Below, one piece after another: positions 1 to 64,000 of a DNA stretch of 64,000 nt; the stretch's first letter is position 1; each line of letters begins with the position of its first letter. The translations under genes and the position numbers were made by a program. The notes beneath the pieces were generated by a model, which had not been told where the DNA came from, did no database searches, and was given only the letters and a program-made list of their open reading frames with translations. Source of the DNA: a virus. The stretch is taken from the IMG/VR virus record IMGVR_UViG_3300025151_000022, positions 24,236-88,235 of that record; one strand, written 5' to 3'.

Positions 1-1517
1 CCAACTATTACATCGCCTGTTACATTTAAATCACCACCTACGGTGCCGACCCCAGAAATGTTTAAATTGTCGGCATTTATGCCAGAGTCATGTAAAGAAG
101 TTGTTCCAATATCAAATCCATTATTATGAATAGAACTATTACCAACTTCAATTCCTGTAGAATGAACTGTGGTTATTCCAACTTCAAGACCAGAGGTGTT
201 TACTGTTGTAGCTCCACCAACAGAGATGCTATTATTTGGTCCATCAAATATAATAGAACTAGTTCCAACTGTTAGAATACCAGTAACTCTTGCATCACCC
301 TGAACAACTAAGTCTTCTGTAAATGTTGTTGCTGCACCAATTTTTGCTGTAGTTGATGATGTAACACCAATGATTCGAACACCATCAGCAGTAGTTTCAA
401 TTTTTTTAGAATTGTCGTAATATAATTCAGATGCACCATCAATATTAAATCGCGCATAAGTTTCATTACCATTATCATTTTCAAGTTCAATGCTAGATGT
501 TCCTCTAATGAACATGCTTCCAACACCTACATCGACGATGTAAGCATTTAAACCATCATGAAATATTTCTAAATCATTTCCTCCACCAAATAATAATGAT
601 TGATTATTAGCAAACCGGGCAAATGTGTCAAACTTAACCCCACCAGTAGTAAATGTAGCACCACCAGAAACTATATTAGTTGCTTCTACTCTAGATATAG
701 TGCTAAGTCCAGTAGCACTTAGATTTGCAATATTAGTAGTACCTGTAAAAGTAGATACTCCAGATACATTTAAATTATCAAGTTCAGTATCTCCATCAAC
801 ATTAATTGCTTGAGTGAAATTAACATCATCAGTAAATGTAGAAAAACCAGATACATTTAAGGCCGATGCGAAGGTAGATACACCAGATACATTTAATTGA
901 TTAGTATCTAATGTTTCTTTTACATAAGAATATCTCCACCTCTTGGAGTCTGAACCTAGACTATATTGTCCATCATTCGTTGGAGTTAAACTGGATGCAA
1001 ATTCTCCGCCAATTACAACATCATCACTATCAGAATCTCCAAGATTAATTGTTCCTCCTCTAAAAGTTACAACTCCAACAAACTCTGAAGTTCCTGTAAC
1101 CTTTAAATCACCGCCAACATTTAAATTATTTTGGAATGTTGATACTCCAGCAACATTTACAGCAGGTAAAACACTCTCAAAAGTTAAATTTCCTGCACCA
1201 TCAGTAATTAATATTCCACCATACGAACCATCAACGCCTGGAAGCGTAAATGTTGTGATTCCTGATAATGAACCTGGTGCTTGTAGAGTTAAAAATGCAG
1301 ACCCATTATCCGAACCTTCAACCAAGTTAATTCCACTACCCGTGGTTGTGGTTTCTCTTGTCCAATATCGGTGAGAACCAAAAAATTTATTGCCGTCTGT
1401 CGTAGAGTTTAGACCGACATAAAGTTCATTAGTATCAAGGGTAAATGCTGGCTCCCCAGGTTGAAGCGCAGGTAAATTCGCATAATTACCCCTTTTAAAC
1501 CGAATAGGAACTGCCAT
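1..1517 (-). CDS. Tail fibre-like protein, Mtd_N-like N-terminus (3' end beyond window)
   Basis: The reading frame opens at the ATG at 1515-1517 and stays open to the window edge (about 505 codons), so the stop lies outside. Residues 1-35 contain an RFKRG motif followed by LQPGEPAF and DTNELYVG, which resemble the N-terminal domain of the major tropism determinant and similar phage fibres that pack against the baseplate. The rest is a run of short beta-repeats built on 'LNVSGVSTF' and 'SGI..DNLNISGVGTVGGDLNV', typical of trimeric cyanophage fibre shafts, plus a segment 'DLEIFHDGLNAYI' also seen in the fibre gene at 18437-20173. It is the last gene of the fibre array in this window. Receptor binding or shaft function is inferred; the receptor-binding tip would be off-window. 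Confidence 0.8.
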   Translation of the reverse strand, partial: MAVPIRFKRGNYANLPALQPGEPAFTLDTNELYVGLNSTTDGNKFFGSHRYWTRETTTTGSGINLVEGSDNGSAFLTLQAPGSLSGITTFTLPGVDGSYGGILITDGAGNLTFESVLPAVNVAGVSTFQNNLNVGGDLKVTGTSEFVGVVTFRGGTINLGDSDSDDVVIGGEFASSLTPTNDGQYSLGSDSKRWRYSYVKETLDTNQLNVSGVSTFASALNVSGFSTFTDDVNFTQAINVDGDTELDNLNVSGVSTFTGTTNIANLSATGLSTISRVEATNIVSGGATFTTGGVKFDTFARFANNQSLLFGGGNDLEIFHDGLNAYIVDVGVGSMFIRGTSSIELENDNGNETYARFNIDGASELYYDNSKKIETTADGVRIIGVTSSTTAKIGAATTFTEDLVVQGDARVTGILTVGTSSIIFDGPNNSISVGGATTVNTSGLEVGITTVHSTGIEVGNSSIHNNGFDIGTTSLHDSGINADNLNISGVGTVGGDLNVTGDVIV

Positions 1518-1550
1518 CTCTTACGCTGTAGAAAACTTTACCTCAAAGTG

Positions 1551-1769
1551 CTAAAAAGTGCCACCATCAATAGTTTTATTGGTGAAATTATTTAGGTCTA
1601 CATTATTAATCACAAATTCAGCAAATGTATTAGATATTGGAACAAATGCTAAAAATTCGTCTGGATCCTTGATGTCAAATTTATCATCAGTTGAATTATA
1701 TTGTAATGTTGATCTGTTTTCAGTTGGAGTGAATTTTGTATCATTAAAGTCTTGAATACGTAATGCCAT
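1551..1769 (-). CDS. Small virion-associated protein, 72 aa
   Basis: Its start codon shares one base with the preceding gene's stop (position 1769), so the two are translationally coupled. The protein ends IDGGTF, exactly like the 97-aa product upstream, and has the same central pattern (xxFxSTxxKFxx...D). It is therefore probably a paralogue from a small duplication. No enzymatic motif or membrane segment is visible. Its place between fibre genes suggests a fibre connector or chaperone-like role, but function is unknown. Confidence 0.7.
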   Translation of the reverse strand: MALRIQDFNDTKFTPTENRSTLQYNSTDDKFDIKDPDEFLAFVPISNTFAEFVINNVDLNNFTNKTIDGGTF

Positions 1770-2062
1770 CAGAAAGTTCCTCCATCAATATCTGGAATAA
1801 TGCCGTCAAATGTGATTTGATTTTCCAAATTAGTTATAAATCCCGAAGGAAGACTACCATCCTCAATTGCTTTAGCAAAAAGATCATCAGCAGTATTTAA
1901 ATTAAATTTTCCTGTTGTTGAATTAAACGCAATAAATCTTCCATCTTGAACAGAATCCAAAGTTCCAAAATCAGCATCCAATGCATCACGCATTCTTGTG
2001 ACTGGAACTGGACTACTAATCTTTTTTGTTGTAGTAGATTGTTTTCTGACTACGAATGCCAT
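1769..2062 (-). CDS. Small virion-associated protein, 97 aa
   Basis: A 97-residue protein between the 113-aa gene and the 72-aa gene, overlapping the latter by one base. The N-terminus is basic (VRKQSTTTKK). A middle segment FNSTTGKFNLNTADDLF matches the pattern in the downstream 72-aa protein, and both finish with IDGGTF. The conserved tail suggests a shared docking end. Function is unknown; a role in fibre assembly or attachment is inferred from position only. Confidence 0.7.
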   Translation of the reverse strand: MAFVVRKQSTTTKKISSPVPVTRMRDALDADFGTLDSVQDGRFIAFNSTTGKFNLNTADDLFAKAIEDGSLPSGFITNLENQITFDGIIPDIDGGTF

Positions 2063-2066
2063 TTAA

Positions 2067-2408
2067 TTACCCCGCAGTAGTGATTCCAGGACTTACGAAT
2101 GCCATACCTTCAACAAGACGAGAAATATCTCCACTACCAGAAACTAACTTCACATCATATACATATCTTCCTGGTTCAATATTAGAAGTTTGTGAACCAG
2201 TCATTGTGATTTCAACTTCTCCAGTAGCACTAGTGATTCCTACAGTAAAAGCATGAGATGATGTTGCGCCCCCATGTTTTTTTAACTGAGAATAACCACT
2301 ATAACCAGTCAAGTCTGTCGCAGAATTATCAGTTTCTTTTGATAAAAAAGATTCTGTAAAATCTGCTCCTTGCAAAATATTGATATTAATTGAAGGACTG
2401 ACCGCCAT
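2067..2408 (-). CDS. Small beta-rich structural protein, 113 aa
   Basis: A complete 113-aa reading frame preceded by a late-promoter-like GATAAATA 18 bases upstream of its ATG. The sequence is beta-rich without cysteines. The order ITSATGEVEITMTGSQT, then GRYVYDVKLVSGSGD, then VEGMAFVSPGI resembles the small upper-baseplate or fibre-base beta-sandwich proteins common in tailed phages. It heads the group of three small proteins before the Mtd_N-like fibre. Assignment as a virion part is by pattern and context. Confidence 0.75.
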   Translation of the reverse strand: MAVSPSININILQGADFTESFLSKETDNSATDLTGYSGYSQLKKHGGATSSHAFTVGITSATGEVEITMTGSQTSNIEPGRYVYDVKLVSGSGDISRLVEGMAFVSPGITTAG

Positions 2409-2425
2409 TGTATTACTTTTTTAGT

Positions 2426-2433
2426 TATTTATC
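2426..2433 (-). promoter_or_regulatory. Late promoter-like motif GATAAATA
   Basis: GATAAATA on the minus strand, 18 bases upstream of the 113-aa gene start. It matches the T4-type late promoter core TATAAATA at seven of eight positions. Recognition by a phage late sigma factor is inferred; the coactivator gp33 is encoded at 54681-54938. Confidence 0.5.
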
Positions 2434-4296
2434 TTATACTATTGGAGTAACTTCCATTAAAACCTTTCTAGCGTTGCTGCTCAGCTGATAAGATTTGTAT
2501 ATATTGTTCAAAATCACAATTCCTTTATATGTTCCGTCAACATTTAGATTATCACCTCCAAAAAGTTCTTCTGTTGCATAATTAGAACCAGCACCCCAAC
2601 CATTAGGTTGTGATGCCGAAAAAGGAGCTCCTCCTGCGCCAGCAGCACCTTGTGTTTCAGAATTAGTGCCAATAAAAGTAAAATCATTATTAATCGCGCA
2701 TTTTTGACCAGTAAAACTATTTGTACCATCATAAACTGGTATTTGAACATTATTATGAATCGTGGCACGGTTCGCGGCGATGGCAGCCGAATCTACCCAA
2801 CTGACACCAGTGAGAATGACTGTAAATCTTCGAGGAATTGTTAATATATCGCTATCAGCAGCATTCGAATAGTAATTACTAAACGTAGAAGTGTTTTGAT
2901 ATGTAACACCATTGTATGTAAAGTCGGAATAACTACCCGATATAATACTACGCGATTCCGCGTATCCATAACTACTATGATTATATATTCCCTCTGATTT
3001 ATTATTCCATGCCATCTGAGTACCCAGTCTCACATTATCATAAGATGAATACCACGAAACACCATAATCGTCCGCTATATCACTGCTATAAACCGGACTA
3101 CCATTACTTTCTTCTCTTATCACTGGAGGAAAAGAACCAGTATTTGCATCAATTTTAAAGCGATATATCCTGCCGTCACCAGGGGAAGCATATGGAGATG
3201 CAACAAATAAATTGAAAGATGCATTCGTATCTGTCAGAGCATCATCACCTGCAGATATGCTCATGCCAAAGTGTTCCTGATCGTCTTCATCACTTTCCCT
3301 ATTAGATGATGGAAAGTGGTCATAATGAAATGATACAAACCGATTTTTAAATGTTCCACTTACATCAAATTGATAGACTCTTCCTTGTCTATACCAAGTA
3401 TTATTACCATCATCACGAGCACTCGGAGCACCAGCAAAAATTTGACCACGATGTATGCATACTGAATATCCAAAATGTGCGTTCTGTCTTTTAATATCAT
3501 AAGTGCCACCATCGAACTCTGAAGATGGGATGCTTAATCTATTTTCTCCTGTCCCATCTAAATTAAAAATAAAAACTGCTCCTTCGCGTGATCCAGTAGA
3601 TGCACTTGAATCCGAAGTGCTTTGAAATGCTGGAGCACCTACAACAATTTTACCACTTCCTATACCAACAGAATGACCAAATTGTCCTCCAATTTCATTA
3701 CTTGATGGAGTAATTATAGTTTGATTACTGCCATCTAAATCCCAAACATACACTCTACCTGCAGTGTCAGTTGGCCACGAAGCTGGATCAGTCCCACTTG
3801 AATTTTCAACTCGTTTAGTTCCTCTATCTCCAACAGCGATCTTTCCTTCTCCTACTGCAACAGAAAATCCCCAACTTGTAGATGCTACTCCAACTGGTCT
3901 AGGAATAAAAGTATATCCAGTGGAACCAAAACCAATATTGCCGTGGTCTCCAAAACCACCATGTTCTTGATAGATATCAAGATCTCCATTGTAAACACGA
4001 ACTCCTTCTGGGGAAGTAATTGCAAGTACAGTGCTACTTGGATCTGGATCTGCGACAATTGCTCTACCAAGTCCTTCAGATTCTGATACGCAAAGTGCCT
4101 TCATAACATAATCAAAGTCTTTAGTTTTTGGTAAAGGAGTTGCTGGAGGAGCAGGAGTTACTGTACCATCAGCAAATTTAAATTCAGGTCCACCACCATC
4201 AGGAAAAATCCAAACGTTGTCTGTGGATTCCCATTCAGATTCTTTTTGAAGTGAAAAAACTTCGTTTAAAGATAATACTCCTCTAAGATCTGACAT
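2434..4296 (-). CDS. Adhesin-like virion protein with FG-GAP beta-propeller repeats, 620 aa
   Basis: Residues 20-56 form an N-terminal module (W-E-S-x-D-N-V-W-I-F-P-D-G-G-G, then GTVTPAPPATPL) almost identical to that of the neighbouring 502-aa protein, including at DNA level. From about residue 130 to 400 there are integrin-alpha-like FG-GAP blades: GQFGHSVGIGSGKIVVGAP, HFGYSVCIHRGQIFAGAPSA and HFGMSISAG. Each is followed by a GRVYxxDxDG strand. Propellers of this type usually bind ligands or glycans and often calcium. The C-terminal 200 residues are aromatic and Ser/Asn-rich with no recognised fold. A tail-fibre or decoration adhesin is inferred from the array context. Confidence 0.75.
   Translation of the reverse strand: MSDLRGVLSLNEVFSLQKESEWESTDNVWIFPDGGGPEFKFADGTVTPAPPATPLPKTKDFDYVMKALCVSESEGLGRAIVADPDPSSTVLAITSPEGVRVYNGDLDIYQEHGGFGDHGNIGFGSTGYTFIPRPVGVASTSWGFSVAVGEGKIAVGDRGTKRVENSSGTDPASWPTDTAGRVYVWDLDGSNQTIITPSSNEIGGQFGHSVGIGSGKIVVGAPAFQSTSDSSASTGSREGAVFIFNLDGTGENRLSIPSSEFDGGTYDIKRQNAHFGYSVCIHRGQIFAGAPSARDDGNNTWYRQGRVYQFDVSGTFKNRFVSFHYDHFPSSNRESDEDDQEHFGMSISAGDDALTDTNASFNLFVASPYASPGDGRIYRFKIDANTGSFPPVIREESNGSPVYSSDIADDYGVSWYSSYDNVRLGTQMAWNNKSEGIYNHSSYGYAESRSIISGSYSDFTYNGVTYQNTSTFSNYYSNAADSDILTIPRRFTVILTGVSWVDSAAIAANRATIHNNVQIPVYDGTNSFTGQKCAINNDFTFIGTNSETQGAAGAGGAPFSASQPNGWGAGSNYATEELFGGDNLNVDGTYKGIVILNNIYKSYQLSSNARKVLMEVTPIV
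4148..4233. repeat. Direct repeat copy 1 (shared adhesin N-terminal module)
   Basis: This 86-base segment matches 5693-5778 in the same orientation with about seven mismatches by eye. The flanking DNA diverges at once. It encodes the common N-terminal module of the 620-aa and 502-aa propeller proteins and could serve as a homologous crossover point for swapping distal domains. Confidence 0.8.
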
Positions 4297-4326
4297 TTAT
4301 ACTGCAATAGAATAATCTTTATATAT

Positions 4327-5835
4327 TTAGAGAATAGGAGGAAATGGCATCATTTGCCAATTATCCTCAACATCATTCACTAACCTTTCTGCATATAATG
4401 CTCCATTTAGGTTTCCAGATGCGTGATTATTACCCACTAAAATATGCCTTTCTATACCATCGAATGGTGGTTGCTCATGAGCAGGATCATATTCACTCAG
4501 AGACACAGTAACAGAACTCCAATAACCGGTGCCAACAAAACTAGTTGTCTTATAGTAAATTCTATTTGTTCCCGGAGCCATAACCATGTTTAGTGAGCTG
4601 ATACTGGATCCACCATTCGATAGTCGGGCTCGGTATGTTCCAATATTGCTGCGATGACCAAACATATCACCTCTTTGGAAAAGATCATTATATGCCCAAT
4701 CCTTATAAGTTCCAGCCATTATGTATTCTCCTGCTGAAGTAGAACCCGGAATACTTGAATGATAAATTACTCCACTTTTATCTTTAGATCCAGTACCAAA
4801 AGAACTAGTTTGTTCATCACACTCACTAGATCCGCAAACAAATTTTCCATTTTTTGCAGCAACATGATAACCCATACGATCATAAGAAGTGACTCCATCA
4901 CCATAATTGTCAGATGCATCATCAGGATCTTCAGCAAAATGCCAAGTTTCGCCAGTACCATCGAGTTTATATGTAAATACTTCTCCATGATAATATCGTA
5001 TAAAATCTTGTGAACCTCCTGGAGCTCCGACTACAATACGACCATTACTTATAGCTACACTATATCCAAAGAGTATATCATATGCATTGTAATTTTCAGT
5101 ACCAGCTCTAGTGAGAGCATTTGCAGAAGGTTGTATTTTAAATTCACCAGTGCCATCTAAATTATAAACATACACTGCTCCAGCATTGGTGTCATTTCTA
5201 GAACCATATACTTTAGTTTCATTTGGGTTGCCAATTGCAACCTTACCATCTCCACAGGCACATATTTTTCCGAAATCATCGGCAATTCCTCCAGTTCCTG
5301 TACCTGCTTTGTCTATGTTTACATACCCAGTTCCATCATAATTCCATAAATGAGCTCCAGTAGTACTACTAACGCAAATCTTTTCATTGGTGGTGTCAAC
5401 TGTTAAATAATCGCCCCAGGCATCATCAGTTTCTGCATTAGCATAACTTATTTTTCTTAAAGCACCTGGGGGATAATCATCAGGATTTGTTGAAATAGTA
5501 ACTTCTTCATTAGAAGAATCCCAAACAAATATACTTTGTTTTCTATATATTAAAATACTATTAGTATTACTCTTAGCAGCTAAAAAAACAAGATCATCAG
5601 TCGCATATATTCCTCTCACTCTAGGGAAGGAAGCGACAATATCAAAATTTATACCTATTTTTGCGAGAGTCATACCTAAGGGAGTGGCAGGTGGCGCAGG
5701 AGTTACTGTACCATCAATAAATTTAAATTCGGGTCCACCGCCATCAGGAAAAATCCAAACGTTGTCTGCAGATTCCCAGGTATTTTCGACAGCTTTTTCA
5801 TTTGCTTCAGTTAAAGTAAATACTCCTGCTGACAT
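4327..5835 (-). CDS. Adhesin-like virion protein with FG-GAP beta-propeller repeats, 502 aa
   Basis: Paralogue of the adjacent 620-aa protein. The first residues (MSAGVFTLTEANEKA) resemble the start of the 884-aa Kelch-like protein. Residues 18-53 carry the shared WESADNVWIFPDGGG...TVTPAPPATPL module. FG-GAP-like blades follow: GKVAIGNPNE, FGYSVAISNGRIVVGAPGG and MGYHVAAKNGKFVCGSS. A late-promoter-like GATAAATA lies 17 bases upstream of the ATG. The fold is known for carbohydrate or protein recognition; host-receptor binding is an inference. Confidence 0.75.
   Translation of the reverse strand: MSAGVFTLTEANEKAVENTWESADNVWIFPDGGGPEFKFIDGTVTPAPPATPLGMTLAKIGINFDIVASFPRVRGIYATDDLVFLAAKSNTNSILIYRKQSIFVWDSSNEEVTISTNPDDYPPGALRKISYANAETDDAWGDYLTVDTTNEKICVSSTTGAHLWNYDGTGYVNIDKAGTGTGGIADDFGKICACGDGKVAIGNPNETKVYGSRNDTNAGAVYVYNLDGTGEFKIQPSANALTRAGTENYNAYDILFGYSVAISNGRIVVGAPGGSQDFIRYYHGEVFTYKLDGTGETWHFAEDPDDASDNYGDGVTSYDRMGYHVAAKNGKFVCGSSECDEQTSSFGTGSKDKSGVIYHSSIPGSTSAGEYIMAGTYKDWAYNDLFQRGDMFGHRSNIGTYRARLSNGGSSISSLNMVMAPGTNRIYYKTTSFVGTGYWSSVTVSLSEYDPAHEQPPFDGIERHILVGNNHASGNLNGALYAERLVNDVEDNWQMMPFPPIL
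5693..5778. repeat. Direct repeat copy 2 (shared adhesin N-terminal module)
   Basis: Second copy of the 86-base repeat at 4148-4233, about 92 percent identical by eye. It lies at the 5' end of the 502-aa propeller gene. Confidence 0.8.
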
Positions 5836-5852
5836 TTTACCACTTTTCTAGT

Positions 5853-5860
5853 TATTTATC
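5853..5860 (-). promoter_or_regulatory. Late promoter-like motif GATAAATA
   Basis: GATAAATA on the minus strand, 17 bases before the ATG of the 502-aa propeller gene. It has the same core and almost the same spacing as the motif before the 113-aa gene at 2426-2433. Confidence 0.5.
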
Positions 5861-6535
5861 TTAGTTTTCAACCTTGATATTATATTTTTTTGAAAGTTTT
5901 TCATTTTGTTTTTCTAAAGAAGCAAAACCTTGAACTGTCAACCATGTTACGATAGAATATCTAGTTCCTTTGGTCACTGGTTCAACTCCATGCAAAAAAT
6001 AATGGTTAGAGGGGAAACAAACCAACATACCTTTCTCTGGTCTAATTCTAATTCCACACTCAGGAAAAATTAAATCACCACCTTCAAAATCTTTTCCACC
6101 ATCATTTAAAAAAAATATCATAGATAAATCTCTATCGACACTTTTTTTGAAAATTGGACCATCAGGAGAATTCCATAAAGCTTCTCCATCAACGTGAGGT
6201 CGGTAGTGTCCACCAGGTTTATATATTAATAATTGGGGTAATTCTCCATCAAGTACATTTATACCATAAAATTGATTAACAATATTTTTTACACTATGAA
6301 AAAGTAATTCTTTTAAACCCGAATAAATGGGTTCTATAGGAACAGTTTGTGTATTTCTGATATTTTTATCCGTTCTCCATTTTGGTTCTTTACTAGATTT
6401 ATTAGTTTTTTCGGGGTCAAAGATAGATAAATCTGAAATTTCTGAAGAATTTTCAATATGAGAAACTATTTCTTTTATTCCTCGTTCAGAAATAACATTT
6501 CTTTCTATTAAAATATTTGAAAGTAGTTTGTTCAT
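5861..6535 (-). CDS. 2OG-Fe(II) oxygenase, prolyl-4-hydroxylase type, 224 aa
   Basis: Residues 100-205 form a double-stranded beta-helix oxygenase domain. The iron facial triad is visible as HVD (His114, Asp116) and a distal His182 in FLHGVEP, with Arg192 in GTRYSIV placed to bind 2-oxoglutarate. The strands LSMIFFLND, GGDLIFPE and KGMLVCFPSNHYF are typical of the P4Hc family. Such enzymes hydroxylate prolines or other residues in proteins. The gene overlaps the upstream 150-aa gene by four bases and lies between fibre genes and glycosyltransferases. Hydroxylation of a fibre protein is possible, but the substrate is unknown. Confidence 0.85.
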   Translation of the reverse strand: MNKLLSNILIERNVISERGIKEIVSHIENSSEISDLSIFDPEKTNKSSKEPKWRTDKNIRNTQTVPIEPIYSGLKELLFHSVKNIVNQFYGINVLDGELPQLLIYKPGGHYRPHVDGEALWNSPDGPIFKKSVDRDLSMIFFLNDGGKDFEGGDLIFPECGIRIRPEKGMLVCFPSNHYFLHGVEPVTKGTRYSIVTWLTVQGFASLEKQNEKLSKKYNIKVEN

Positions 6536-6984
6536 TGCATACGAAATATGGTAAATGTTACAGACAAATCATTACCAAAAGAATGCCAAAGATTTGAACG
6601 AAATAAGACTAATTTATTATACTTTGATTGTATATTTGCATATTGATTCCATAAATTAATTTCATTTGATACATTATATTGCTCATGTATGGATTCATTT
6701 GGACAATATTCAAGTCCAGTTTCTTTATGCGAAAAAAACTTTAATACTAGTTTCTTTGCATTAAGTGATAGTGGATCATCTAAGAAGTGAACTCCAGTCC
6801 ATCTACTATTATTGTCTGATATAACTCCTCTAGAAACTTCTTTGTCAGTCGAAAAAGATTTAATTTCTACTTTTTCATTTAAAATCTGAGAAATTCTTTT
6901 TGGAACTTCATCAAATACTTGTTTGAATGAAATTTTTTCAACACCATCAATAAAATTGTCTACTATAATAATATTCCGATCCAT
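6532..6984 (-). CDS. Degenerate DUF6445-like 2OG oxygenase paralogue, 150 aa
   Basis: Both ends match the 207-aa oxygenase at 9487-10110: IIIVDNFxD at the start and NKLVLFRSNLWHSFGND near the end. The middle is shortened and the HxD iron motif is absent; ISDNNSRWTG stands where the longer protein has IHVDPIWQFG. The arginine expected to hold 2-oxoglutarate is also missing. His134 of NLWHS remains. This looks like a non-catalytic or decaying copy, although the frame is intact and the gene overlaps its downstream neighbour by four bases. A binding or regulatory role is possible. Confidence 0.65.
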   Translation of the reverse strand: MDRNIIIVDNFIDGVEKISFKQVFDEVPKRISQILNEKVEIKSFSTDKEVSRGVISDNNSRWTGVHFLDDPLSLNAKKLVLKFFSHKETGLEYCPNESIHEQYNVSNEINLWNQYANIQSKYNKLVLFRSNLWHSFGNDLSVTFTIFRMQ

Positions 6985-6989
6985 TAAAT

Positions 6990-8834
6990 TTAATCTTCAT
7001 AATATCTTTGGGAAGTATTTGTTCTACTATTAAAATATCCTCCAACCTCATTATCATCACCTTTTAATTTAAGTTGATTTTTTTCTTCAAATGCTTTGAG
7101 AGCACCTGTTCCAAGATCAACACCTGTAAGTTTTTCGTATCCGCGCATCACTTTAGTTTCTAAATCTTTAATGAATTCATCTCTTCCTTCTTGAGAAAGA
7201 AGTTTATCAATAGACAAGTAACCTTCTTTCAGATTATTTCTTTCGTCAATAAGTGATGGTGCAGAAGCACGTCTCATTGCCTGTAAATTTCCACCAGAAA
7301 TACCAGTTCTACTGGACATTAAATCATCAAGTGCTTGTTCTGCAAGACGAGTATCCCAATATTCCTCATTTTCTTCTAAGAATTGTTCTCTTGTTGGAGG
7401 AGTGCCTCCATTTCTTTCTACCAGTTTGTCGAGAATTTTATCAAATAATTCTAATTGATGTAAACGATCTCTAATCTCATTCTCTGAAGTTTTTAAATAA
7501 TGCATTAGTTGAAGTTCTTCCAAATCATACCAATGGGGAACTTTATACTTATCAGAAGATTTTTGATCACCTTCATCTCCATCTGCAGAATAGAGAAGAG
7601 GTTTAGATTTATCATGATGATCTTTCCACTTAAATTCAAAATTACGAACTGTTCTTTTCATATCAATTAATTTATGCATATATCCTTCCGCCATAATTCG
7701 ACGTTCTTTCAAGATATGCTCAAAAGTAACTGAAATATTGTGAGTATTTAAAGTAATAAATTTTTCAATCTGGAAGTTAGTTCTCCCCTGCGCCATTTCT
7801 TTATCACTTTCTTCCCACTTTAATACATTTGCAGATGCTTGACGAAGATAATCATCATTTTCAACAGCTTCTCTTGCACTAAGAGGTCTGTAACTTAAAG
7901 AACTTTCTTCATTCATCATGGTATTTTCGGTAAATTTTGAAATTAATAAATTCCACTGATTAGCAATGGTTTTCCAATCATATTTTTCAGAAACATAATC
8001 AGAAATAGTTTTTGAGACTTTTTGATAAAACGATTTATCTCTATCAAAATAATCTAATAAGGAACAACAAGTCTCGGTGAATTTATTTATAAAGTTTTCT
8101 GAAACCTTGTAACCCGTATTGGTAGATTCTCCATCAATTGGAACAACAACTGAATTTTGTTTTCCAGCAACTTCATTTAGTGCTCCGATATCAGTGATGA
8201 TTGGAAATGCTCCACATTTCATTGCTTCTATCATAGAAACGCAAAAAGTTTCTTCCCATATACAAGGATGTACAAAAAAAGCAGATTCTTGATAGTGTTC
8301 GATAAGTTTTTCCCTATCAACTGCAGAAGAATACTCTACATTTGGTAATCTTTTTAGATAATTATATACTTCTTGATATGTATCTTCCATATCATCTCCA
8401 TACAATGACATAGAAGAAAATATTTTAAATTTTACATCGGGATGTTTTTCCAATACTCGTGGAATAATTTTAGACAAAACTTCTAGTCCTTTATATGGAA
8501 TAGAAGTGAAAATCATAGTCTTACTTTTTCTTTGAGAATACTTAAACATATCCGCAACTCCATTTGGAATTACAGTAATTTTTTCTTCAGGAACATTGTG
8601 ATATTTAATAAACATATCTTTATTCCATTGAGATGGGGATACGATATGATTTACAATATTATGATCAAAATTTAAAAATATTCTCTGATCATATGCATGG
8701 TGTGCCCATAAAATCTTAATAGGATGATTTGACTCTAAAATGTACGAAGGTAAATGTGATACAAACACATTTTTGGGAAATTTATAATGTTCTTGAAGAT
8801 AATAGTAAGAAGTTTCAGTTGCTCCAGATTTCAT
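6990..8834 (-). CDS. GT-B glycosyltransferase (GT4-like) fused to a helical C-terminal domain, 614 aa
   Basis: Residues 1-320 are a group 1 glycosyltransferase. Visible signatures are the linker HIVSPSQWNKDMFIK, VIPNGVADMF, the phosphate-binding segment FTSIPYKGLEVL and the donor-site EX7E motif in EETFCVSMIEAMKCG with FPIITDIGALNE. Such enzymes transfer sugar from a nucleotide-sugar with retention of configuration. Residues 330-614 are charged and largely helical, unlike known GT4 tails, and could be a targeting or structural domain. The gene overlaps the GT-A gene by four bases. The N-terminus is somewhat short for a full first Rossmann domain, so substrate specificity cannot be called. Confidence 0.8.
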   Translation of the reverse strand: MKSGATETSYYYLQEHYKFPKNVFVSHLPSYILESNHPIKILWAHHAYDQRIFLNFDHNIVNHIVSPSQWNKDMFIKYHNVPEEKITVIPNGVADMFKYSQRKSKTMIFTSIPYKGLEVLSKIIPRVLEKHPDVKFKIFSSMSLYGDDMEDTYQEVYNYLKRLPNVEYSSAVDREKLIEHYQESAFFVHPCIWEETFCVSMIEAMKCGAFPIITDIGALNEVAGKQNSVVVPIDGESTNTGYKVSENFINKFTETCCSLLDYFDRDKSFYQKVSKTISDYVSEKYDWKTIANQWNLLISKFTENTMMNEESSLSYRPLSAREAVENDDYLRQASANVLKWEESDKEMAQGRTNFQIEKFITLNTHNISVTFEHILKERRIMAEGYMHKLIDMKRTVRNFEFKWKDHHDKSKPLLYSADGDEGDQKSSDKYKVPHWYDLEELQLMHYLKTSENEIRDRLHQLELFDKILDKLVERNGGTPPTREQFLEENEEYWDTRLAEQALDDLMSSRTGISGGNLQAMRRASAPSLIDERNNLKEGYLSIDKLLSQEGRDEFIKDLETKVMRGYEKLTGVDLGTGALKAFEEKNQLKLKGDDNEVGGYFNSRTNTSQRYYED

Positions 8835-9490
8835 TGTTCTTCTCCATAAATGTGATATCCAGTATGATTTAATTTTATTGAGACATCAAGCCATATATCA
8901 TAACCAACTTGATTTGCTCTATGAAAAAATGATTTATCTTCCGATAAAAATGTATTACCTCTCTTATATTCCGAAAAATAGTGATATGAGTTTTTTATTT
9001 CATTTGGACTATGTGGGTATTCAGTATGATAATCTGTTGGAATATATTTTAAACCTGGATATTTCATTGCAATATCGACAAAAACTTTACGATGAATTAA
9101 TGCAAACCCCAAACCATTTCCATAAATCTTAACTAAATCACCTCTTCTTTCTTCTGGTTCATATGGATTAAAGCAATATTTTGTTGGCAAAGTTTTCATT
9201 GGATATGCCCCAGTAACAATTGGAAGTTTATATGAAATTAATTTCATAACATCTTCTTTTTGAAACCCAATATCACTATCTAAGAAAAACAAATACTCAT
9301 GATCAGTATTATTCAAGAAAAAATTAACTATTCTTGATCTTCCCTGAGAAATTAAAGAAGAATTTGATAGACTCAAAATTGAATGAGGAATATCATTTCT
9401 TACAAATTCTTTACCAAGATTGAACAATCCAATAGTAGTTTGTTCAGATACATTTCCGCCCCCGCATGGGAGTCCTATCATTATACTCAT
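8831..9490 (-). CDS. GT-A fold glycosyltransferase, 219 aa
   Basis: A short family-2-like glycosyltransferase. The N-terminus IMIGLPCGGG leads into RSRIVNFFLN and the metal- and nucleotide-binding DSD motif (Asp71, Asp73) in YLFFLDSDIGFQKED. A later VTGAYPMK and GNGLGFALIHRKVF are typical of the acceptor side. It overlaps the 614-aa glycosyltransferase downstream and the 207-aa oxygenase upstream by four bases each, forming a translationally coupled cassette. The acceptor (fibre protein, DNA or host glycan) is not shown by the sequence. Confidence 0.8.
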   Translation of the reverse strand: MSIMIGLPCGGGNVSEQTTIGLFNLGKEFVRNDIPHSILSLSNSSLISQGRSRIVNFFLNNTDHEYLFFLDSDIGFQKEDVMKLISYKLPIVTGAYPMKTLPTKYCFNPYEPEERRGDLVKIYGNGLGFALIHRKVFVDIAMKYPGLKYIPTDYHTEYPHSPNEIKNSYHYFSEYKRGNTFLSEDKSFFHRANQVGYDIWLDVSIKLNHTGYHIYGEEQ

Positions 9491-10110
9491 TTATCAAAGA
9501 AATTAATTGGATTAAAAAAGAATAGCTGAACTAAACGACCATCAGAAATATCTTTACCAAAATTATAGTTGTGAGAATGCCAGAGATTTGAACGAAATAT
9601 AACCATTCTATTATACTTCATTGGACATAAAAAGTATCTACTCCATAACTTTCTATCAAGACCATCACCATAGACAACTTTTTCCCAATGAGAATTCTTA
9701 GAAGTATATCCATACATTCTAGCTTTTTCATCACTATCAAGTAACTGATCTTGACCAGAAGAATTATGAATCCAAAAAGATGTTCCTCCTTCATCAATGC
9801 ATTGTTCTGGAGTATTTAAATAACAAACTGCCCCAAATTGCCATATAGGATCTACATGAATATCTTGTTTAAACTTATCTTTCTCTAAAGATAAACGAAA
9901 ATAACCATTCTGATCCGCTGGAATAAGTTTTCTACCAAGAATTTCTTCAAATTTATTGTGTATTTCTTTTGTATAGAAATTTGTCTTTGAATTTTTTCCT
10001 GGATATGTATGATTACCTGTAGGGGTTGGATATTGAGAATTTATAGCAGCATCTCGTACTTTTTTTGGATCATCGTAAAAATTATCAATGACTATTATAC
10101 TTCTCTTCAT
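9487..10110 (-). CDS. 2OG-Fe(II) oxygenase-like protein, DUF6445 type, 207 aa
   Basis: A candidate facial triad is intact: His85 and Asp87 in DIHVDP, His178 in RSNLWHSH, and Arg192 in DGRLVQL for 2-oxoglutarate. The first residues IIVIDNFYDDPKKVRD are characteristic of this oxygenase-like family in marine phages. It lies directly downstream of the 884-aa Kelch-like fibre and overlaps the GT-A gene by four bases. Hydroxylation ahead of glycosylation is an attractive but unproven link. It is the likely functional relative of the degenerate 150-aa copy. Confidence 0.75.
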   Translation of the reverse strand: MKRSIIVIDNFYDDPKKVRDAAINSQYPTPTGNHTYPGKNSKTNFYTKEIHNKFEEILGRKLIPADQNGYFRLSLEKDKFKQDIHVDPIWQFGAVCYLNTPEQCIDEGGTSFWIHNSSGQDQLLDSDEKARMYGYTSKNSHWEKVVYGDGLDRKLWSRYFLCPMKYNRMVIFRSNLWHSHNYNFGKDISDGRLVQLFFFNPINFFDK

Positions 10111-10134
10111 AATAATTATGACAAAAAATATTTT

Positions 10135-12789
10135 TTAGACTATAGATCTGCTGTGATACTTAGCGGTCCTTTGTTCTGGTCCTCCCATTCCATTATTTTC
10201 ATTACAAGCTCCATAAACTGCACCACCATAAGTTTGACCCGGACCTCTATCATCTGGTGATGATGAGATATGGTAGATAGTTCCAGTTGTAGTGCCTTGT
10301 TGATACATGTTGCCGTCGTCTTTAAGAATATGGAAAGTATATCCAGTATACCAACTATACGTCCTGTATCCATCATTGTAAAGTCCACTAGAGTTAGTAA
10401 GATTAGCGTAAGCACTGTCCAATGTATCAGTTGAGAACTGTATTCTTCCAATATTACTAACACCATCATGAGCATAAAGCATACCATAAACACCATCAGA
10501 AGTTCTAGTATAACCACCAGAAAAAGAAGCACCTACATTAGGTAAGGCAGAAAAACTTTCTGTTGAGAATGTAAATTTTTGGAAACCACTTGCACCTCTA
10601 ATAAAATAAAGATAATCCATAGTTCCAATAGTATGTCCTGCAAAACTCGAATATCCACTTCCTAGTGTAGTATATGCATGAGTTGGAGTATTGGTTGGAA
10701 TAGTAGAATATGTCTCTGTTGAATATGTAATTTTTTCACAGTCTGTATTGTTTGGATAGTCTCCTTGAATATAAAAGTTTGCATTTGGTGCATTTTCTGT
10801 TCCATTAACGAATCCCCCTAAGACATATCCAGTACTTGTATCTCCACCGTATTGTGATAGACCTTTTTCCCTCGGAAGACTTGAAGATGGAAGGTATGTA
10901 ATTGTGTCTTGAATATAACTTATCTTATGTGTATCGCTTCTCAGTATTCTTCCACTTCTCGCACCAGGATAATCACCAGTATTAACTGGATAGATGTTAT
11001 CGTTCTGTCCACCAACATATTCATCTCCGCCCGATACATATCCCGCTGATCTATTAGATAAAGCTGCTGATGCATAAACTGGCAAAGTTACTGCTGCCTT
11101 TCCTTCTGGGGGATCCGACTTCCATCTATACCATCCATTAGTGCCTGCAGTTCCCGAAGTTAAATTGCCAGTTTTCATCCAACTAGCACCTAACGAAACT
11201 GAAACATTACTGTATCGTGGATTTAATAGCGAAGTGTCAAAATTATTATATGGAGCTGGATTTGTTGCGTTATTAATAAATGTACTTATTTTATAAAGGG
11301 TCATTCCACTTCCTAAAATGTATCCATATGTTGGCCCTCCACTATACAGAAAATCTGGGTCTTCTTCGAGTGTTTCTGTTGGAGGTGTTCCTGGTTGCCC
11401 ATAATAATTTGTCGCAGGACCACGATCAAAAGGTATTTGATAACCACCTTGATATGGTTTTCCTTGTCCAGTTGCCGAAGCAAACGTATTTGTACGTAAA
11501 CCAGTACTAGTTAAAGTACTTACAGTTCCAGTGGAAATATTAAATTTATCTGCAAATCTATCGGATGTACCTGGAGTAGCACTCATTGCATACACAGATG
11601 TCCCAGAACTTGCTGATCTTACATCAAAACCACTTTTATCATCAGCAAAAGTACTACGATTTGCACCAGAAACTACATTCATAGTTTCTGTAGAAAATGA
11701 TATTTTATCAATTTCACTTGAAGCGTTTCTAGTAGAAGAATATTTAAAATCACTACTATCTCTTCCCATAGTGTATGCTTCTGTACTGTTTCCATCCGCA
11801 CCATTAGAAAATGAGGCACTTCTAAATGGACTATTATTTGCTGCATGGGAGACTAGATTTATACTTGGAACTCTAGAACTAGTTTCAGTACTATACGTTA
11901 GTCTGAACATAGCAGAACTGTAATGGTAATGCCATGGACCATGACCAGAATAACTCCGCCATTGACCATAAGTTGGTAAATTTGATTCATCAACATTCTT
12001 ACCAGCAGCTTCTCCACCACCAACATATCCTCTATCTAGGTTTCCAAAACTTAAAAAATACGCTCCCTTATAAGATTCTCCTGTGCTATATCCAGGCAAC
12101 ACTGATTTTGCATCATTAGTATAGTTGATTTTATAATATTGAGAACTTGCATAACCACGTTGATTGGGATATGTGTAGTAATAATTTCTGAACCAAGACT
12201 CCGTTATATAATCATATTTCTTGCCACCTATTATATAACCAGCCTCATTATTACCAATTGTTGATGCTGCATATCTACCTGTACCAAGAGTATTTTCTAG
12301 ACCTTTAGATTTATCAACAAACCCAGCACCAGGGGAAGGATCATAATCTACATAATCTAATGTTACTGATGGAAGAGATGATTGACTATCATTAGAAAAA
12401 GATATTTTCCTTACTACCGCACCATTACCACCTGGCCAATTATCAGCACCGACAGACGTAGGCATAAAATATTCTGTACCACCACAATGATATGCATCTC
12501 TACTGTTTGCTAAAATCCACCTATTTTCGGCATCACTGTCTAATGAAGGCAAAGGTGAAGCAGTTTCAGTGTCAAAGGAAAGTTTGTCAAGATGTGTTTG
12601 TGCTGAAAAAATTCTATCTGAACTTGGAATTGCATAAGAACTACTTGCATCGACAGTAGCACTACGAAATCCATATGCACTTCTGTTTACAGGATTGCCT
12701 TGGTAGTGCCAAACATCAGAATAATCGACCCATTCATCCTTTATCTTTTTTGTTCTTACTCTGGATAATGTGAATATACCCCTTGCCAT
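10135..12789 (-). CDS. Kelch-like beta-propeller adhesin, 884 aa
   Basis: After an N-terminus like those of the propeller proteins (GIFTL...DEWVDYSDVWHY), the protein repeats a unit of about 50-60 residues. One strand is GYxxGG (GYIIGGKKYD, GYVGGGEAAG, GYVSGGDEY, GYVLGGFVNG). The partner strand is K-I/F-x-F/Y-S-T-E-T-x-S-x-L-P. This resembles Kelch or galactose-oxidase-type blades. At least eight such units are visible, enough for one propeller and possibly a second. There is no signal peptide or catalytic motif. It is probably a receptor-binding fibre or decoration protein, and it sits immediately before the oxygenase/glycosyltransferase cassette. Confidence 0.75.
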   Translation of the reverse strand: MARGIFTLSRVRTKKIKDEWVDYSDVWHYQGNPVNRSAYGFRSATVDASSSYAIPSSDRIFSAQTHLDKLSFDTETASPLPSLDSDAENRWILANSRDAYHCGGTEYFMPTSVGADNWPGGNGAVVRKISFSNDSQSSLPSVTLDYVDYDPSPGAGFVDKSKGLENTLGTGRYAASTIGNNEAGYIIGGKKYDYITESWFRNYYYTYPNQRGYASSQYYKINYTNDAKSVLPGYSTGESYKGAYFLSFGNLDRGYVGGGEAAGKNVDESNLPTYGQWRSYSGHGPWHYHYSSAMFRLTYSTETSSRVPSINLVSHAANNSPFRSASFSNGADGNSTEAYTMGRDSSDFKYSSTRNASSEIDKISFSTETMNVVSGANRSTFADDKSGFDVRSASSGTSVYAMSATPGTSDRFADKFNISTGTVSTLTSTGLRTNTFASATGQGKPYQGGYQIPFDRGPATNYYGQPGTPPTETLEEDPDFLYSGGPTYGYILGSGMTLYKISTFINNATNPAPYNNFDTSLLNPRYSNVSVSLGASWMKTGNLTSGTAGTNGWYRWKSDPPEGKAAVTLPVYASAALSNRSAGYVSGGDEYVGGQNDNIYPVNTGDYPGARSGRILRSDTHKISYIQDTITYLPSSSLPREKGLSQYGGDTSTGYVLGGFVNGTENAPNANFYIQGDYPNNTDCEKITYSTETYSTIPTNTPTHAYTTLGSGYSSFAGHTIGTMDYLYFIRGASGFQKFTFSTESFSALPNVGASFSGGYTRTSDGVYGMLYAHDGVSNIGRIQFSTDTLDSAYANLTNSSGLYNDGYRTYSWYTGYTFHILKDDGNMYQQGTTTGTIYHISSSPDDRGPGQTYGGAVYGACNENNGMGGPEQRTAKYHSRSIV

Positions 12790-12792
12790 GTT

Positions 12793-14367
12793 TTACTCCG
12801 ATGCTAGGATGCCAGAAACTTGAAGATGTATTGATTGTCCTGTAGAGTTTCCTATACCCAATCTCATATTTTCTTCTAATCTCTTTGGTTGTTCAAGAAG
12901 TTCTACTACAGCATATTTTGGAATAATTAAATTTTTAACAATATATATTGGTTTTTCATCTTCTGCTTGGGCAGCAACATAAATGAATCCACGCATATCA
13001 GCTGGGTGATTTGTACACTCATATCTGTATGTTCCTGGAGTTATACTAGTTGTATCCCAAGTTACTGTCGTTGTTCCTGCTCCAGTAACTCCTGTCGTAA
13101 ATCCTGCACCACCGAATGCATCAACAATCGTAAATGGATGACTAGAATGAGTTTCATCCATGTTGAATTTAAGAATATCACCTTGATTTACATTAAAAGA
13201 AGTGTCAGTATTATCAGTTAGTGTGCCATTTCGATCACTTCCTGTAAAATAGTAATCTAAACTTGTAGTAGAAGCTGCAATACTTACTATATTGAACGTT
13301 TGCTGAGGTGACTGTGTATATACCGAGATCAAATGTGGTCCAGTATTAGTTTTATTACATGCACGAATCGACTGTAATACAGTTGGGTTACTTTCTGAGG
13401 TATAAACAGTTTTTGTTTGATTTGAAGTTGCTAAAACACCATCTCCAAGTCCAAATCCAAAATAATTAGTATCATTTTTTTCTTCAATCGTCATATGAAC
13501 GTCAACGGACGTACTGACACCAGACCTATTATAGTCGGTTGATCTCATCACAAGTCTATCTGATGGACCTAGTACAATTGGTTGGGGTAAAACTTCTATA
13601 GCACCACCCGATGAAATTGGTACGTTATATGCAAAATAACTTCTTTCTACACTTGTAGGGTATGATGTATAATCAGCACCATTACTGAGAGTATTACTAC
13701 GGTCGTAATCTATTGCACCAATAATATTTACTTCTGTAGTTCCAGCAGCAACATTACTTGCCATTAGGGAACGTATGATATATCTACTCCCAGTTGGAGC
13801 AGCAGGAGCTACGAAAAGAGTAGCACCAATTCCAGTAAGTACTTCTCTAACACTACTAGAAATACCAGAATTAAAATCTCCTCCTCCAGCACCAGCACCA
13901 CCGACAGTTACTTCTACTGTATCATTTACGATTGCAAAAGTATTACCAGCTCCAAGAAAATTAAATTGAGTGACACCAGTACCAATTAATACTCCACCAG
14001 ATTGAATACCAACGCCAGTTCCTCTAATGCCAATATTTACAGTGCTTCCATCAACTGAAAATGTATTTCCTGCCCCAACAAAGTTTAATTGAGTTATACC
14101 AGCACCAATAGTTGTTCCTTCTGACTGAACACCAACTGCTGTTATGAAGGTAGTTGTCAATCCAGTGAGAGAAGAACCGTCACCAATAAATGATTGAGCA
14201 GTTACAACACCCGATACACTTGCATTACCACTGAAATTTGCATCGGCACCAGAGACTTCTCCACTGCCGCCATCTATTCCTCCCGTTGCAGTTACAATAC
14301 CAGCAAATTGGGCACCGCTTAAAATGTTTGTACTAATTAATTGGGCCTTTGTTTGTTGCTCCGACAT
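12793..14367 (-). CDS. Fibre-like protein with inserted cupredoxin domain, 524 aa
   Basis: Residues 60-150 carry two copies of a beta-repeat (TQxNFxGAGNTFxx). Residues 165-300 form a jelly-roll-like module. A second copy of that module starts at about 320 (SNPTVLQSIRACNKT) and is interrupted at about 360-465 by a cupredoxin domain, resuming at IYIVKNLIIPKYAVVELL. The cupredoxin shows a complete type-1 copper ligand pattern: His410 in HPF, Cys451 and His454 in YECTNHP, and Met458 in ADM. A late-promoter TATAAATA lies 25 bases upstream of the start. Copper binding is predicted from the ligands only; electron transfer or structural metal binding in a virion protein would be unusual. Confidence 0.75.
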   Translation of the reverse strand: MSEQQTKAQLISTNILSGAQFAGIVTATGGIDGGSGEVSGADANFSGNASVSGVVTAQSFIGDGSSLTGLTTTFITAVGVQSEGTTIGAGITQLNFVGAGNTFSVDGSTVNIGIRGTGVGIQSGGVLIGTGVTQFNFLGAGNTFAIVNDTVEVTVGGAGAGGGDFNSGISSSVREVLTGIGATLFVAPAAPTGSRYIIRSLMASNVAAGTTEVNIIGAIDYDRSNTLSNGADYTSYPTSVERSYFAYNVPISSGGAIEVLPQPIVLGPSDRLVMRSTDYNRSGVSTSVDVHMTIEEKNDTNYFGFGLGDGVLATSNQTKTVYTSESNPTVLQSIRACNKTNTGPHLISVYTQSPQQTFNIVSIAASTTSLDYYFTGSDRNGTLTDNTDTSFNVNQGDILKFNMDETHSSHPFTIVDAFGGAGFTTGVTGAGTTTVTWDTTSITPGTYRYECTNHPADMRGFIYVAAQAEDEKPIYIVKNLIIPKYAVVELLEQPKRLEENMRLGIGNSTGQSIHLQVSGILASE

Positions 14368-14391
14368 TATATTTCAATGGATCTTTTTATA

Positions 14392-14399
14392 TATTTATA
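14392..14399 (-). promoter_or_regulatory. Late promoter-like motif TATAAATA
   Basis: A perfect TATAAATA core on the minus strand, 24 bases upstream of the cupredoxin fibre gene start. Confidence 0.55.
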
Positions 14400-14400
14400 A

Positions 14401-15138
14401 CTATGAAATATACTCAGAAATTTTATACCTTGTTCTTAGAGTAAAATATTTATTGGGAGTGGAATAGGATCCTGAAACTTCAGTAAATACGAAAATCCCA
14501 AAAATAGATCCGTCACTATCAGTACTTGGACCCGTACCCGTACTTGGTGTTCCATTACCACCTAAATTCCACATACCATTGGTGGACGTAGAAGATGTAT
14601 TTAATACTTGATATTGAGAATTGTGGTCTGACTTCGAAGTTTGTCCGTAACCACTTCTTTCAAAATTAGAATCGGTAGTTGTAATTTCAGCCATAACAGT
14701 TCCAGTGTTAGGATTTTCTATATCTATGTCGTCTATTGCAAAATCACCAGCATAACTTGTTCCAGAAAGATAATAAATATAAAGTACTCCATCAGTTGGC
14801 AATTCAACTAAAATTTCTCCCCATGAAGCTGAACTAGAAGACTGTTGCTGTCCACTGAAGGAGGAAATAGGATTTCCCCCATCTTTACTAAATTCTAGAT
14901 CTTCAGGAGAAGTAGAGAAATCTGGAGCATATCCTAGTGAAAAAGTCCCTATATTGTAACCATATGCATGATAAGGAATTCTTAGTTGATACGCTGCAGC
15001 ACCCGAACTAGCCCTTGGGGGTGATGCTAAACCAGTTCTTCTTGTTGAACGAAAATATTCAGCACGACCTCGGTTAAGTCCTCTTTCAGTAGCCTTTCTT
15101 TTCTGACCTGTTCCCGTCCTAAAACTTTTTACGCCCAT
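14401..15138 (-). CDS. Virion protein, 245 aa, basic N-terminus
   Basis: The N-terminal 35 residues are strongly basic (repeated K/R, e.g. TGQKRKATERGLNRGRAEY). A beta-rich body of about 200 residues follows with paired aromatic strands such as YLSGTSYAGDFAIDDIDIEN. That segment resembles MAM- or jelly-roll-type adhesive domains, in which FDDIxI strands are common. It lies two bases downstream of the 131-aa gene. Virion association is inferred from the array; exact function is unknown. Confidence 0.65.
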   Translation of the reverse strand: MGVKSFRTGTGQKRKATERGLNRGRAEYFRSTRRTGLASPPRASSGAAAYQLRIPYHAYGYNIGTFSLGYAPDFSTSPEDLEFSKDGGNPISSFSGQQQSSSSASWGEILVELPTDGVLYIYYLSGTSYAGDFAIDDIDIENPNTGTVMAEITTTDSNFERSGYGQTSKSDHNSQYQVLNTSSTSTNGMWNLGGNGTPSTGTGPSTDSDGSIFGIFVFTEVSGSYSTPNKYFTLRTRYKISEYIS

Positions 15139-15140
15139 GT

Positions 15141-15536
15141 TTAGATGTCTGTATCACCAAGAAGTTGGAAATTAACCACAGTTCCAATTCCAGATCCTCC
15201 GTTAGTTGAAGGTGAAATTTCTACAACTATTTGATCACTACCTGTCATAGTAATTGGATAGTTTGTTTCATAGAAAAATGTTTCACTATCAGCGAGATCA
15301 ACTCTTGCCATTCTATAAGAAGTATTTGCATGAGAAAGAACATTCTCACCGGTTGGATAAAAATAAAGAGAAGTAACAATAGAACCAATTCCTACGTTAT
15401 GCATTACAATTCCTTTGATATAACTCGTACTCGTTACACCAAGAGGAGTTACTGATTGACCTACAGTAAAAATACCAACAGTAGTGACTCCTGCCACCGA
15501 GATTACATCAGTTAATTTTGTCTTTTGAAGAGCCAT
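15141..15536 (-). CDS. Small jelly-roll-like virion protein, 131 aa
   Basis: A 131-residue beta protein without cysteines. KLTDVISVAGVTTVGIFT leads into strands typical of small phage capsid or fibre decoration modules (IKGIVMHNVGIGSIVTSLYFYPTG, SDQIVVEIS, VVNFQLLGD). The AATAAATA motif 22 bases before the start suggests late expression. The same general module is embedded in the 524-aa protein downstream. Function is inferred as structural. Confidence 0.65.
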   Translation of the reverse strand: MALQKTKLTDVISVAGVTTVGIFTVGQSVTPLGVTSTSYIKGIVMHNVGIGSIVTSLYFYPTGENVLSHANTSYRMARVDLADSETFFYETNYPITMTGSDQIVVEISPSTNGGSGIGTVVNFQLLGDTDI

Positions 15537-15558
15537 CTTATTTTCTAAGTTTTTCTAT

Positions 15559-15566
15559 TATTTATT
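15559..15566 (-). promoter_or_regulatory. Late promoter-like motif AATAAATA
   Basis: AATAAATA on the minus strand, 22 bases upstream of the 131-aa gene, overlapping the stop codon of the 228-aa gene. Confidence 0.45.
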
Positions 15567-16251
15567 AAAGAAACAGTGATGCGGTAACATCATTAGCTTC
15601 ACCGACTTGGTTATTGGTAATATCAATAGTAGTATCACCGAGAGCGTTTGATCTAATTGCAAACGTTTGCCCTACACCAATAAAATTTATTTGAGTTGCA
15701 ATACCAACAAAACTACCTGCAGATGAAATTCCAACAGCAGCATTAAACTGAGAACTAACCCCCGTTAATCTATTTCCAAGTCCAGAAAAAGTAACTGCAG
15801 AAACGGTTCCAAGACCACTCCAAGAAGGTCCCCCAGTACTTATTTTTGATGGTGTGACAGCGCCATCAAGAACTGTATCAGTTCTATTTGGAGATGTCCC
15901 CTGTAAACTTAATCCATGAAAAGTAAGACCACTTGCTGGAGGGATATAAAAAGTGACTTCTGCTGGATGTGTATCACTGGTTGTGTATGCTGAATATGGT
16001 TCTTGAGTAATACCACCAACATTTAATAGATACTTCTCTGCTTGTCCAGGAAGTCCAGGAGATCCATTTATATTGATGGGGAAAGTAGTTCTATTTCCAT
16101 CAAATAGATGAGCGATAGTATCAATTTTTTTAATATCTCGTGAAGAACCTTCATAAAAACTTCTCCACTTGGTTCCATCCCAACGGTAAAAGAATTCACC
16201 AGTGAAAAATACTGTTCCTATTCCTGGATTATCTGGAAAATTGAGTCCCAT
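15565..16251 (-). CDS. Fibre or neck-like virion protein, 228 aa
   Basis: The N-terminus NFPDNPGIGTVFFTGEFFYRWDGTKWRSF is a common start in cyanophage fibre-base proteins, with a chitin-binding-like tryptophan pair (RWDGTKW). The C-terminal third holds the repeat IATQINFIGVGQTFAI, also present twice in the 524-aa protein. A TATAAATA motif precedes the gene by 18 bases. It is probably a connector in the fibre network; function is inferred from shared modules. Confidence 0.7.
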   Translation of the reverse strand: MGLNFPDNPGIGTVFFTGEFFYRWDGTKWRSFYEGSSRDIKKIDTIAHLFDGNRTTFPININGSPGLPGQAEKYLLNVGGITQEPYSAYTTSDTHPAEVTFYIPPASGLTFHGLSLQGTSPNRTDTVLDGAVTPSKISTGGPSWSGLGTVSAVTFSGLGNRLTGVSSQFNAAVGISSAGSFVGIATQINFIGVGQTFAIRSNALGDTTIDITNNQVGEANDVTASLFL

Positions 16252-16269
16252 TATTTCAATACTTTTTTG

Positions 16270-16277
16270 TATTTATA
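16270..16277 (-). promoter_or_regulatory. Late promoter-like motif TATAAATA
   Basis: A perfect TATAAATA on the minus strand, 18 bases upstream of the 228-aa gene start. Confidence 0.55.
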
Positions 16278-16292
16278 TGGTTTTTACTATTA

Positions 16293-18437
16293 TTAATCGT
16301 AGATTCGTTTTTTACCACCATCAAGAACCATACCAGAGAACTGGACATTCCAAGGTTGTCCAGTATTAGTATCCCAAATTACAAGACGATAATATTCAGT
16401 ACCGTAATACCATGTTGGTTCACTACCATCAACCTTTGGTTTAATTCTGCATGTTCCGACTCCACCTGATATAACTATTTCTCCATCCAAGTTGTTGAAA
16501 TAGAAAGATTGTCCAGGTGCGGGTCCAGGATCTGGTTGATCCCAGTCACCATCAAAAGAGTTTCCATAACTACTACCTTCTTCACTTCTGTTTCTAATTT
16601 GGAAGTAAACAACAGTTCCATCCTGAACTGGTGCGTTAAAGTCGAAATCATATGTAGTTCCTTCATATACAGCAAATCCTGGCGCATTTATCCAGGAAAA
16701 TACTGGTTCAGAAATACCTACAGTTGAACCAGTAGCGACTAGATTAGTTCTTGCGGAATCGGTATATACTTTAATAAAATAATCTTCCCATTCATTATTA
16801 TTATTATCTGGTGCAATAGAAACGTTGACAGTTGCTGTACCTGGAATTCCTAAAATAGAAGTGTCAGCAACAGATACAATAGAAGAACCAGTTGTTGAGG
16901 AAAAGTCTGCAGATGTTGCCCCAGTGTTAGAGTTAACTTCCCAATACAAAGTAGTTCCGGCAAACACATCTGTAGTATTGATAGTTGAAATAGCTACTAC
17001 ATTTTCTGGTGTTGAGAATGGTGATATTATACTATAAGTTGGATCTTGAGAAATGTCAGTGATAGTTACAGATGCAGAATTTGCAACATTATATTGTTCA
17101 CCCAATGAAGAATCTGTATAAAGTGACATATAAAATGTCTCGGAACCTTCAGTAGTTTGATCGTCTATCGCTCGAATAGTAACAGTACCAGTATTATTGT
17201 TAATTGTTACTGATCCATTCATTGCATCAAAGTCTGCAGTTTGACTAGGCATTATAATTTTCCAATATAAAACAGTTCCATCGAATATATCGGTTGTAGT
17301 AACTCCAAAACTAAAATGGGATCCCTCATTAATTGAAGATGGTACATTAGTCCATGTATATGTTGGATCTTCGGATGTATCATTAATTGTAGTTGGGACG
17401 AGTTGAGTGCCCAAAACATATGAAGTTGCTGCCGCACCAGTTCTAGCTACAAGACTAAATGTTTCACTTCCTTCTGTAAGTTGATCTAGAGTTGGTGTTA
17501 ATGTAACTACGTTTGTTCCAGAAGCATCAATTGTAAATGAACCTGACATAGATGTATCAAAATCTGCAGCAGTTGAAACTCCAGATACGGCATAATATAC
17601 AGTATATCCAATTGGAGCACCAGTTGTGGTAAATGTGAAATCTATATTACTTCCTTCATCTACAGATGGGGCACTTGGTAAGATGTCAACTTCTGGATAA
17701 TCTGTTGTATCATTAATTTGAATACTTTCCGAAGTTGTATATATTCCTCCAGTGTATCCCCCAGCTCTGATATTAATTACAAATAATTCTGTGCCTTCTG
17801 TGATATAATCAGGCTCTATATTAATAGTTGTTGTTGATGACGCAACACCTCCCCCACTTGCTCCATCAAGAGAAACTATTCCATATGACACTGTTACAAA
17901 ATCATCATCATCAAGATTAGCACCAAGAGCACCACTGCCATCAAATGTATAATATACTATACCAGGTACTGGTTTGTTAGTAGTGACATCAAATGTAAAA
18001 GAACTTCCCTCATCTACCGATGTAGAAGAAGGCGTGACAGTGTAAACTGGATCTTGAGATGAATCGGATATTACAACAGTTCGTTGAGCTACAATTTGAC
18101 CAGTAATACTTCCCCTGCGAAGAGAAATTGTAACGGTTTCAAATCCTTCAGTAAAATAATCTTCTGTAGTTGTAAATGAAAAAGATCCTGAATCGTTATT
18201 AATAGTAAAATTACCAAATGTGGAGTTTTCGACGAAATCAAATTGAGTTACATTTACCCCAGTCAATGTGTAATATAATACAGTTCCATCTAAAATGTTA
18301 GTAGTCGTAATATCAAAAGTTACTGTTTGATCTGTTGTTTCATCTAGAGAAGTTCTAGATGCAGTCATGTCAAAAGTAGGACTTGGTGGTGTTCTACCAG
18401 CAGCGTTTCCAGAAGTAGCAGATGCGATAATAGGCAT
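16293..18437 (-). CDS. Adhesin with about six Calx-beta-like repeats, 714 aa
   Basis: Roughly 100-residue repeats each open with a variant of S-x-x-E-G-S-x-x-x-F-x-F-x-x-T-T. Examples are VDEGSSFTFDVTT, VDEGSNIDFTFTTT and INEGSHFSFGVTTTD. Each continues with xGTVLYYxxxG, an acidic DF strand, and then D-x-x-T-E-G-x-E-T-F. This is the calcium-binding Calx-beta pattern used in extracellular adhesins and integrin beta4. Acidic turns that could bind calcium are present in most copies. The gene shares one base with the start of the next gene. A stiff, calcium-stabilised fibre shaft is a reasonable inference. Confidence 0.8.
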   Translation of the reverse strand: MPIIASATSGNAAGRTPPSPTFDMTASRTSLDETTDQTVTFDITTTNILDGTVLYYTLTGVNVTQFDFVENSTFGNFTINNDSGSFSFTTTEDYFTEGFETVTISLRRGSITGQIVAQRTVVISDSSQDPVYTVTPSSTSVDEGSSFTFDVTTNKPVPGIVYYTFDGSGALGANLDDDDFVTVSYGIVSLDGASGGGVASSTTTINIEPDYITEGTELFVINIRAGGYTGGIYTTSESIQINDTTDYPEVDILPSAPSVDEGSNIDFTFTTTGAPIGYTVYYAVSGVSTAADFDTSMSGSFTIDASGTNVVTLTPTLDQLTEGSETFSLVARTGAAATSYVLGTQLVPTTINDTSEDPTYTWTNVPSSINEGSHFSFGVTTTDIFDGTVLYWKIIMPSQTADFDAMNGSVTINNNTGTVTIRAIDDQTTEGSETFYMSLYTDSSLGEQYNVANSASVTITDISQDPTYSIISPFSTPENVVAISTINTTDVFAGTTLYWEVNSNTGATSADFSSTTGSSIVSVADTSILGIPGTATVNVSIAPDNNNNEWEDYFIKVYTDSARTNLVATGSTVGISEPVFSWINAPGFAVYEGTTYDFDFNAPVQDGTVVYFQIRNRSEEGSSYGNSFDGDWDQPDPGPAPGQSFYFNNLDGEIVISGGVGTCRIKPKVDGSEPTWYYGTEYYRLVIWDTNTGQPWNVQFSGMVLDGGKKRIYD

Positions 18438-20173
18438 TAGTCAAAAATAGTTAGTTGTCCGAGTACTTTCCATGCATTATTTACTCTAAGCATTGTAAAT
18501 GTTACAGTATCTATATTAAGTGTACTTGGTGTTGGTTGAACTCCACCTTGCCACTTAATCACTTGAGCAACACCATCTATTTTAAATCCACTAGGAACAT
18601 ATCCATTTACTCCTTGATCTAAAATCAAAGTCATTGCTATTGCTCTGTTATTAACAGTTGGTACATTAGTAGCATTAACAGTAAAATTGCCTGCGATTGA
18701 AGTGTGATACCATAATGCACTGGTTTCTAAATCATGTTCAACATCACCACCTCCACCAGCACCGGTTAAGTTTCCAACAACTTCAGTGACCTCATTAATA
18801 TTGAGAAATCCATTAACAGTAACAATGGATGCAGATAGGTTTGCTATTGTAGATATGCCATTTGCATTGAAATTGGCAACAGTAGTAGTTCCAGAAATAT
18901 TAACATTATCTAATTCGGATTGACCATATAATGTATTTCCAGAATCAGAAGATATAAATCTTGCATTACTATTGTTATAAATTTCAATACCGCCATCATG
19001 TGTTATAGAAAGTATATTTTCTGATGTCTGTATTCTTAAATCATTTAATCTTGGATTATCAATGATACTCCTTGTTCCATCGTGATATATTTGTAAATCA
19101 GTATTATCACCCAAAAGAATTTTCCCATTATCAGAGAATGTAGCTGTAATAAAACCTACTGTATCTGAAAATGTAGAAACTCCACTTACTTCTAAACCAC
19201 CGTTTAAAGATGCTGTAGCACCTACAGTAAAACTACCACTAGCAGAAAAATTACCCGTCGTAGCAGGTCCAGTAACAGTTAAACTATCCGCATTGATATG
19301 GATAAGATCAATTTCACCAACGTTAAATGGTGCCGCATCAATCCAGAATTGAGCAGTGCCTACTCCAGCAATTGCCTCATCGTAATAGACATAAGTTCTT
19401 CCATCAACAACATTATACCAAAGGTCTCCCCCATCTGGATCTGATGGTGCCTCAGTTCCAATACCAACAGTTGATTCTCCAGCACCTTCAAAATATACGG
19501 TTCCAATTCCAGAATCATAATATACAGTTGCAACACCAACTCCTCTGAAATCAAATAAAGTAACAGCAGCACCAACTAATGTACCAGGAACAGTAATATC
19601 ATGAGGACCAGTTTGAATTCCAATACCATTTAGTTCGGTTACACCTTGAATACCAGCGTATCTACCACCACTAACGTAAATACTTTTTCCACTAAAGTTT
19701 GCTCCATGGGGAAGATTATCTCCCATAAAGTGCAAGACACCTGCTTGATAATCAAAAAACCATTCGTCATTATTTTCAGAACCAGCAGCAAATAATTGAG
19801 TTCCACTTGATGCAGCATTAGCAGCATCTCCAGAAGTATGGAGATATATTTTTACTGCATATGTTGCACCAAATTCTGGTGGAATCCAATCACTATGTCC
19901 AGTTGTCCAAGTTCTATTTAATGTTGCAGTACCATCCGCAGTAGTTTCTACTGGATTTGTTGTTGGGTAAACTGTTACAAGATTTGTACTGCTTGCTGGT
20001 AATGTAGTAGGTACTTCGTCTGATTGTGCCCAGACATTACCACCTCTCATAAGTATGGGACTAGAAATAGACTCATTATTCGCGTGCTTATTAGCACTTA
20101 CATCAGTCTTTGCTTTGCCATAACCAAGTTTTTTCCAAAGATAATCAACTTTTTGGGAATCTGAAATTGCCAT
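18437..20173 (-). CDS. Tail fibre-like protein, 578 aa
   Basis: The N-terminal 230 residues are an attachment region (VDYLWKKLGYGK, WIPPEFGATYAVKIYLHTSGD, GVLHFMGDNLP). A shaft of beta-repeats follows (LNVSG/ATFSDxG), with a DLQIYHDGTRSIIDN element also found in the Mtd_N-like fibre. The last 60 residues (SGFKIDGVAQVIKWQGG...LRVNNAWKVLGQL) are a trimerisation or tip module also seen at the end of the 1961-aa protein. A trimeric fibre is inferred. Confidence 0.75.
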   Translation of the reverse strand: MAISDSQKVDYLWKKLGYGKAKTDVSANKHANNESISSPILMRGGNVWAQSDEVPTTLPASSTNLVTVYPTTNPVETTADGTATLNRTWTTGHSDWIPPEFGATYAVKIYLHTSGDAANAASSGTQLFAAGSENNDEWFFDYQAGVLHFMGDNLPHGANFSGKSIYVSGGRYAGIQGVTELNGIGIQTGPHDITVPGTLVGAAVTLFDFRGVGVATVYYDSGIGTVYFEGAGESTVGIGTEAPSDPDGGDLWYNVVDGRTYVYYDEAIAGVGTAQFWIDAAPFNVGEIDLIHINADSLTVTGPATTGNFSASGSFTVGATASLNGGLEVSGVSTFSDTVGFITATFSDNGKILLGDNTDLQIYHDGTRSIIDNPRLNDLRIQTSENILSITHDGGIEIYNNSNARFISSDSGNTLYGQSELDNVNISGTTTVANFNANGISTIANLSASIVTVNGFLNINEVTEVVGNLTGAGGGGDVEHDLETSALWYHTSIAGNFTVNATNVPTVNNRAIAMTLILDQGVNGYVPSGFKIDGVAQVIKWQGGVQPTPSTLNIDTVTFTMLRVNNAWKVLGQLTIFD

Positions 20174-20189
20174 TTTTTTAAATAATCTC

Positions 20190-23100
20190 CTAACTTATGC
20201 TGAGGCTTGATACGGTTTGACCTGTGTTTAGGGCAATTCTAACTAAAACAACATTACCAGTAGCATTACTCATGTTTTCACTTCCCAAAGTCAATGTGAA
20301 TGCATCATTTATTGCTGATCCTGTTGTAACTCTGTCACCAGAAGTAAAGGCACAACCATCACTTCCATTACCACCAGCACCAGATCCTGGAACGCCAGAA
20401 CCAGCATATGTGACACTGGCATTTAGCCATCCATTTAAACCACTAGTACTATCTATTTGAGTTCCTGGTGCAGCAATCCAAAGACCATGAATACCAGTAG
20501 AACTATTAATATTTACAGTAAAGTTTGCAACTAATTGTCTTCTAAATGCAAAAGTAAAATATTGAGTTCCTGTATCAAGAGTTCTATCTGGTCCTACTGG
20601 TAAATATCCATCAGAATAATCAGTAACATCATACTTCAGGACGCCAAATCTGACGGTCGCTTCTTTAGTTCCTGATACTCCAGGATCAGAAGACTCAGTG
20701 TATGGATTATTAGTATAGAAATTAGTGGATCCATTAAATGATGGATTATCTGTAGTTGCTGCGTTAAAATCAAAAATTCTAACACCATCATCATCAAAAA
20801 CTGATCCTAGCGCATCAGCGACAGGAACTGCAATTTCACTAATTCCACTCTGTGATGCAGTATGAACATTAATTTTAGTAGGAAGATCACTTGTATATGA
20901 ACCAAATCCATTATTATTTTGTGCGCGAATCTTTAATTTATTGACGCACCTAACGTTAGATGTGGTAATATCAACAGGTAAAATGCCAACATTATATTCA
21001 CCAATTGTTCCAACTCCTGCATTTGGTATTCCTCCTGTCAACATTGGAGAAATAAGATTATTGACCTGGGTATAAGAGAAATCACTATTCTGAATAGAAC
21101 TTCCAGTTGTTCCTTCTAAATTAGTAGAGTCGTCAATTTCAATAATATTTGTGACATTTGCATAAGTGTTTCCTGTTAAATTATCTACTGCCAATCCACT
21201 AACTCTAATTTGAGGTGAATTGCTATTATAATATGGAATTCCTGAAATAAATCTTTTTGTTCCTCCACTCAATTCAGTAACTTGTGCTGATGTAATATTA
21301 ACGTTAGGAGTTGCTGTTAGATAGTCGCGCATAAACTCGGCAACATTTGTATTACCACTTTCAGTATGAGTTAGTTGCATACCATTCATACCAAATGGTA
21401 AAGATGAACTAGTAATACCTGCTTTAAATCCTCTAGCAAATCCAGGATAATAAATGCTGTCTGCAAGTGTAAGATCATCACCATCAGCATCTAAAAGTTG
21501 ATAATCTTGTTCGGAGAAAATTATCAAGTCCAGGTAAGTTCCAGATTGATCACCAGTGGTGAGAGTTCTTCCACCACGACCTACTCCATTCACTAATGCC
21601 TGTAAAAATCCACTGTCAGCATTATATGCAAAAGATTGAAGAGGTCCAGCAGTTGCGACTCCAGTTACTCTATTTACAAGATCTCCTGCAGTTAAACTCG
21701 TTCCACCTGGAATATTATCGGCAAATCCAACAGCAAGTCTTGCAGATACTCCAACACTTGCTGGTGGTGGTAAAGTTTTGGTACTTAAATTATTTGGTAA
21801 AGTTGGAGTATCTTCATATACTTTGATTTGTTTTGTACCACTTAGAGGAAGAATTGCTGGATCAGCAGTCGTATGTGTTGCAAGAGTTAAAGTGATTGTA
21901 TCCAATCCAGTGCTCTTTGTACCTTCAACCCACTGATGCCCAAGTCTAGGAGCACTTTCACTGGCTCCGCCACCAACAGTATTACTATTAACAAGAGAAA
22001 TAGCAGATTCATCTCCCCAATTTATGGAATATGTAGGACTTACTCCATTTGATGTTCTTGTAGTATTATTATCTAAGTACAGGTATTCTCCTTCAAGAAC
22101 ATATAGATCGTTTCCTGTAAGTGCAGTTCCTCCAGTGGTTGTTCTGTAAAGTTCAAATGTGACATCAGGATCTGGAGTGTATACAGTAATATAATTGCTT
22201 CTAGTCTGAGTTTGACTACTTCCTGCTCCAGCACCACTACTATCTTTTGCAGTTACTGCAACACTGAAAACTCCTCCAAGAGGATTAGTATAGGTATGAG
22301 ATTTATTAGCAGTAGATTGATTGTAGTCAATATTTCCATCTCCCCAATCATAATCATAGAAGTCAGCATTGCCAGTATGAGTTACTGTTGCAGTAACTGT
22401 AAGTGGAGAACCTCCAGCGAGTGTATTTGCCGAAAAATCAACTTCTGTGACTGTAGTATTCTTAATTATATTAAGTGCCAATTCATTAAGATCATCAATA
22501 CTATCAATTAATTTAGTATTAGATGTAAATGTATTGAGTGCGCCAGGTGTTACTAAATTGCCATCCGTATTTCCAGTGCCAAGTGTTAGATTGCCACCAC
22601 TTCCGGAGTAACTAGTCGCAGAAACAACCCCTACAAAATTTTTCTCAGTAGATGAAATTGTTCCAGATAGTACACCTTTATTATAAAGGTATAAAATATC
22701 TTCATCTGCACTCGCTGTACTTTCTGCAATGATGAATGTATCAGAATCAACGTCTCTTAATCCAGCAAGACTATTCCAAACATTACCCCCACCATATCCT
22801 TCAAATGTGTTGAGAGTATTATTATATCTTATTTGACCTATTTCTGCAGGAGAAGGTCTTTCGGTTGTTGCACCAACTGGAAGTCTAAGAGTTGCAGCAC
22901 TATCAATAACAACTGAAGACTTGAAAGTAGCTAGTTGTTCAACTGTTAATGAATTATCAATACTGGTTTTTCCGCCAATTATAACAGTATCTCCACCTCC
23001 AACAATATTTGCTTCATTGGAATAAACATTAAATACTGTTCCAGATGATCCAACAATAAACTGATCTGTGATAGTAGCTGTATTTGACGCTACTTTTCCT

Positions 23101-23228
23101 TTAACGTCAAGAGTTGCGTTTGGTGTTGTAGACCCAACGCCAACTCTGTTTGTGATAGAATCTGCCACAATGAGGTTTTCATTAACCTCAATACCATTTT
23201 TTACGACAAAATTCTTACTTACTGCCAT
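20190..23228 (-). CDS. Fibre-like protein with PKD domains, 1012 aa
   Basis: It begins with a fibre shaft start (NFVVKNGIEVNENLIVADSITNRVGVGSTTPNATLDVKG, read in pieces). At about residues 250-340 there is a PKD domain with the signature YDYDWGDGN and SHTYTNPGG-like strands. A second PKD-like unit at about 350-480 has INWGDESA. The remainder is beta-rich with no catalytic motif. PKD domains mediate protein-protein or glycan contacts in surface proteins. A TATAAATA core lies about 33 bases before the start. The distance between ATG and motif includes a purine-rich GGGGGAGAG stretch that may act as the ribosome site. Confidence 0.75.
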   Translation of the reverse strand: MAVSKNFVVKNGIEVNENLIVADSITNRVGVGSTTPNATLDVKGKVASNTATITDQFIVGSSGTVFNVYSNEANIVGGGDTVIIGGKTSIDNSLTVEQLATFKSSVVIDSAATLRLPVGATTERPSPAEIGQIRYNNTLNTFEGYGGGNVWNSLAGLRDVDSDTFIIAESTASADEDILYLYNKGVLSGTISSTEKNFVGVVSATSYSGSGGNLTLGTGNTDGNLVTPGALNTFTSNTKLIDSIDDLNELALNIIKNTTVTEVDFSANTLAGGSPLTVTATVTHTGNADFYDYDWGDGNIDYNQSTANKSHTYTNPLGGVFSVAVTAKDSSGAGAGSSQTQTRSNYITVYTPDPDVTFELYRTTTGGTALTGNDLYVLEGEYLYLDNNTTRTSNGVSPTYSINWGDESAISLVNSNTVGGGASESAPRLGHQWVEGTKSTGLDTITLTLATHTTADPAILPLSGTKQIKVYEDTPTLPNNLSTKTLPPPASVGVSARLAVGFADNIPGGTSLTAGDLVNRVTGVATAGPLQSFAYNADSGFLQALVNGVGRGGRTLTTGDQSGTYLDLIIFSEQDYQLLDADGDDLTLADSIYYPGFARGFKAGITSSSLPFGMNGMQLTHTESGNTNVAEFMRDYLTATPNVNITSAQVTELSGGTKRFISGIPYYNSNSPQIRVSGLAVDNLTGNTYANVTNIIEIDDSTNLEGTTGSSIQNSDFSYTQVNNLISPMLTGGIPNAGVGTIGEYNVGILPVDITTSNVRCVNKLKIRAQNNNGFGSYTSDLPTKINVHTASQSGISEIAVPVADALGSVFDDDGVRIFDFNAATTDNPSFNGSTNFYTNNPYTESSDPGVSGTKEATVRFGVLKYDVTDYSDGYLPVGPDRTLDTGTQYFTFAFRRQLVANFTVNINSSTGIHGLWIAAPGTQIDSTSGLNGWLNASVTYAGSGVPGSGAGGNGSDGCAFTSGDRVTTGSAINDAFTLTLGSENMSNATGNVVLVRIALNTGQTVSSLSIS

Positions 23229-23260
23229 TTCGGGTTCACTCTCCCCCGCTTAGTTTTTAT

Positions 23261-23268
23261 TATTTATA
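23261..23268 (-). promoter_or_regulatory. Late promoter-like motif TATAAATA
   Basis: A perfect TATAAATA on the minus strand, 32 bases upstream of the 1012-aa fibre gene. Confidence 0.55.
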
Positions 23269-24921
23269 CTAGGTTAAAGTACTACCATAATCTTCAATTT
23301 TTATATAACCATAATCATTATTACCACCAACAGTTGAAGAAATTATAGTAATTTCTCCGTTAGAATATCCAGATCCACCTCCACCACCGGATCCATCTGA
23401 TAATGCCGCTGATCCACCTTCAACTCCAGCGCCACCACCTCCTTGATTTCCACTACCATTACCACCGTTTCTTCTAAAATTTCCTCCTGCTTTATAACCC
23501 CTATCTATCTGTGCAGTTTGTGCAATCTCAGTTCCACTAGAGTTTCTATACTTTATATTACCTAAGTTTTGACATTGAGAATATCCTTGATTCGCCCAGT
23601 AATCACCTACAGTACATGTTGAAAGTTTTCCTCCAACTATATTATTTGAATTATTGCTATACGATGTAGTGTTATTAAAGTTCACTGTTTTTGCATACGA
23701 TCCAACGTCATCTAATACACCAATATTAAATCTTACTCCTCCATTTCCACCATTTCTTCCTACACCATCTTCTCCAGCAAGATTTACTCCACCACCATCA
23801 CCACCTCTATTATTTTGTCCGCCACCGCCACCTCCGCCGCAGACTGCAACTAAGTTTGCTCTTCTATGAAAAATGGATGCTCCTCCCCCACCAACAACTC
23901 CACCAAAATCATTACTGCCGCCAACTGAATATGGAACGCCAAGTCTAATGAAGTATTCTTCATCTTGATTTAAAGTTAATCGGAAAGAAGATAATCCACC
24001 CTCACCACCACGATTTCCATTTTTAGTATCGCCCTTAGAACCACCCAAAGTAATAAGAACATCAACATCTTTCTCTGTTGGATATATTACAACAGATCTT
24101 TCGTCAGAGTCATTTGCGTCAAATTCTAAGAATCCTTGATTGACTAAATCTTTAACTCCTCCACCATTCCAAGAAGAATCTACTAGTTCATATGCAAGTA
24201 TAGACCTTGCAGAAACAACATTTAATAATATGTCATTACTTACTACTTGAGAAGGTATTGCGTTTGGATTTGATACTGTGCAATTTACAAGATAAGTTCC
24301 AATGCCAAGATTTTGCCCATCAATGTCCCCTGTCGTAACTGTATATGTTGTTGATTGATCACCACTAGCATATGCAGGTTCATTTATGATTTGCCCATCA
24401 ATTCTCCATTGATATGATAATGCACTATCATCCGTGATAGTTGCAGATACATTAAATGTTGCATTTTGGTTTTCTGCAGTAGTTACTGTAGTCGCAGCAA
24501 CAGATACTCCTATTTCGGGTGCAGTAATTACAATAGCTACATCAGAATTTTTCGGATCTACTACTGCATTTCCAGTTGTTCCATTTGCATATGCTGAAGG
24601 AATATAGTCTGCACGAAGAAAAAATTGATCTTGGGCGTTGTTGGGGTTTAGAAGATTTGTGACCGTAAGACTTGTAGTTGCTGATCCAACTACGTTATTA
24701 CTATCGATTAAAGGTCCGCTATTGTTATACCACTGATAAACAATTGATCCAGTATTTGATGATCTCTCTGTTTGCCCCTCTGGAAATATTGCAGTAGCAA
24801 ATCCAGATAGTGTTACAGAACCTCGATGGTTTGTCGTAAGTCCGACAGGATTTTCGGTGAAGACTATCGTTGGACCATTAAGATCCAACGTTGTGTTTAC
24901 TTTGGGGAATAACTCACTCAT
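23269..24921 (-). CDS. Adhesin with Ig-like domains and glycine-rich tip, 550 aa
   Basis: Residues 1-240 contain two Ig-like folds with the typical core Y-Q-W (IVYQWYNNSG, LSYQWRIDG) and TYxVxCxVSN-type closing strands. Residues 285-545 are extremely glycine-rich, with tracts such as GGSKGDTKNGNRGGEGG, VVGGGGASIF, CGGGGGGGQNNRGGDGGG and GGNGSGNQGGGGAGVEGG. This pattern resembles polyglycine type II helix bundles in gp38-type tip adhesins of T-even phages and glycine-rich host-binding domains. It overlaps the 1961-aa gene start by four bases. A receptor-binding tip is a good candidate function but is inferred. Confidence 0.75.
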   Translation of the reverse strand: MSELFPKVNTTLDLNGPTIVFTENPVGLTTNHRGSVTLSGFATAIFPEGQTERSSNTGSIVYQWYNNSGPLIDSNNVVGSATTSLTVTNLLNPNNAQDQFFLRADYIPSAYANGTTGNAVVDPKNSDVAIVITAPEIGVSVAATTVTTAENQNATFNVSATITDDSALSYQWRIDGQIINEPAYASGDQSTTYTVTTGDIDGQNLGIGTYLVNCTVSNPNAIPSQVVSNDILLNVVSARSILAYELVDSSWNGGGVKDLVNQGFLEFDANDSDERSVVIYPTEKDVDVLITLGGSKGDTKNGNRGGEGGLSSFRLTLNQDEEYFIRLGVPYSVGGSNDFGGVVGGGGASIFHRRANLVAVCGGGGGGGQNNRGGDGGGVNLAGEDGVGRNGGNGGVRFNIGVLDDVGSYAKTVNFNNTTSYSNNSNNIVGGKLSTCTVGDYWANQGYSQCQNLGNIKYRNSSGTEIAQTAQIDRGYKAGGNFRRNGGNGSGNQGGGGAGVEGGSAALSDGSGGGGGSGYSNGEITIISSTVGGNNDYGYIKIEDYGSTLT

Positions 24922-27900
24922 GAGAAGTTTTGACCTCCGATGACTCCATAGAGAACTCTTTGAGTTTCTAATGTTTGACCATTAAGAATCTTGAATGAGT
25001 AGATGTCAACGGCATTAGCAGCATTCGTTACGATTGGAACAACTCCTCCTGGCCACTTAACATCAACAACAGCACCATTACTTTGCATCTTAAATGAATC
25101 AATAGCAATATTCTTCGGAGGATTTGTATTTGTCACAACTAAAGTGAACGTACTACTACCATGCGGCGGATTTGCAACAATAAAGTCAGTAATATTTCCT
25201 GCACCACCTCCAACATAGAAAGTTTGTGCCAAACTAAGGTCGAGAGTGACTTCACCAGAAACTGAATTAACTGTTCTAGAGTCCTCGGACTGAGTTCTAA
25301 TTCTTGCATGACCAAGAATGTCAACATCTGCTCTTGGTGCCGTTGTGCCGATTCCTAGATGTCCATCCGACTTAACAACTAAAAGATCACTTCCACTACC
25401 AACTTGGAAAGATGCCAACTCTGTAGGAGTTTGAGTTCCAACAGAAATTTGTGAAGCACGAATCAATCCTGAAGTAACATTGTCAATCGTATAGGTTCCT
25501 ACAGCAGTCAATGCTCCACCAACTGCTACTGCATTAGCAGTAAGAGTATCGGTAAATTCAGATTTGCCATTTACTTGGAAGGTCTTCGTAGTTTGTCCAA
25601 CATGACCAACTTCTAAGACAAATCTTGGTGTTGTGGTACCAATTCCAACATTTTTACTTAAATCACTATTATAGAGAGCATCAGTAGCATTGTCCCATCC
25701 AGTTGCTGCAGCATTTAAATTTGTCAAATACTGACCAGAACCAACAAATTCAGATGCAGTAATTATTCCAGAAATATTAGCATTACCAATTACATTCAGA
25801 GAATAACCAGAAGCAGTAGTTCCAATTCCAACACCATCTTCATTAACAGTGAATATGTCAGAACCAACTCTTAAGAGAGAATTTAAAACACTAGTTGCTC
25901 CGATTCCCAATTTATCAAGAGTGCTAATATCAAGGTCTTTGGAAAGACTTACATTGCCAAATCTTCTCCAATCATTTGCTTGTGTGTAAATCCATCCAAC
26001 ATATCCACCCTCATCTGGATTTGCATAGTAAACAACATCACCTGGGTTTCCAGAAAGAACTGGAGTGGAAATTCCTACAGTTTGCTTTCTAGAAACCGTG
26101 GCATCACCCTGAAGGAATAATGAATTTGCTTCAATACCTTTAGGAGAGTTTGAAGTAATCTTATTATTAACAATCAGAGGACCATTAAATTCAGATGCAA
26201 CCTTGTTGTCTGCACCACCCTCAACACGAATTGATCTACTAAAAGATCCTTCAACAGGGCTAATTACATTAAGTGCAGGTACGTTTGAAATATCTTCACC
26301 AGTGATTGTTTTAATAGGAGTGTCAAAGATTTCTTCACTTCCAGTAATTGTGCTTAATTTTTTATTACCAGAGTAGGAAATACCCTTATCATTCATTCCG
26401 GTGTAGAAATTGATTCCACCTTCTCTCTTAGTTGATTGTGCTAAGAGTTCTTCATCTGCACTGATTTGTCTATCTTGCTTATCTGGTAATGCAGTTGAGT
26501 AATTACCAGGACCGAATCCAACATATTCAAAAGTATGACCAGAAGCACGAATAATCGAGTGTCTTCTAAATTCAACGGGATTTATAAAAATCTTTCTGAC
26601 AACTGAATTTGCGGCATGTGCCTTTCTTCTTGTTCCCAGAACACCACGGAAAACAGTTAAAGGATTCAATCCCGTAACAGTTGTTTTAATCCTTACAATT
26701 TCATCTTCAATCGCAAGATAATCTCCAATATTAACATCGAGTTGTGCTATTCCAGATAGAGAAATATTTTCGTCTGATGGACTTGAAATTGTTGCAGAAA
26801 GCGTAGTTGTTATACCTGCATAATTTGCAACCATTCTTCCATTGAGATTTTCATTATCAACTGTGATAATGCCATCATTGGACGAAACACCTTCTCTGTA
26901 AGCAAAGATTGTGCCAGTTGCGGATGGAGATGCAGTTCCTACACCAATTCTAACTGAGAATGAATAAGTAGGAAGTGATAAATCGTCAAGAATTTCTGTA
27001 ACAATAAAATCACCATTATATTGAGATTGATTTGCTCCAGTTAATTTAACTTTTTGGTCAACAGCAAGTCCATGTGCATTTGAAGAAGTTACAGTTGCAA
27101 TACCAGAAGTATGATCATAAGTTAAACCAGAAACTCTTATTGATTCTCCCGTTAAGTATCCATATGCCTCAGCACATGCTGTAACACCGAGACCCAAGAC
27201 AGATCTGTTTACATTATTATTAACAGATACTGCATTAAAAGTTTTATCTGATGTAACACTAGTGATTCTGTAAAGATCATTGAATTTTGAATATCCTTCA
27301 GATGAAATACCAATTACTTTAACAGTATCTCCAACATTACTGTAAACTGAATCAACACGAACTACTGCTTCAGAGAAACCTGTTGTTTGAGCAACTCCAG
27401 CAACAGTTAAAGTATTACCAACACCATATGCACTACCACCATCCATCAATTTAACAGCAGTAATTGTACCACTACCATTTACAGTAATTTTAGCAGTAGC
27501 ATGTTTACCATCACTAGCACCACCAACTAATCTTGCATTGTAAATATTTGCTGGTGCTCCAGAACCGTATCCAGAACCAGCATTAACAATACTCAAGCTA
27601 GTAGCTCTATTAAAACCATGATCTACTTGAGTGTAAATTGTATGAGCAGTTCCTGACTGAGAAGCAAGATCAGTTATACCAAAACCAATATTAACGTCAC
27701 GAACAAATTTATTTGTAGTTTCTTTGGTTACACTCTTCTTGGGATCATTTACAACAACTTCACCAATCAATCCAGAAGATGCAAAACATTTGGATTCGTC
27801 TGGATCTGCATTTGGAGTATCTCTGTCAGTTTGTGGGAAAAGATTCTTAACTGGTTGAGAGAATTTTTCTTCAGTAAATGGTGTTACGGTTGGAGAATTG

Positions 27901-30803
27901 GATGCATTAAGAACGGTCAGATAGTATACACCATCTTGCTCTCCAGCAATGTATTGCTGAGACTCACTAATTCTGTAAGTATAGAATGTATTATCAAATT
28001 TCTTTCTCTTAAAGTGAGGAAGATCTACAGTTCTTAACGTAGTATCAGTATCAAATGAACCAGGATTTGTTGCAAGACCAACAGTAAATTGCTTTGCACT
28101 ATTAATTCCTGTTACAGAATAATTTCTATTAAATCCAGAATTTCCAAGACCAGTTGGATTTAGAGTACTCTTGACATTGATAATTTCAACTTCAGAACCA
28201 ATTGAGAGTTTGTGTGGAAGTTCTGTATCAATTCTTGCTTCAAGGTTTGACCAATTAGCACCTGCAATAAACTTAAAGTTTCTTTGCTGGTTTACATTCG
28301 TAATAGATCCAGTTCCAAAGTATGTTTGAATCTCCGCATCAGTTGATCCAATTGATGTATTAGATTCTTGTAAAATAAATCCATCTGTAGGTGGTCTTGA
28401 AACATCTGCTGTTGATGGAATTACATATCTTAGTTTGTATAGAATATCTTCTGCGTTTCTATTATCAGTTTTTCTAGATATGAATGTTCTTGGGGTTGCT
28501 GATCCAAGATTTGCCACTCCAAGTCCGACTACTGTAGAATAAATCGTATTTTCAGTTGAAGCAGTTGAAACCTTTACATACCACTGATTGTTTGTAGTAT
28601 CAAACTGGATGGGGTGTCCAATATCACCGGAGTTTTTATCAGAAACTCTACTTACAACACGTAAATTACCACCCTTTTCATTAATTACGACATTATCCGC
28701 ATTAATCGCATCGTTGAACGTTTTAGCAATTTTAATATTTCTATTGGTGGTCAGTCCACTCAGAACATTAGTATCAGTAATTGCATAGTAAACAGTATTT
28801 GGACTTAATCCATCTGGAAGTTGACCATCATCACTAATAACACGAATAGATTCTCCATTTGCAAAAGTATGGGCATCTTTTAATGTAATTACATTATCAA
28901 ATCCATCTTTACTGTATCTTCCAATACTATTAATTCCAGATACATTTCTTTCAACACTAAAAGTCTTCTCAGAACTTGTCTGAGATCCAGACATTACAAC
29001 TCTTGCTTGGTATTCATCGGAACCAATGAGAAGTTTTACTTGATCATTTTCTCTAGCACCAACTCTGTATCCCTCAAGAACATTCTCTGGTGGAACGTCT
29101 TGGTTAGTTTGATCATATAAGAATAATTGTCCTGTAGAACCAACACCAACTGTCTTAGATACATCAATTGCCTCAAACTCAAGAGAACTTTCGGTCAGAG
29201 GAATTTCTTTTGGCGGAATGACGTGAGTAATATATCCGATGTCATCTTGAGAAAATGCATCTGCCTTAAATCCTTCCGCAACCAGTGCTTTAGCACCAAA
29301 GTTGGAGTTAGAGTTGGTGATAGAAATGTCACCACCAGATTCAGTTACAAAGTGCTCTGCAAATCCAATAGCGAAAACAGAAACTGCCTGAATAATTGAA
29401 TTATTTGTAACCTTAATATGGAAGTTCTTATACCTTGGTTTATATCTTGCTCTGGAATTATTACTTATTGTTTCATTACCAGCAATGGTATTGTCATCAT
29501 AATTACCTGTTGGTGGAGAATCTTGGTTAAAGACAACAAATGCCTTATCATCCTTTTGAAGACCAATACCCGTGAACTGTGCCACGACCATTGACTTGAA
29601 TCCAGTAACCTTATCTCCATCAGCAAGCATTCCGCACATACCAAAAACGGATCTCAGAGAGATGTTGAAGATATATGGTGATGCTGATGTTACTGTATCA
29701 GACTGTAATGATAAAGATGCACCAGCAGTAGCAGGAAGTGCAATTGCTGGAGGATTTTGAACTTTATATTGAATTTGAGTGGAAGATAATTTCTGATTTA
29801 CGACAAATTGACCATTATATCCACCAGCAACAACACCTTCAACTCTAAAGGGAGTATCAACATCTAAACCATTTACATCAATATTCGTAGTTACTGTAAT
29901 TGTATTGCTTGGAGTGATTCCATCACCAGACCTAATACTAGTAATACCTACAGAAAGACCTGATGATCCAACAATTCTCGTTTCATCAATTTTTGGTTGA
30001 ATGTCGAGAGTATTAGTTGGGAAGTCGGGTTCAATAGGTCTTCCAGAGGACTGACCATAAACAAGTCCGACCTTAGCATAATACATTTCGAGATCTGTTA
30101 GATCTGATTCAAAATTAAGAAACTCATCTCTGATAAAAGTACGATTTTTTCCATCTGCATATTCAAAACATGCAAGTTTATGGTGAGAGAAGTTTGGAAC
30201 TGCAGTATTAGCAGTGTAATCTCTATAAACAACTCCGTTTGGATCACCATCAAACATACTGAATTGCCAGAGATAACAAGCTCCAGTTACTCTGAACAAA
30301 CAAGATCTTTCAATAGCATCATTCTCTGGATTTGGAACATACTTAGGACGAACCTTGGTCTTACGAAGATCTAATCCAACAATTGATGTACCTCTAGGGA
30401 TGATTACACCACCATAGATACTGTTTACTTTATATAATTCATTATCTGGAGAACTCAGATCAAAATTTGATGCAAGATCATATGGAGGAAGATCATTAGT
30501 CGTGCCACCATTTCTTAACTTATATTGATTAGTTCCATCAATAATAAATCCAGGTCTATTATCAACGATATGATCACCTGGATATAGTAAAATAGTTGTA
30601 TTTCCAAATCTGTCATTATCAAGACCTCTTTGATATGAGAATCTTGCTGCTTCAATTAAAGCACGTTGGATTGTTTTAAATGGACGTGTTAAAGAATTGC
30701 CCTGATTTTCTATACTATCTGTAGCATCCAAACTATTTGGATCGACATAAAGAATAGTACCACGCGAAGACTTCAGAAAATTATCTAATCTGGAAAGACC
30801 CAT
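24918..30803 (-). CDS. Giant fibre/tailspike-like virion protein, 1961 aa
   Basis: Residues 1-75 (SSRGTILYVDPNS, GNSLTRPFKTIQRALIEAA, TILLYPGDHIVDN) are the start of a pectate-lyase-like right-handed beta-helix, as used by tailspikes. A very long beta-rich middle repeats TVSGVTSxKTF/xGLGVT-type strands. It ends in fibre-shaft repeats (VGIGTTxPRxxLEV) and a C-terminal module (SFKMQSNGAVVDVKWPGG) shared with the 578-aa fibre. No hydrolase catalytic set could be assigned by eye. It is the first gene of the fibre array after the terminator at 30845-30872. It is probably the longest adhesion or side-fibre protein of the virion. Confidence 0.8.
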   Translation of the reverse strand: MGLSRLDNFLKSSRGTILYVDPNSLDATDSIENQGNSLTRPFKTIQRALIEAARFSYQRGLDNDRFGNTTILLYPGDHIVDNRPGFIIDGTNQYKLRNGGTTNDLPPYDLASNFDLSSPDNELYKVNSIYGGVIIPRGTSIVGLDLRKTKVRPKYVPNPENDAIERSCLFRVTGACYLWQFSMFDGDPNGVVYRDYTANTAVPNFSHHKLACFEYADGKNRTFIRDEFLNFESDLTDLEMYYAKVGLVYGQSSGRPIEPDFPTNTLDIQPKIDETRIVGSSGLSVGITSIRSGDGITPSNTITVTTNIDVNGLDVDTPFRVEGVVAGGYNGQFVVNQKLSSTQIQYKVQNPPAIALPATAGASLSLQSDTVTSASPYIFNISLRSVFGMCGMLADGDKVTGFKSMVVAQFTGIGLQKDDKAFVVFNQDSPPTGNYDDNTIAGNETISNNSRARYKPRYKNFHIKVTNNSIIQAVSVFAIGFAEHFVTESGGDISITNSNSNFGAKALVAEGFKADAFSQDDIGYITHVIPPKEIPLTESSLEFEAIDVSKTVGVGSTGQLFLYDQTNQDVPPENVLEGYRVGARENDQVKLLIGSDEYQARVVMSGSQTSSEKTFSVERNVSGINSIGRYSKDGFDNVITLKDAHTFANGESIRVISDDGQLPDGLSPNTVYYAITDTNVLSGLTTNRNIKIAKTFNDAINADNVVINEKGGNLRVVSRVSDKNSGDIGHPIQFDTTNNQWYVKVSTASTENTIYSTVVGLGVANLGSATPRTFISRKTDNRNAEDILYKLRYVIPSTADVSRPPTDGFILQESNTSIGSTDAEIQTYFGTGSITNVNQQRNFKFIAGANWSNLEARIDTELPHKLSIGSEVEIINVKSTLNPTGLGNSGFNRNYSVTGINSAKQFTVGLATNPGSFDTDTTLRTVDLPHFKRKKFDNTFYTYRISESQQYIAGEQDGVYYLTVLNASNSPTVTPFTEEKFSQPVKNLFPQTDRDTPNADPDESKCFASSGLIGEVVVNDPKKSVTKETTNKFVRDVNIGFGITDLASQSGTAHTIYTQVDHGFNRATSLSIVNAGSGYGSGAPANIYNARLVGGASDGKHATAKITVNGSGTITAVKLMDGGSAYGVGNTLTVAGVAQTTGFSEAVVRVDSVYSNVGDTVKVIGISSEGYSKFNDLYRITSVTSDKTFNAVSVNNNVNRSVLGLGVTACAEAYGYLTGESIRVSGLTYDHTSGIATVTSSNAHGLAVDQKVKLTGANQSQYNGDFIVTEILDDLSLPTYSFSVRIGVGTASPSATGTIFAYREGVSSNDGIITVDNENLNGRMVANYAGITTTLSATISSPSDENISLSGIAQLDVNIGDYLAIEDEIVRIKTTVTGLNPLTVFRGVLGTRRKAHAANSVVRKIFINPVEFRRHSIIRASGHTFEYVGFGPGNYSTALPDKQDRQISADEELLAQSTKREGGINFYTGMNDKGISYSGNKKLSTITGSEEIFDTPIKTITGEDISNVPALNVISPVEGSFSRSIRVEGGADNKVASEFNGPLIVNNKITSNSPKGIEANSLFLQGDATVSRKQTVGISTPVLSGNPGDVVYYANPDEGGYVGWIYTQANDWRRFGNVSLSKDLDISTLDKLGIGATSVLNSLLRVGSDIFTVNEDGVGIGTTASGYSLNVIGNANISGIITASEFVGSGQYLTNLNAAATGWDNATDALYNSDLSKNVGIGTTTPRFVLEVGHVGQTTKTFQVNGKSEFTDTLTANAVAVGGALTAVGTYTIDNVTSGLIRASQISVGTQTPTELASFQVGSGSDLLVVKSDGHLGIGTTAPRADVDILGHARIRTQSEDSRTVNSVSGEVTLDLSLAQTFYVGGGAGNITDFIVANPPHGSSTFTLVVTNTNPPKNIAIDSFKMQSNGAVVDVKWPGGVVPIVTNAANAVDIYSFKILNGQTLETQRVLYGVIGGQNFS

Positions 30804-30844
30804 CTTATTAGTGCTTATAGTTCCGTTATGGATTATTTAGTAAT

Positions 30845-30872
30845 AAAAAAGCATCCAGTTTCCTGAATGCTT
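30845..30872 (-). terminator. Rho-independent terminator with GNRA tetraloop
   Basis: On the minus strand a ten-pair stem (AAGCATTCAG with CTGGATGCTT, one T-G pair) closes a GAAA loop and runs straight into six T residues. It separates the Mom-like/tRNA transcription unit from the fibre array, whose own late signal (CTAAATA) follows. Confidence 0.85.
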
Positions 30873-30908
30873 ATATGCACATTAAGTACGTCTTCCTTCA
30901 CACGGAAC

Positions 30909-31523
30909 TTAAATTGTACCATATTTTTCTTCGTTCCACAAGATATTTAATGACTTATCAAATACCATCATATATCTATGTTTTCTAGTTCTATTCTTCC
31001 ATTTCCCCTCGATTCCTTTTATACTTCCTCTAGAATGTTTGGTTCCGTCACTATAATAAAAGTCTTTTTTAGGATCAGTCAAACCATAGTATTTAAAATT
31101 ACAAGCCCGATAAATTATTCCATCATGATGAGAAGAATCAGCGTAACTAAGAAGCGATCGAACATTTGCATCTTTACGTAACCTCTTTATACAACGACTG
31201 ACGAACCAAGAGGTAATATTATACTCTTCTTTTTGGAGTTCTGGATCAACACATAATCTGGATAATTCAAATAATCCATCTTGTTCGTCTCTTTCTAGTC
31301 CGAATGCTCCCTTAGCGATTTCAGGAACAGGGAGCCCAGTAAAAATACATACGGCAAGGCACCCACCAATATTAAGAGGGCAGTCCCAGTCGGTGTGTCT
31401 AAAAAGTCCATAGTTATAACCTGACTTAAAATCTTTTGATTCATCTTTCAGGTAGTGATGTTTATAGAGTAAGGGTTTACAACTATCTTTATCTACTCTA
31501 TCAATATAAAAATCTGATTTCAC
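30909..31523 (-). CDS. Mom-like GNAT family DNA-modification protein, 204 aa
   Basis: The protein has the shape of GNAT-related Mom proteins. YKHHYLK near the start and IGGCLAVCIFTG form the central strands. ELSRL (residues 86-90) is followed by VDPELQKEEYNITSWFVSRCIKRLRK, then SYADSSHHDGIIYRACNFKYYG (about 126-147), the most typical part of the family. Phage Mu Mom converts adenine to a carbamoylmethyl form that resists host restriction. The assignment rests on recognising this pattern; cofactor residues cannot be verified here. It overlaps the preceding 65-aa gene by four bases and is followed by a terminator. Confidence 0.65.
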   Translation of the reverse strand: MKSDFYIDRVDKDSCKPLLYKHHYLKDESKDFKSGYNYGLFRHTDWDCPLNIGGCLAVCIFTGLPVPEIAKGAFGLERDEQDGLFELSRLCVDPELQKEEYNITSWFVSRCIKRLRKDANVRSLLSYADSSHHDGIIYRACNFKYYGLTDPKKDFYYSDGTKHSRGSIKGIEGKWKNRTRKHRYMMVFDKSLNILWNEEKYGTI

Positions 31524-31717
31524 TGATCACATTCTGGAATTTTGATGTCCATATTGACATCTTTTTCATTCATTAAATATTCTACGGTGGTTGCGATATC
31601 ATTCATTGCATCTCTGATATTTTCTTGTGTTCCAGAGTGCTGATCTAAATTTTTGGGATTGGAGAGAGTCCATCTCCATTGTTTCATCGCGCTATTGTGC
31701 CAAAGATTTATAACCAT
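31520..31717 (-). CDS. Small conserved-type protein, 65 aa
   Basis: A 65-residue protein with NLWHNSAMKQWRW at the start and a helical middle (ENIRDAMNDIATTVEYLM). An AAGGAG ribosome site sits seven bases before the ATG. It overlaps the Mom-like gene by four bases, so the two are probably co-expressed; phage Mu mom also needs a partner gene, though no similarity to Mu Com is seen. Function is unknown. Confidence 0.7.
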   Translation of the reverse strand: MVINLWHNSAMKQWRWTLSNPKNLDQHSGTQENIRDAMNDIATTVEYLMNEKDVNMDIKIPECDQ

Positions 31718-31733
31718 TTTTTTCTCCTTAATA

Positions 31734-31807
31734 AGCCAACTAACGGACTTGAACCGTTGACCTGAGCTTTACAAAAACCCTGCTCTATCCAGCTGAGCTA
31801 AGTTGGC
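31734..31807 (-). tRNA. tRNA-Thr (anticodon UGU)
   Basis: A 74-base cloverleaf: acceptor GCCAACT pairs with AGTTGGC. The D arm is GCTCAGCTGGATAGAGC, and the T arm carries GGTTCAAGTCC. The anticodon loop TTTGTAA gives UGU, reading ACA threonine codons, which are frequent in this AT-rich phage. CCA is not encoded. One G-T pair occurs in the anticodon stem. Confidence 0.9.
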
Positions 31808-31809
31808 GA

Positions 31810-32085
31810 TCAATCTACAGGTAGTAGTTCTGGGTTTTCTAACTCCAAATCAAACATTAATGGATGACACTCTTCTGCCATGAGATACATGGAAGAACGA
31901 TATAGTTCTTCTGGTTCCCACCTTTTCTCTTGGTCAGCAAGTGTTACTACTTCTGGATGTGACTTGGCAATCTCTGGAAGTTCATCAAATGTAAAAGGTA
32001 CATTTTGAATGAAATATAACAGTATTAATGTACTTCCTTCGTGATGATCATACCAAGCATATTTTGTGTCTATGTGGTATTTCAT
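31810..32085 (-). CDS. Small protein between tRNAs, 91 aa
   Basis: The chosen start is the ATG at 32083-32085 (MKYHIDTKYAW). The frame stays open upstream, but there it runs through the tRNA-Leu gene and is not credible as protein. The product is acidic towards the C-terminus (EELYRSSMYLMAEECHPLMFDLE in pieces) and has no known motif. It lies between tRNA-Leu and tRNA-Thr with almost no spacing, so it is probably carried on the same transcript. Function unknown. Confidence 0.7.
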   Translation of the reverse strand: MKYHIDTKYAWYDHHEGSTLILLYFIQNVPFTFDELPEIAKSHPEVVTLADQEKRWEPEELYRSSMYLMAEECHPLMFDLELENPELLPVD

Positions 32086-32120
32086 GGGACTAAGTTTACC
32101 CTGAAAATATTTAGGGTAAA

Positions 32121-32205
32121 TGCGAGTGGCGAGACTTGAACTCGCACGACTGTAATAGTCAACAGATTTTAAGTCTGGTGTGTCTACCGATTCCACCACA
32201 CTCGC
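32121..32205 (-). tRNA. tRNA-Leu (anticodon UAA)
   Basis: An 85-base class II tRNA. Acceptor GCGAGTG pairs with CACTCGC. There is a long variable arm (GACT/AGTC stem) and the T arm has GAGTTCAAGTCTC. The loop CTTAAAA gives anticodon UAA, reading UUA leucine codons, common in AT-rich genes. The terminal CCA is not encoded. Confidence 0.9.
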
Positions 32206-32207
32206 GC

Positions 32208-32226
32208 AAAAAGGAGATTACTCTCC
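32208..32226 (-). terminator. Possible weak terminator or processing hairpin
   Basis: On the minus strand GGAGA-GTAA-TCTCC (five pairs, GNRA-type loop) is followed by five T residues, immediately before tRNA-Leu. The stop codon of the 59-aa gene lies within the loop. The short stem makes termination uncertain; it may aid tRNA 5' processing. Confidence 0.4.
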
Positions 32227-32397
32227 GATATAATTACCTAGTCTATCGTAGATAGGAGGATGAAAAGCACAGTATTCGTTAAATGTAATCTTCATTTCCT
32301 TATTAGTAAGATTAGCATTTTTTGCTGCTTTTGGCAAGTTCCATTTTGCCGCAAATAACATTTCCATGGATCGACGTGTTTCTGGTCTCATACTCAT
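32218..32397 (-). CDS. Small conserved-type protein, 59 aa
   Basis: Reads MSMRPETRRSMEM, LFAAKWNLPKAAKNAN, LTNKEMKITFNEYC and ends YIGE. The helix-turn-helix-like run (NLPKAAKNANLTNKEMKITF) recalls small phage regulators, but no confident family can be named. A second in-frame ATG lies two codons downstream. The stop codon sits within a small hairpin before tRNA-Leu. Similar short genes are common in cyanophages; function unknown. Confidence 0.7.
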   Translation of the reverse strand: MSMRPETRRSMEMLFAAKWNLPKAAKNANLTNKEMKITFNEYCAFHPPIYDRLGNYIGE

Positions 32398-32501
32398 AGC
32401 ACTTAAGAATTTCTTTGTATAGAGAAGGTTTGTGGTGAATCATTGTTGAAAACCCTACAGGTGAAAATTTTTGCCGGGATTTTTTTCGACCAAAAATGGA
32501 A
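32398..32501. other. Intergenic stretch without a gene
   Basis: About 100 bases with no credible reading frame. It holds an imperfect CGACC/GGTCG inverted repeat near its upper end, bounded by A/T tracts. No clear promoter hexamers were found for the 59-aa gene. Confidence 0.4.
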
Positions 32502-32708
32502 TCAAAGGTCGATTTTGGTTAGGGGGTCAGAATACTTAAGGATATCATCACCCAAAAGATTGCGACATAACTCAAGCACTGCCATGAATTGATCCACGGT
32601 TTCGCATTCTACTACACGCTCTTCTCCCTCACTAGAATAGAGAAAGAATTTGCGGGACACGGGATCAACAACACACCTAGTTAGAAACTCGTCTTGCATA
32701 GGATTCAT
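32502..32708 (-). CDS. Small conserved-type protein, 68 aa
   Basis: A 68-residue protein (FLTRCVVDPVSRKFFLYSSEG, then ECETVDQFMAVLELCRNLLG) with a beta-hairpin followed by a helix. It is preceded by a consensus sigma70 promoter at 32723-32751, so early expression by the host polymerase is likely. No membrane segment or catalytic motif is seen. Function unknown. Confidence 0.75.
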   Translation of the reverse strand: MNPMQDEFLTRCVVDPVSRKFFLYSSEGEERVVECETVDQFMAVLELCRNLLGDDILKYSDPLTKIDL

Positions 32709-32722
32709 CTGTTTACCTGCTT

Positions 32723-32751
32723 ATTATAGGACTATCCAAATCCCTTGTCAA
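32723..32751 (-). promoter_or_regulatory. Consensus sigma70 promoter
   Basis: TTGACA, a 17-base spacer and TATAAT on the minus strand, a perfect match to the bacterial housekeeping consensus. It overlaps the 3' end and stop of the 2OG oxygenase gene and directs transcription into the 68-aa gene and the tRNA region. Confidence 0.8.
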
Positions 32752-33367
32752 GCTTAGAACCCATCTTACTGACATTGAAAGAATCTGATCCATAATGATA
32801 TGAAGAATCAAACTGAAAGACCTGAGAACTTGGCATGAAATTCATCGCTAAAGAATGCCTAGAGTATGGTGTGTTATTAAATTCACTGGCATGTCTCACA
32901 CTTGACGGAAAAATAATCATGTGTCCTTTCTTAGCGTTGATTGGAACCCCTCCATGCATCCTTAAATCTAGTTTTGTCGTAGTAAATGGAACTTCAATAC
33001 CTGTATTACCTTTTAAAAGAATAAGTGGAGAAGCGTCATGTAAATAAAAAACTGCACTCCAAAAACTATTATTATGATTGTGCTCTTCCACTCTTCTCCC
33101 TGGTTCTGTGTTAGTGAACCAACTTGTAGTCATTTCCATAGACACACAATATTTAATGTCATCTAGTACAAAATTAATAATTTTTTCAAATTTTTTTGTC
33201 AGTTGTTTATATTTTTTCAAAACTAAAAATCCATCAGAAACTCCTGGATTGTTTTTCATCCAAGGAGTTTTCTTAATAACTTCAGTAACCTCAGGCAATA
33301 ACTCAGAACAGTCAACATTCCAAACTAAGGTTGGAAATAATTTATATTCTTCTTCAATAGTTGCCAT
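32732..33367 (-). CDS. 2OG-Fe(II) oxygenase-like protein, 211 aa
   Basis: The architecture fits phage 2OG-Fe(II) oxygenases of the PF13759 type: an FPTLVW opening, HNHNNSFWSAVFYLHDAS with the first iron ligands, the strand GHMIIFPSSVRHA with the distal histidine, and SRHSLAMNFMP with the arginine for 2-oxoglutarate. Such genes are frequent in T4-like cyanophages, with unknown substrates. It has its own sigma70-like promoter and an AAGGTGG ribosome site. It is separate from the fibre-embedded oxygenases and may have a different target. Confidence 0.8.
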   Translation of the reverse strand: MATIEEEYKLFPTLVWNVDCSELLPEVTEVIKKTPWMKNNPGVSDGFLVLKKYKQLTKKFEKIINFVLDDIKYCVSMEMTTSWFTNTEPGRRVEEHNHNNSFWSAVFYLHDASPLILLKGNTGIEVPFTTTKLDLRMHGGVPINAKKGHMIIFPSSVRHASEFNNTPYSRHSLAMNFMPSSQVFQFDSSYHYGSDSFNVSKMGSKLDKGFG

Positions 33368-33392
33368 TTATGTACCACCTTATACTTTTACA

Positions 33393-33421
33393 AGAATAAT
33401 TGAAACCACTTCACTTGTCAA
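33393..33421 (-). promoter_or_regulatory. Sigma70-type promoter
   Basis: TTGACA, 17 bases, then TATTCT on the minus strand, with the -35 hexamer overlapping the stop codon of the 330-aa gene. It drives the 2OG oxygenase gene. Confidence 0.6.
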
Positions 33422-34410
33422 GAGTTATAGTCTTGAATTATTTGTCGGTTTTGATTCAGACCATCGAGACCATCTTGGAAATTTGTAATTTGATTATTTC
33501 CTGCTTGTCCTTTTTTCTCAAACCATAAATTAACATTAGATCTTGATTTCAATGCTCTCATTTTATTTGTTCCATTAGTAGAATCAGTATAAAGATTATT
33601 AATTTCTGTTCTTAAACTTTCAATATCAGAAACAAGATTTGTAATTGATGTAGCAGCTCCTGAATTAACAGAACTTAAATTTGAAAAGAAATAATAGTAT
33701 CCAAGACTTGATCCTGATGTGACCAAATTAAGATAATCTGTATTTCCTGCAGCGTCTCCAAATTCATATGCTGAAACACCTATCCCAAGATTTGAACTTG
33801 TAACCTTTACATATGACTCACCTTCTTTATAAAATGCTTCTCCTACAGAAAGACTTTCTACATTTGGATAATGCCACGCCGCAATAATATCTGGATAAAT
33901 TTCTGCTCTAACGCCGACTAAACAGCAGTTGGATCCAGAGATGCATGTAGGATCTGTAGCACCAGTGGATACACAACCATCAGGATAAATGAATGTTGAA
34001 ATACCTGCCATGTAAGTAACTTTTTCGCCTGTACTATCACTTACACTACCAGTACTTGAAACTAATCTTTCATTTGCAGAAGGATAATTTACTCCAGTAT
34101 TATTAATACTCGTAAATACTGTGCTCATAATATCGACAATTTCTTGCTTTTTCCTATTCAAAATAGTGAGCTTGCCTAAAGCATGAGAATCCGTTGCCGA
34201 AAGTGCAACTCGATAATTATTAGTTTCTTCCTGATCTTCTGCCTCATAATCTGCAGATGTTTTTTGTGGGGCAGACGCATTTCCTGGAGAAATAACACCA
34301 GAACTTCCAGCGACACCTTGAAATTCATTATCATCATGTATATCTTTATATAAAGTTCTCGCTGCTCTGCCGCCTACAGTAGTTGGTTTAAATGGATTTG
34401 AAAATGTCAT
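33418..34410 (-). CDS. Virion protein, 330 aa
   Basis: A structural-type protein. A Pro/Gly-rich start (TFSNPFKPTTVGGRAARTLYKD) is followed by a helix (LGKLTILNRKKQEIVDIMSTVF), a beta-rich middle with paired cysteines (CISGSNCCLVG) and a C-terminal coiled coil (ITNLVSDIESLRTEINNLY). It overlaps the 245-aa gene by four bases, and the order continues from the baseplate cluster. The family is unnamed; a fibre or tail connector role is inferred. Confidence 0.7.
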   Translation of the reverse strand: MTFSNPFKPTTVGGRAARTLYKDIHDDNEFQGVAGSSGVISPGNASAPQKTSADYEAEDQEETNNYRVALSATDSHALGKLTILNRKKQEIVDIMSTVFTSINNTGVNYPSANERLVSSTGSVSDSTGEKVTYMAGISTFIYPDGCVSTGATDPTCISGSNCCLVGVRAEIYPDIIAAWHYPNVESLSVGEAFYKEGESYVKVTSSNLGIGVSAYEFGDAAGNTDYLNLVTSGSSLGYYYFFSNLSSVNSGAATSITNLVSDIESLRTEINNLYTDSTNGTNKMRALKSRSNVNLWFEKKGQAGNNQITNFQDGLDGLNQNRQIIQDYNS

Positions 34411-35144
34411 TTATTCTCATCCTCCTGAGTATTTTTATTTCCACGAGCATCGTAATCATAACCAGAGATAGAATATTGGCAATTATCACCAGGATATTCT
34501 GCTGGAGTTTGACCTTCATATTCAACAATCAATGGTTCTCCATCAGTTCTTGCTGCATGGATGACATAATAACAATCAATTTTCGTTGCATTTCCGGATT
34601 TAATAATAATTTTTTGCCCCCACTCAATTTTATCTACAATTAAATCTTGAGATGTTCCTATTTGAGTTAAAGAAACTGTGATCGTCTCAGGATCAATCAA
34701 ACCATTCCAGTATTCTGGAAGATTAATAACATTTGAATTAGTAAGTCTACCTCTATAAAATACACCTGCTTCTGGTCCTTCAAGACAAATATGGCGAAGT
34801 CTATAATTTTCTTTATTGGGATGTTTAATATCAAATCCTTTCCAAGATTGCGGATTAATCGTTCCTTGGAAAGTTCCAGTAAAATTTCCTCCTTGAAAAC
34901 GAGGTGCTTGAATTAAAGTTGCAGAACGAATATTACCTTGTGCAATAATTCCTTCATCAGCTTGAATATTACCAATTCTCATGTTGTAATGTAACCAAGG
35001 TTGACATGCATCTTTTGGGTAATCATCATCCTCTGTGATTCCTTTTACAGGATAATCATATCTGGTAGACAATCTACCAAATGTTGATTGATCTCCGCAG
35101 TGAGAGGTATTTGAATTTTTTGGAATAAATTTTCCTGCTGTCAT
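34407..35144 (-). CDS. Fibre-like structural protein, 245 aa (paralogue A)
   Basis: Shares its C-terminal 135 residues with the upstream 261-aa protein: HPNKENYRLRH, EGPEAGVFYRGRL, LPEYWNGLIDPETITVSLTQIG, YEGQTPAEYPGD and QYSISGYDYD. This recurrent module is found at the ends of many marine phage fibre proteins. The N-termini differ, so the pair looks like one C-terminal tip placed on two different anchors. Function is probably structural; no enzyme motif is visible. Confidence 0.75.
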   Translation of the reverse strand: MTAGKFIPKNSNTSHCGDQSTFGRLSTRYDYPVKGITEDDDYPKDACQPWLHYNMRIGNIQADEGIIAQGNIRSATLIQAPRFQGGNFTGTFQGTINPQSWKGFDIKHPNKENYRLRHICLEGPEAGVFYRGRLTNSNVINLPEYWNGLIDPETITVSLTQIGTSQDLIVDKIEWGQKIIIKSGNATKIDCYYVIHAARTDGEPLIVEYEGQTPAEYPGDNCQYSISGYDYDARGNKNTQEDENK

Positions 35145-35145
35145 T

Positions 35146-35931
35146 TTACTTTACGTCGTAGTGGTAACCTGAAATAGAATACTGATTATTATCACCAGGA
35201 TAATCTCCAGGACTTCTACCTTCATATTCTGGAATGAGTCTTTCTCCATCTGCTCTAGTTCCAAATACATGGAAATAGCAATTAATGGGCATTCCACCAT
35301 GAGATTGTAAATGTATTTTATTATCCACAATCCTTTTCACAATTACATTTTGATGGGCTCCGATTGGAGTTAGATTGACTGTAATTGTTGATGGATCAAC
35401 TAATTTTTTCCAATATTCTGGAAGTAATATTTCAGTTTTATTTAACACCTTCCCTCTATAATAAACGTCATTACTTGGTCCTTCTGGGCAAGTATGTCGA
35501 AGTCTATATCCTTCTTTTGTTGGATGAGGAATATCAAAATTCTTTTTAGCAGAAAGAATATGTCCACCGCATCGAGACATAACTTCTCCCTGAGCAATAA
35601 CATTCCCACCACAACCTATGTTCTGTGCAGCATCTAGAGGTCCTAAGAATCCGGCAGCACCTGAAACGGCAAGAGAGTAAGGATTATTCACTCCACTGCA
35701 TAGTCCACCAGGGATCAAGGGAGGTTTTACATCAGGATCTGCATTAGATAATGGACCAATATTTACAGTTGCATATGCAGTTGGAAATTCCGTTGGAGCA
35801 CCAAAAACAACAGGACCTTCAGCAAAAGCAGATCCATTGATCTTCCTATCACCCTCCCCTATAGCAGGAACAATACCAGTTCCTACTTTTAGTTGTCCTC
35901 CTACATTTGCATCGTCTAAATTAAAAGACAT
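35146..35931 (-). CDS. Fibre-like structural protein, 261 aa (paralogue B)
   Basis: Paralogue of the 245-aa protein. The C-terminal module reads HPTKEGYRLRH, EGPSNDVYYRGKV, LPEYWKKLVDPSTITVNLTPIG, EGRSPGDYPGD and QYSISGYHYD. The N-terminal half has Pro/Gly-rich strands (FNLDDANVGGQLKVGTG, VNIGPLSNADPDVKPPLIPGG). An AAGGAGT ribosome site lies before the ATG. Structural role inferred. Confidence 0.75.
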   Translation of the reverse strand: MSFNLDDANVGGQLKVGTGIVPAIGEGDRKINGSAFAEGPVVFGAPTEFPTAYATVNIGPLSNADPDVKPPLIPGGLCSGVNNPYSLAVSGAAGFLGPLDAAQNIGCGGNVIAQGEVMSRCGGHILSAKKNFDIPHPTKEGYRLRHTCPEGPSNDVYYRGKVLNKTEILLPEYWKKLVDPSTITVNLTPIGAHQNVIVKRIVDNKIHLQSHGGMPINCYFHVFGTRADGERLIPEYEGRSPGDYPGDNNQYSISGYHYDVK

Positions 35932-35941
35932 TTGTTACTCC

Positions 35942-36589
35942 TTATACTTTGACACATTCTTGTTGGAATTTTTTTCCTCCAACTTTTGAATCTTTTTTAC
36001 CGCAGGCATCACTAATTCCACGAATCATAGATCCATAAATTTTTAATACACTATTAGCACAAATTTCACATGTTCCTGGAGATGCAATTTTAATAAAACT
36101 TTTAGCATTAATCAGAACTTTTTTAGCATCTAAGTAAAAATTTTCTGTTGCCGTCATTTTTATATTGCCTTGACTTCCATCAGAACCTCTAGCAACGAAC
36201 TCAATATCGTCCGCTTCCATTCTAATTTTGCCATTAGTCGCTACAATAACGATATTACCATTCTTTGCATTTAATATCAAGCTGTCTTGACTTTGCTCAT
36301 TAGCACTTCCACACTCTACTTGAAAATTTCCAGGAGCAATAGATGATGTCCATCCTTTTCTTTGTCCATCTTCATCCAGACAAATAGAATGTTCTCCATC
36401 AAATCCTTGTAAGAGAACAGATGATGTTACATCACCTTCTTTATGAATATGACCAAAAGAAATAGATCCATGATTATTTCCATATCTTACAGCATCATAA
36501 TTTGTCTTTGCCGTATCTGTTGGATTTTTTGATGGATTAGCTCTAGGTATTCTGTCAAGCGACTTCGAACTATTTGCAGAGATTGGCAT
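35942..36589 (-). CDS. Baseplate spike needle-like beta-helix protein, 215 aa
   Basis: Residues 110-195 show short alternating strands of the triple-stranded beta-helix seen in the gp5 C-terminal needle and VgrG: GNIVIVATNGKIRMEADDI, GNIKMTATENFYLDAKK, VLINAKSFIKI and SVLKIYGSMI. In T4 this needle is the C-terminus of gp5, but the gp5 homologue here ends without it. The cysteine-containing tail (GTCEICAN, ACGKKDSK) may hold metal or cap the tip. The cell-puncturing role is inferred from this pattern and the neighbourhood. Confidence 0.65.
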   Translation of the reverse strand: MPISANSSKSLDRIPRANPSKNPTDTAKTNYDAVRYGNNHGSISFGHIHKEGDVTSSVLLQGFDGEHSICLDEDGQRKGWTSSIAPGNFQVECGSANEQSQDSLILNAKNGNIVIVATNGKIRMEADDIEFVARGSDGSQGNIKMTATENFYLDAKKVLINAKSFIKIASPGTCEICANSVLKIYGSMIRGISDACGKKDSKVGGKKFQQECVKV

Positions 36590-36626
36590 CTAGTTATATT
36601 ATTTGTGTAGTAACTATTTAACGACT

Positions 36627-39600
36627 TTATGTAAGATTCTCTGGAGTACCTGGAATATTGAGGCGAGGATCGTTGCTTTGAATGTTCGTACCCTGCCTCT
36701 GAATTGCTGATGGTTTCGTAGTAACAACTCCATCGATGCTTTCTTGTAAAGTGTCATAGACCTGAACAAGATCTCCTGGAGTTTCATAATAACCAGCATA
36801 ACGTATTCCATCTTTGTAAAATACTGCGCCATAGTATGGTCTTCCCTCAACATAACCAGTCTGCTCAAGACCAACCAAATCAGTGACCTGAATCAACTTC
36901 TCTGGTTCAGCAATTGGATCGCGAATGACTTCGAATTGTGGTCTGAATCTAGCATTTACTCCTGTATCAGAAACCATTGTAATTTCTGGATATTGTGTAA
37001 ATCCAAATCCACCATCCAAAACTTTTACTTTTCTTATTTTACCGAAGGGGTCACACTCATAATCAAGAATAGCACCATTACTAGGAGTAATTTGAAGTTG
37101 ATCTACACCACAATTATAGTTGATTCCTGGATTTTCAACTTCAATGCTTCTTAATTTTAATGCAACTGGATAACCTTCTCCTGGCGGCGCAACATATCCA
37201 TTTCCTGGATCATCAACATCCACTCTACAGACAATACCTTGTCCCCTAACTTCTTTTGGACATGGTGGTGGTATAAGTATTGCAGAAATACCCATTGGAT
37301 TTAACTTCCATGATTGAGTGCCATCAGAAACTTTGACATCTGTTGTAATCTTACATGCTACATTCGTAGGATTTGTTGCAAAAGGTCCCCGCTGTTCACC
37401 CTGATTAAACAGTTCAATTTCAACTGTTTTCTTTCCAATATTTGAAGTGAACTCTCTAGTAACAATACCTTCAAATGTTTTTGCCACTGCAACTTCTATA
37501 CCATCAACAAAAACTTTCGCTACATCATCACCTTCCACTTGAATTTGATATTTACCTAGAGTAGGAAAGTCAACATTAGTCCACTTCATACGCCAAGTTT
37601 TTCCTTGGAAATTTGCCAAGTAATCTTCATCATTTTTATATGCTGGAGTAATAAAAGGTCCCAATCTACCTTTCAGATAAGTTGATAATCTTGGACCGCT
37701 ATAAGTAACTCCATTCCTGGTAGCACCACCAGCAGTTCCTCCTTTTAATTTTGTATCTCCATCAACTATAAATTTACAAGTTGCTTTATTTGCTCCTTGT
37801 TTGAAATCAAAAAATCTTCCCTTGCTTGCTGCACAAGTTAAATCTGACCAATCATTATCTCCTGCCTCTTCTGTTTGAAGAACTCCTCCGCGAGTTCTCA
37901 ATCTAACTCCTGACTTACTCTCTGGACTAAAGACTTCGACCGTATATACTCTTCCAGCTTCAACTTCCTTTGTAACACTAGACCTTATCTGAGATCCTCC
38001 ATATGATTTACCAACGTCCAATCCAATATCAGGTATTCTAATTCTATTAGAATACTTTGCGGAACTATTAATATTGAAATTAACATTGGTTCTGCTAATT
38101 GAAGTTTTAGCTGCTGTTGCCCATTTTGCTGTATCAAAAACAACTCCTCTAACAGTTTTTGTTATCTCCTGAGAATAGTTTTCAAGTTGAACTTCAATAG
38201 TATGCCTTCCTTCAGAAAGGAATATTTTTTTGGTATTAGGATTTTCAGTTTTAAATCCCTGTAATGATTTTCCTCCAAATTTTGCTCCAGAGAAATACCC
38301 ACCTATTAATTGTTCTTTTCCGTCTATAAGTATTCTTCCAGCATTATCAACCGTTCCTTGAAGCCCATAGAAACCTTCATATGGGATTTCAATATCCCAT
38401 CTATTACTATAAACAACCCCACCATTATCTGTTCCTTTTGTTGCAAGAGGAGGAACAGGAGAAATAGCATATCTATCTTGAAACTTACCCCACCTACCAA
38501 GAGTATCTACAACTGGCCACCATCTTGATGATGCTCCAGGAAATCTAGTTGTCCAAATTGGATTATTTGGACATCTTCCTTCCTGTTGAGGAATGGGTTC
38601 TTGAGGAATTGGTGGAAGGGGTGCATCAATCGTGAGAGCAACTCCCATCGGATTTACCGTCCAAGACTTAGGAGAAACTACTACTGTGTCTACATTCTCA
38701 GTAGAGATATTGATTGCAACGCCCATAGGGTTTCCATCAGATAATCCTTTACCTGGTTTTTGTTGTAATTCAACTCTAATTCTATAACTACCTTTTTTAA
38801 AGTATCTCGTATAAGAACTTTTACCAGTGCTTTTTCCTGGACCACTAAATCCTATCTTTGTAATTATTGTTTCATCTCCACCCCTAGTAACACTTCTCAA
38901 TCCATTTCCAATTTCTTTTCTTCCTCCTCCAGATCTATTTCCAATAAAAATTTTCGCATTATCATCAGCCATTACTTCAATAATATAGTTTCCATCAATC
39001 GGGAAATCAACTTTTTCCCATCTAATCAGATGAGTGCCAGCAAAAGAATCTGATGTTTTGTTTGGGTAGTTAGTTTTTTGTGCTCTACTAGTTGGAACTC
39101 TTACTGCTTTAGTGCTCAAAATTTCTAGTAGACCATTTTGATCAAATCCATTGTTAATATCATCATCAAATCCAATACTCCTAGAATCAATACTTTTGAA
39201 TCCGCTAGTTGGACTTCCACCAATAACTTTTATATCATAAGTTTTACCTGCAGTAAAAACACCACTACCATAAATGGTTTCTCTTTTTTTACCACTCAAA
39301 TAAGTGCCTCTACCAGCTTGTCGAGTTTTAATATCTCTTTTAAGTGTTACTTGATCAGTATCTGTATCGATAATAACTTCTTTTGCAAATACTCCTGAAG
39401 TTCTAAGGTTGTCATTAACTTTTAATTTAAAATTAACTTTGACTTGTCCAGTACCTGTAACCTTTAATTTTAAATTTCTTCCATCACTTACAAGTTTTAC
39501 TTGGGGTTTTTCTAATCTTGTATTAGAAGCAGGAACGTCTTGTATTACTTCTTTTCCTGGATCAAAAGGAAGAACACCAAATCGATTCAAGAAGTCAGAC

Positions 39601-40817
39601 CCTCTTCTTGAACCTGGATTCATTTTCCAGAGTCTTCTATCCGCCTTATCAATAGAATCTAAGGTATTAAAGATATTTTGAGAACCATCTGTTCCTTTTA
39701 CTGTTTCTTTAATAGGAACATTAAGTAAATCTAATCTGATTTTATGAACACCAGATTTCATAAATTTTTTAAATTTGGATCCATTTCCCTTGAATCCACC
39801 AAGGTCCATTACCTTACTATTATCAAGATATAGTTGACCTTTGTTGTCACAAGCACCTCTGAATACATACTCTCCATCAAATGGAAAATTTTCTTCCCAC
39901 TCAAAAGTGTAAGGAATTCCTGCAAAATCACTACCTGCCCTATTTGTTGGTGGTACTGGAGAAATGCTATACCTATTCATAAAGTCACTCCAAGCAGGAT
40001 GCTTGGAGTTATATCTTACTCTATTTTTAGAGGTTGGAGAAGTGACATTTAATGGGACTTCTTTTCTAGTATTCCACCAAGGTTTTGTGATTTGTGATAA
40101 AAATCTTTGGTACTTATCAATTTCTCTTCGAAAAGGATTTTTATCTGTATTGGCATATATTCTAGGATTCCAATCGCCAAGAACTTTTCCTTCGGGTGTA
40201 AATCTCTGACCAAATCCCACTTCATCTTCATCTGGACAAAAATATTCTTCAAAATCTTTTTCTGTAGAAAAGTATTGAGTTACGGACTCTACTTCACAAA
40301 GAATAGCACGAGTTACTGCTCCACTTCCAATATCAAGATCATCATCTACCTTAACATATGGAGCATACTTATATCCAAATCCACCAGACTCTAAATCAAT
40401 TGCCAGTAAAGATCCATCTGAACCAATTACGGGGTTTCCTTTTGCACCAATACCACCACCGCCAAAAAAGTGTACTCTGGTTTTATAATCATCAAAACCA
40501 CCAGAACCACTAATTCCAGATAATCTATCAATCTCATTTAATCCAATAACGGGATTACAATTTCCATTATTAGCAGTCTTCTTAGGTTCAATATCTTCAA
40601 TAGTTAAAGCATTAACATCATTAATGTTTAAATATCTTACTCCGTCTCTGTTGTTGAGAATAAAAGTTGTTCCTGGATTTTTCTTTGCATAACAATTTGC
40701 ATCAGGAACAGATACATTCTGAATAAATCCTCTATCCGTAGAAATATATCCTACACGGATATTATCCTTGGAAGTTTCTTGAAATAAATTAAAATTAATT
40801 TCTCCTGGAGTCGCCAT
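36627..40817 (-). CDS. Large baseplate-region virion protein with four PA14-like repeats, 1396 aa
   Basis: Four related units at about residues 270-370, 590-690, 775-900 and 1085-1200 each show a tryptophan strand, F/Y-P-x-x-G-x-Y, xxADDNxKIFIDG-type strands and a closing GxHxIxxxLxN. Examples are FPFDGEYVFRGACDNKGQLYLD and FPTLGKYQIQVEGDDVAKVFVDG. This is the PA14 beta-barrel pattern, often glycan-binding. Units one and three are preceded by W-x-x-F-x-x-R-Y-x-I-S-P-V-P-P. The first 200 and last 190 residues are distinct. A GATAAATA late motif precedes the gene. It probably belongs to the baseplate periphery or short fibres. Confidence 0.75.
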   Translation of the reverse strand: MATPGEINFNLFQETSKDNIRVGYISTDRGFIQNVSVPDANCYAKKNPGTTFILNNRDGVRYLNINDVNALTIEDIEPKKTANNGNCNPVIGLNEIDRLSGISGSGGFDDYKTRVHFFGGGGIGAKGNPVIGSDGSLLAIDLESGGFGYKYAPYVKVDDDLDIGSGAVTRAILCEVESVTQYFSTEKDFEEYFCPDEDEVGFGQRFTPEGKVLGDWNPRIYANTDKNPFRREIDKYQRFLSQITKPWWNTRKEVPLNVTSPTSKNRVRYNSKHPAWSDFMNRYSISPVPPTNRAGSDFAGIPYTFEWEENFPFDGEYVFRGACDNKGQLYLDNSKVMDLGGFKGNGSKFKKFMKSGVHKIRLDLLNVPIKETVKGTDGSQNIFNTLDSIDKADRRLWKMNPGSRRGSDFLNRFGVLPFDPGKEVIQDVPASNTRLEKPQVKLVSDGRNLKLKVTGTGQVKVNFKLKVNDNLRTSGVFAKEVIIDTDTDQVTLKRDIKTRQAGRGTYLSGKKRETIYGSGVFTAGKTYDIKVIGGSPTSGFKSIDSRSIGFDDDINNGFDQNGLLEILSTKAVRVPTSRAQKTNYPNKTSDSFAGTHLIRWEKVDFPIDGNYIIEVMADDNAKIFIGNRSGGGRKEIGNGLRSVTRGGDETIITKIGFSGPGKSTGKSSYTRYFKKGSYRIRVELQQKPGKGLSDGNPMGVAINISTENVDTVVVSPKSWTVNPMGVALTIDAPLPPIPQEPIPQQEGRCPNNPIWTTRFPGASSRWWPVVDTLGRWGKFQDRYAISPVPPLATKGTDNGGVVYSNRWDIEIPYEGFYGLQGTVDNAGRILIDGKEQLIGGYFSGAKFGGKSLQGFKTENPNTKKIFLSEGRHTIEVQLENYSQEITKTVRGVVFDTAKWATAAKTSISRTNVNFNINSSAKYSNRIRIPDIGLDVGKSYGGSQIRSSVTKEVEAGRVYTVEVFSPESKSGVRLRTRGGVLQTEEAGDNDWSDLTCAASKGRFFDFKQGANKATCKFIVDGDTKLKGGTAGGATRNGVTYSGPRLSTYLKGRLGPFITPAYKNDEDYLANFQGKTWRMKWTNVDFPTLGKYQIQVEGDDVAKVFVDGIEVAVAKTFEGIVTREFTSNIGKKTVEIELFNQGEQRGPFATNPTNVACKITTDVKVSDGTQSWKLNPMGISAILIPPPCPKEVRGQGIVCRVDVDDPGNGYVAPPGEGYPVALKLRSIEVENPGINYNCGVDQLQITPSNGAILDYECDPFGKIRKVKVLDGGFGFTQYPEITMVSDTGVNARFRPQFEVIRDPIAEPEKLIQVTDLVGLEQTGYVEGRPYYGAVFYKDGIRYAGYYETPGDLVQVYDTLQESIDGVVTTKPSAIQRQGTNIQSNDPRLNIPGTPENLT

Positions 40818-40853
40818 TTATGCTTTTACTACCCAGCTTCATGGAGATATTTA
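40818..40853. other. Short intergenic spacer
   Basis: A 36-base spacer carrying GAGATATTTATC on the plus strand, the complement of the late motif at 40848-40855. Nothing else is visible. Confidence 0.4.
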
Positions 40854-40855
40854 TC
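40848..40855 (-). promoter_or_regulatory. Late promoter-like motif GATAAATA
   Basis: GATAAATA on the minus strand, 30 bases upstream of the 1396-aa gene, overlapping the last codon of gp5. Confidence 0.5.
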
Positions 40856-42611
40856 ACGAATACACAACATCAGATTGTTCTTTAGTTGGTTCAACAAATG
40901 GTACACCAGGTTTAGCAGATATGTTTGTAGGTAAGACAGCAGAATCCGCAATGGATTTAATATTTGGTTTTTGTGGTTCTTTTTGACCTAGACTTCCTGC
41001 AGCGAATTGATAGAAATCAGAAACTGCTTCTTCTGGTTTCAATTCAAAACCAAATAAATTTATAACAAGATTTGTAAAATTAAGTGCAGAAGAAATATTA
41101 CCACTAATGGAACTCAATTGATTCGAAACATCATCAAGACTTCCTCCTACACCTGCAATTTGTTGCTCAATGTCAGTCAAAAATCCACTTACATTTTCAA
41201 AAATTGTTTGATTATAATCATTTATTTGTGTTCTATTTGCAGACATTACTTGACCAGCAATATCTTCTGCATAGCAAGCTGGTATTTTTGGTTTTTTCCT
41301 ATTAGAAAAAGATCCATCAGTATTATCTCTTGCAGCAGATTCTAATTGATCGAGATTGAATGTGTTACTTAATACACCCTCAATAAGATCACAAAGACCA
41401 CTTGTCATTTTTCCATATAAAGACATAAACAATTCAGTAAGAATCTCTTTCACATCAGCAAACATATACCTGAAACTTGACGGCATAGCAGAAACTGCTT
41501 TTGATAATGCCTCATTTAATACTTTCAAAACGTATTCCATAAGTCTATCAAATAAAGGTTTCATATATTTTGCAATTTGACATGCAATATTATGCATCAA
41601 CCTTTTAATATCACCTATCTTACTAGAGGCTGCATCAACATAACTGGACAAAGAACTTAGATACTTATCTAATTTTTGAGTAAAATTATCAATCTCAGTT
41701 TGCATTCCTTTCATGGATGATTCTAGGAAAGCATCTGGATCGGGTTTCAATAAAACAATTTTTTCTTTATATTTTTCAGATCTGTTTATATCAGCTACTG
41801 AAAGTTCATGTACAGCATCAACATTTTCCTTTGTAACTCCAGGTTGTGTTGGTGATGAAGAACTATTTGCTTGTTGGCATCTATTTTTTATACCTTCGGC
41901 AACTCTTCTCTGAACCAGTTCATCTCTTTCAGCACCAGATAATCCTCTTTCTTCCGCTTCTACTCTAGCACTTTGAGCATCTCCAAATTGCTGTGAAGTG
42001 AGAGGAAGATCAGACCTCAACCCAAAAGCGTTTACCTGTACCCCAGAAGGAACTGTAGCGCATTCTTTTGCTTGCTCTGGAGTCTTTGGTTTTGTCGTTA
42101 TGAGACCCTCATCAGGGACTCTTTCCTTTGCAGATCCTGTTTTTGGAGAAGTTCCAGACGCATAACCACTTGTCGCTAAAGATCCTGGTTGCGTATTACT
42201 AACTCTGTTGTCACCAATTTTAGTTGCAAGTGGAGTTTGTGCATTATTTCCAAGCACACCCATAATAACAGGGACTTGCTGGTCTTGTCCATCTAGAAAA
42301 AAACCAAATACCATCATTCCTTGACGAAGGTTTGATGTCTGTCCAGAATTTGTTTGCCCGCCTCCCGCAGTGATGGGATACATTACATTTGCCCACGGAA
42401 GTTGATCCGATGGGATTTCATTTTCACCTTGATCATGGAGTCCCATGATTCTTACTTTATATCTTCTACCCCATCCAGGAATACTGTTTGGATCTTCATG
42501 CTTACCTGAAAGCATGTTGTCTCTCCAGGTAGAGTCGTCAGCAATCTGACCAATCCACCATAAAAAACTACCTCCTAAAAATCCAGGATTAAATAAAGAT
42601 CCTCCTTCCAT
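40854..42611 (-). CDS. 5: Baseplate hub OB-fold protein gp5, no lysozyme domain, 585 aa
   Basis: Residues 10-135 match the OB-fold of T4 gp5: GWGRRYKVRIMGLHDQG, EIPSDQLPWANVMYPITAGGG, GMMVFGFFLDGQDQQVPVIMG. In T4 a lysozyme domain and a triple beta-helix needle follow. Here neither is present; the C-terminal 350 residues are helical, with a coiled-coil stretch (MQTEIDNFTQKLDKYLSSLSSYV) and an SNxSGFLTDIEQQI tail. The needle-like protein at 35942-36589 may supply the missing spike. The gene follows a gp27-like hub, as expected for a hub complex. Confidence 0.85.
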   Translation of the reverse strand: MEGGSLFNPGFLGGSFLWWIGQIADDSTWRDNMLSGKHEDPNSIPGWGRRYKVRIMGLHDQGENEIPSDQLPWANVMYPITAGGGQTNSGQTSNLRQGMMVFGFFLDGQDQQVPVIMGVLGNNAQTPLATKIGDNRVSNTQPGSLATSGYASGTSPKTGSAKERVPDEGLITTKPKTPEQAKECATVPSGVQVNAFGLRSDLPLTSQQFGDAQSARVEAEERGLSGAERDELVQRRVAEGIKNRCQQANSSSSPTQPGVTKENVDAVHELSVADINRSEKYKEKIVLLKPDPDAFLESSMKGMQTEIDNFTQKLDKYLSSLSSYVDAASSKIGDIKRLMHNIACQIAKYMKPLFDRLMEYVLKVLNEALSKAVSAMPSSFRYMFADVKEILTELFMSLYGKMTSGLCDLIEGVLSNTFNLDQLESAARDNTDGSFSNRKKPKIPACYAEDIAGQVMSANRTQINDYNQTIFENVSGFLTDIEQQIAGVGGSLDDVSNQLSSISGNISSALNFTNLVINLFGFELKPEEAVSDFYQFAAGSLGQKEPQKPNIKSIADSAVLPTNISAKPGVPFVEPTKEQSDVVYS

Positions 42612-42617
42612 TAATTA

Positions 42618-42836
42618 TTAATCCTCGTAGATTCTACACTCGTCAGCTTCTGGATTCTCATCGCAGTACATTTCGAATGCTGTTGGATCATGATCATCAT
42701 CGGGATGATTCGCTTGATACAACTCAAGATGATCTAGTTCGTCTGCTACATGACGACGCATTTGTGGAGACAGAGTTCCGTTCTCCAGCATATCTTTATC
42801 GTCATTGATGTGTTGTTGAATGCTTCGATCAGTCAT
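42618..42836 (-). CDS. Small acidic protein, 72 aa
   Basis: Very acidic (HPDDDHDPTAFEMYCDENPEADE), with a helical half (QMRRHVADELDHLELYQ). It overlaps the gp27-like gene by four bases and is followed by gp5, so it belongs to the hub operon. No known motif; possibly an assembly factor. Confidence 0.75.
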   Translation of the reverse strand: MTDRSIQQHINDDKDMLENGTLSPQMRRHVADELDHLELYQANHPDDDHDPTAFEMYCDENPEADECRIYED

Positions 42837-44176
42837 AGTTTTCTGTTGTTAGATGTATGGTTTCCGATTCTACCAAAAGAATCTCGCATTAGGTTTAACT
42901 TAGTATAAGTTTCCTTTGGGGTAATATAGTGACATAAATCTATTATAATATATAGACCCCCAGTTTCCTTACTAACCTCATCAGATCCCTCAACATCAAG
43001 TTCTGGTACATCCAGAAATACTGCATCTCCTGCATGTAGAGAAAAATCTCCAGGAAGAGTTACAGTTGCTTGGGATGAGAAGAACTGATTATATCTCATA
43101 TTTGCCTGATTTACAATATCCCTGTATTCAAAGTTTTCTTCTCGTGACTTTTGTATTTGCTGTTGCGTATTCCCAGAAGGAAGAGTACCTTTGTCTAAAA
43201 CAAAATATGAAGTTCTGGAAAACTCTTTATTATTTCCATCTCTAGTAAACTCCTGATTCAATTTAGGTAAAGACCTCCCAGCAAGAGTAAGAGACTGTTC
43301 TTTTTCTATAAAGTTTGGTGTCAAAACTTCATAGTGTAAAGTGAAAGGATCAAACAGAATAGTTCTTGTAGAATATGATCCCATCTTCAATTTTTCCTGA
43401 ACGTTAATTTTATTATCATGACTATATTCAAGTGCTTTTATATCATATCCTGCAGGTAAATCTTTAGTTTGATTAAAAATGATTGACTTCTTTTTTTCTT
43501 GACCAAGTAACCCATCAATTGATTTAAACTTGAATCCCTCTGCAGTTTCAAATAAAAAGTAACCAGCACTATCGCCCTTTGTTTGATTCTCGGATGATAT
43601 ACCTTTTTTAGACAACCAGTTAATTAGATAAAAGGGTTTCTTATTATCCCCCACAAAATTAAAATTATTAGATGTTTCTTCAATGTCTACATTTTTTTGA
43701 GTTCCAAGGTAGTTATTATCTGTCAATAATTTTCTAACAGAGTTAGAAAGTTTGCCATCGAATCTCTCAAAAACTCTTACCTTATCATTCAAAATAAATT
43801 CTTTAGACGTTAGATCTAATCTCACCATCGACTTTCTCGTGTCTTCAGAAAGAGGAGTGACTTTATTTACATAGAGTGGGTTATTTTTCTTATCAGAAAA
43901 CTCTATTATATTATCATTATTATCTTTAAACTTAAGAGAAACTTTTTCTGTTCCTACAATTGGTAAACCTTCCAATACAGTTTTATTATTGACCGAATTT
44001 CCAGTATCTGCATAAGTAACAACTGCACTTACATTATCATGCAACACACTTTCATAATAAGAAAGGTTTACAATACCTGTTAGGAGATTTGCATCTAATG
44101 TACCTTCATTAGATGTAATTGCAATGTTCTCGATAGAAGCAGGTGTTGTTTGTCTTGATACAATACTTTCTGACAT
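42833..44176 (-). CDS. Baseplate hub protein, gp27-like, 447 aa
   Basis: Layout and position fit the hub protein gp27 of the T4 tail: an N-terminal beta region (LLTGIVNLSYYESVLHDNVSAVVTYADTG), a middle (FYLINWLSKKGI) and a C-terminal barrel with TVTLPGDFSLHAGDAVFLDVPEL, which matches the closing barrel of hub proteins of the gp27/gpD type. It is adjacent to gp5, its partner. It is somewhat longer than T4 gp27 (391 aa). Sequence identity to T4 was not measured. Confidence 0.7.
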   Translation of the reverse strand: MSESIVSRQTTPASIENIAITSNEGTLDANLLTGIVNLSYYESVLHDNVSAVVTYADTGNSVNNKTVLEGLPIVGTEKVSLKFKDNNDNIIEFSDKKNNPLYVNKVTPLSEDTRKSMVRLDLTSKEFILNDKVRVFERFDGKLSNSVRKLLTDNNYLGTQKNVDIEETSNNFNFVGDNKKPFYLINWLSKKGISSENQTKGDSAGYFLFETAEGFKFKSIDGLLGQEKKKSIIFNQTKDLPAGYDIKALEYSHDNKINVQEKLKMGSYSTRTILFDPFTLHYEVLTPNFIEKEQSLTLAGRSLPKLNQEFTRDGNNKEFSRTSYFVLDKGTLPSGNTQQQIQKSREENFEYRDIVNQANMRYNQFFSSQATVTLPGDFSLHAGDAVFLDVPELDVEGSDEVSKETGGLYIIIDLCHYITPKETYTKLNLMRDSFGRIGNHTSNNRKL

Positions 44177-44199
44177 TGATTTATACCTCTTAATTATAT

Positions 44200-45939
44200 T
44201 TAACCTTGAGAAGCGAGGAACTCAAAAGGATCCTCAGATCTGGATGCACTAAAATTAAGATACATGGAAGATTTTTCACTGTATGGAGTTTGTTTTACCA
44301 CTTCTTTTATTTTTTCTACAATAACAACCTGTGAGGATAATGCCTCATATGGAGCATAATCTCGTATCGCCTGCATGACGCCATCATATCCCTCTGCTTG
44401 GTTGATTGCAAGTAACATGTCTCTAGCAGGTCCTTGACTGTCAGCATCAATAACAATTTCTTTTCCTTCTTCACCAAGCATAGCAAGGTGAGGATATCCT
44501 AGGGTTTCGCCACCTTTTGCATATGCCACATGAACATGGTCTCCATGACCAGCAGGATCAGTTCCACCATGAATAAGTTCTACTGGAGAAACTCCCTTCA
44601 TTTTATTGAAGTCTTCAATTACTTTCAAGATAGGACCTTGTTCATATGTCCAAGCACCAATATCAAGTGCTCTACCTTTATAGTGCCAAGAATTTGCAGA
44701 GTGTTTCCCTCTTACTCCACCAAAATCAGGATGTTCTGTAATTGCTTGATAGTCTTTTGGGGTCGAAAGTTTTGATTGTATATATTTTCCTGCTTCACCT
44801 GCAAGATTTGTTGCTGATCCAGATGGAATTCCAATATTAGTTCCTGCGCGAGTATAATCTTCAGGTTCCTCATCAAGATCCTCTACAGGTTTTTTCTTGT
44901 CAAAGAATGTATCATATAACCATTTACCTGCAATATCACCAGCAAGACCACCCAACGCACCACCAACAAAATTTCCTGCAACAGGAATAATAGATCCAGC
45001 AGTAGCACCGAGAGCACCAAAAATTGTAGCACCAATCGCTGCGAATGCTGCTCTTCCTACTGGTTCTTTAAATACAAAGTAATTCAGTGCAAAATCAATT
45101 AATCCACCAAGGATTGGTATTCTCCTAACAAAGGGACTAACAAATCTTTTTGCTAATGTTCTTGCTGCCAGTGATTGTGCTGCTTGTCTACCAAATCTTC
45201 TTGTTGCTGCTCTCTGACCATATCGTCGAGCATATCTTTGGGCAACGCTTCTTGATACACTTCTACCAGTTCGACCTCTTGATAATCCATCAATTCCAGT
45301 TCTAGGTCTTGGGTCACGCATTGCTGCCGAGGTGGCACCTATCAAAACAATTGCATTCAAAAGTTTAAATAAATTATCTCCAAGAGTATCAAAATTTTTT
45401 ACGGCATCGTCTCCAAACTTATCACCAATAAAATTTCTTGTGCCATCAATGGCATTCTGTCCCCACAATAAAAACGTACCTAAAGCATCTATAATTCCAA
45501 TAACAAAATCTGTTATAAAGTTAAAAGTATTTTCAATTATTGGTAAAAATCTTTCAATAATAGGAGCATATTCTATTAGTCTAGTCAGAATAAATCCCAT
45601 TAAAATATTTCCAAAAAAATCTTTGATTCTGTCAAAAAATTTTACTTTAGGAATTTTTAATTTAGTATCCTTAGATTTCTTTTCTTCAGAAGTTTCTAAA
45701 GTTTTCTCCGCATTCTGACGTTTTTCTTTTTCATCTTGTCTCTTTTTACTATCTATTTCTTTCTTTTCAGATGCAAGAGTACCTTTTAATATCTTATCAA
45801 TCTCTATAACTTTTTCTTTTATAACAAATGTTTTTTTATTGGTTACTGAAGATCCAACAGATCTAACCGCAGTCGGTTTTGAAATTGATAGAGAACTAAT
45901 TTTTGCTTGAGGTAAAAACTTTTGAGTACTAAGTGCCAT
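44200..45939 (-). CDS. Tape-measure-like protein with M15-type zinc peptidase domain, 579 aa
   Basis: The N-terminal third is lysine- and glutamate-rich coiled coil. Hydrophobic segments follow (FGNILMGFILTRLIEYAPIIERFLPI, FNFITDFVIGIIDALGTFLL) and a basic RRYGQRAATRRFGRQ stretch. At about residues 395-475 lies a peptidase M15/LAS pattern: GKHSANSWHYKGRALDIGA and GHGDHVHVAY, with His and Asp ligands for zinc. Such domains cleave peptidoglycan stem peptides. It is adjacent to a related protein with a different hydrolase. Role as a tape measure, or ejected wall-cutting protein, is inferred. Confidence 0.75.
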   Translation of the reverse strand: MALSTQKFLPQAKISSLSISKPTAVRSVGSSVTNKKTFVIKEKVIEIDKILKGTLASEKKEIDSKKRQDEKEKRQNAEKTLETSEEKKSKDTKLKIPKVKFFDRIKDFFGNILMGFILTRLIEYAPIIERFLPIIENTFNFITDFVIGIIDALGTFLLWGQNAIDGTRNFIGDKFGDDAVKNFDTLGDNLFKLLNAIVLIGATSAAMRDPRPRTGIDGLSRGRTGRSVSRSVAQRYARRYGQRAATRRFGRQAAQSLAARTLAKRFVSPFVRRIPILGGLIDFALNYFVFKEPVGRAAFAAIGATIFGALGATAGSIIPVAGNFVGGALGGLAGDIAGKWLYDTFFDKKKPVEDLDEEPEDYTRAGTNIGIPSGSATNLAGEAGKYIQSKLSTPKDYQAITEHPDFGGVRGKHSANSWHYKGRALDIGAWTYEQGPILKVIEDFNKMKGVSPVELIHGGTDPAGHGDHVHVAYAKGGETLGYPHLAMLGEEGKEIVIDADSQGPARDMLLAINQAEGYDGVMQAIRDYAPYEALSSQVVIVEKIKEVVKQTPYSEKSSMYLNFSASRSEDPFEFLASQG

Positions 45940-45949
45940 TTTTTAATCC

Positions 45950-48073
45950 TCAAATAGATACACCTAAAATCTTTGCTTTAGAAAGCGAAGGAGGTGGAAT
46001 TGGAATAGGTGGTATGTAATTAGAATTTGGTCCTAATGGCGAATCGCCAGAAGATGATTCTGATTGACTTACTGTAGAAACTACAGAACCAGATCTCACA
46101 GGCGGAGGTGCTGGTATATTTAATTTTGGTGCGGTATTACCAATTCTTCCAGACGCAATTCCTCTATTCGTTCCAGATACAGATTCAAATGCGCCACTAA
46201 TTCCTTTAACTTTAGACCAATCTGTTTTTTTAGTATTACCCGCTGAAGCACTACTTGCTGAGGCACCAGAAGAACTAGTTCCCGCTAATGTTATACCTGA
46301 TCCACCTGGACCAATGAACTTCTTATAGTAAGAAGGTGGTGGTGAAGGAGGAGGATCATCCTTTCCAACCTGTTCTTTATAGTGATAAAAATTACCTCTA
46401 TTTGAAAATTTAATATCACCCTGACCCATATTTGCATACTGACTAGTACCTTTAAAATCTGTTCTTCCTTGAAGTTTATTCAATGCACCTGCAATTTTTA
46501 TTTGACCCTCTTCAGAAGCTAGTTTTTCAGCCAAAGCGGGATCATCATATGCCTTACCAGTAAATACTGCTTCAAATTGTCCCGCTTGAGATCCAACTGC
46601 TTTAATAGTATTTGGCCATGAAGGATCGGCAACTCTATTCAAAATAGCTGCTGCAACTCCATATTCATCATCTGTTCCTCTTTGCGCTTCAGCACTTACA
46701 ATAAAAGCAAGATCTCTATAATCTTGAGCGGTTAAACCCCTAAGACCATTTCCCTCTGAACTTTTTGCCTTATTACCAGTTCCTGCCAATCCTAAGAAAT
46801 CCCACCATTCTCTATTATCATTTTGTCTTCTACTTTCCATAGCAGCTTGCTGTTGTCTAGACATTTCATCTATAGAACCACCACCTGCCGCATAGGTAGT
46901 GCCTCCCATCTTTTTCGGTTTATTTGTACCACCAGCAGATGCATTAATTCCTTCCATAAAATCGAGTCCATAAGCTTCAACAGCTCCACGACTCATAATA
47001 AATTCTCCAGGAGTAAGCATTGCAGGAATAACATCAGTGCCTTGTGCTTCTCCACCTCCACTAAAACCTAACATATCTGCACTAATTGGAGCGCCAGTCA
47101 TTCCTCCAAATTCTCTTGTCTCGTCCATTTGAGATTTTTCTGGATCCTCAGGATCCTTTATCACTGCAGTTCCCGATTGATTTTGCATCACAGCAGCAAC
47201 ACCAAGAGCACCTACACCAAGTGCAGCAGCTGCTAATGGATGTGCCGCAACTAACCTAGTAAACGCCACTGCTAATTTTGGAATAAATCTCAAAGTCATT
47301 CCGACTATTCTGGCGACAAACCTACCAAAACTATTTCCAAATAATAGATACGTTCCCAAAAGTGCTGGCCAAGTCTTCTCTAAAAATGTTCCTATTGCAC
47401 TAAGTTTTTGTTTATTGCCCTCATCGCTAAACCAATCAACTATTTTTGTTAAAATATTTCCAATTAAAATCTGTGATACAAAATTAAATAGTCTATCAAA
47501 TATACTTTTCACTGGTTCCAATACTTTTTTAGTAGATTCAGTGAATTTTTTGAATGTATTATTTTCTAATCTTTTTTCTTTTGCCGATCTACCTTTTCTT
47601 TCTGATCGTTTTCTTTCTTCATCTGCTGCCTTTTTCTTTAAAGATTCTTCTTTCCGTAAAGTTTCAATAATTGAATCAATACCTTTAAGAATGTCATCTA
47701 TATTTTCTGCAGATTCTTCTTCTTTATTGAAAAAAGCACTTGTTTGTATTTGAGAACTTTTAGATACTACAAGTGCTCCACCTCTGTTAAGAGATTTTGT
47801 TGAGTTTACTTTACTAACATCAACTTGTTTTTTCCTATCTACAAGTCTATTAACAAATGTCTCAAAATCTATTTTACTTTTTCTATATGCCTTTACGCCT
47901 TCTTTTCTTTCTTGTGGTGATAAATTGCTCCCTTCAATTCTACCCTCTGATAATAGTTCTTGATAATATTTGTCATACTTATCCTCACCAAAAAACTTTT
48001 TGGCTGCAATTATCTGTCCGCCCTTGGGTTCACCTTCTTCCCTTATCGATTTAAGAAGTTCATCTAGATCCAT
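45950..48073 (-). CDS. Tape-measure-like protein with SleB-type cell-wall hydrolase domain, 707 aa
   Basis: The N-terminal region is charged and helical (EESLKKKAADEERKRSERKG). Membrane-like segments follow (FVSQILIGNILTKIVDWFSD, LLGTYLLFGNSFGRFVARIVG, AAAALGVGALGVAAV), as in tape-measure proteins. At about residues 455-590 there is a Hydrolase_2/SleB pattern: DLAFIVSAEAQRGTDDEYGVAAAILNRVADPSWPNTI and later GQFEAVF. The glutamate in SAEA is the likely catalytic residue. It overlaps gp51 by fourteen bases. Lysis of the wall during infection is inferred. Confidence 0.8.
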   Translation of the reverse strand: MDLDELLKSIREEGEPKGGQIIAAKKFFGEDKYDKYYQELLSEGRIEGSNLSPQERKEGVKAYRKSKIDFETFVNRLVDRKKQVDVSKVNSTKSLNRGGALVVSKSSQIQTSAFFNKEEESAENIDDILKGIDSIIETLRKEESLKKKAADEERKRSERKGRSAKEKRLENNTFKKFTESTKKVLEPVKSIFDRLFNFVSQILIGNILTKIVDWFSDEGNKQKLSAIGTFLEKTWPALLGTYLLFGNSFGRFVARIVGMTLRFIPKLAVAFTRLVAAHPLAAAALGVGALGVAAVMQNQSGTAVIKDPEDPEKSQMDETREFGGMTGAPISADMLGFSGGGEAQGTDVIPAMLTPGEFIMSRGAVEAYGLDFMEGINASAGGTNKPKKMGGTTYAAGGGSIDEMSRQQQAAMESRRQNDNREWWDFLGLAGTGNKAKSSEGNGLRGLTAQDYRDLAFIVSAEAQRGTDDEYGVAAAILNRVADPSWPNTIKAVGSQAGQFEAVFTGKAYDDPALAEKLASEEGQIKIAGALNKLQGRTDFKGTSQYANMGQGDIKFSNRGNFYHYKEQVGKDDPPPSPPPSYYKKFIGPGGSGITLAGTSSSGASASSASAGNTKKTDWSKVKGISGAFESVSGTNRGIASGRIGNTAPKLNIPAPPPVRSGSVVSTVSQSESSSGDSPLGPNSNYIPPIPIPPPSLSKAKILGVSI

Positions 48074-48233
48074 TAGATGCCTGCTGCTTTAACTTTTCCT
48101 CTTCAAGATGTTGCTCTAGCAACGCTACATAAATGTCTCTTTCCCACGGAATTAGATTTTCAATCTCCGTTAATGAGTATTTATGGTACTGCATTAAGGC
48201 AAAATTTAATTTATAGTAACCCTCTAAACTCAT
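48060..48233 (-). CDS. gp51-like baseplate hub assembly protein, 57 aa
   Basis: A 57-residue protein (MSLEGYYKLNFALMQYHKYS, LTEIENLIPWERDIYVALLEQHL in pieces) between gp26 and the 707-aa protein. The helical IPWERDIYVALLEQHLEEE pattern resembles small tail-assembly chaperones (GpE-like). Cyanophage genes in this place are usually labelled gp51, but it is much shorter than T4 gp51, so only position and size support the name. It overlaps the 707-aa gene by fourteen bases. Confidence 0.6.
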   Translation of the reverse strand: MSLEGYYKLNFALMQYHKYSLTEIENLIPWERDIYVALLEQHLEEEKLKQQASNGSR

Positions 48234-48244
48234 ATGAACGAGGG

Positions 48245-48964
48245 CTACGCGAAAAAACTTGCTAATCCCTCAAGAACAACTTCACTCTCAACTTTTGTTT
48301 CTGGATTTTTAACTTTAATAGTATGAGAAAGTTTTGGCATAGTTTCAAAGAACTTTTCAATTTCTTTGAACTGAGAAGAATTCATTGACTCCAAAAATTC
48401 TGTTATTTCTTTCTTAGTGCAATCTGCAGTAGACCAAGCTTCCTCTTCAGTATAAATTGTACCGATACAAGATGCGATCAATTCAAATGATTGATCCATT
48501 GCATTCTTACTGTCAAAATCAAAATTATTTTTAATAAATTGTTCTAATGATGGATATTTCATTTCCATCATGATTGAATCATCTAATTTAATTTTATTTG
48601 TGTGATTCTTTTCTTTACTTACTTTAATATCATCAAGATTAATTTTTACAGATACTTCAGTCTTCTCATCATCAGGACAAATGATATTAATATCAATTTC
48701 TTCTCCAACTGATTTGCCACGAATATTCAAGAAAAGATATTCAATATCAAATGTTGGAAGATCTTCTACTTTAATTCCCCTAGTTAAAATACAATTCTTG
48801 ATTACAGACTTAATTGCAGTAGTAATTTGTTTTGTATCTTCACTTTCTAGTGCAATGACAAGGAGTTTTTCTTCTTTTACAAGAAAAGGTCTATATTGAA
48901 TCGTTTTTCCTGTCGAAGGCAATTCAAGTTCATACTTTGGTGTGGCAATCTTTGGTAAAGGCAT
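48245..48964 (-). CDS. 26: Baseplate hub protein gp26, 239 aa
   Basis: Matches the T4 baseplate hub gp26 family (PF12322) by pattern: IATPKYELELPSTGKTIQYRPFLVKEEKLLVIA at the start, then LPTFDIEYLFLNIRGKSVGE and EVSVKINLDDIKV. It has the length usual for the family. An AATAAATA late motif lies 27 bases upstream. It takes part in hub assembly next to gp51 and the tape-measure-like proteins. Confidence 0.85.
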   Translation of the reverse strand: MPLPKIATPKYELELPSTGKTIQYRPFLVKEEKLLVIALESEDTKQITTAIKSVIKNCILTRGIKVEDLPTFDIEYLFLNIRGKSVGEEIDINIICPDDEKTEVSVKINLDDIKVSKEKNHTNKIKLDDSIMMEMKYPSLEQFIKNNFDFDSKNAMDQSFELIASCIGTIYTEEEAWSTADCTKKEITEFLESMNSSQFKEIEKFFETMPKLSHTIKVKNPETKVESEVVLEGLASFFA

Positions 48965-48990
48965 AATGTCCTATAGAGTTTCAGTAAGTG

Positions 48991-48998
48991 TATTTATT
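48991..48998 (-). promoter_or_regulatory. Late promoter-like motif AATAAATA
   Basis: AATAAATA on the minus strand, 26 bases before the gp26 start, spanning the last bases of gp54. Confidence 0.5.
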
Positions 48999-49905
48999 GT
49001 ATTTCTTTAAAGTTTAAAGTGAGACCAGGCATAGCAACTCCTTTATATCCTCCACTAGTTCCTGCTCTATAACCTCCCTTTTGGGCAAGACTCTGTAAGC
49101 GATTCCTTCTTGCTCCAGTATTATAATATCTATCAACATCTGCAAGAATATCTCTCTGTGCTTCAGTTCCTACATTTCCAATCATGCCACGATTTGTCAA
49201 TGCCCATATATCAATATCTTCTCTTCTATTAGATACTGTCGGTGGAACTGGAACTCCTGGAGCAGGAATTGCTGCAGGTTCTACTTGTGGTTTTTCATAA
49301 ACTGATTTATCGGTGACGTATCTAACGTAACTAAATCCAACCGTGCATTTTAAAAGATTAGATCCATCATATGAAACTGGCATAGAATTAATACTAAATG
49401 GATATGCCTTGATAAATTTATAGGTCAAAAAATTAGTTTCATAATCACGTTCAAATTTTGTAATTTCTAATCCATCAGTACAATATCCTTTCTGACCTCC
49501 TGGATATTTTACTCTATAAAAATAATTTCTAGAAGCAGAATCAGTTTGACTAGATTTTTCTAGATCATCTTCATCAACAATACCCTTTATCCAAGTTTCA
49601 AAAAATCTGATTGGCCAATAATTATCAGCATCAACCATAAAAGTCAAATCAATTCTATCATCAAACTGTCTTCTATATGCATGTCGTTCAGTGACACCAT
49701 GGTGATCATTATTAATTTCAAACGTTGCTAATCTAGATCCTGGTAATGATGCATCAGAACACTGCAAATGCAATCTCTCTTGAGTATAACTATCCATAGA
49801 TCCAGATAGAAACTCAGGTACACCAATACTCACTTCAAAGTGAGACGTTAAAGCAGGTCGTAATAGATTTGATTTTATATCAGAAACTGACTTTGGGGTA
49901 GGCAT
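48994..49905 (-). CDS. 54: Baseplate tail-tube initiator gp54, 303 aa
   Basis: Structure fits gp54/gp19-type tube proteins: LQCSDASLPGSRLATFEIN, the loop and strand DDRIDLTFMVDADNYWPIRFFETWIKGI, then LEITKFERDYETNFLTYKFIKAYPFSINSMPVSYDGSNLLKCTVGFSYVRY (in pieces). gp54 initiates tube polymerisation on the baseplate. It is divergent from gp4, and the two starts are 32 bases apart. Naming as gp54 rather than gp19 rests on the baseplate neighbourhood. Confidence 0.75.
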   Translation of the reverse strand: MPTPKSVSDIKSNLLRPALTSHFEVSIGVPEFLSGSMDSYTQERLHLQCSDASLPGSRLATFEINNDHHGVTERHAYRRQFDDRIDLTFMVDADNYWPIRFFETWIKGIVDEDDLEKSSQTDSASRNYFYRVKYPGGQKGYCTDGLEITKFERDYETNFLTYKFIKAYPFSINSMPVSYDGSNLLKCTVGFSYVRYVTDKSVYEKPQVEPAAIPAPGVPVPPTVSNRREDIDIWALTNRGMIGNVGTEAQRDILADVDRYYNTGARRNRLQSLAQKGGYRAGTSGGYKGVAMPGLTLNFKEIQ

Positions 49906-49906
49906 C

Positions 49907-49914
49907 TATAAATA
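49907..49914 (+). promoter_or_regulatory. Late promoter-like motif TATAAATA (plus strand)
   Basis: A perfect TATAAATA on the plus strand, 23 bases before gp4. It lies in the 32-base gap between divergent gp54 and gp4 and overlaps the gp54 ribosome-binding region in reverse. Confidence 0.6.
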
Positions 49915-49937
49915 GTTTTTAACCTTATATATTATGT

Positions 49938-50381
49938 ATGGCAGAAAGCAATAAGAGTAAGTATTATCCATCATATCCCAACAAATATAAAGGAGATTCA
50001 TCAAATATTATTTGTAGAAGCACATGGGAAAGAAAATTTTGTAGATGGTGTGACTTGAATGAAAGTATTTTAGAGTGGGGAAGTGAAGAATTCTATATTC
50101 CGTATATCTCTCCACTTGATAATAGAGTCCACAGATATTTTCCAGACTTTATTATTAAGGTGAAAGAAAGCACAGGACAAATCAAAACTTATGTGATTGA
50201 AGTCAAACCCAAAAAACAAACTAGACCACCAAAAACACCAAAGAGAAAAACAAAATCATATCTTTATGAGTGTAAAACATATGCTGTCAATCAAGCCAAA
50301 TGGAAAGCAGCAGTTGAATTTTGTGAAGATCGAAGAATTAAATTTAAAATCATCACAGAAGACGAACTAGGAATCAAATGA
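49938..50381 (+). CDS. 4: Head completion protein gp4, 147 aa
   Basis: Closely follows T4 gp4 by pattern: PSYPNKYKGDSSNIICRSTWERKFCRW, ILEWGSEEFYIPYISPLDNRVHRYFPDF, VIEVKPKKQTRPPK and YEVKTY-like QAKWKAAVEFC. gp4 completes the capsid portal before tail joining. The E-x-K (VIEVKPKK) recalls a nuclease-like fold known for the family. It starts the plus-strand block and overlaps the next gene by four bases. Confidence 0.95.
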   Translation: MAESNKSKYYPSYPNKYKGDSSNIICRSTWERKFCRWCDLNESILEWGSEEFYIPYISPLDNRVHRYFPDFIIKVKESTGQIKTYVIEVKPKKQTRPPKTPKRKTKSYLYECKTYAVNQAKWKAAVEFCEDRRIKFKIITEDELGIK

Positions 50382-50728
50382 ACCGTATCGAATCCATAAG
50401 ACAAGACCTTCAATCTGAGAAGAATCTTGATGATAGAATGGAGTTGATTATGTATGCTCTAAATGATACTGTGACACCCATACCTGATGAAGGAAATATC
50501 TGCACCTTCAAATATTATGCAAAGACCCCAAATCTTACCTATGATCAACACCCACTTGTTGCTGTAACCGATTTATTTTCTTGGGGATTTCGCGGTCTCA
50601 ATTTTCATCTTAGAAAATATAGACAATATACTTGGGAAGAATTAGGAACACAAGTTTATATTGTAAATAGAACTGAACTTGATGACTTACTGTCATTGGA
50701 TTATGAAAAGATAGTCCTAAATAAATAA
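50378..50728 (+). CDS. Conserved-type protein of unknown function, 116 aa
   Basis: A 116-residue protein with TFKYYAKTPNLTYDQHPLVAVTDLFSWGFRGLNFHLRKYRQYTWEEL in its middle (read in pieces). The W-G-F-R-G-L-N-F-H...R-x-Y-T-W-E-E pattern recurs in phage proteins of unknown role. It overlaps gp4 by four bases and precedes gp48 in a tail-related block. No catalytic residues can be assigned. Confidence 0.8.
   Translation: MNRIESIRQDLQSEKNLDDRMELIMYALNDTVTPIPDEGNICTFKYYAKTPNLTYDQHPLVAVTDLFSWGFRGLNFHLRKYRQYTWEELGTQVYIVNRTELDDLLSLDYEKIVLNK
50720..50727 (+). promoter_or_regulatory. Late promoter-like motif AATAAATA (plus strand)
   Basis: AATAAATA on the plus strand, 15 bases upstream of the gp48 start and overlapping the stop of the 116-aa gene (context CTAAATAAATA). 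Confidence 0.5.
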
Positions 50729-50742
50729 AAACCCCCCATCTG

Positions 50743-52095
50743 ATGGCAGATAATATTAAAGCATCTTCAAGATCTGTGGCTGGAATCCCTAGTCGTTTAG
50801 AAGTAAACACTGATACTGGCGCAGCTTTCTTGTATGGAGAGGAAGGTATATTTGGAAGGACTGTCATTGCTCAAGCAAGTACAATCGGCAATAATTGGAC
50901 TATAGAGGATGCATTTGTAAGGAAGTATAATAATAAAAACGGTACTAGACTATCGAAAGACCAAGTACAAAAGATTTTTGTACAAGAACACACATCAATT
51001 TTAAATAATGATAGAGCTAATATTATCAATACACACTCCGCTGTCAACACTAGAACTTATCTTGCAACAACAGGAAAACTACCAGGGGTCATTGATCCTA
51101 AAACAGGGTTAAAACAAGGGGAAAAGAACAAAACTGAAGCAGAACTAGATCCAAATGCAAATAATTCTAATAATGGAAATGGTGAATCCTCTTCATCAAC
51201 TGCAGCGGGAGAAATAAATCAAGAAAGTACTGAAGGATCGAATCGATCTATTCCTGGACAAACTGCACCATTAAGATATCCAATTGATATTGCACAAACA
51301 ACTCAAGATGTAATTAAATTTGACATGCTTGAGTTTTCACCAAAACCCCTTACTCAATCTGGTGCTTTTGGGACAGGAAAAAGAAGTAATGCTTCCACAA
51401 GAACATTAGGGTCAACAATATTATCAATTCCAGGTGGCATAAAAGACAGCAATTCTACTGGTTGGGGTGATGGATCAATGAATGCGCTTGAAGCAGCACT
51501 GGCAGGAATTGCACTAGGTGGTATACAAGAAGGTGGAGAAGGACTTACAAATTCTATTTCCCAGACCATAGGAAATGTTATTGGTGGAAGTAATGAGGTT
51601 AAGGACGCAATAGCAGCATCTTTTGCAGGTAGTGCTGCAGGTATTGGACAGCAACTCTTAACAAGAACAACGGGTGCTATTTTAAATCCAAACATGGAGT
51701 TATTATTCAAAAATCCAACTCTAAGACCATTTGATTTCTCATTCTTACTTGCTCCAAGAGATCCAGATGAAGCAAGAGAAGTCATCAATATTATTAGATT
51801 TTTCAAACAGGGGATGGCACCAATTAGAACTAAAGCAAATTTATTCTTAAAATCTCCTAATACATTCAAAGTTACATACTTACATAGAGGAGAAAGTGGA
51901 AAAGAGCATTTTGGATTAAATAAATTTAAAGAGTGTGCTTTATTGGGTTTAAATATTGACTACACACCAAATACAAATTATGCGACTTTTACTGATGGAT
52001 CCATGGTGGCATATAGAATGACCATGAGATTTCAAGAACTTGAGCCTGTATTTAATGATGATTATCAAAATGAACAGAATTCAATAGGTTTCTAA
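50743..52095 (+). CDS. 48: Baseplate/tail-tube cap protein gp48, 450 aa
   Basis: The C-terminal 150 residues follow the gp48 family: NPTLRPFDFSFLLAPRDPDEAREVINIIRFFKQGM, FKVTYLHRG, ALLGLNIDYTPNTNYATFTDGSMVAYRMTMRFQELEPV. The N-terminal 200 residues are low-complexity and Asn/Ser-rich (NNSNNGNGESSSSTAAGE) with a longer insertion than in T4 gp48 (364 aa). It lies between an unknown gene and gp53, both tail-related. Confidence 0.85.
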   Translation: MADNIKASSRSVAGIPSRLEVNTDTGAAFLYGEEGIFGRTVIAQASTIGNNWTIEDAFVRKYNNKNGTRLSKDQVQKIFVQEHTSILNNDRANIINTHSAVNTRTYLATTGKLPGVIDPKTGLKQGEKNKTEAELDPNANNSNNGNGESSSSTAAGEINQESTEGSNRSIPGQTAPLRYPIDIAQTTQDVIKFDMLEFSPKPLTQSGAFGTGKRSNASTRTLGSTILSIPGGIKDSNSTGWGDGSMNALEAALAGIALGGIQEGGEGLTNSISQTIGNVIGGSNEVKDAIAASFAGSAAGIGQQLLTRTTGAILNPNMELLFKNPTLRPFDFSFLLAPRDPDEAREVINIIRFFKQGMAPIRTKANLFLKSPNTFKVTYLHRGESGKEHFGLNKFKECALLGLNIDYTPNTNYATFTDGSMVAYRMTMRFQELEPVFNDDYQNEQNSIGF

Positions 52096-52096
52096 A

Positions 52097-52762
52097 ATGT
52101 CAAACTATTTCAGTCAACTTCCAGATTTTGAATATGTTAGTAGATTACCTGACTCTAAAATTTCCGATTTCATCAAAGTAAAAAACTTATTCAAAAGAGG
52201 TTTCTTGAGAGAAGACATCTTTCAAAACCTTGCATTTTTTACGAAGTATAAAATTAAAAATAATGATAGACCAGATAATGTTGCCTTTGATTTTTATGGA
52301 GATTCCAATTTAGATTGGTTAGTTTTAGTCTGTAATAATATTGTTAATATTCAAACAGAATGGCCAATGCAACAAAATGACCTTGACAAATACTTACTAA
52401 ACAAATATGGAAACTATGATACTGTTTATAGTGGAATACATCATTATGAAACAACCGAAGTCAGAGATAATCAAAATACTATAGTTTTACCAGCAGGATT
52501 GCAAGTAGATTCTGACTATCAAATTACTTTCTATGATTACGATTTACAGACTCAAGTCACAAAAACTCCAGTGAAAAGCGTTACGAACTATGAGTATGAA
52601 ACTTTAATTGAAGATGATAAAAGAAATATATTTTTACTAAAACCAGATTATATTAATGTTGTTAAAGATGACATGGAAGAAATTATGACATACAGAAAAG
52701 GTTCCACCCAATATATGAGCGGAACCATGAAGAGAGCAGATAATATTAGATTATATCAATAG
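52097..52762 (+). CDS. 53: Baseplate wedge protein gp53, 221 aa
   Basis: Matches gp53 by layout: an IKVKNLFKRGFLREDIFQNLAFFTKYKI region, then the characteristic DSNLDWLVLVCNNIVNIQTEWPM and YLLNKYGNYDTVYSGIHHYE. The C-terminal part is IRLYQ-terminated beta structure. gp53 connects wedge parts to the tail. It starts two bases after gp48. Its stop is directly adjacent to the stop of gp32 on the other strand (52762/52763). Confidence 0.85.
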   Translation: MSNYFSQLPDFEYVSRLPDSKISDFIKVKNLFKRGFLREDIFQNLAFFTKYKIKNNDRPDNVAFDFYGDSNLDWLVLVCNNIVNIQTEWPMQQNDLDKYLLNKYGNYDTVYSGIHHYETTEVRDNQNTIVLPAGLQVDSDYQITFYDYDLQTQVTKTPVKSVTNYEYETLIEDDKRNIFLLKPDYINVVKDDMEEIMTYRKGSTQYMSGTMKRADNIRLYQ

Positions 52763-53689
52763 TCAACTTTCAGCAAGTTTCTGGAAGTAAGACAGAGCAT
52801 CATCCTCATCTGAGTCAGAGGAATTGGTAGGAGTGATGTCAGGTGCGTTGAAATCTGCTGCAGGTGCTTTGCTGGACTCAAAGTTAGGAGTGAAAGATCC
52901 ACGACCTTCGCTCTCATCTTCCAGTTCTTCATCAAAACGTGCAGGAGCAGACTTCTTACCAAGAACCATCTTCAGACGTGCTTCAAGTTGTTCGTAGGTT
53001 TTGAACTGATCTGCAGCAGTCAGAGCAGCAAGAGAGTACTGCTTTTTCCACAATGCTTCCAGTGCATCATCATCGTCCAGAAGAGGACCAGGACGATCAA
53101 ACTCAGAAGAATCATAGTTCCAATAACCAGCAACTTTCTTCAATTTCAGTTTGAAGTTTGCACCTTGCCAGAAGTCAAAGGGATTGATAGGAGTCTCATC
53201 CTCAAACTCTGGTTGCATTGCTTCCATGATCTTGTCAAAGATCTTCTTACCGAACTTATAAAGGAAGACTTTACCTTCGTTCTGTGGGTTTGCTTTGTCC
53301 TGCACAACATAGATGTTGGCATAGTAGGACAGTTTACGCTTTTGCTTACGAACAGTGTCCTTGTCAGAATCAAGACCACTATTCCACAGTTCACGATTGT
53401 ATTCGCCCAGAGGATCTTTCTGACCAATCGTAGTCAGAGAGTTCTCGATGTACCAACCACCAGGACCTTGGAAGGCATGGGAGTACATCTTTGCCCAGGG
53501 GAGTTCTTCTCCTTCAGGGGCGGGCAGGAAACGGATGACAGCATAACCATTGCCAGTCTTGTCCATTTCAGGTTTCCAGAGACGGTCATCTCCACCGCCA
53601 CCAGTATTGTTCATCTTCTCAACTTCCTTCACCAGTTTAGAGGTGAGAGAACCAAGAGAAGACTGCTTCTTAAGATTTGCAAAAGACAT
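52763..53689 (-). CDS. 32: Single-stranded DNA-binding protein gp32, 308 aa
   Basis: Follows T4 gp32: TGNGYAVIRFLP, a GWYIEN strand, LSYYANIYVV, NPQNEGKVFLYKFGKKIFDKI, GANFKLKLKKVAGYWNYDSSEF and an acidic C-terminal tail (SDSDEDDALSYF) for partner proteins. The T4 zinc site (one His, three Cys) is absent; the protein contains no cysteine at all. It coats ssDNA in replication and recombination. It has its own sigma70-like promoter and a CGAGG ribosome site, and precedes gp59 and gp33 in the genome-wide order. Confidence 0.95.
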   Translation of the reverse strand: MSFANLKKQSSLGSLTSKLVKEVEKMNNTGGGGDDRLWKPEMDKTGNGYAVIRFLPAPEGEELPWAKMYSHAFQGPGGWYIENSLTTIGQKDPLGEYNRELWNSGLDSDKDTVRKQKRKLSYYANIYVVQDKANPQNEGKVFLYKFGKKIFDKIMEAMQPEFEDETPINPFDFWQGANFKLKLKKVAGYWNYDSSEFDRPGPLLDDDDALEALWKKQYSLAALTAADQFKTYEQLEARLKMVLGKKSAPARFDEELEDESEGRGSFTPNFESSKAPAADFNAPDITPTNSSDSDEDDALSYFQKLAES

Positions 53690-53736
53690 TCGGATTACCT
53701 CGGATTTGTACGTATTTGGCTTGTGTGTACTTCGTT

Positions 53737-53765
53737 ATTCTACAGGTCGGAACCTGTTCTGTCAA
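53737..53765 (-). promoter_or_regulatory. Sigma70-type promoter for gp32
   Basis: TTGACA, a 17-base spacer, TAGAAT on the minus strand, inside the 3' end of the DUF1825-like gene. It would allow separate high expression of gp32. Confidence 0.7.
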
Positions 53766-54084
53766 TCTGTTCACGCATTTTCTCAAGCATCTTAGTCATG
53801 TTCTCAAAGAGAATATTCATATCAACATCTTGGGAAAGACCCATTGCAATAGCAGATTCTATAATCTGTTCTTTCATTTTAGTTGCTTCAGGATCGTCAG
53901 AAAGGCTTAGTCTGGTATAAAGAATTTTTTGTTTTTCAAGCAACCTTCCTAACATACTCACATGAAATAATTTTTCTTCTTTATCCATGTAACCAAATTT
54001 GAAAACATTTTTATAAATGTCTTCTTGTAACTCACTAATTTCTGCCATTTCGGCACGAACTACATCTGAATCGAAGAAACTCAT
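53740..54084 (-). CDS. DUF1825-like protein, 114 aa
   Basis: A helical 114-aa protein starting SFFDSDVVRAEMAEISELQEDIY, with SMLGRLLEKQKILYTRLSLSDDPEATKMKEQ and a C-terminal MFENMTKMLEKMREQI-type helix. This matches the DUF1825 pattern found in cyanobacteria and cyanophages. Function is not known. It overlaps gp59 by four bases and carries the gp32 promoter in its 3' end. Confidence 0.75.
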   Translation of the reverse strand: MSFFDSDVVRAEMAEISELQEDIYKNVFKFGYMDKEEKLFHVSMLGRLLEKQKILYTRLSLSDDPEATKMKEQIIESAIAMGLSQDVDMNILFENMTKMLEKMREQIDRTGSDL

Positions 54085-54677
54085 TTCTCTAAAACAACCA
54101 TCTTTAGAACTTTTTTGTAACGAAATACATCGATATTTAGGAAAGGAGAATACTTTTTAATTCTCATACTTACGGTTTCCCACACAGGATCAGATAATTT
54201 CTTGTCCCAATCTTTTCTAAACCCAAGTATCCTATCAAGAATTACTAGAGTTTCGATTGAAATCTCATCTCTAAGATATGATTTTAGAATATCTGGATGA
54301 CGAGAACCATCCAGTGAAAACATGGCATCAAAATTATTATCAGAGAAAACTTTTTCAGTTTCTTCTTTAAACAGATATGTGAGTGACTGAGTTCTTTTCT
54401 TCCAAGAAGTGTACCTATCTTCACCTTCTCTTATCATTTCTCCTATCCAAAGTTTACTTGGATCCGTACAGGTGATGAAGTTAGACACAAAGAACTCGAT
54501 TACTTCTTTGTCGTCTTTGTTTCGTGCAAGTTTTTCAAACCAAAATCTATCCTTTCTTTTGTAGAAAGACTGCACAGTAGCACGACTTTTACCACAATAC
54601 TTGTGATAGTCATACTTCTCTTTCGTGAAGTGATTCTTCAAAGAAAGATATTGTTTATAAGCATCAAAAGGCATCAT
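54081..54677 (-). CDS. 59: Helicase loader gp59, 198 aa
   Basis: Fits gp59: FDAYKQYLSLKNHFTKEKYDYHKYCGKSRATVQSFYKRKDRFWFEKLAR, VIEFFVSNFITCTD, WIGEMIREG and LKSYLRDEISIETLVILDRILGF (in pieces), then LDIFRYKK-like end. gp59 loads gp41 helicase onto forks and binds gp32, which is encoded close by. Length matches T4 (217 aa) within reason. Confidence 0.9.
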   Translation of the reverse strand: MMPFDAYKQYLSLKNHFTKEKYDYHKYCGKSRATVQSFYKRKDRFWFEKLARNKDDKEVIEFFVSNFITCTDPSKLWIGEMIREGEDRYTSWKKRTQSLTYLFKEETEKVFSDNNFDAMFSLDGSRHPDILKSYLRDEISIETLVILDRILGFRKDWDKKLSDPVWETVSMRIKKYSPFLNIDVFRYKKVLKMVVLEK

Positions 54678-54680
54678 TCC

Positions 54681-54938
54681 TCAAAGGGGTAGTTTCGCTC
54701 TGGAGCTCCTCTTTAAAAAGTTAAGTTCCATCGCTTCATACTTTAGTTTTTCTTTCAAGGGTTTAGAAATCAGTTTGGGAACTGATTCTAAATCAACACT
54801 ATTCTTTTCACAAAAGTGAATAATAGCATCGATATAATTCATGTCAATATTATCTTTTACAAGATTTTCAATTTCTTGAGCGAACTTGGAGGGACAGAAA
54901 AACTTTTTTTCTAATTCTTTTTCTAGTTCATTCTCCAT
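54681..54938 (-). CDS. 33: Late transcription coactivator gp33, 85 aa
   Basis: The chosen start is the ATG at 54936-54938 (MENELEKELEKKFF), overlapping the exonuclease stop by eleven bases; an ATG nine codons upstream lies deeper in that gene. The helical body and the basic end FLKRSSRAKLPL match the cyanophage gp33 type. gp33 links the late sigma to the sliding clamp. Late TATAAATA motifs in this window fit its presence. Confidence 0.8.
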   Translation of the reverse strand: MENELEKELEKKFFCPSKFAQEIENLVKDNIDMNYIDAIIHFCEKNSVDLESVPKLISKPLKEKLKYEAMELNFLKRSSRAKLPL

Positions 54939-55611
54939 TCTCTGACCTAGTATTGTGATGTACAAATTCTTTAATATACCGAACTAACAATTTAATATAG
55001 TCCCCTTTATTCCTTTTGTCAAATACCTCGACTTCACCTCCAGGAGTAACCATGAGGGTGATAAGTTTTTTAACGGGAATACCTGTTAGTTCATAATAAG
55101 CAGCTGCATAGAATGTTTCTTGGACGAAATAATTCTCCAACCACTTTTCAGGTTTTATCTTTTCAGATGTTTTAAAATCGATGACTGCTAGTTCTCCTTC
55201 GTACTCTGCTATGCAGTCAACTCTTCCTGCTAAACCAAGATACTCCGAATACAGAGTTCTTTCAATAGCATGAATATTATTTATCTTATCAAGATAAGGT
55301 TTGGCATGATGAAACATAAACTGAGTTAAGGGACGATAATCATCCCAATTCAGATCTTTATTCTCAAGATATGCTTGTGCTGCTTCATGGAAATCTGTTC
55401 CACGAGCAGTTGCTTTCTTAGTAATCCGATTTGCTTCTTCAATGCCAACACGCTCTCGCCACTTGACAAAAATCTGTCGGTTATAAAAAGAAGTTACGGA
55501 CGTAATAGAAGGCACCCAATCTCCATTAGGAACGTTATAGAGACGGATGCCATTTGTTTCTTTCTTTTCTAATTCAATGTCACCGAGATAATTATGATGA
55601 ATAAATGTCAT
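54928..55611 (-). CDS. PD-(D/E)XK family exonuclease, 227 aa
   Basis: A RecB/Cas4-type nuclease domain: the leading histidine and glutamate in RGTDFHEAAQAYLEN, the core GLAGRVDCIAEYEGELAVIDFKTSEKI with the metal ligands (D, then DFK), and a Q-motif helix NYFVQETFYAAAYYEL. Such nucleases occur in T4-like cyanophages next to PhoH and gp33. Host DNA degradation or recombination is inferred. It starts seven bases after PhoH ends. Confidence 0.85.
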   Translation of the reverse strand: MTFIHHNYLGDIELEKKETNGIRLYNVPNGDWVPSITSVTSFYNRQIFVKWRERVGIEEANRITKKATARGTDFHEAAQAYLENKDLNWDDYRPLTQFMFHHAKPYLDKINNIHAIERTLYSEYLGLAGRVDCIAEYEGELAVIDFKTSEKIKPEKWLENYFVQETFYAAAYYELTGIPVKKLITLMVTPGGEVEVFDKRNKGDYIKLLVRYIKEFVHHNTRSENGE

Positions 55612-55617
55612 GTGAGT

Positions 55618-56373
55618 TTAAAGATTCAAATCAGTTTTAGCAATTAGATACTCTTTACAGAGACCAGAACGTACAATATCTTCGACGCCAAATTCGACCA
55701 TATCTACAGATGGCATCATACGAAGGATTCTCATAAAGTCAATAATACCATTCTTCTCATTTGTTTTCACTAAATCAGATTGAGTGGCATCTCCGCAGAA
55801 CATGATCTTAGAATTTTCACCAATACGAGTGATAATTGAATCAAGTTCATGGAAATTCAAATTCTGGAATTCATCTACAATGATGATTGCATTATCTAAA
55901 GTAGTACCACGAATGAATGATGTAGACCAGAAACTGATGGTTCCCTGATTCTTGAGGTTGCCATACAACATTTCAAAGTCAGACTCCGTAGGCATCTCAA
56001 ACATATATTTTACCATATTCTTGTATGGAATTTGGTAGAGAGATGACTTATCTTCGTGATCTCCAGGGAGAAATCCAATCTCTCTAGTTGCTACGAGCGA
56101 TCTAACAATATAGATTTTCTCATAAGGAGTGTTTACATTAAGAACATCTCTGAGAGCATTGTACAAAGTAATAAATGTTTTACCTGTACCTGCTGCACCA
56201 TAGGCAACAAGATTTTGATCATTCTTGTAGCATCTAAACAGTTCTTGCTGATTTTCGGTAAGAGGTTCAACCCTCTTCATTAGATCAGAATTGATTGGTT
56301 TTTTTCTTTTCATTTGCTTGTTAGACATTCCGAATGGAACTGCTGGAGATTGAGACTTTCTTTTTGCTGGCAT
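55618..56373 (-). CDS. phoH: PhoH-like ATPase, 251 aa
   Basis: A P-loop ATPase: Walker A in YGAAGTGKTF, Walker B in NAIIIVDEFQNL, and later sensor-like FCGDATQSDL. PhoH is widespread in cyanophages; its physiological role (RNA processing or phosphate stress) is unsettled. The N-terminal 35 residues are basic and variable. It is the fourth gene after the promoter at 57483-57511. Confidence 0.95.
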   Translation of the reverse strand: MPAKRKSQSPAVPFGMSNKQMKRKKPINSDLMKRVEPLTENQQELFRCYKNDQNLVAYGAAGTGKTFITLYNALRDVLNVNTPYEKIYIVRSLVATREIGFLPGDHEDKSSLYQIPYKNMVKYMFEMPTESDFEMLYGNLKNQGTISFWSTSFIRGTTLDNAIIIVDEFQNLNFHELDSIITRIGENSKIMFCGDATQSDLVKTNEKNGIIDFMRILRMMPSVDMVEFGVEDIVRSGLCKEYLIAKTDLNL

Positions 56374-56385
56374 AGGTTATGGAGT

Positions 56386-56634
56386 TCAGACGGGTTTGAC
56401 TTTTGATCCAGGGGCTTTGGATGCTTTACGAAGAACATCATTCCACCCTGGATGGGACTTCTTTAGTTTGTCATAGACTTCACCAATCTCACCACAAGCA
56501 GGTGCGGTAGATGGATCAGACCAGTCTCGGTCCCAGTCAGGATTGTCAATTTTCCATTGATCCCATTCATGAACGCTGAGTTTTACCTCTTTTTGTTCAC
56601 CAGTGTTTTTATTAATAACAGGATAAGTAGCCAT
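56386..56634 (-). CDS. Conserved-type protein, 82 aa
   Basis: Reads TYPVINKNTGEQKEVKLSVHEWDQWKIDNPDWDRDW, then HPGWNDVLRKASKAPGSKVKPV (in pieces). The end resembles the tail of FmdB-type zinc-ribbon proteins of marine phages (DVLRKIKKANPGS), but the ribbon cysteines are missing. Function is unknown. An AATAAATA and TATAAT stretch precede the start. Confidence 0.75.
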   Translation of the reverse strand: MATYPVINKNTGEQKEVKLSVHEWDQWKIDNPDWDRDWSDPSTAPACGEIGEVYDKLKKSHPGWNDVLRKASKAPGSKVKPV

Positions 56635-56660
56635 AAATTATATCAAGTTGAAATTATTTA

Positions 56661-57311
56661 TTAAGACCATTCCATTGCTTCAGCAACAGCAGGGAATTGT
56701 TCGATGAAGATTTTCTTTGCACCCAAAGCAATGTCCATGTGTTCCTTCTGTGTACCATTTGCAGAACGCAAATCGATATAATGGATCCATGATCTTACAG
56801 AACCGGTCATGTAGATTCTTGTGGGACAAGCGAGGGGAAGCACAAAACGCGAACACTCCTTTGCGATTCCATAATCAAGCATTGATTGATACAACACCAT
56901 TGCCTCATCAAAGTGGCGACGAATCTTGATTTCAAACTCCTGTTTCACAAATGGATCAATGTCATCGATAGAGTTCTGACGATTCTTTGTGTCTTGACGC
57001 CGAAGGTCAAACATAGGAATCGTCTCTGCCAACATAGAACTATCAGCATAACGTTGTGAAAATTCTTGATATGTGAACGAACGGTGCCGGAGCACTTGAG
57101 CTGCGATGCCTCTAGTGGTGTTGATCTCCAGAGTCATGTATGCCTGCTCAAAGATACTCCAGTGCTGGTGCTTCACACAATACTTAAGAAGACCAGAGAA
57201 CTTTTCGTTCTCCTGGTTATTTGGATTTGACACACGGGCACAATAAGCCATGTGCTTTTCTGCATCAGGTGTAACACTGATAAGTTTAATCGGGGTATCC
57301 GTCATCGTCAT
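56661..57311 (-). CDS. thyX: Flavin-dependent thymidylate synthase ThyX, 216 aa
   Basis: The ThyX signature is visible in LRHRSFTYQEFSQRYADSS (RHRxxTxxExSxRY form). Further family elements are TRGIAAQVLRHRS upstream and LPLACPTRIYMTGSVRSWIHYIDLR near the end, with a final EQFPAVAEAM helix. ThyX makes dTMP from dUMP using folate and FAD. It overlaps the 57-aa gene by 26 bases. A second ATG two codons downstream is an alternative start. Confidence 0.95.
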   Translation of the reverse strand: MTMTDTPIKLISVTPDAEKHMAYCARVSNPNNQENEKFSGLLKYCVKHQHWSIFEQAYMTLEINTTRGIAAQVLRHRSFTYQEFSQRYADSSMLAETIPMFDLRRQDTKNRQNSIDDIDPFVKQEFEIKIRRHFDEAMVLYQSMLDYGIAKECSRFVLPLACPTRIYMTGSVRSWIHYIDLRSANGTQKEHMDIALGAKKIFIEQFPAVAEAMEWS

Positions 57312-57459
57312 AAAATACTTCGTCGTAGTCTGAAATGTGAGGTGCTATCTCTTCGTAGTTTGGTTTATAAGCATCGATGTCAGAGTAAACCTCGGATTCT
57401 AATGCTTCAACGAGCAACTTAAGATTTCTCACTATCAATTTAAGTTTTTCTCTTTCCAT
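57286..57459 (-). CDS. Small acidic protein, 57 aa
   Basis: Reads MEREKLKLIVRNLKLLVEAL, then YSDIDAYKPNYEEIAPH and an acidic end DYDEVFYDDDGYPD (in pieces). It is the first gene after the consensus promoter at 57483-57511 and overlaps thyX by 26 bases. The leucine-rich helix could be dimerising. Function unknown; short genes of this type are common near thyX in cyanophages. Confidence 0.75.
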   Translation of the reverse strand: MEREKLKLIVRNLKLLVEALESEVYSDIDAYKPNYEEIAPHISDYDEVFYDDDGYPD

Positions 57460-57482
57460 AAAGATAGTAGAGTCTCCATATA

Positions 57483-57511
57483 ATTATAGACAAAAAAAGA
57501 GGACTCGTCAA
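57483..57511 (-). promoter_or_regulatory. Sigma70 promoter with -35 in a terminator loop
   Basis: TTGACG, 17-base spacer, TATAAT on the minus strand. The -35 hexamer occupies the loop of the terminator at 57492-57522 and the T-tract fills the spacer. It drives the thyX-phoH-gp59 operon. Confidence 0.75.
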
Positions 57512-57522
57512 GAGTCCTCTTT
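57492..57522 (-). terminator. Rho-independent terminator
   Basis: On the minus strand an eleven-pair stem (AAAGAGGACTC with GAGTCCTCTTT) closes a TTGAC loop and continues as a run of seven or more T. The stop codon of the 54-aa gene lies in the loop. Confidence 0.85.
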
Positions 57523-57672
57523 GATCTTCCAGATTTTATCACTTCGTGATTTTAAATCTATCCATTTGGCATAATGTACACCACGATAAGTTAAAAATCC
57601 GAAGACTTTATCTGGATCGTGTTTCGATGGATCGTAGTCTGGAAGGTCATATTCAAATCTGACCTTCAGCAT
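57508..57672 (-). CDS. Small protein with YRG motif, 54 aa
   Basis: Reads MLKVRFEYDLPDYDPSKHDP, then FGFLTYRGVHYAKWIDLKSR (in pieces). The strand LTYRGVHYAK matches the repeating element of DUF4278-type small proteins and parallels the 55-aa gene two genes upstream. A GAGGAG ribosome site precedes the start. The stop lies in the terminator loop. Function unknown. Confidence 0.75.
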   Translation of the reverse strand: MLKVRFEYDLPDYDPSKHDPDKVFGFLTYRGVHYAKWIDLKSRSDKIWKIKEDS

Positions 57673-57681
57673 TTTTTCTCC

Positions 57682-57780
57682 TCAACTTATTTTTTTGAGA
57701 AGTAATAATTCACCGTACAATAAAAAAATAAATGCTGCACTAAAAAGGGAACCTAATCCCGCTACTTGAAGTGCTTGCAT
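57682..57780 (-). CDS. Very small membrane protein, 32 aa
   Basis: A single membrane segment (LQVAGLGSLFSAAFIFLLYGELL) with a short lysine tail. The start is chosen at 57778-57780 because GTGAGG sits five bases upstream. A longer frame upstream would overlap the 55-aa gene and is rejected. It lies between two YRG-motif genes. Possible roles include a photosystem or host-membrane accessory peptide, but none can be assigned. Confidence 0.7.
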   Translation of the reverse strand: MQALQVAGLGSLFSAAFIFLLYGELLLLKKIS

Positions 57781-57787
57781 AATATCC

Positions 57788-57955
57788 TCACTTAGCGTAA
57801 GGTGTACCACGATAGCAGAAAACACCGTGGGTGTCTTTTGCTTCGAAGCAACGAGTATCATACTCAACACCACGATATGAGGTGTGCATGATTTGTGCGT
57901 CGTGAAGGGCAGATGCTTTTTCAATCTGCTTCTTGATGAGAGTTAAGGTGTTCAT
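57788..57955 (-). CDS. DUF4278-like small protein, 55 aa
   Basis: Reads MNTLTLIKKQIEKASALHDA, then TSYRGVEYDTRCFEAK and GVFCYRGTPYAK (in pieces). The two Y-R-G-x-x-Y strands are the DUF4278 pattern, common in cyanobacteria and cyanophages. An AGGAG ribosome site lies seven bases before the ATG. Function unknown. Confidence 0.8.
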   Translation of the reverse strand: MNTLTLIKKQIEKASALHDAQIMHTSYRGVEYDTRCFEAKDTHGVFCYRGTPYAK

Positions 57956-58019
57956 TTGTTTTCTCCTGAAGTGGGTGATTAACCTTCTCTGCTTTCGCAG
58001 GATCCGTTTCCCCGTTCCT
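57956..58019. other. Short spacer with small hairpin
   Basis: A 64-base spacer. On the minus strand CTGC-GAAA-GCAG forms a short GNRA hairpin about 35 bases upstream of the 55-aa gene. It lacks a T-tract, so it is not a typical terminator. It may protect or process the mRNA. Confidence 0.35.
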
Positions 58020-58182
58020 TCAGTCGTTTGCGTCCCAGTAACACTCAGGCACAGAGTCCTTTACTGTCTCAACAAGTTCTAGCACCACTGCTGGTGGTAG
58101 ATCTTTGTGCTTGGCAATCCGAAGCATTAAAGCATCGGCTTCTTGACAATTGAGTGCTGTGTAGAGTAATAGCTCAACCATG
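58020..58182 (-). pseudogene. Frameshifted small gene, about 53 aa if repaired
   Basis: From the ATG at 58180-58182 the frame reads MVELLLYTALNCQE, then leaves the expected frame. One base out, the remaining DNA reads ADALMLRIAKHKDLPPAVV and LELVETVKDSVPECYWDAND, ending at a TGA. Removing one A from GAAAGC near 58138-58140 would join the two halves into one smooth protein of the small cyanophage type. This may be a real mutation, a sequencing error or a +1 frameshift site. The leader before the ATG matches that of the 65-aa gene upstream. Confidence 0.65.
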
Positions 58183-58217
58183 GGATGAACGCTCCGTTCC
58201 GCGACTTACTTGCGTCC

Positions 58218-58415
58218 TTAGGTAAATGTACTGTTGCATTGACCTTCAACTTTTGATCTGAAATAACCTATGAGATTGTACTTCGATCGTTGATCGATGT
58301 CGTCCCTCATTTGAGTTTCAACTCTAAGTTGTAAGAACCTTTCACAAGACATATGCCACCCATAGGGTGACGGATCGTGATGGGCTAAGGTGAAAGCCAA
58401 CAGTAAAGAAACCAT
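58218..58415 (-). CDS. Small protein with hydrophobic start, 65 aa
   Basis: Reads MVSLLLAFTLAHHDPSPYGW, then MSCERFLQLRVETQ and LDQRSKYNLIGYFRSKVEGQC-like end. The hydrophobic first ten residues could be a signal or membrane anchor. A sigma70-like promoter is centred 32 bases upstream, leaving a leader of only about ten bases. There is no clear Shine-Dalgarno sequence. Similar short genes are recognised from cyanophages by pattern; function unknown. Confidence 0.7.
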   Translation of the reverse strand: MVSLLLAFTLAHHDPSPYGWHMSCERFLQLRVETQMRDDIDQRSKYNLIGYFRSKVEGQCNSTFT

Positions 58416-58432
58416 TGGATGAACGTAGGTCT

Positions 58433-58461
58433 AGTATAGACCTTATGTTCTATATAGTCAA
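58433..58461 (-). promoter_or_regulatory. Sigma70-type promoter
   Basis: TTGACT, 17-base spacer, TATACT on the minus strand. It drives the 65-aa gene and the genes below it. Confidence 0.65.
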
Positions 58462-58487
58462 GTTTATATGTATCTCTTGATACAACT

Positions 58488-58727
58488 TTACAAGAACATT
58501 CCCTTATCACTCATGTACTTTAGAGTTTCTTTCAGTGTACCACGATGATCTAAACCAATGGCAACTTGAGGATACTCCGCCTCACTACCAAATTCATCAC
58601 GGAACTGCTTATCACTGAAGTCAACACCAAGCAAAAACTGCCTTACATCTTGACCACATGCTTCAAGTACCATCTTTGCTCTTTCGGATTCTTGACTTCC
58701 GTTACTATAAACTAGTGCTTGAATCAT
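58488..58727 (-). CDS. Glutaredoxin-fold protein lacking the CxxC motif, 79 aa
   Basis: Pattern fits a glutaredoxin: IQALVYSNGSQESERAKMVLEA starts like the strand and active-site loop, EYPQVAIGLDHRGTLKETLKYM matches the cis-proline loop (TFPRV in the real glutaredoxin) and last helix. At the catalytic site the usual CPFC is replaced by SQES, so redox activity is unlikely. It overlaps the upstream gene by four bases. A binding or structural role is inferred. Confidence 0.7.
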   Translation of the reverse strand: MIQALVYSNGSQESERAKMVLEACGQDVRQFLLGVDFSDKQFRDEFGSEAEYPQVAIGLDHRGTLKETLKYMSDKGMFL

Positions 58728-58879
58728 TTGTTCGTGTGGTTATACTCGATTACAATTTTTTTGTGATATGTAGTACGGTCAGAGCACTCAAAGTAGTGCG
58801 CTTTGCCTTCCAAAAGTTCTTCAATTTTTTCTACCAAATTCTTAGCTATGTTCTCTTTGGTTACGTTGTTGCCAGTCAT
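58724..58879 (-). CDS. Small protein, 51 aa
   Basis: The start at 58877-58879 is chosen because GGAGG lies six bases upstream. An upstream ATG gives a longer form without a ribosome site. The product MTGNNVTKENIAKNLVEKIEE is helical and ends YHKKIVIEYNHTNK. It overlaps the 46-aa gene by 38 bases. Function unknown. Confidence 0.65.
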   Translation of the reverse strand: MTGNNVTKENIAKNLVEKIEELLEGKAHYFECSDRTTYHKKIVIEYNHTNK

Positions 58880-58982
58880 CAATTTCCTCCTGAGTAGGCA
58901 CTTTAATTCTGAACTCAAGTCCGTGTTCTTCAAACTCCTTATTCATTTTTTCATACGTTTCTGGAGTAATTTTTTCAGTCAC
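58842..58982 (-). CDS. Small protein with ITPETY motif, 46 aa
   Basis: The GTG at 58980-58982 is preferred as start, because GGAGG lies four bases before it and the protein then aligns with the 64-aa paralogue at 63460-63654: KITPETYEKMNKEFEEHGLEFRIKVPTQEEID. An ATG at 58995-58997 is an alternative. Function unknown; two copies suggest some fitness value. Confidence 0.65.
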   Translation of the reverse strand: MTEKITPETYEKMNKEFEEHGLEFRIKVPTQEEIDDWQQRNQREHS

Positions 58983-59286
58983 GTTGCCTCCAATCATCAG
59001 GTTTATCGCGTTGGAACCAGTCAACTATTTCATCAGCACCATCGAACCCCGTTCTATGATTAGATGGGTCGGGGTCGCCTAATCCCATCTTATTCATAAA
59101 ATCATCAATACTGCCCTCCTCAATCCCATTGGACTGACGACGTGCTTTGTTCAACCAATCCCTAGCAGTAGTATGAGCTTTGGCAAGTTTCTCTGCCCAG
59201 ATCATATCCTCTAGTTTTACTTCTTCGTTATTAGCAATCTTTTTACAGATGAATTCTAGTCGTAGCCTGTATTGAGTTGAAAGCAT
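58975..59286 (-). CDS. Conserved-type protein, 103 aa
   Basis: A helical and charged 103-residue protein: RLRLEFICKKIANNEEVKLEDMIWAEKLAKAHTTARDWLNKARRQSNG (in pieces), then DDFMNKMGLGDPDPSNHRTGFDGADEIVDWF. The GDPDPSNHRTGF turn is distinctive. It overlaps the next gene's start by eight bases. Function unknown. Confidence 0.75.
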   Translation of the reverse strand: MLSTQYRLRLEFICKKIANNEEVKLEDMIWAEKLAKAHTTARDWLNKARRQSNGIEEGSIDDFMNKMGLGDPDPSNHRTGFDGADEIVDWFQRDKPDDWRQRD

Positions 59287-59289
59287 ACG

Positions 59290-59487
59290 TTAGTCCCGCA
59301 GTTTTAGTTCTAAATCTTCGAGTTTATGATACTCTGCATGTGCCCGTTCTTGACGAGTACATACAATATCTAATATGTCATTCATGATTACATCGTTCTC
59401 AACATAATCATCTAGATATTTGTCAATGGCTTCTTTAAGGTATCTATACCTATGCCATTCGGGCGAATAAGGTTTGTACATAATCAA
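59290..59487 (-). CDS. Small helical protein, 65 aa
   Basis: Reads YKPYSPEWHRYRYLKEAIDKYLDDYVENDVIMNDILDIV (in pieces), then RAHAEYHKLEDLELKL. Aromatic start followed by helices. A TTGACA-17-TATGAT promoter lies just upstream, so it heads a transcription unit. Function unknown. Confidence 0.75.
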   Translation of the reverse strand: MIMYKPYSPEWHRYRYLKEAIDKYLDDYVENDVIMNDILDIVCTRQERAHAEYHKLEDLELKLRD

Positions 59488-59502
59488 ATAGTATATGATC
59501 GA

Positions 59503-59531
59503 ATCATAGTTCTATTTACCTCAATTGTCAA
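59503..59531 (-). promoter_or_regulatory. Sigma70-type promoter
   Basis: TTGACA, 17-base spacer, TATGAT on the minus strand, overlapping the stop codon of the 90-aa gene. It drives the 65-aa gene and downstream small genes. Confidence 0.65.
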
Positions 59532-59800
59532 CTCAATGGTCTACCATGTTTATCAACCAGTCCAAGTTTTTTAATCTGAGAGAGATTAGATTTCTCACTC
59601 TTCTTAATTTTTTTGTACTGTTTAATCAGTTTATCAACCTCTTTTTTAGAGATATTGACTTTAAGTTCGTCCTCATTAGAAACAAATCCAACGCCACTTT
59701 TCTTTGTTTCTTCTTGATCATCAACATAATCATTGATGACCTCTTGAATTTCATCTCGAATCAAAGAATTTATTTGATCCCTCAATACATCATCATTCAT
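59528..59800 (-). CDS. Conserved-type helical protein, 90 aa
   Basis: A lysine- and glutamate-rich helical protein: RDEIQEVINDYVDDQEETKKSGVGF, then EVDKLIKQYKKIKKSEKSNLSQIKKLGLVDKHGRPL (in pieces). It overlaps the 111-aa gene by four bases. No motif beyond coiled-coil character. Function unknown. Confidence 0.75.
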   Translation of the reverse strand: MNDDVLRDQINSLIRDEIQEVINDYVDDQEETKKSGVGFVSNEDELKVNISKKEVDKLIKQYKKIKKSEKSNLSQIKKLGLVDKHGRPLS

Positions 59801-60132
59801 TTTCTTTTTTTACTTTCAGATGATTTGTATCCCCACAGCTTGGGTTTTACAGTTCCATATCCAAATTCGATTTTTTGAACTGCACCTGGTCCATATTTGT
59901 CATAGTACATGTCAAACAAATCTACAGACTTACTGCACCTTGTTAGATCGACACATTCTTTTCCATCACGAATATACCAAATAAGTTTTGCATCAGTGGG
60001 ATATGATTTATCATTTGCTGCTTCTAAAGACGTATTCTCCAGAAGAATTTGACAACCATAAGAAGAAGGGTCATTTGGATTTACTGATTTACTACCCATT
60101 TCTTCTTCCTTAGTTTCTACGGTTACTGTCAT
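59797..60132 (-). CDS. Conserved-type protein, 111 aa
   Basis: Start chosen at 60130-60132 (MTVTVETKEEE), which forms an ATGA overlap with the upstream gene; an ATG five codons earlier is less likely. The body reads PSSYGCQILLENTSLEAAND, KLIWYIRDGKECVDLTRCSKS and KIEFGYGTVKPKLWGY, ending in lysines. Possibly nucleic-acid binding through the basic tail. Function unknown. Confidence 0.75.
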   Translation of the reverse strand: MTVTVETKEEEMGSKSVNPNDPSSYGCQILLENTSLEAANDKSYPTDAKLIWYIRDGKECVDLTRCSKSVDLFDMYYDKYGPGAVQKIEFGYGTVKPKLWGYKSSESKKRK

Positions 60133-60731
60133 GAACGACCACCCCAAGTAATATCAGTATATGCTTCAGCAACAATCTCTTGAGTTAGTTTATATTTAGA
60201 TGAAAGTGCTTTATCCTTTACAAGGATTACTACTTCTGCTTCTTTTGGGTGAAGTCCACGAAGCATATTAATAAACATCATCTCCCTACGAGTAGTACTC
60301 AAAGTATCATTACCACCTTTCACAAAGTGATAGAGATTTTGATACTCTCTGCGGAGAGATGTTTTATTTCTCCCATCAAGATCTTGTGCGGTGGCAGATA
60401 ATCCACCTCTTGCTTCACTTGCAATATTTTCAGACAAAGATCCCTCATAAACACTTTGCTCATTTGGATCTCCATAAGGAACTTCTCCTTCAGGAAGCAT
60501 AGAAATTACAGTTTCATCAAAATTCCAAATAAAAATAGACTTCAATGAATCATGCTCATATTTCTTAAGCACTTCAATTTTTTTCGCTTTAGATCTTTGC
60601 TTCGATGCAAGTTCTAGAACTTCAAACACAAAAGGATTGGGAGGAAGATCAGGAATCTTCGTTGTAGTTTTTGTAGACGATCTAGGTTTAGTCGTCGTCT
60701 TCTTCTTCGTAGTCGTCATAACTGTTTTCAA
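60129..60731 (-). CDS. DUF6433-like protein, 200 aa
   Basis: A threonine/lysine-rich start (TTTKKKTTTKPRSSTKTTTK) precedes a domain with KAKKIEVLKKYEHDSLKSIFIWNFDETV, ILPEGEVPYGDPN-like turn, YHFVKGGNDTLSTTRREMMFINMLRGLHPKEAEVVILVKDK (in pieces). The middle matches a family of unknown function in T4-like phages that I recall as DUF6433. It overlaps the gene above by 44 bases. Its place in the early block suggests a host-takeover role, unproven. Confidence 0.75.
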   Translation of the reverse strand: MKTVMTTTKKKTTTKPRSSTKTTTKIPDLPPNPFVFEVLELASKQRSKAKKIEVLKKYEHDSLKSIFIWNFDETVISMLPEGEVPYGDPNEQSVYEGSLSENIASEARGGLSATAQDLDGRNKTSLRREYQNLYHFVKGGNDTLSTTRREMMFINMLRGLHPKEAEVVILVKDKALSSKYKLTQEIVAEAYTDITWGGRS

Positions 60732-60909
60732 ATCGTACTGCTAAAATTTCATCTGGGAGAATATTTCCATTCTCATCAAACATTTCTGGATGAGTATAGA
60801 CTGGTTGAGTTTGGAATTGATGTTCCTTTGCCAACCATCCTACCACACCTCCAACAAAAAACATCATAATGGAAATTAATGTTCCTATCGTTAATGTTAC
60901 TGCCAACAT
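60688..60909 (-). CDS. Small membrane protein, 73 aa
   Basis: One membrane segment (LTIGTLISIMMFFVGGVVGWL) and an acidic cytoplasmic-type tail ending DDYEEEDDD. Recognised by pattern as a recurrent cyanophage membrane protein. It overlaps the 200-aa gene by 44 bases. Function unknown. Confidence 0.8.
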   Translation of the reverse strand: MLAVTLTIGTLISIMMFFVGGVVGWLAKEHQFQTQPVYTHPEMFDENGNILPDEILAVRFENSYDDYEEEDDD

Positions 60910-60929
60910 CTTCTCCTGCCTCCAGAGAA

Positions 60930-61139
60930 TTACTTTTTTCTGATGTCCAGATAAAAGTTCAGATGTAATACAATTTCTCTGCGGAAGAGAGAAACCATCT
61001 TACCAAACTTTACCTGAAAAGTTTTTGGTGATTCTGGAATCTTCCTCCTATTACGTAGTAATAATTCAACCCCACGATTTATGTGGGTTTCGTGATTATT
61101 TAGTTTGTTTCTTTCGCCTTCCTGGTCTTTTTTCATTAC
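60930..61139 (-). CDS. Small basic protein, 69 aa
   Basis: Start chosen at 61137-61139 (MKKDQEGERNKLNN), where AGAGG lies seven bases upstream. The frame overlaps the 119-aa gene by 44 bases, then continues alone for about 165 bases. The product is basic (LLLRNRRKIPESPKTFQVKFGKMVSLFRRE). It is supported by the ribosome site and by filling an otherwise empty gap. Function unknown. Confidence 0.55.
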   Translation of the reverse strand, partial: VMKKDQEGERNKLNNHETHINRGVELLLRNRRKIPESPKTFQVKFGKMVSLFRREIVLHLNFYLDIRKK

Positions 61140-61455
61140 TATACCTCTCTGCATCATCTATAAAACTTTCCAAGTAATTTCTAATTTTTCTTGCTTGAGG
61201 TTTAGGAATATGTCCATAACCTTCTCGCAATTGTTTGTGTTCATTATCAGTACCACCCTTCAAATATTCATCAAGATCTAAAATAAGATTACTGATTTCA
61301 TTTGTAGTAGCACTCAAAATGAATTTGTCTATTTCGTGTTTTTTTACCTTACTGTCTTTGAGATAGTTATAGAATTTTAAATTCATTTGTCCCTCAAAGG
61401 CATTATCAATGGCATGTTCAATAAGATCATAGATGTCGATGAGGTTTTGTTCCAT
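61096..61455 (-). CDS. Conserved-type helical protein, 119 aa
   Basis: A helical protein (MEQNLIDIYDLIEHAIDNAF, QMNLKFYNYLKDSKVKKHE) with a basic tail RPGRRKKQTK. Its start shares one base with the glutaredoxin stop. Part of the talC-glutaredoxin operon. Function unknown. Confidence 0.75.
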   Translation of the reverse strand: MEQNLIDIYDLIEHAIDNAFEGQMNLKFYNYLKDSKVKKHEIDKFILSATTNEISNLILDLDEYLKGGTDNEHKQLREGYGHIPKPQARKIRNYLESFIDDAERYSNEKRPGRRKKQTK

Positions 61456-61691
61456 TAGACCAGTTTTTGTTCCCTTAGATACTTGACAGTTTCAGTGCAT
61501 CCACCGATTAGTTCGTCATCTTTGACAACTCTAGGAAAGGTAGTTCCTTCGCCAAATTGTTCATAAAATTCTTGACGACTGAAATCCCTGTTAAGTTTAT
61601 ATATGACATACTGAATTTCTGCCAACTGTAAAACTTGCTCCACTTTAGTGCAAAAGGGGCATCCATCTCTACTGTAAACTTTGAATGTCAT
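61455..61691 (-). CDS. nrdC: Glutaredoxin, 78 aa
   Basis: An active glutaredoxin by motif: VYSRDGCPFCTKVEQVL with the CPFC site (Cys11, Cys14), then TFPRV as the cis-proline loop and GGCTETVKYL in the last helix. It probably supplies electrons to ribonucleotide reductase or other phage enzymes. Its start shares one base with the talC stop (TGATG). Confidence 0.9.
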   Translation of the reverse strand: MTFKVYSRDGCPFCTKVEQVLQLAEIQYVIYKLNRDFSRQEFYEQFGEGTTFPRVVKDDELIGGCTETVKYLREQKLV

Positions 61692-62350
61692 CAGATTTTA
61701 CCAAGATTCTCATTGGCGATTCTAGCATCATTCTCAAAAATTTCAAGACCTTTATCAGTCAGAATATGATCATACATTTGATCAAATACTTTTGGTGGCA
61801 TGGTGCAAATCTCAGCGCCGTTATACCAAGAACGAATTGCACGTTGGACACTACGAATAGATGCCGATAGAACTTGAGTAGGCATACGATGAACGCGATA
61901 GAGTTCGGAGATAGATCGTACAACCTCCAGACCTGCCACTGACTGGTCGTCCAAGCGTCCTACAAAAGGCGAGACATAAGTTGCACCAGCCTTAGCAGCA
62001 AGGACTGCCTGAGCGGCACAGAAGATCAATGTGACATTAGTACGGACCTTCTCTTTAGAGAGTTCCTTACAGACCAATAGACCATCACGGGTCATAGGAA
62101 GTTTGATGGTGCTTACACTACCAAACTTATCGACCAGTCGGATTGCTTCATCCAACATATTTTGAGCATCACCCATGACTTCCATGCTGATGTCTTGCAC
62201 ACCAATATCTTTGATTTCTTGGTACACCTCTTCAGGATCTCGACCTGATTTCATAATCAATGATGGATTAGTTGTGACACCATCAACTAGTCCAGTCTCA
62301 AAATAATTGCGAATAATTTCGGTGTCTGCTGTGTCTAGGAAAATTTTCAT
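61691..62350 (-). CDS. talC: Transaldolase-like TalC, 219 aa
   Basis: The small cyanophage transaldolase (fructose-6-phosphate aldolase-like): MKIFLDTADTEIIRNYFETG, VDGVTTNPSLIMKSG, then the Schiff-base lysine region TIKLPMTRDGLLV, NVTLIFCAAQAVLAAKAGATYVSPFVGRLDD and the end FDQMYDHILTDKGLEIF. It diverts carbon through the pentose-phosphate pathway, making NADPH and ribose for phage DNA. No Shine-Dalgarno sequence is visible before the ATG, which follows directly after a terminator-like T tract. Confidence 0.95.
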   Translation of the reverse strand: MKIFLDTADTEIIRNYFETGLVDGVTTNPSLIMKSGRDPEEVYQEIKDIGVQDISMEVMGDAQNMLDEAIRLVDKFGSVSTIKLPMTRDGLLVCKELSKEKVRTNVTLIFCAAQAVLAAKAGATYVSPFVGRLDDQSVAGLEVVRSISELYRVHRMPTQVLSASIRSVQRAIRSWYNGAEICTMPPKVFDQMYDHILTDKGLEIFENDARIANENLGKI

Positions 62351-62376
62351 TAAAAAAGAGGGTTGTTACACCCTCT
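62351..62376 (-). terminator. Terminator hairpin abutting talC start
   Basis: On the minus strand AGAGGGT pairs with ACCCTCT around a six-base loop, followed by six T residues that run into the talC ATG. A promoter -10 lies one base upstream of the stem. Confidence 0.75.
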
Positions 62377-62377
62377 A

Positions 62378-62406
62378 ATTATAACTGAAATATAGTTACA
62401 AATCAA
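62378..62406 (-). promoter_or_regulatory. Sigma70-type promoter for talC
   Basis: TTGATT, 17-base spacer, TATAAT on the minus strand. The -10 is followed after one base by the terminator stem, so the predicted start point lies within the stem. Confidence 0.65.
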
Positions 62407-62600
62407 CCAACGGGATGATCTCTTAAAACCTCCCGACAAATCTTTTTACATGTTGCTTGATCATCATCACATTCAATCAAACAATCATAATAATCGTTGA
62501 TGACATCTGATTCCTCCATTGATCGATCCAGTGTTTTATTTAAACGGCGGAAAGCATCTTTCCAACCAGCAAGTTGATTATGCGAAAGTAAATTATGCAT
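62403..62600 (-). CDS. Small acidic protein, 65 aa
   Basis: Start chosen at the ATG 62598-62600 (MHNLLSHNQLAGWKDAF), because GGAGG lies five bases upstream; a GTG four codons earlier lies within that site. The end is cysteine-containing and acidic (CLIECDDDQATCKKICREVL), suggesting a metal or disulfide element. Function unknown. Confidence 0.7.
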   Translation of the reverse strand: MHNLLSHNQLAGWKDAFRRLNKTLDRSMEESDVINDYYDCLIECDDDQATCKKICREVLRDHPVG

Positions 62601-62761
62601 AATGTCCTCCACTTGTTTTAAATCATACCAAAAACTTAAAGAGTTTCACTTCATAAGTTTTTTCCTAATTCTTTTGTATATAGGAAAAATGTGTTCATTT
62701 ACACATAAATTATATAACTTTTGTTGATTTTTTACAAAAATATAGAAAGAGGAAATATTTC
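62601..62761. other. AT-rich intergenic region
   Basis: About 160 bases, very AT-rich, without a credible gene. It contains runs of A and T and no strong stem. A promoter for the 65-aa gene may be here but no clear hexamers stand out. Confidence 0.4.
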
Positions 62762-63463
62762 TTAAGATTTTAATTTATCCAAAATCTCTTGATACGCTTG
62801 AATTATATTACCCTCACCTTTCCTGAAGAGATCCTTATCCATGCTTTTATTATCTTCACTTCTCAATCTACATCCATCTGGACTGATTTCATCAGCAACT
62901 ACAATTTTACCTTCAGCAGTTGAACCAAACTCAATCTTGAAGTCAATCAAAGTAATTCCAATTCTCCGAAACATATCAGAAACAATCGCATTTACTTCTC
63001 TGGCATACTGTTTGTATTGATAAAGTTGTCTATATCCCATAACATGCAATCTATCCTCTGTAAGAAGAGGATCGTTTTTACTATCATCCTTTAGATAAAA
63101 TTCAATCAAAGGAGGATTAAACACTGTGTCTTTTGGAATGGTTGTTTGTCTAACAATAGAACCATCAGCAATATTTCTAATTACAACTTCAATAGGAATA
63201 ATCTCTACCTTCTTACATCTCATAAGAGATGGACCAGCATACTGAATGAAGTGAGTATCGATTCCTGCTTTCTCCAATTCTTTGAAAATAATACAAGAGA
63301 TCTCATTATTAATCTTACCCTTACCTTCTGGATAATCTTCTTTCTCACCATTACCAGCAGTTACTTTATCGTGGTAATGAATGAGTACTTGATCCTCCTC
63401 TATGGCTTGAATAACACTCTTTACTTTTCCTCTTACGAGTACTTTATTTGCATCTAAATTCAT
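62762..63463 (-). CDS. purC: SAICAR synthetase PurC, 233 aa
   Basis: Clear PurC: KVLVRGKVKSVIQAIEEDQVLIHYHDKVTAGNG, GKGKINNEISCIIFKELE, then SLMRCKKVEIIPIEVVIRNIADGSIVRQ and KIVVADEISPDGCRLR. It catalyses step 7 of purine synthesis (SAICAR from CAIR and aspartate). The start at 63461-63463 forms an ATGA overlap with the upstream gene, with GGAAAG a few bases before; a TTG six codons upstream is an alternative. Confidence 0.95.
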   Translation of the reverse strand: MNLDANKVLVRGKVKSVIQAIEEDQVLIHYHDKVTAGNGEKEDYPEGKGKINNEISCIIFKELEKAGIDTHFIQYAGPSLMRCKKVEIIPIEVVIRNIADGSIVRQTTIPKDTVFNPPLIEFYLKDDSKNDPLLTEDRLHVMGYRQLYQYKQYAREVNAIVSDMFRRIGITLIDFKIEFGSTAEGKIVVADEISPDGCRLRSEDNKSMDKDLFRKGEGNIIQAYQEILDKLKS

Positions 63464-63654
63464 TTCTTTCCATGTGGCCAAGGGTCAGTACCATCCGTAA
63501 TCATCGGCGGTTGTGGTTTAAATTCTGTTGGGAGTTGTATGCCAATAGCATTATCAATTTCTTCCTGAGTAGGAACAATAATTCTAAAAGCAGTTCCTTC
63601 TCTCTCAAACTCCTCATTCATTTTTATATAAGTTTCGGGAGTAATTTTTGGCAT
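63460..63654 (-). CDS. Small protein with ITPETY motif, 64 aa
   Basis: Paralogue of the 46-aa gene at 58842-58982: KITPETYIKMNEEFEREGTAFRIIVPTQEEID, then a unique proline-rich end (LPTEFKPQPPMITDG). The ATG follows directly after the T tract of the psbD terminator, with no ribosome site. It overlaps purC by four bases. Function unknown. Confidence 0.7.
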   Translation of the reverse strand: MPKITPETYIKMNEEFEREGTAFRIIVPTQEEIDNAIGIQLPTEFKPQPPMITDGTDPWPHGKK

Positions 63655-63678
63655 AAAAAAAGAGGTCCGAAGACCTCT
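63654..63678 (-). terminator. psbD terminator with UUCG loop
   Basis: On the minus strand AGAGGTC-TTCG-GACCTCT (seven pairs, a very stable UUCG tetraloop) is followed by seven T residues. It ends the psbD transcript. The next gene's ATG abuts the T tract. Confidence 0.9.
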
Positions 63679-63708
63679 AATATATCACAGAGCATTGCCT
63701 CTTGGCAA
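63679..63708 (-). promoter_or_regulatory. Sigma70-like promoter embedded in psbD end
   Basis: TTGCCA, 18-base spacer, TATATT on the minus strand. The -10 directly touches the terminator stem at 63654-63678, so transcripts from it would lack part of the 5' arm. It drives the 64-aa gene and purC. Confidence 0.55.
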
Positions 63709-64000
63709 CACCTCTTCAGGGAATACAAATGATTCGTGTGGTTGATCTACTGGTGCCATCCATGCACGAAGTCCTTCATTCAATAGAATGTTTTTCGTGT
63801 AGAAGGTTTCAAACTCTGGATCTTCTGCTGCTCTGAGTTCTTGGGAAACGAAGTCATAAGCACGAAGATTGAGAGCAAGACCAATAATACCGATGGAACT
63901 AGTCCAAAGACCCATAACAGGAACAAACAGCATAAAGAAATGCAACCACCTCTTATTGCTAAACGCAATACCGAAGATCTGAGACCAGAAACGGTTTGCA
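63685..64000 (-). CDS. psbD: Photosystem II D2 protein PsbD (5' part beyond window)
   Basis: The frame is open from the window edge to the stop at 63685-63687. It reads [21 protein letters not shown], then [31 protein letters not shown] (in pieces), [20 protein letters not shown] and the canonical end [13 protein letters not shown]-like ([12 protein letters not shown]). This is the C-terminal third of D2, which keeps photosystem II working during infection. The 5' two-thirds lie off-window. Confidence 0.98.

What the first reader, a model, noticed from the sequence alone, without database searches (positions are those of the whole stretch)
5861..10110. Oxygenase/glycosyltransferase cassette inside the adhesin array
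Five coupled genes (P4H-type oxygenase, degenerate oxygenase, GT-B fusion, GT-A, DUF6445-type oxygenase) overlap by about four bases or nearly so and lie between propeller adhesins. Hydroxylation followed by glycosylation is the logic of hydroxyproline or hydroxylysine O-glycans. A phage that post-translationally decorates its own fibres this way would be a new kind of virion modification system.
Basis: inference. Interest (0 to 1): 0.68.

Follow-up and report, generated by a model that had tools for sequence, protein, structure and literature searches.

The report
Phage enzymes interleaved with propeller adhesins
A marine cyanobacterial virus carries a row of hydroxylating and sugar-adding enzymes wedged between genes for its propeller-shaped attachment proteins, and dozens of related viruses show the same alternation, so the virus probably chemically decorates its own attachment proteins, although nobody has yet looked for the decorations.

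Summary
In detail: five overlapping genes (DUF6445-type oxygenase, GT-A, GT-B plus helical domain, an oxygenase-like protein without its metal site, P4H-type oxygenase) lie between propeller-like genes, downstream of the long tail fibre of a T4-like cyanophage. Homologues in over 100 viral contigs show this is a mosaic of enzyme and adhesin genes rather than a fixed operon. In loci picked by the propeller alone, all 41 non-redundant ones carry a cassette enzyme; enzymes neighbour a propeller in 124/150 cases (other genes 8/120), and two propellers almost never touch (1 case; about 19 expected). Relatives also interleave sulfotransferases whose nearest solved structures are human protein-tyrosine sulfotransferases. 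Catalytic residues are invariant in the P4H, DUF6445 and GT-A families. The 'degenerate' oxygenase lacks its metal site in 25/25 sequences yet is under purifying selection: a conserved pseudo-oxygenase. Best reading: cytosolic phage enzymes modify the adjacent adhesins during late infection (about 0.6). The hydroxyproline/hydroxylysine O-glycan chemistry is unproven: adhesin necks are proline-enriched, but not in step with the hydroxylase gene. Virion glycosylation (mycobacteriophages) and hydroxylation-plus-glucosylation (mimivirus) are known, so this is a new variant. No modification has been measured.

The parts
9487..10110 (-). DUF6445-type 2OG-Fe(II) oxygenase (207 aa), catalytic HxD...H...R intact
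   Evidence: Pfam PF20043 1.3e-17; H85, D87, H178, R192 invariant in 22/22 non-redundant relatives
8831..9490 (-). GT-A glycosyltransferase (219 aa), DxD motif LDSD
   Evidence: phrog_1574 4.2e-29; nearest solved structure STIV A197, 2c0n, E 1.8e-6; D71, D73, H209 in 40/40
6990..8834 (-). GT-B (GT4-like) glycosyltransferase, about residues 1-300, fused to a helical accessory domain, about residues 311-614
   Evidence: Pfam PF13692 1.2e-14; EX7E (E195/E203) invariant; the two halves are separate genes in L008-L010 and L046
6993..7904 (-). Helical accessory domain (CTD) of the GT-B fusion, found alone in S-SKS1 and other phages
   Evidence: AlphaFold pLDDT 67, almost all helical; only significant structural match is the S-SKS1 homologue
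6532..6984 (-). Pseudo-oxygenase (150 aa), DUF6445-like, metal-binding HxD lost, distal His kept
   Evidence: no HxD in 25/25 relatives, distal His in 25/25, median dN/dS 0.14
5861..6535 (-). P4H-type 2OG-Fe(II) oxygenase (224 aa)
   Evidence: PF13640 2.5e-18; nearest solved structures prolyl 3-hydroxylase 1 (8e-12) and bacterial P4H (3e-9); H114, D116, H182, R192 in 36/36
10135..12789 (-). Propeller-like adhesin with kelch-like repeats and shared N-terminal motif (884 aa)
   Evidence: homology to kelch-like relatives; N-terminal motif; fold model failed
4327..5835 (-). FG-GAP propeller adhesin with shared N-terminal motif and a Pro/Ala/Thr neck (TVTPAPPATPL)
   Evidence: PF14312 3.7e-6
2434..4296 (-). 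FG-GAP propeller adhesin with the same N-terminal motif and neck
   Evidence: PF14312 2.9e-7
12793..14367 (-). Fibre-associated protein upstream of the adhesin array, partly conserved in related arrays
   Evidence: phrog_677 4.3e-10; related ORFs in L002, L003, L005, L010
24918..30803 (-). Long tail fibre protein heading the array
   Evidence: phrog_529 tail fiber protein, E 0

Best explanation
An adhesin-modification module of a T4-like cyanophage. Soluble phage enzymes made from the same array as the propeller adhesins act on those adhesins in the host cytoplasm before or during fibre assembly. The P4H-type and DUF6445-type oxygenases hydroxylate side chains; the GT-A and GT-B enzymes add sugars to hydroxyl groups on the adhesins; in relatives a TPST-like sulfotransferase adds sulfate. 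The helical domain fused to GT-B and the pseudo-oxygenase would be substrate-recognition or scaffold subunits. The result would be chemically varied receptor-binding tips. Shown: gene identity, catalytic residues, array position, recurrent enzyme-adhesin alternation, selection on the pseudo-oxygenase. Inferred: substrate, order of reactions, linkage, sugar, role of the two non-catalytic parts, benefit to the phage.
For: Loci picked by propeller alone: 41/41 non-redundant carry a cassette enzyme; enzymes adjacent to a propeller 124/150 vs 8/120 for other ORFs, Fisher 1e-39; propeller-propeller neighbours 1 vs 19 expected, minimum 9 in 2000 shuffles. Order is shuffled between relatives while the association stays. 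Similar associations in more distant settings: S-SRM01 RCC1 propellers with 2OG oxygenase, sulfotransferase, GT and epimerase; pelagiphage HTVC023P tail protein, 2OG oxygenase, GT-B, GT-A; ACG-2014f GT-A among tail collar genes with GT and epimerase; S-WAM2 DUF6445 protein beside tail fibre genes. P4H nearest to prolyl hydroxylases, GT-A to a viral GT, ST to protein-tyrosine sulfotransferases. No membrane segment. Heptose-activation genes next to the array in some relatives. Adhesin necks proline-enriched, 8.0% vs 4.4%, 0/2000 resamplings.
Against: No modification has been measured. Neck proline content does not depend on P4H presence or adjacency. The window record shows no sulfotransferase and has two propellers side by side. 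Co-location could reflect a recombination hotspot. GT-B starts inside its N-terminal domain in nearly all relatives seen, so the acceptor side is atypical. The propeller fold of the upstream gene was not confirmed. A related cyanophage gene cluster has been read as capsule decoration or secondary metabolism (PMC7824862).
Confidence: 0.6

Rival explanations
1. The enzymes remodel host surface glycans or make a carbohydrate or small molecule (capsule decoration, superinfection exclusion, secondary metabolite); they sit in the adhesin array because that is a hotspot for exchange of host-interaction genes.
For: Nearby sugar-activation, carbamoyltransferase and epimerase genes in relatives; this reading was published for a related cyanophage cluster (PMC7824862); Fe(II) oxygenases are listed among genes of hypervariable phage islands (PMC3909814).
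Against: Alternation with single propellers (1 vs 19 expected adjacencies) is tighter than a general hotspot predicts; enzymes have no membrane segments; P4H and ST families match protein-modifying enzymes best; a hotspot does not explain a similar pairing in an unrelated pelagiphage.
Confidence: 0.2
2. The non-catalytic parts, and perhaps all the enzymes, are folding or assembly factors for the repeat-rich adhesins, as gp38 or gp57A are for T4 fibres, with the catalytic activity secondary.
For: One protein per adhesin is the pattern of phage fibre chaperones (general knowledge); the pseudo-oxygenase is conserved without a metal site; the helical domain resembles prefoldin, but only at noise level (E 0.3).
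Against: Complete catalytic sites invariant in P4H 36/36, DUF6445 22/22 and GT-A 40/40 indicate that catalysis is selected; prefoldin match not significant.
Confidence: 0.1
3. Hydroxylation plus glycosylation of phage DNA bases (T-even or TET/JBP-like logic).
For: 2OG oxygenase plus GT is a known DNA hypermodification combination (general knowledge); weak sub-threshold Tet_JBP similarity of the P4H (E 0.0073).
Against: No PF00303 thymidylate synthase/dCMP hydroxymethylase in the record, with positive controls; no Tet_JBP match (no positive control, fragment only); the GTs match general GT4 and phage families in Pfam, not the T4 glucosyltransferases; the genes sit with adhesins, not replication genes; published view that cyanomyoviruses show no evidence of modified or glycosylated DNA (PMC2984593).
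Confidence: 0.04
4. 2OG oxygenases consume 2-oxoglutarate to tune host nitrogen metabolism, or repair DNA, unrelated to neighbouring genes.
For: Proposed for cyanophage 2OG oxygenases in general (PMC3037559; PMC9602691).
Against: Does not explain pairing with adhesins, GTs and sulfotransferases.
Confidence: 0.06

Closest known systems
Mimivirus L230 collagen lysyl hydroxylase/glucosyltransferase
   Same: Virus-encoded 2OG hydroxylase and GT acting on a viral structural protein; hydroxylysine found in virions (PMC9614988)
   Different: One bifunctional protein acting on collagen repeats in a giant virus of amoebae; here separate enzymes of other families interleaved with propeller adhesins in a bacteriophage, with a pseudo-oxygenase and, in relatives, a sulfotransferase
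Mycobacteriophage virion glycosylation (Freeman et al. 2023, cited in PMC12619734)
   Same: Phage virion proteins carrying glycans, attributed to phage GTs
   Different: Capsid and tail tube C-termini there; no hydroxylase coupling known to me; here the predicted targets are receptor-binding adhesins
STIV A197 (2c0n) viral GT-A
   Same: Nearest solved relative of the GT-A by profile (E 1.8e-6)
   Different: Archaeal icosahedral virus; similarity is partial (query positions 27-141)
Cyanophage 2OG-Fe(II) oxygenases (phrog_61, phrog_1644) listed as auxiliary metabolic genes
   Same: Same superfamily and, for DUF6445, the same PHROG family
   Different: Annotated as DNA repair, metabolism or 'minor coat protein'; not linked to adhesin modification in the papers read
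Eukaryotic secretory-pathway modification set (prolyl hydroxylases, GTs, TPST)
   Same: Similar three chemistries predicted across relatives; P4H and ST match those enzymes best in the PDB
   Different: Phage enzymes of the bacterial cytoplasm; substrates unknown

Membership tests
2OG-Fe(II) oxygenase superfamily (P4H-type protein) | HxD...H metal triad and 2OG-binding Arg | tested here: met
   H114, D116, H182, R192 in 36/36
2OG-Fe(II) oxygenase superfamily (DUF6445-type protein) | HxD...H metal triad and 2OG-binding Arg | tested here: met
   H85, D87, H178, R192 in 22/22
2OG-Fe(II) oxygenase superfamily (6532-6984) | HxD...H metal triad | tested here: not met
   HxD absent in 25/25, distal His kept; conserved pseudo-oxygenase
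Prolyl hydroxylase (P4H/P3H) | Hydroxylates peptidyl proline | not testable with these tools
   Only sequence proximity: P3H1 8e-12, P4H 3e-9
GT-A glycosyltransferase | DxD metal motif and late His | tested here: met
   D71, D73, H209 in 40/40
GT4/GT-B glycosyltransferase | C-terminal GT1 domain with EX7E | tested here: met
   PF13692/PF00534; E195/E203 invariant in four relatives
GT4/GT-B glycosyltransferase | Complete N-terminal Rossmann domain | tested here: inconclusive
   PF13439 matched only over residues 37-93; nearly all relatives start at the same place
Beta-propeller adhesin (flanking genes) | FG-GAP or kelch repeats | tested here: met
   FG-GAP_2 for 4327-5835 and 2434-4296; kelch in relatives of 10135-12789; that gene itself only by homology
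Protein-tyrosine sulfotransferase (relatives only) | PAPS-binding P-loop and 3'-phosphate Arg/Ser, TPST similarity | tested here: met
   GLPRSGSTLL, R118/S126 invariant; TPST1 1.4e-9; tyrosine as acceptor not tested; none found in the window record
Virion-glycosylating phage system | Glycan on purified virion protein | not testable with these tools
   needs mass spectrometry
T-even DNA glucosylation | Pyrimidine hydroxymethylase gene | tested here: not met
   PF00303 absent from the 88-kb record, controls positive; the record may be a fragment
Mimivirus L230 | GT and lysyl hydroxylase in one protein acting on collagen repeats | tested here: not met
   separate genes; the record's collagen-like protein has very few prolines and lysines in its triplets

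The most novel reading that the evidence does not exclude
Marine cyanophages run a modular post-translational modification system for their receptor-binding propellers: each adhesin gene travels with its own modifying enzyme (prolyl-type hydroxylase, DUF6445 oxygenase, glycosyltransferases with a dedicated recognition domain and a pseudo-oxygenase partner, tyrosine-type sulfotransferase), so tip chemistry as well as sequence is swapped between phages to change host recognition.
Probability: 0.35. Interest if true: 0.86.

Novelty: new variant of a known kind. Interest (0 to 1): 0.66.

Why it matters
2OG-Fe(II) oxygenases are among the most numerous unexplained accessory genes of marine cyanophages (24 in one genome, PMC9602691), and the function of phage sulfotransferases has been called unclear (PMC10580990). 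The alternation with adhesins gives both a concrete, testable substrate. If true, phage receptor binding depends on chemically decorated proteins, which would bear on host-range prediction, on the interpretation of recombinant adhesins made without their enzymes, and on the origin of complex protein modification in viruses.

Tried and rejected
Recent transfer as the cause of the low GC: not supported, since third-position GC equals that of the tail genes. Pseudogene reading of 6532-6984: rejected, median dN/dS 0.14, like its intact relatives. Neck proline motif as the P4H target: enriched but no dependence on P4H presence (p 0.99) or adjacency (p 0.77); PPxATPT linkers limited to one lineage. 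Collagen-like protein of the same record as substrate: very few prolines or lysines in its 200 triplets. AlphaFold of the propeller: failed, pLDDT 25. Helical domain: no significant PDB sequence match; fold search found only its S-SKS1 homologue, prefoldin at noise level. Bacterial relatives of the P4H: three loci, none seen in an adhesin array. Sulfotransferase in the window's record: none found. Literature: no paper in the held library was found proposing adhesin modification by these genes; most subscription papers and preprints are not covered.

Full report
Where it lies. The window is positions 24236-88235 of an 88,235-base virus record. Gene content is that of a T4-like cyanophage: long tail fibre, baseplate hub and lysozyme, single-strand binding protein, helicase loader, PhoH. 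The nearest relative in the annotated phage collection is a Kyanoviridae single-cell record, MH319754.

Observation. The five genes are real, on the minus strand, with three 4-nt overlaps and one 5-nt gap, 24-25 nt from adhesin genes on each side. Family assignments hold: DUF6445 oxygenase, GT-A, GT-B, a DUF6445-like relic, and a P4H-type oxygenase. By profile the P4H-type protein is closest among solved structures to prolyl 3- and 4-hydroxylases and the GT-A to A197 of the archaeal virus STIV. The GT-B protein is a fusion: in L008-L010 and L046 the GT and the helical domain are separate genes.

Catalysis. In non-redundant sets from viral contigs the metal and 2-oxoglutarate residues are invariant in the P4H (36/36) and DUF6445 (22/22) families, and the DxD and late His of the GT-A in 40/40. 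The relic lacks HxD in 25/25, keeps the distal His in 25/25, and has a median dN/dS of 0.14, like its intact neighbours. It is therefore a maintained pseudo-oxygenase rather than a decaying gene. In the first set it directly followed the helical domain in 8/8 cases.

Four scans of viral contigs were anchored on the P4H, on a propeller alone, on the sulfotransferase, and on the GT-A. With the propeller as anchor, all 41 non-redundant loci carry at least one cassette enzyme; enzymes sit next to a propeller in 124 of 150 cases against 8 of 120 for other ORFs. Two propellers are neighbours once, where shuffling gene order gives 19 on average and never fewer than 9 in 2000 trials. Gene order varies between relatives, so what is conserved is enzyme-adhesin pairing, not a fixed operon. 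Caveats: ORFs were called mechanically, propellers by an N-terminal profile and repeat signatures, some contigs recur between scans, and fusion of adjacent propellers into one ORF would also lower the count. The sulfotransferase anchor reaches further: 22 of 45 are next to a recognised propeller, the rest in other contexts.

Adhesins. Propellers of different repeat types (FG-GAP in the window, kelch-like elsewhere) share an N-terminal motif of about 25 residues (RGxFxL...Q...W...VW), perhaps for docking on the fibre. The neck between this motif and the first blade is richer in proline than the segments before later blades: 8.0% against 4.4%, with three or more prolines in 25% against 4.6%. This is suggestive for a prolyl hydroxylase, but neck proline is independent of P4H presence or adjacency, so the target remains open.

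Recurrence in more distant settings. S-SRM01 interleaves RCC1 propellers with a 2OG oxygenase, a sulfotransferase, a GT and an epimerase. Pelagiphage HTVC023P has a tail protein, a 2OG oxygenase, GT-B and GT-A in one stretch. ACG-2014f places the GT-A relative among tail collar genes, with a GT and an epimerase. S-WAM2 has a DUF6445 protein beside tail fibre genes. The sulfotransferase profile is closest to human TPST1/2. Next to some arrays lie heptose-activation genes, a kinase and an adenylyltransferase like the two halves of HldE, pointing to a possible donor sugar in those phages; such genes were not seen in the window's record.

Mechanism and rivals. The enzymes have no membrane segment; adhesins are made and assembled in the cytoplasm, so cytosolic modification is feasible (general knowledge of T4-like assembly). 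I favour modification of the neighbouring adhesins (0.6). Host-glycan or small-molecule chemistry (0.2) is the main rival and has been proposed for a related cluster (PMC7824862). DNA modification is unlikely: no PF00303 enzyme in the record and a published statement that cyanomyoviruses show no evidence of modified or glycosylated DNA (PMC2984593). General 2-oxoglutarate or DNA-repair roles (PMC3037559) do not explain the pairing.

Novelty. Phage virion glycosylation and viral hydroxylation-glycosylation are each known (PMC12619734; PMC9614988). One study listed Fe(II) oxygenases among host-recognition genes of hypervariable marine phage islands (PMC3909814). Pairing of several modification chemistries with individual adhesins was not found in the held literature; hence a new variant of a known kind.

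Noticed in passing
L065:9057-11009 (-) and 10999-12003 (-), same virus record outside the window: A second DUF6445 domain, at the C-terminus of a 650-aa protein whose N-terminal part looks like TPR repeats, overlaps a GH130-like gene; a similar pair occurs in L040, and S-SCSM2R has a comparable TPR-type/DUF6445 gene.
   Followed up: partly
L066:3027-7439 (-), same virus record outside the window: A 1470-aa collagen-like protein with 200 Gly-X-Y triplets, Gln in 108 of 200 Y positions and very few prolines, interspersed with other segments.
   Followed up: partly
L065:8176-9036 (-), same virus record outside the window: Radical SAM protein with a SPASM domain near the DUF6445 fusion; possibly another protein-modifying enzyme.
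   Followed up: no
window 12793-14367: Fibre-associated protein with a weak plastocyanin-like C-terminal stretch (PF00127, E 0.03, below cut-off).
   Followed up: no
L003:19759-21219, L013:6037-7497: Two adjacent ORFs resembling the separate kinase and adenylyltransferase halves of HldE, plus a HAD phosphatase-like ORF, directly downstream of the P4H gene.
   Followed up: partly
L002:18414-22288: Downstream of the P4H: a second sulfotransferase, a weak GT9 (heptosyltransferase-like) hit and a carbamoyltransferase.
   Followed up: no
L011:6226-6887 (S-SKS1): The P4H homologue of cultured phage S-SKS1 reads as two overlapping ORFs, either a frameshift or a sequencing error.
   Followed up: no
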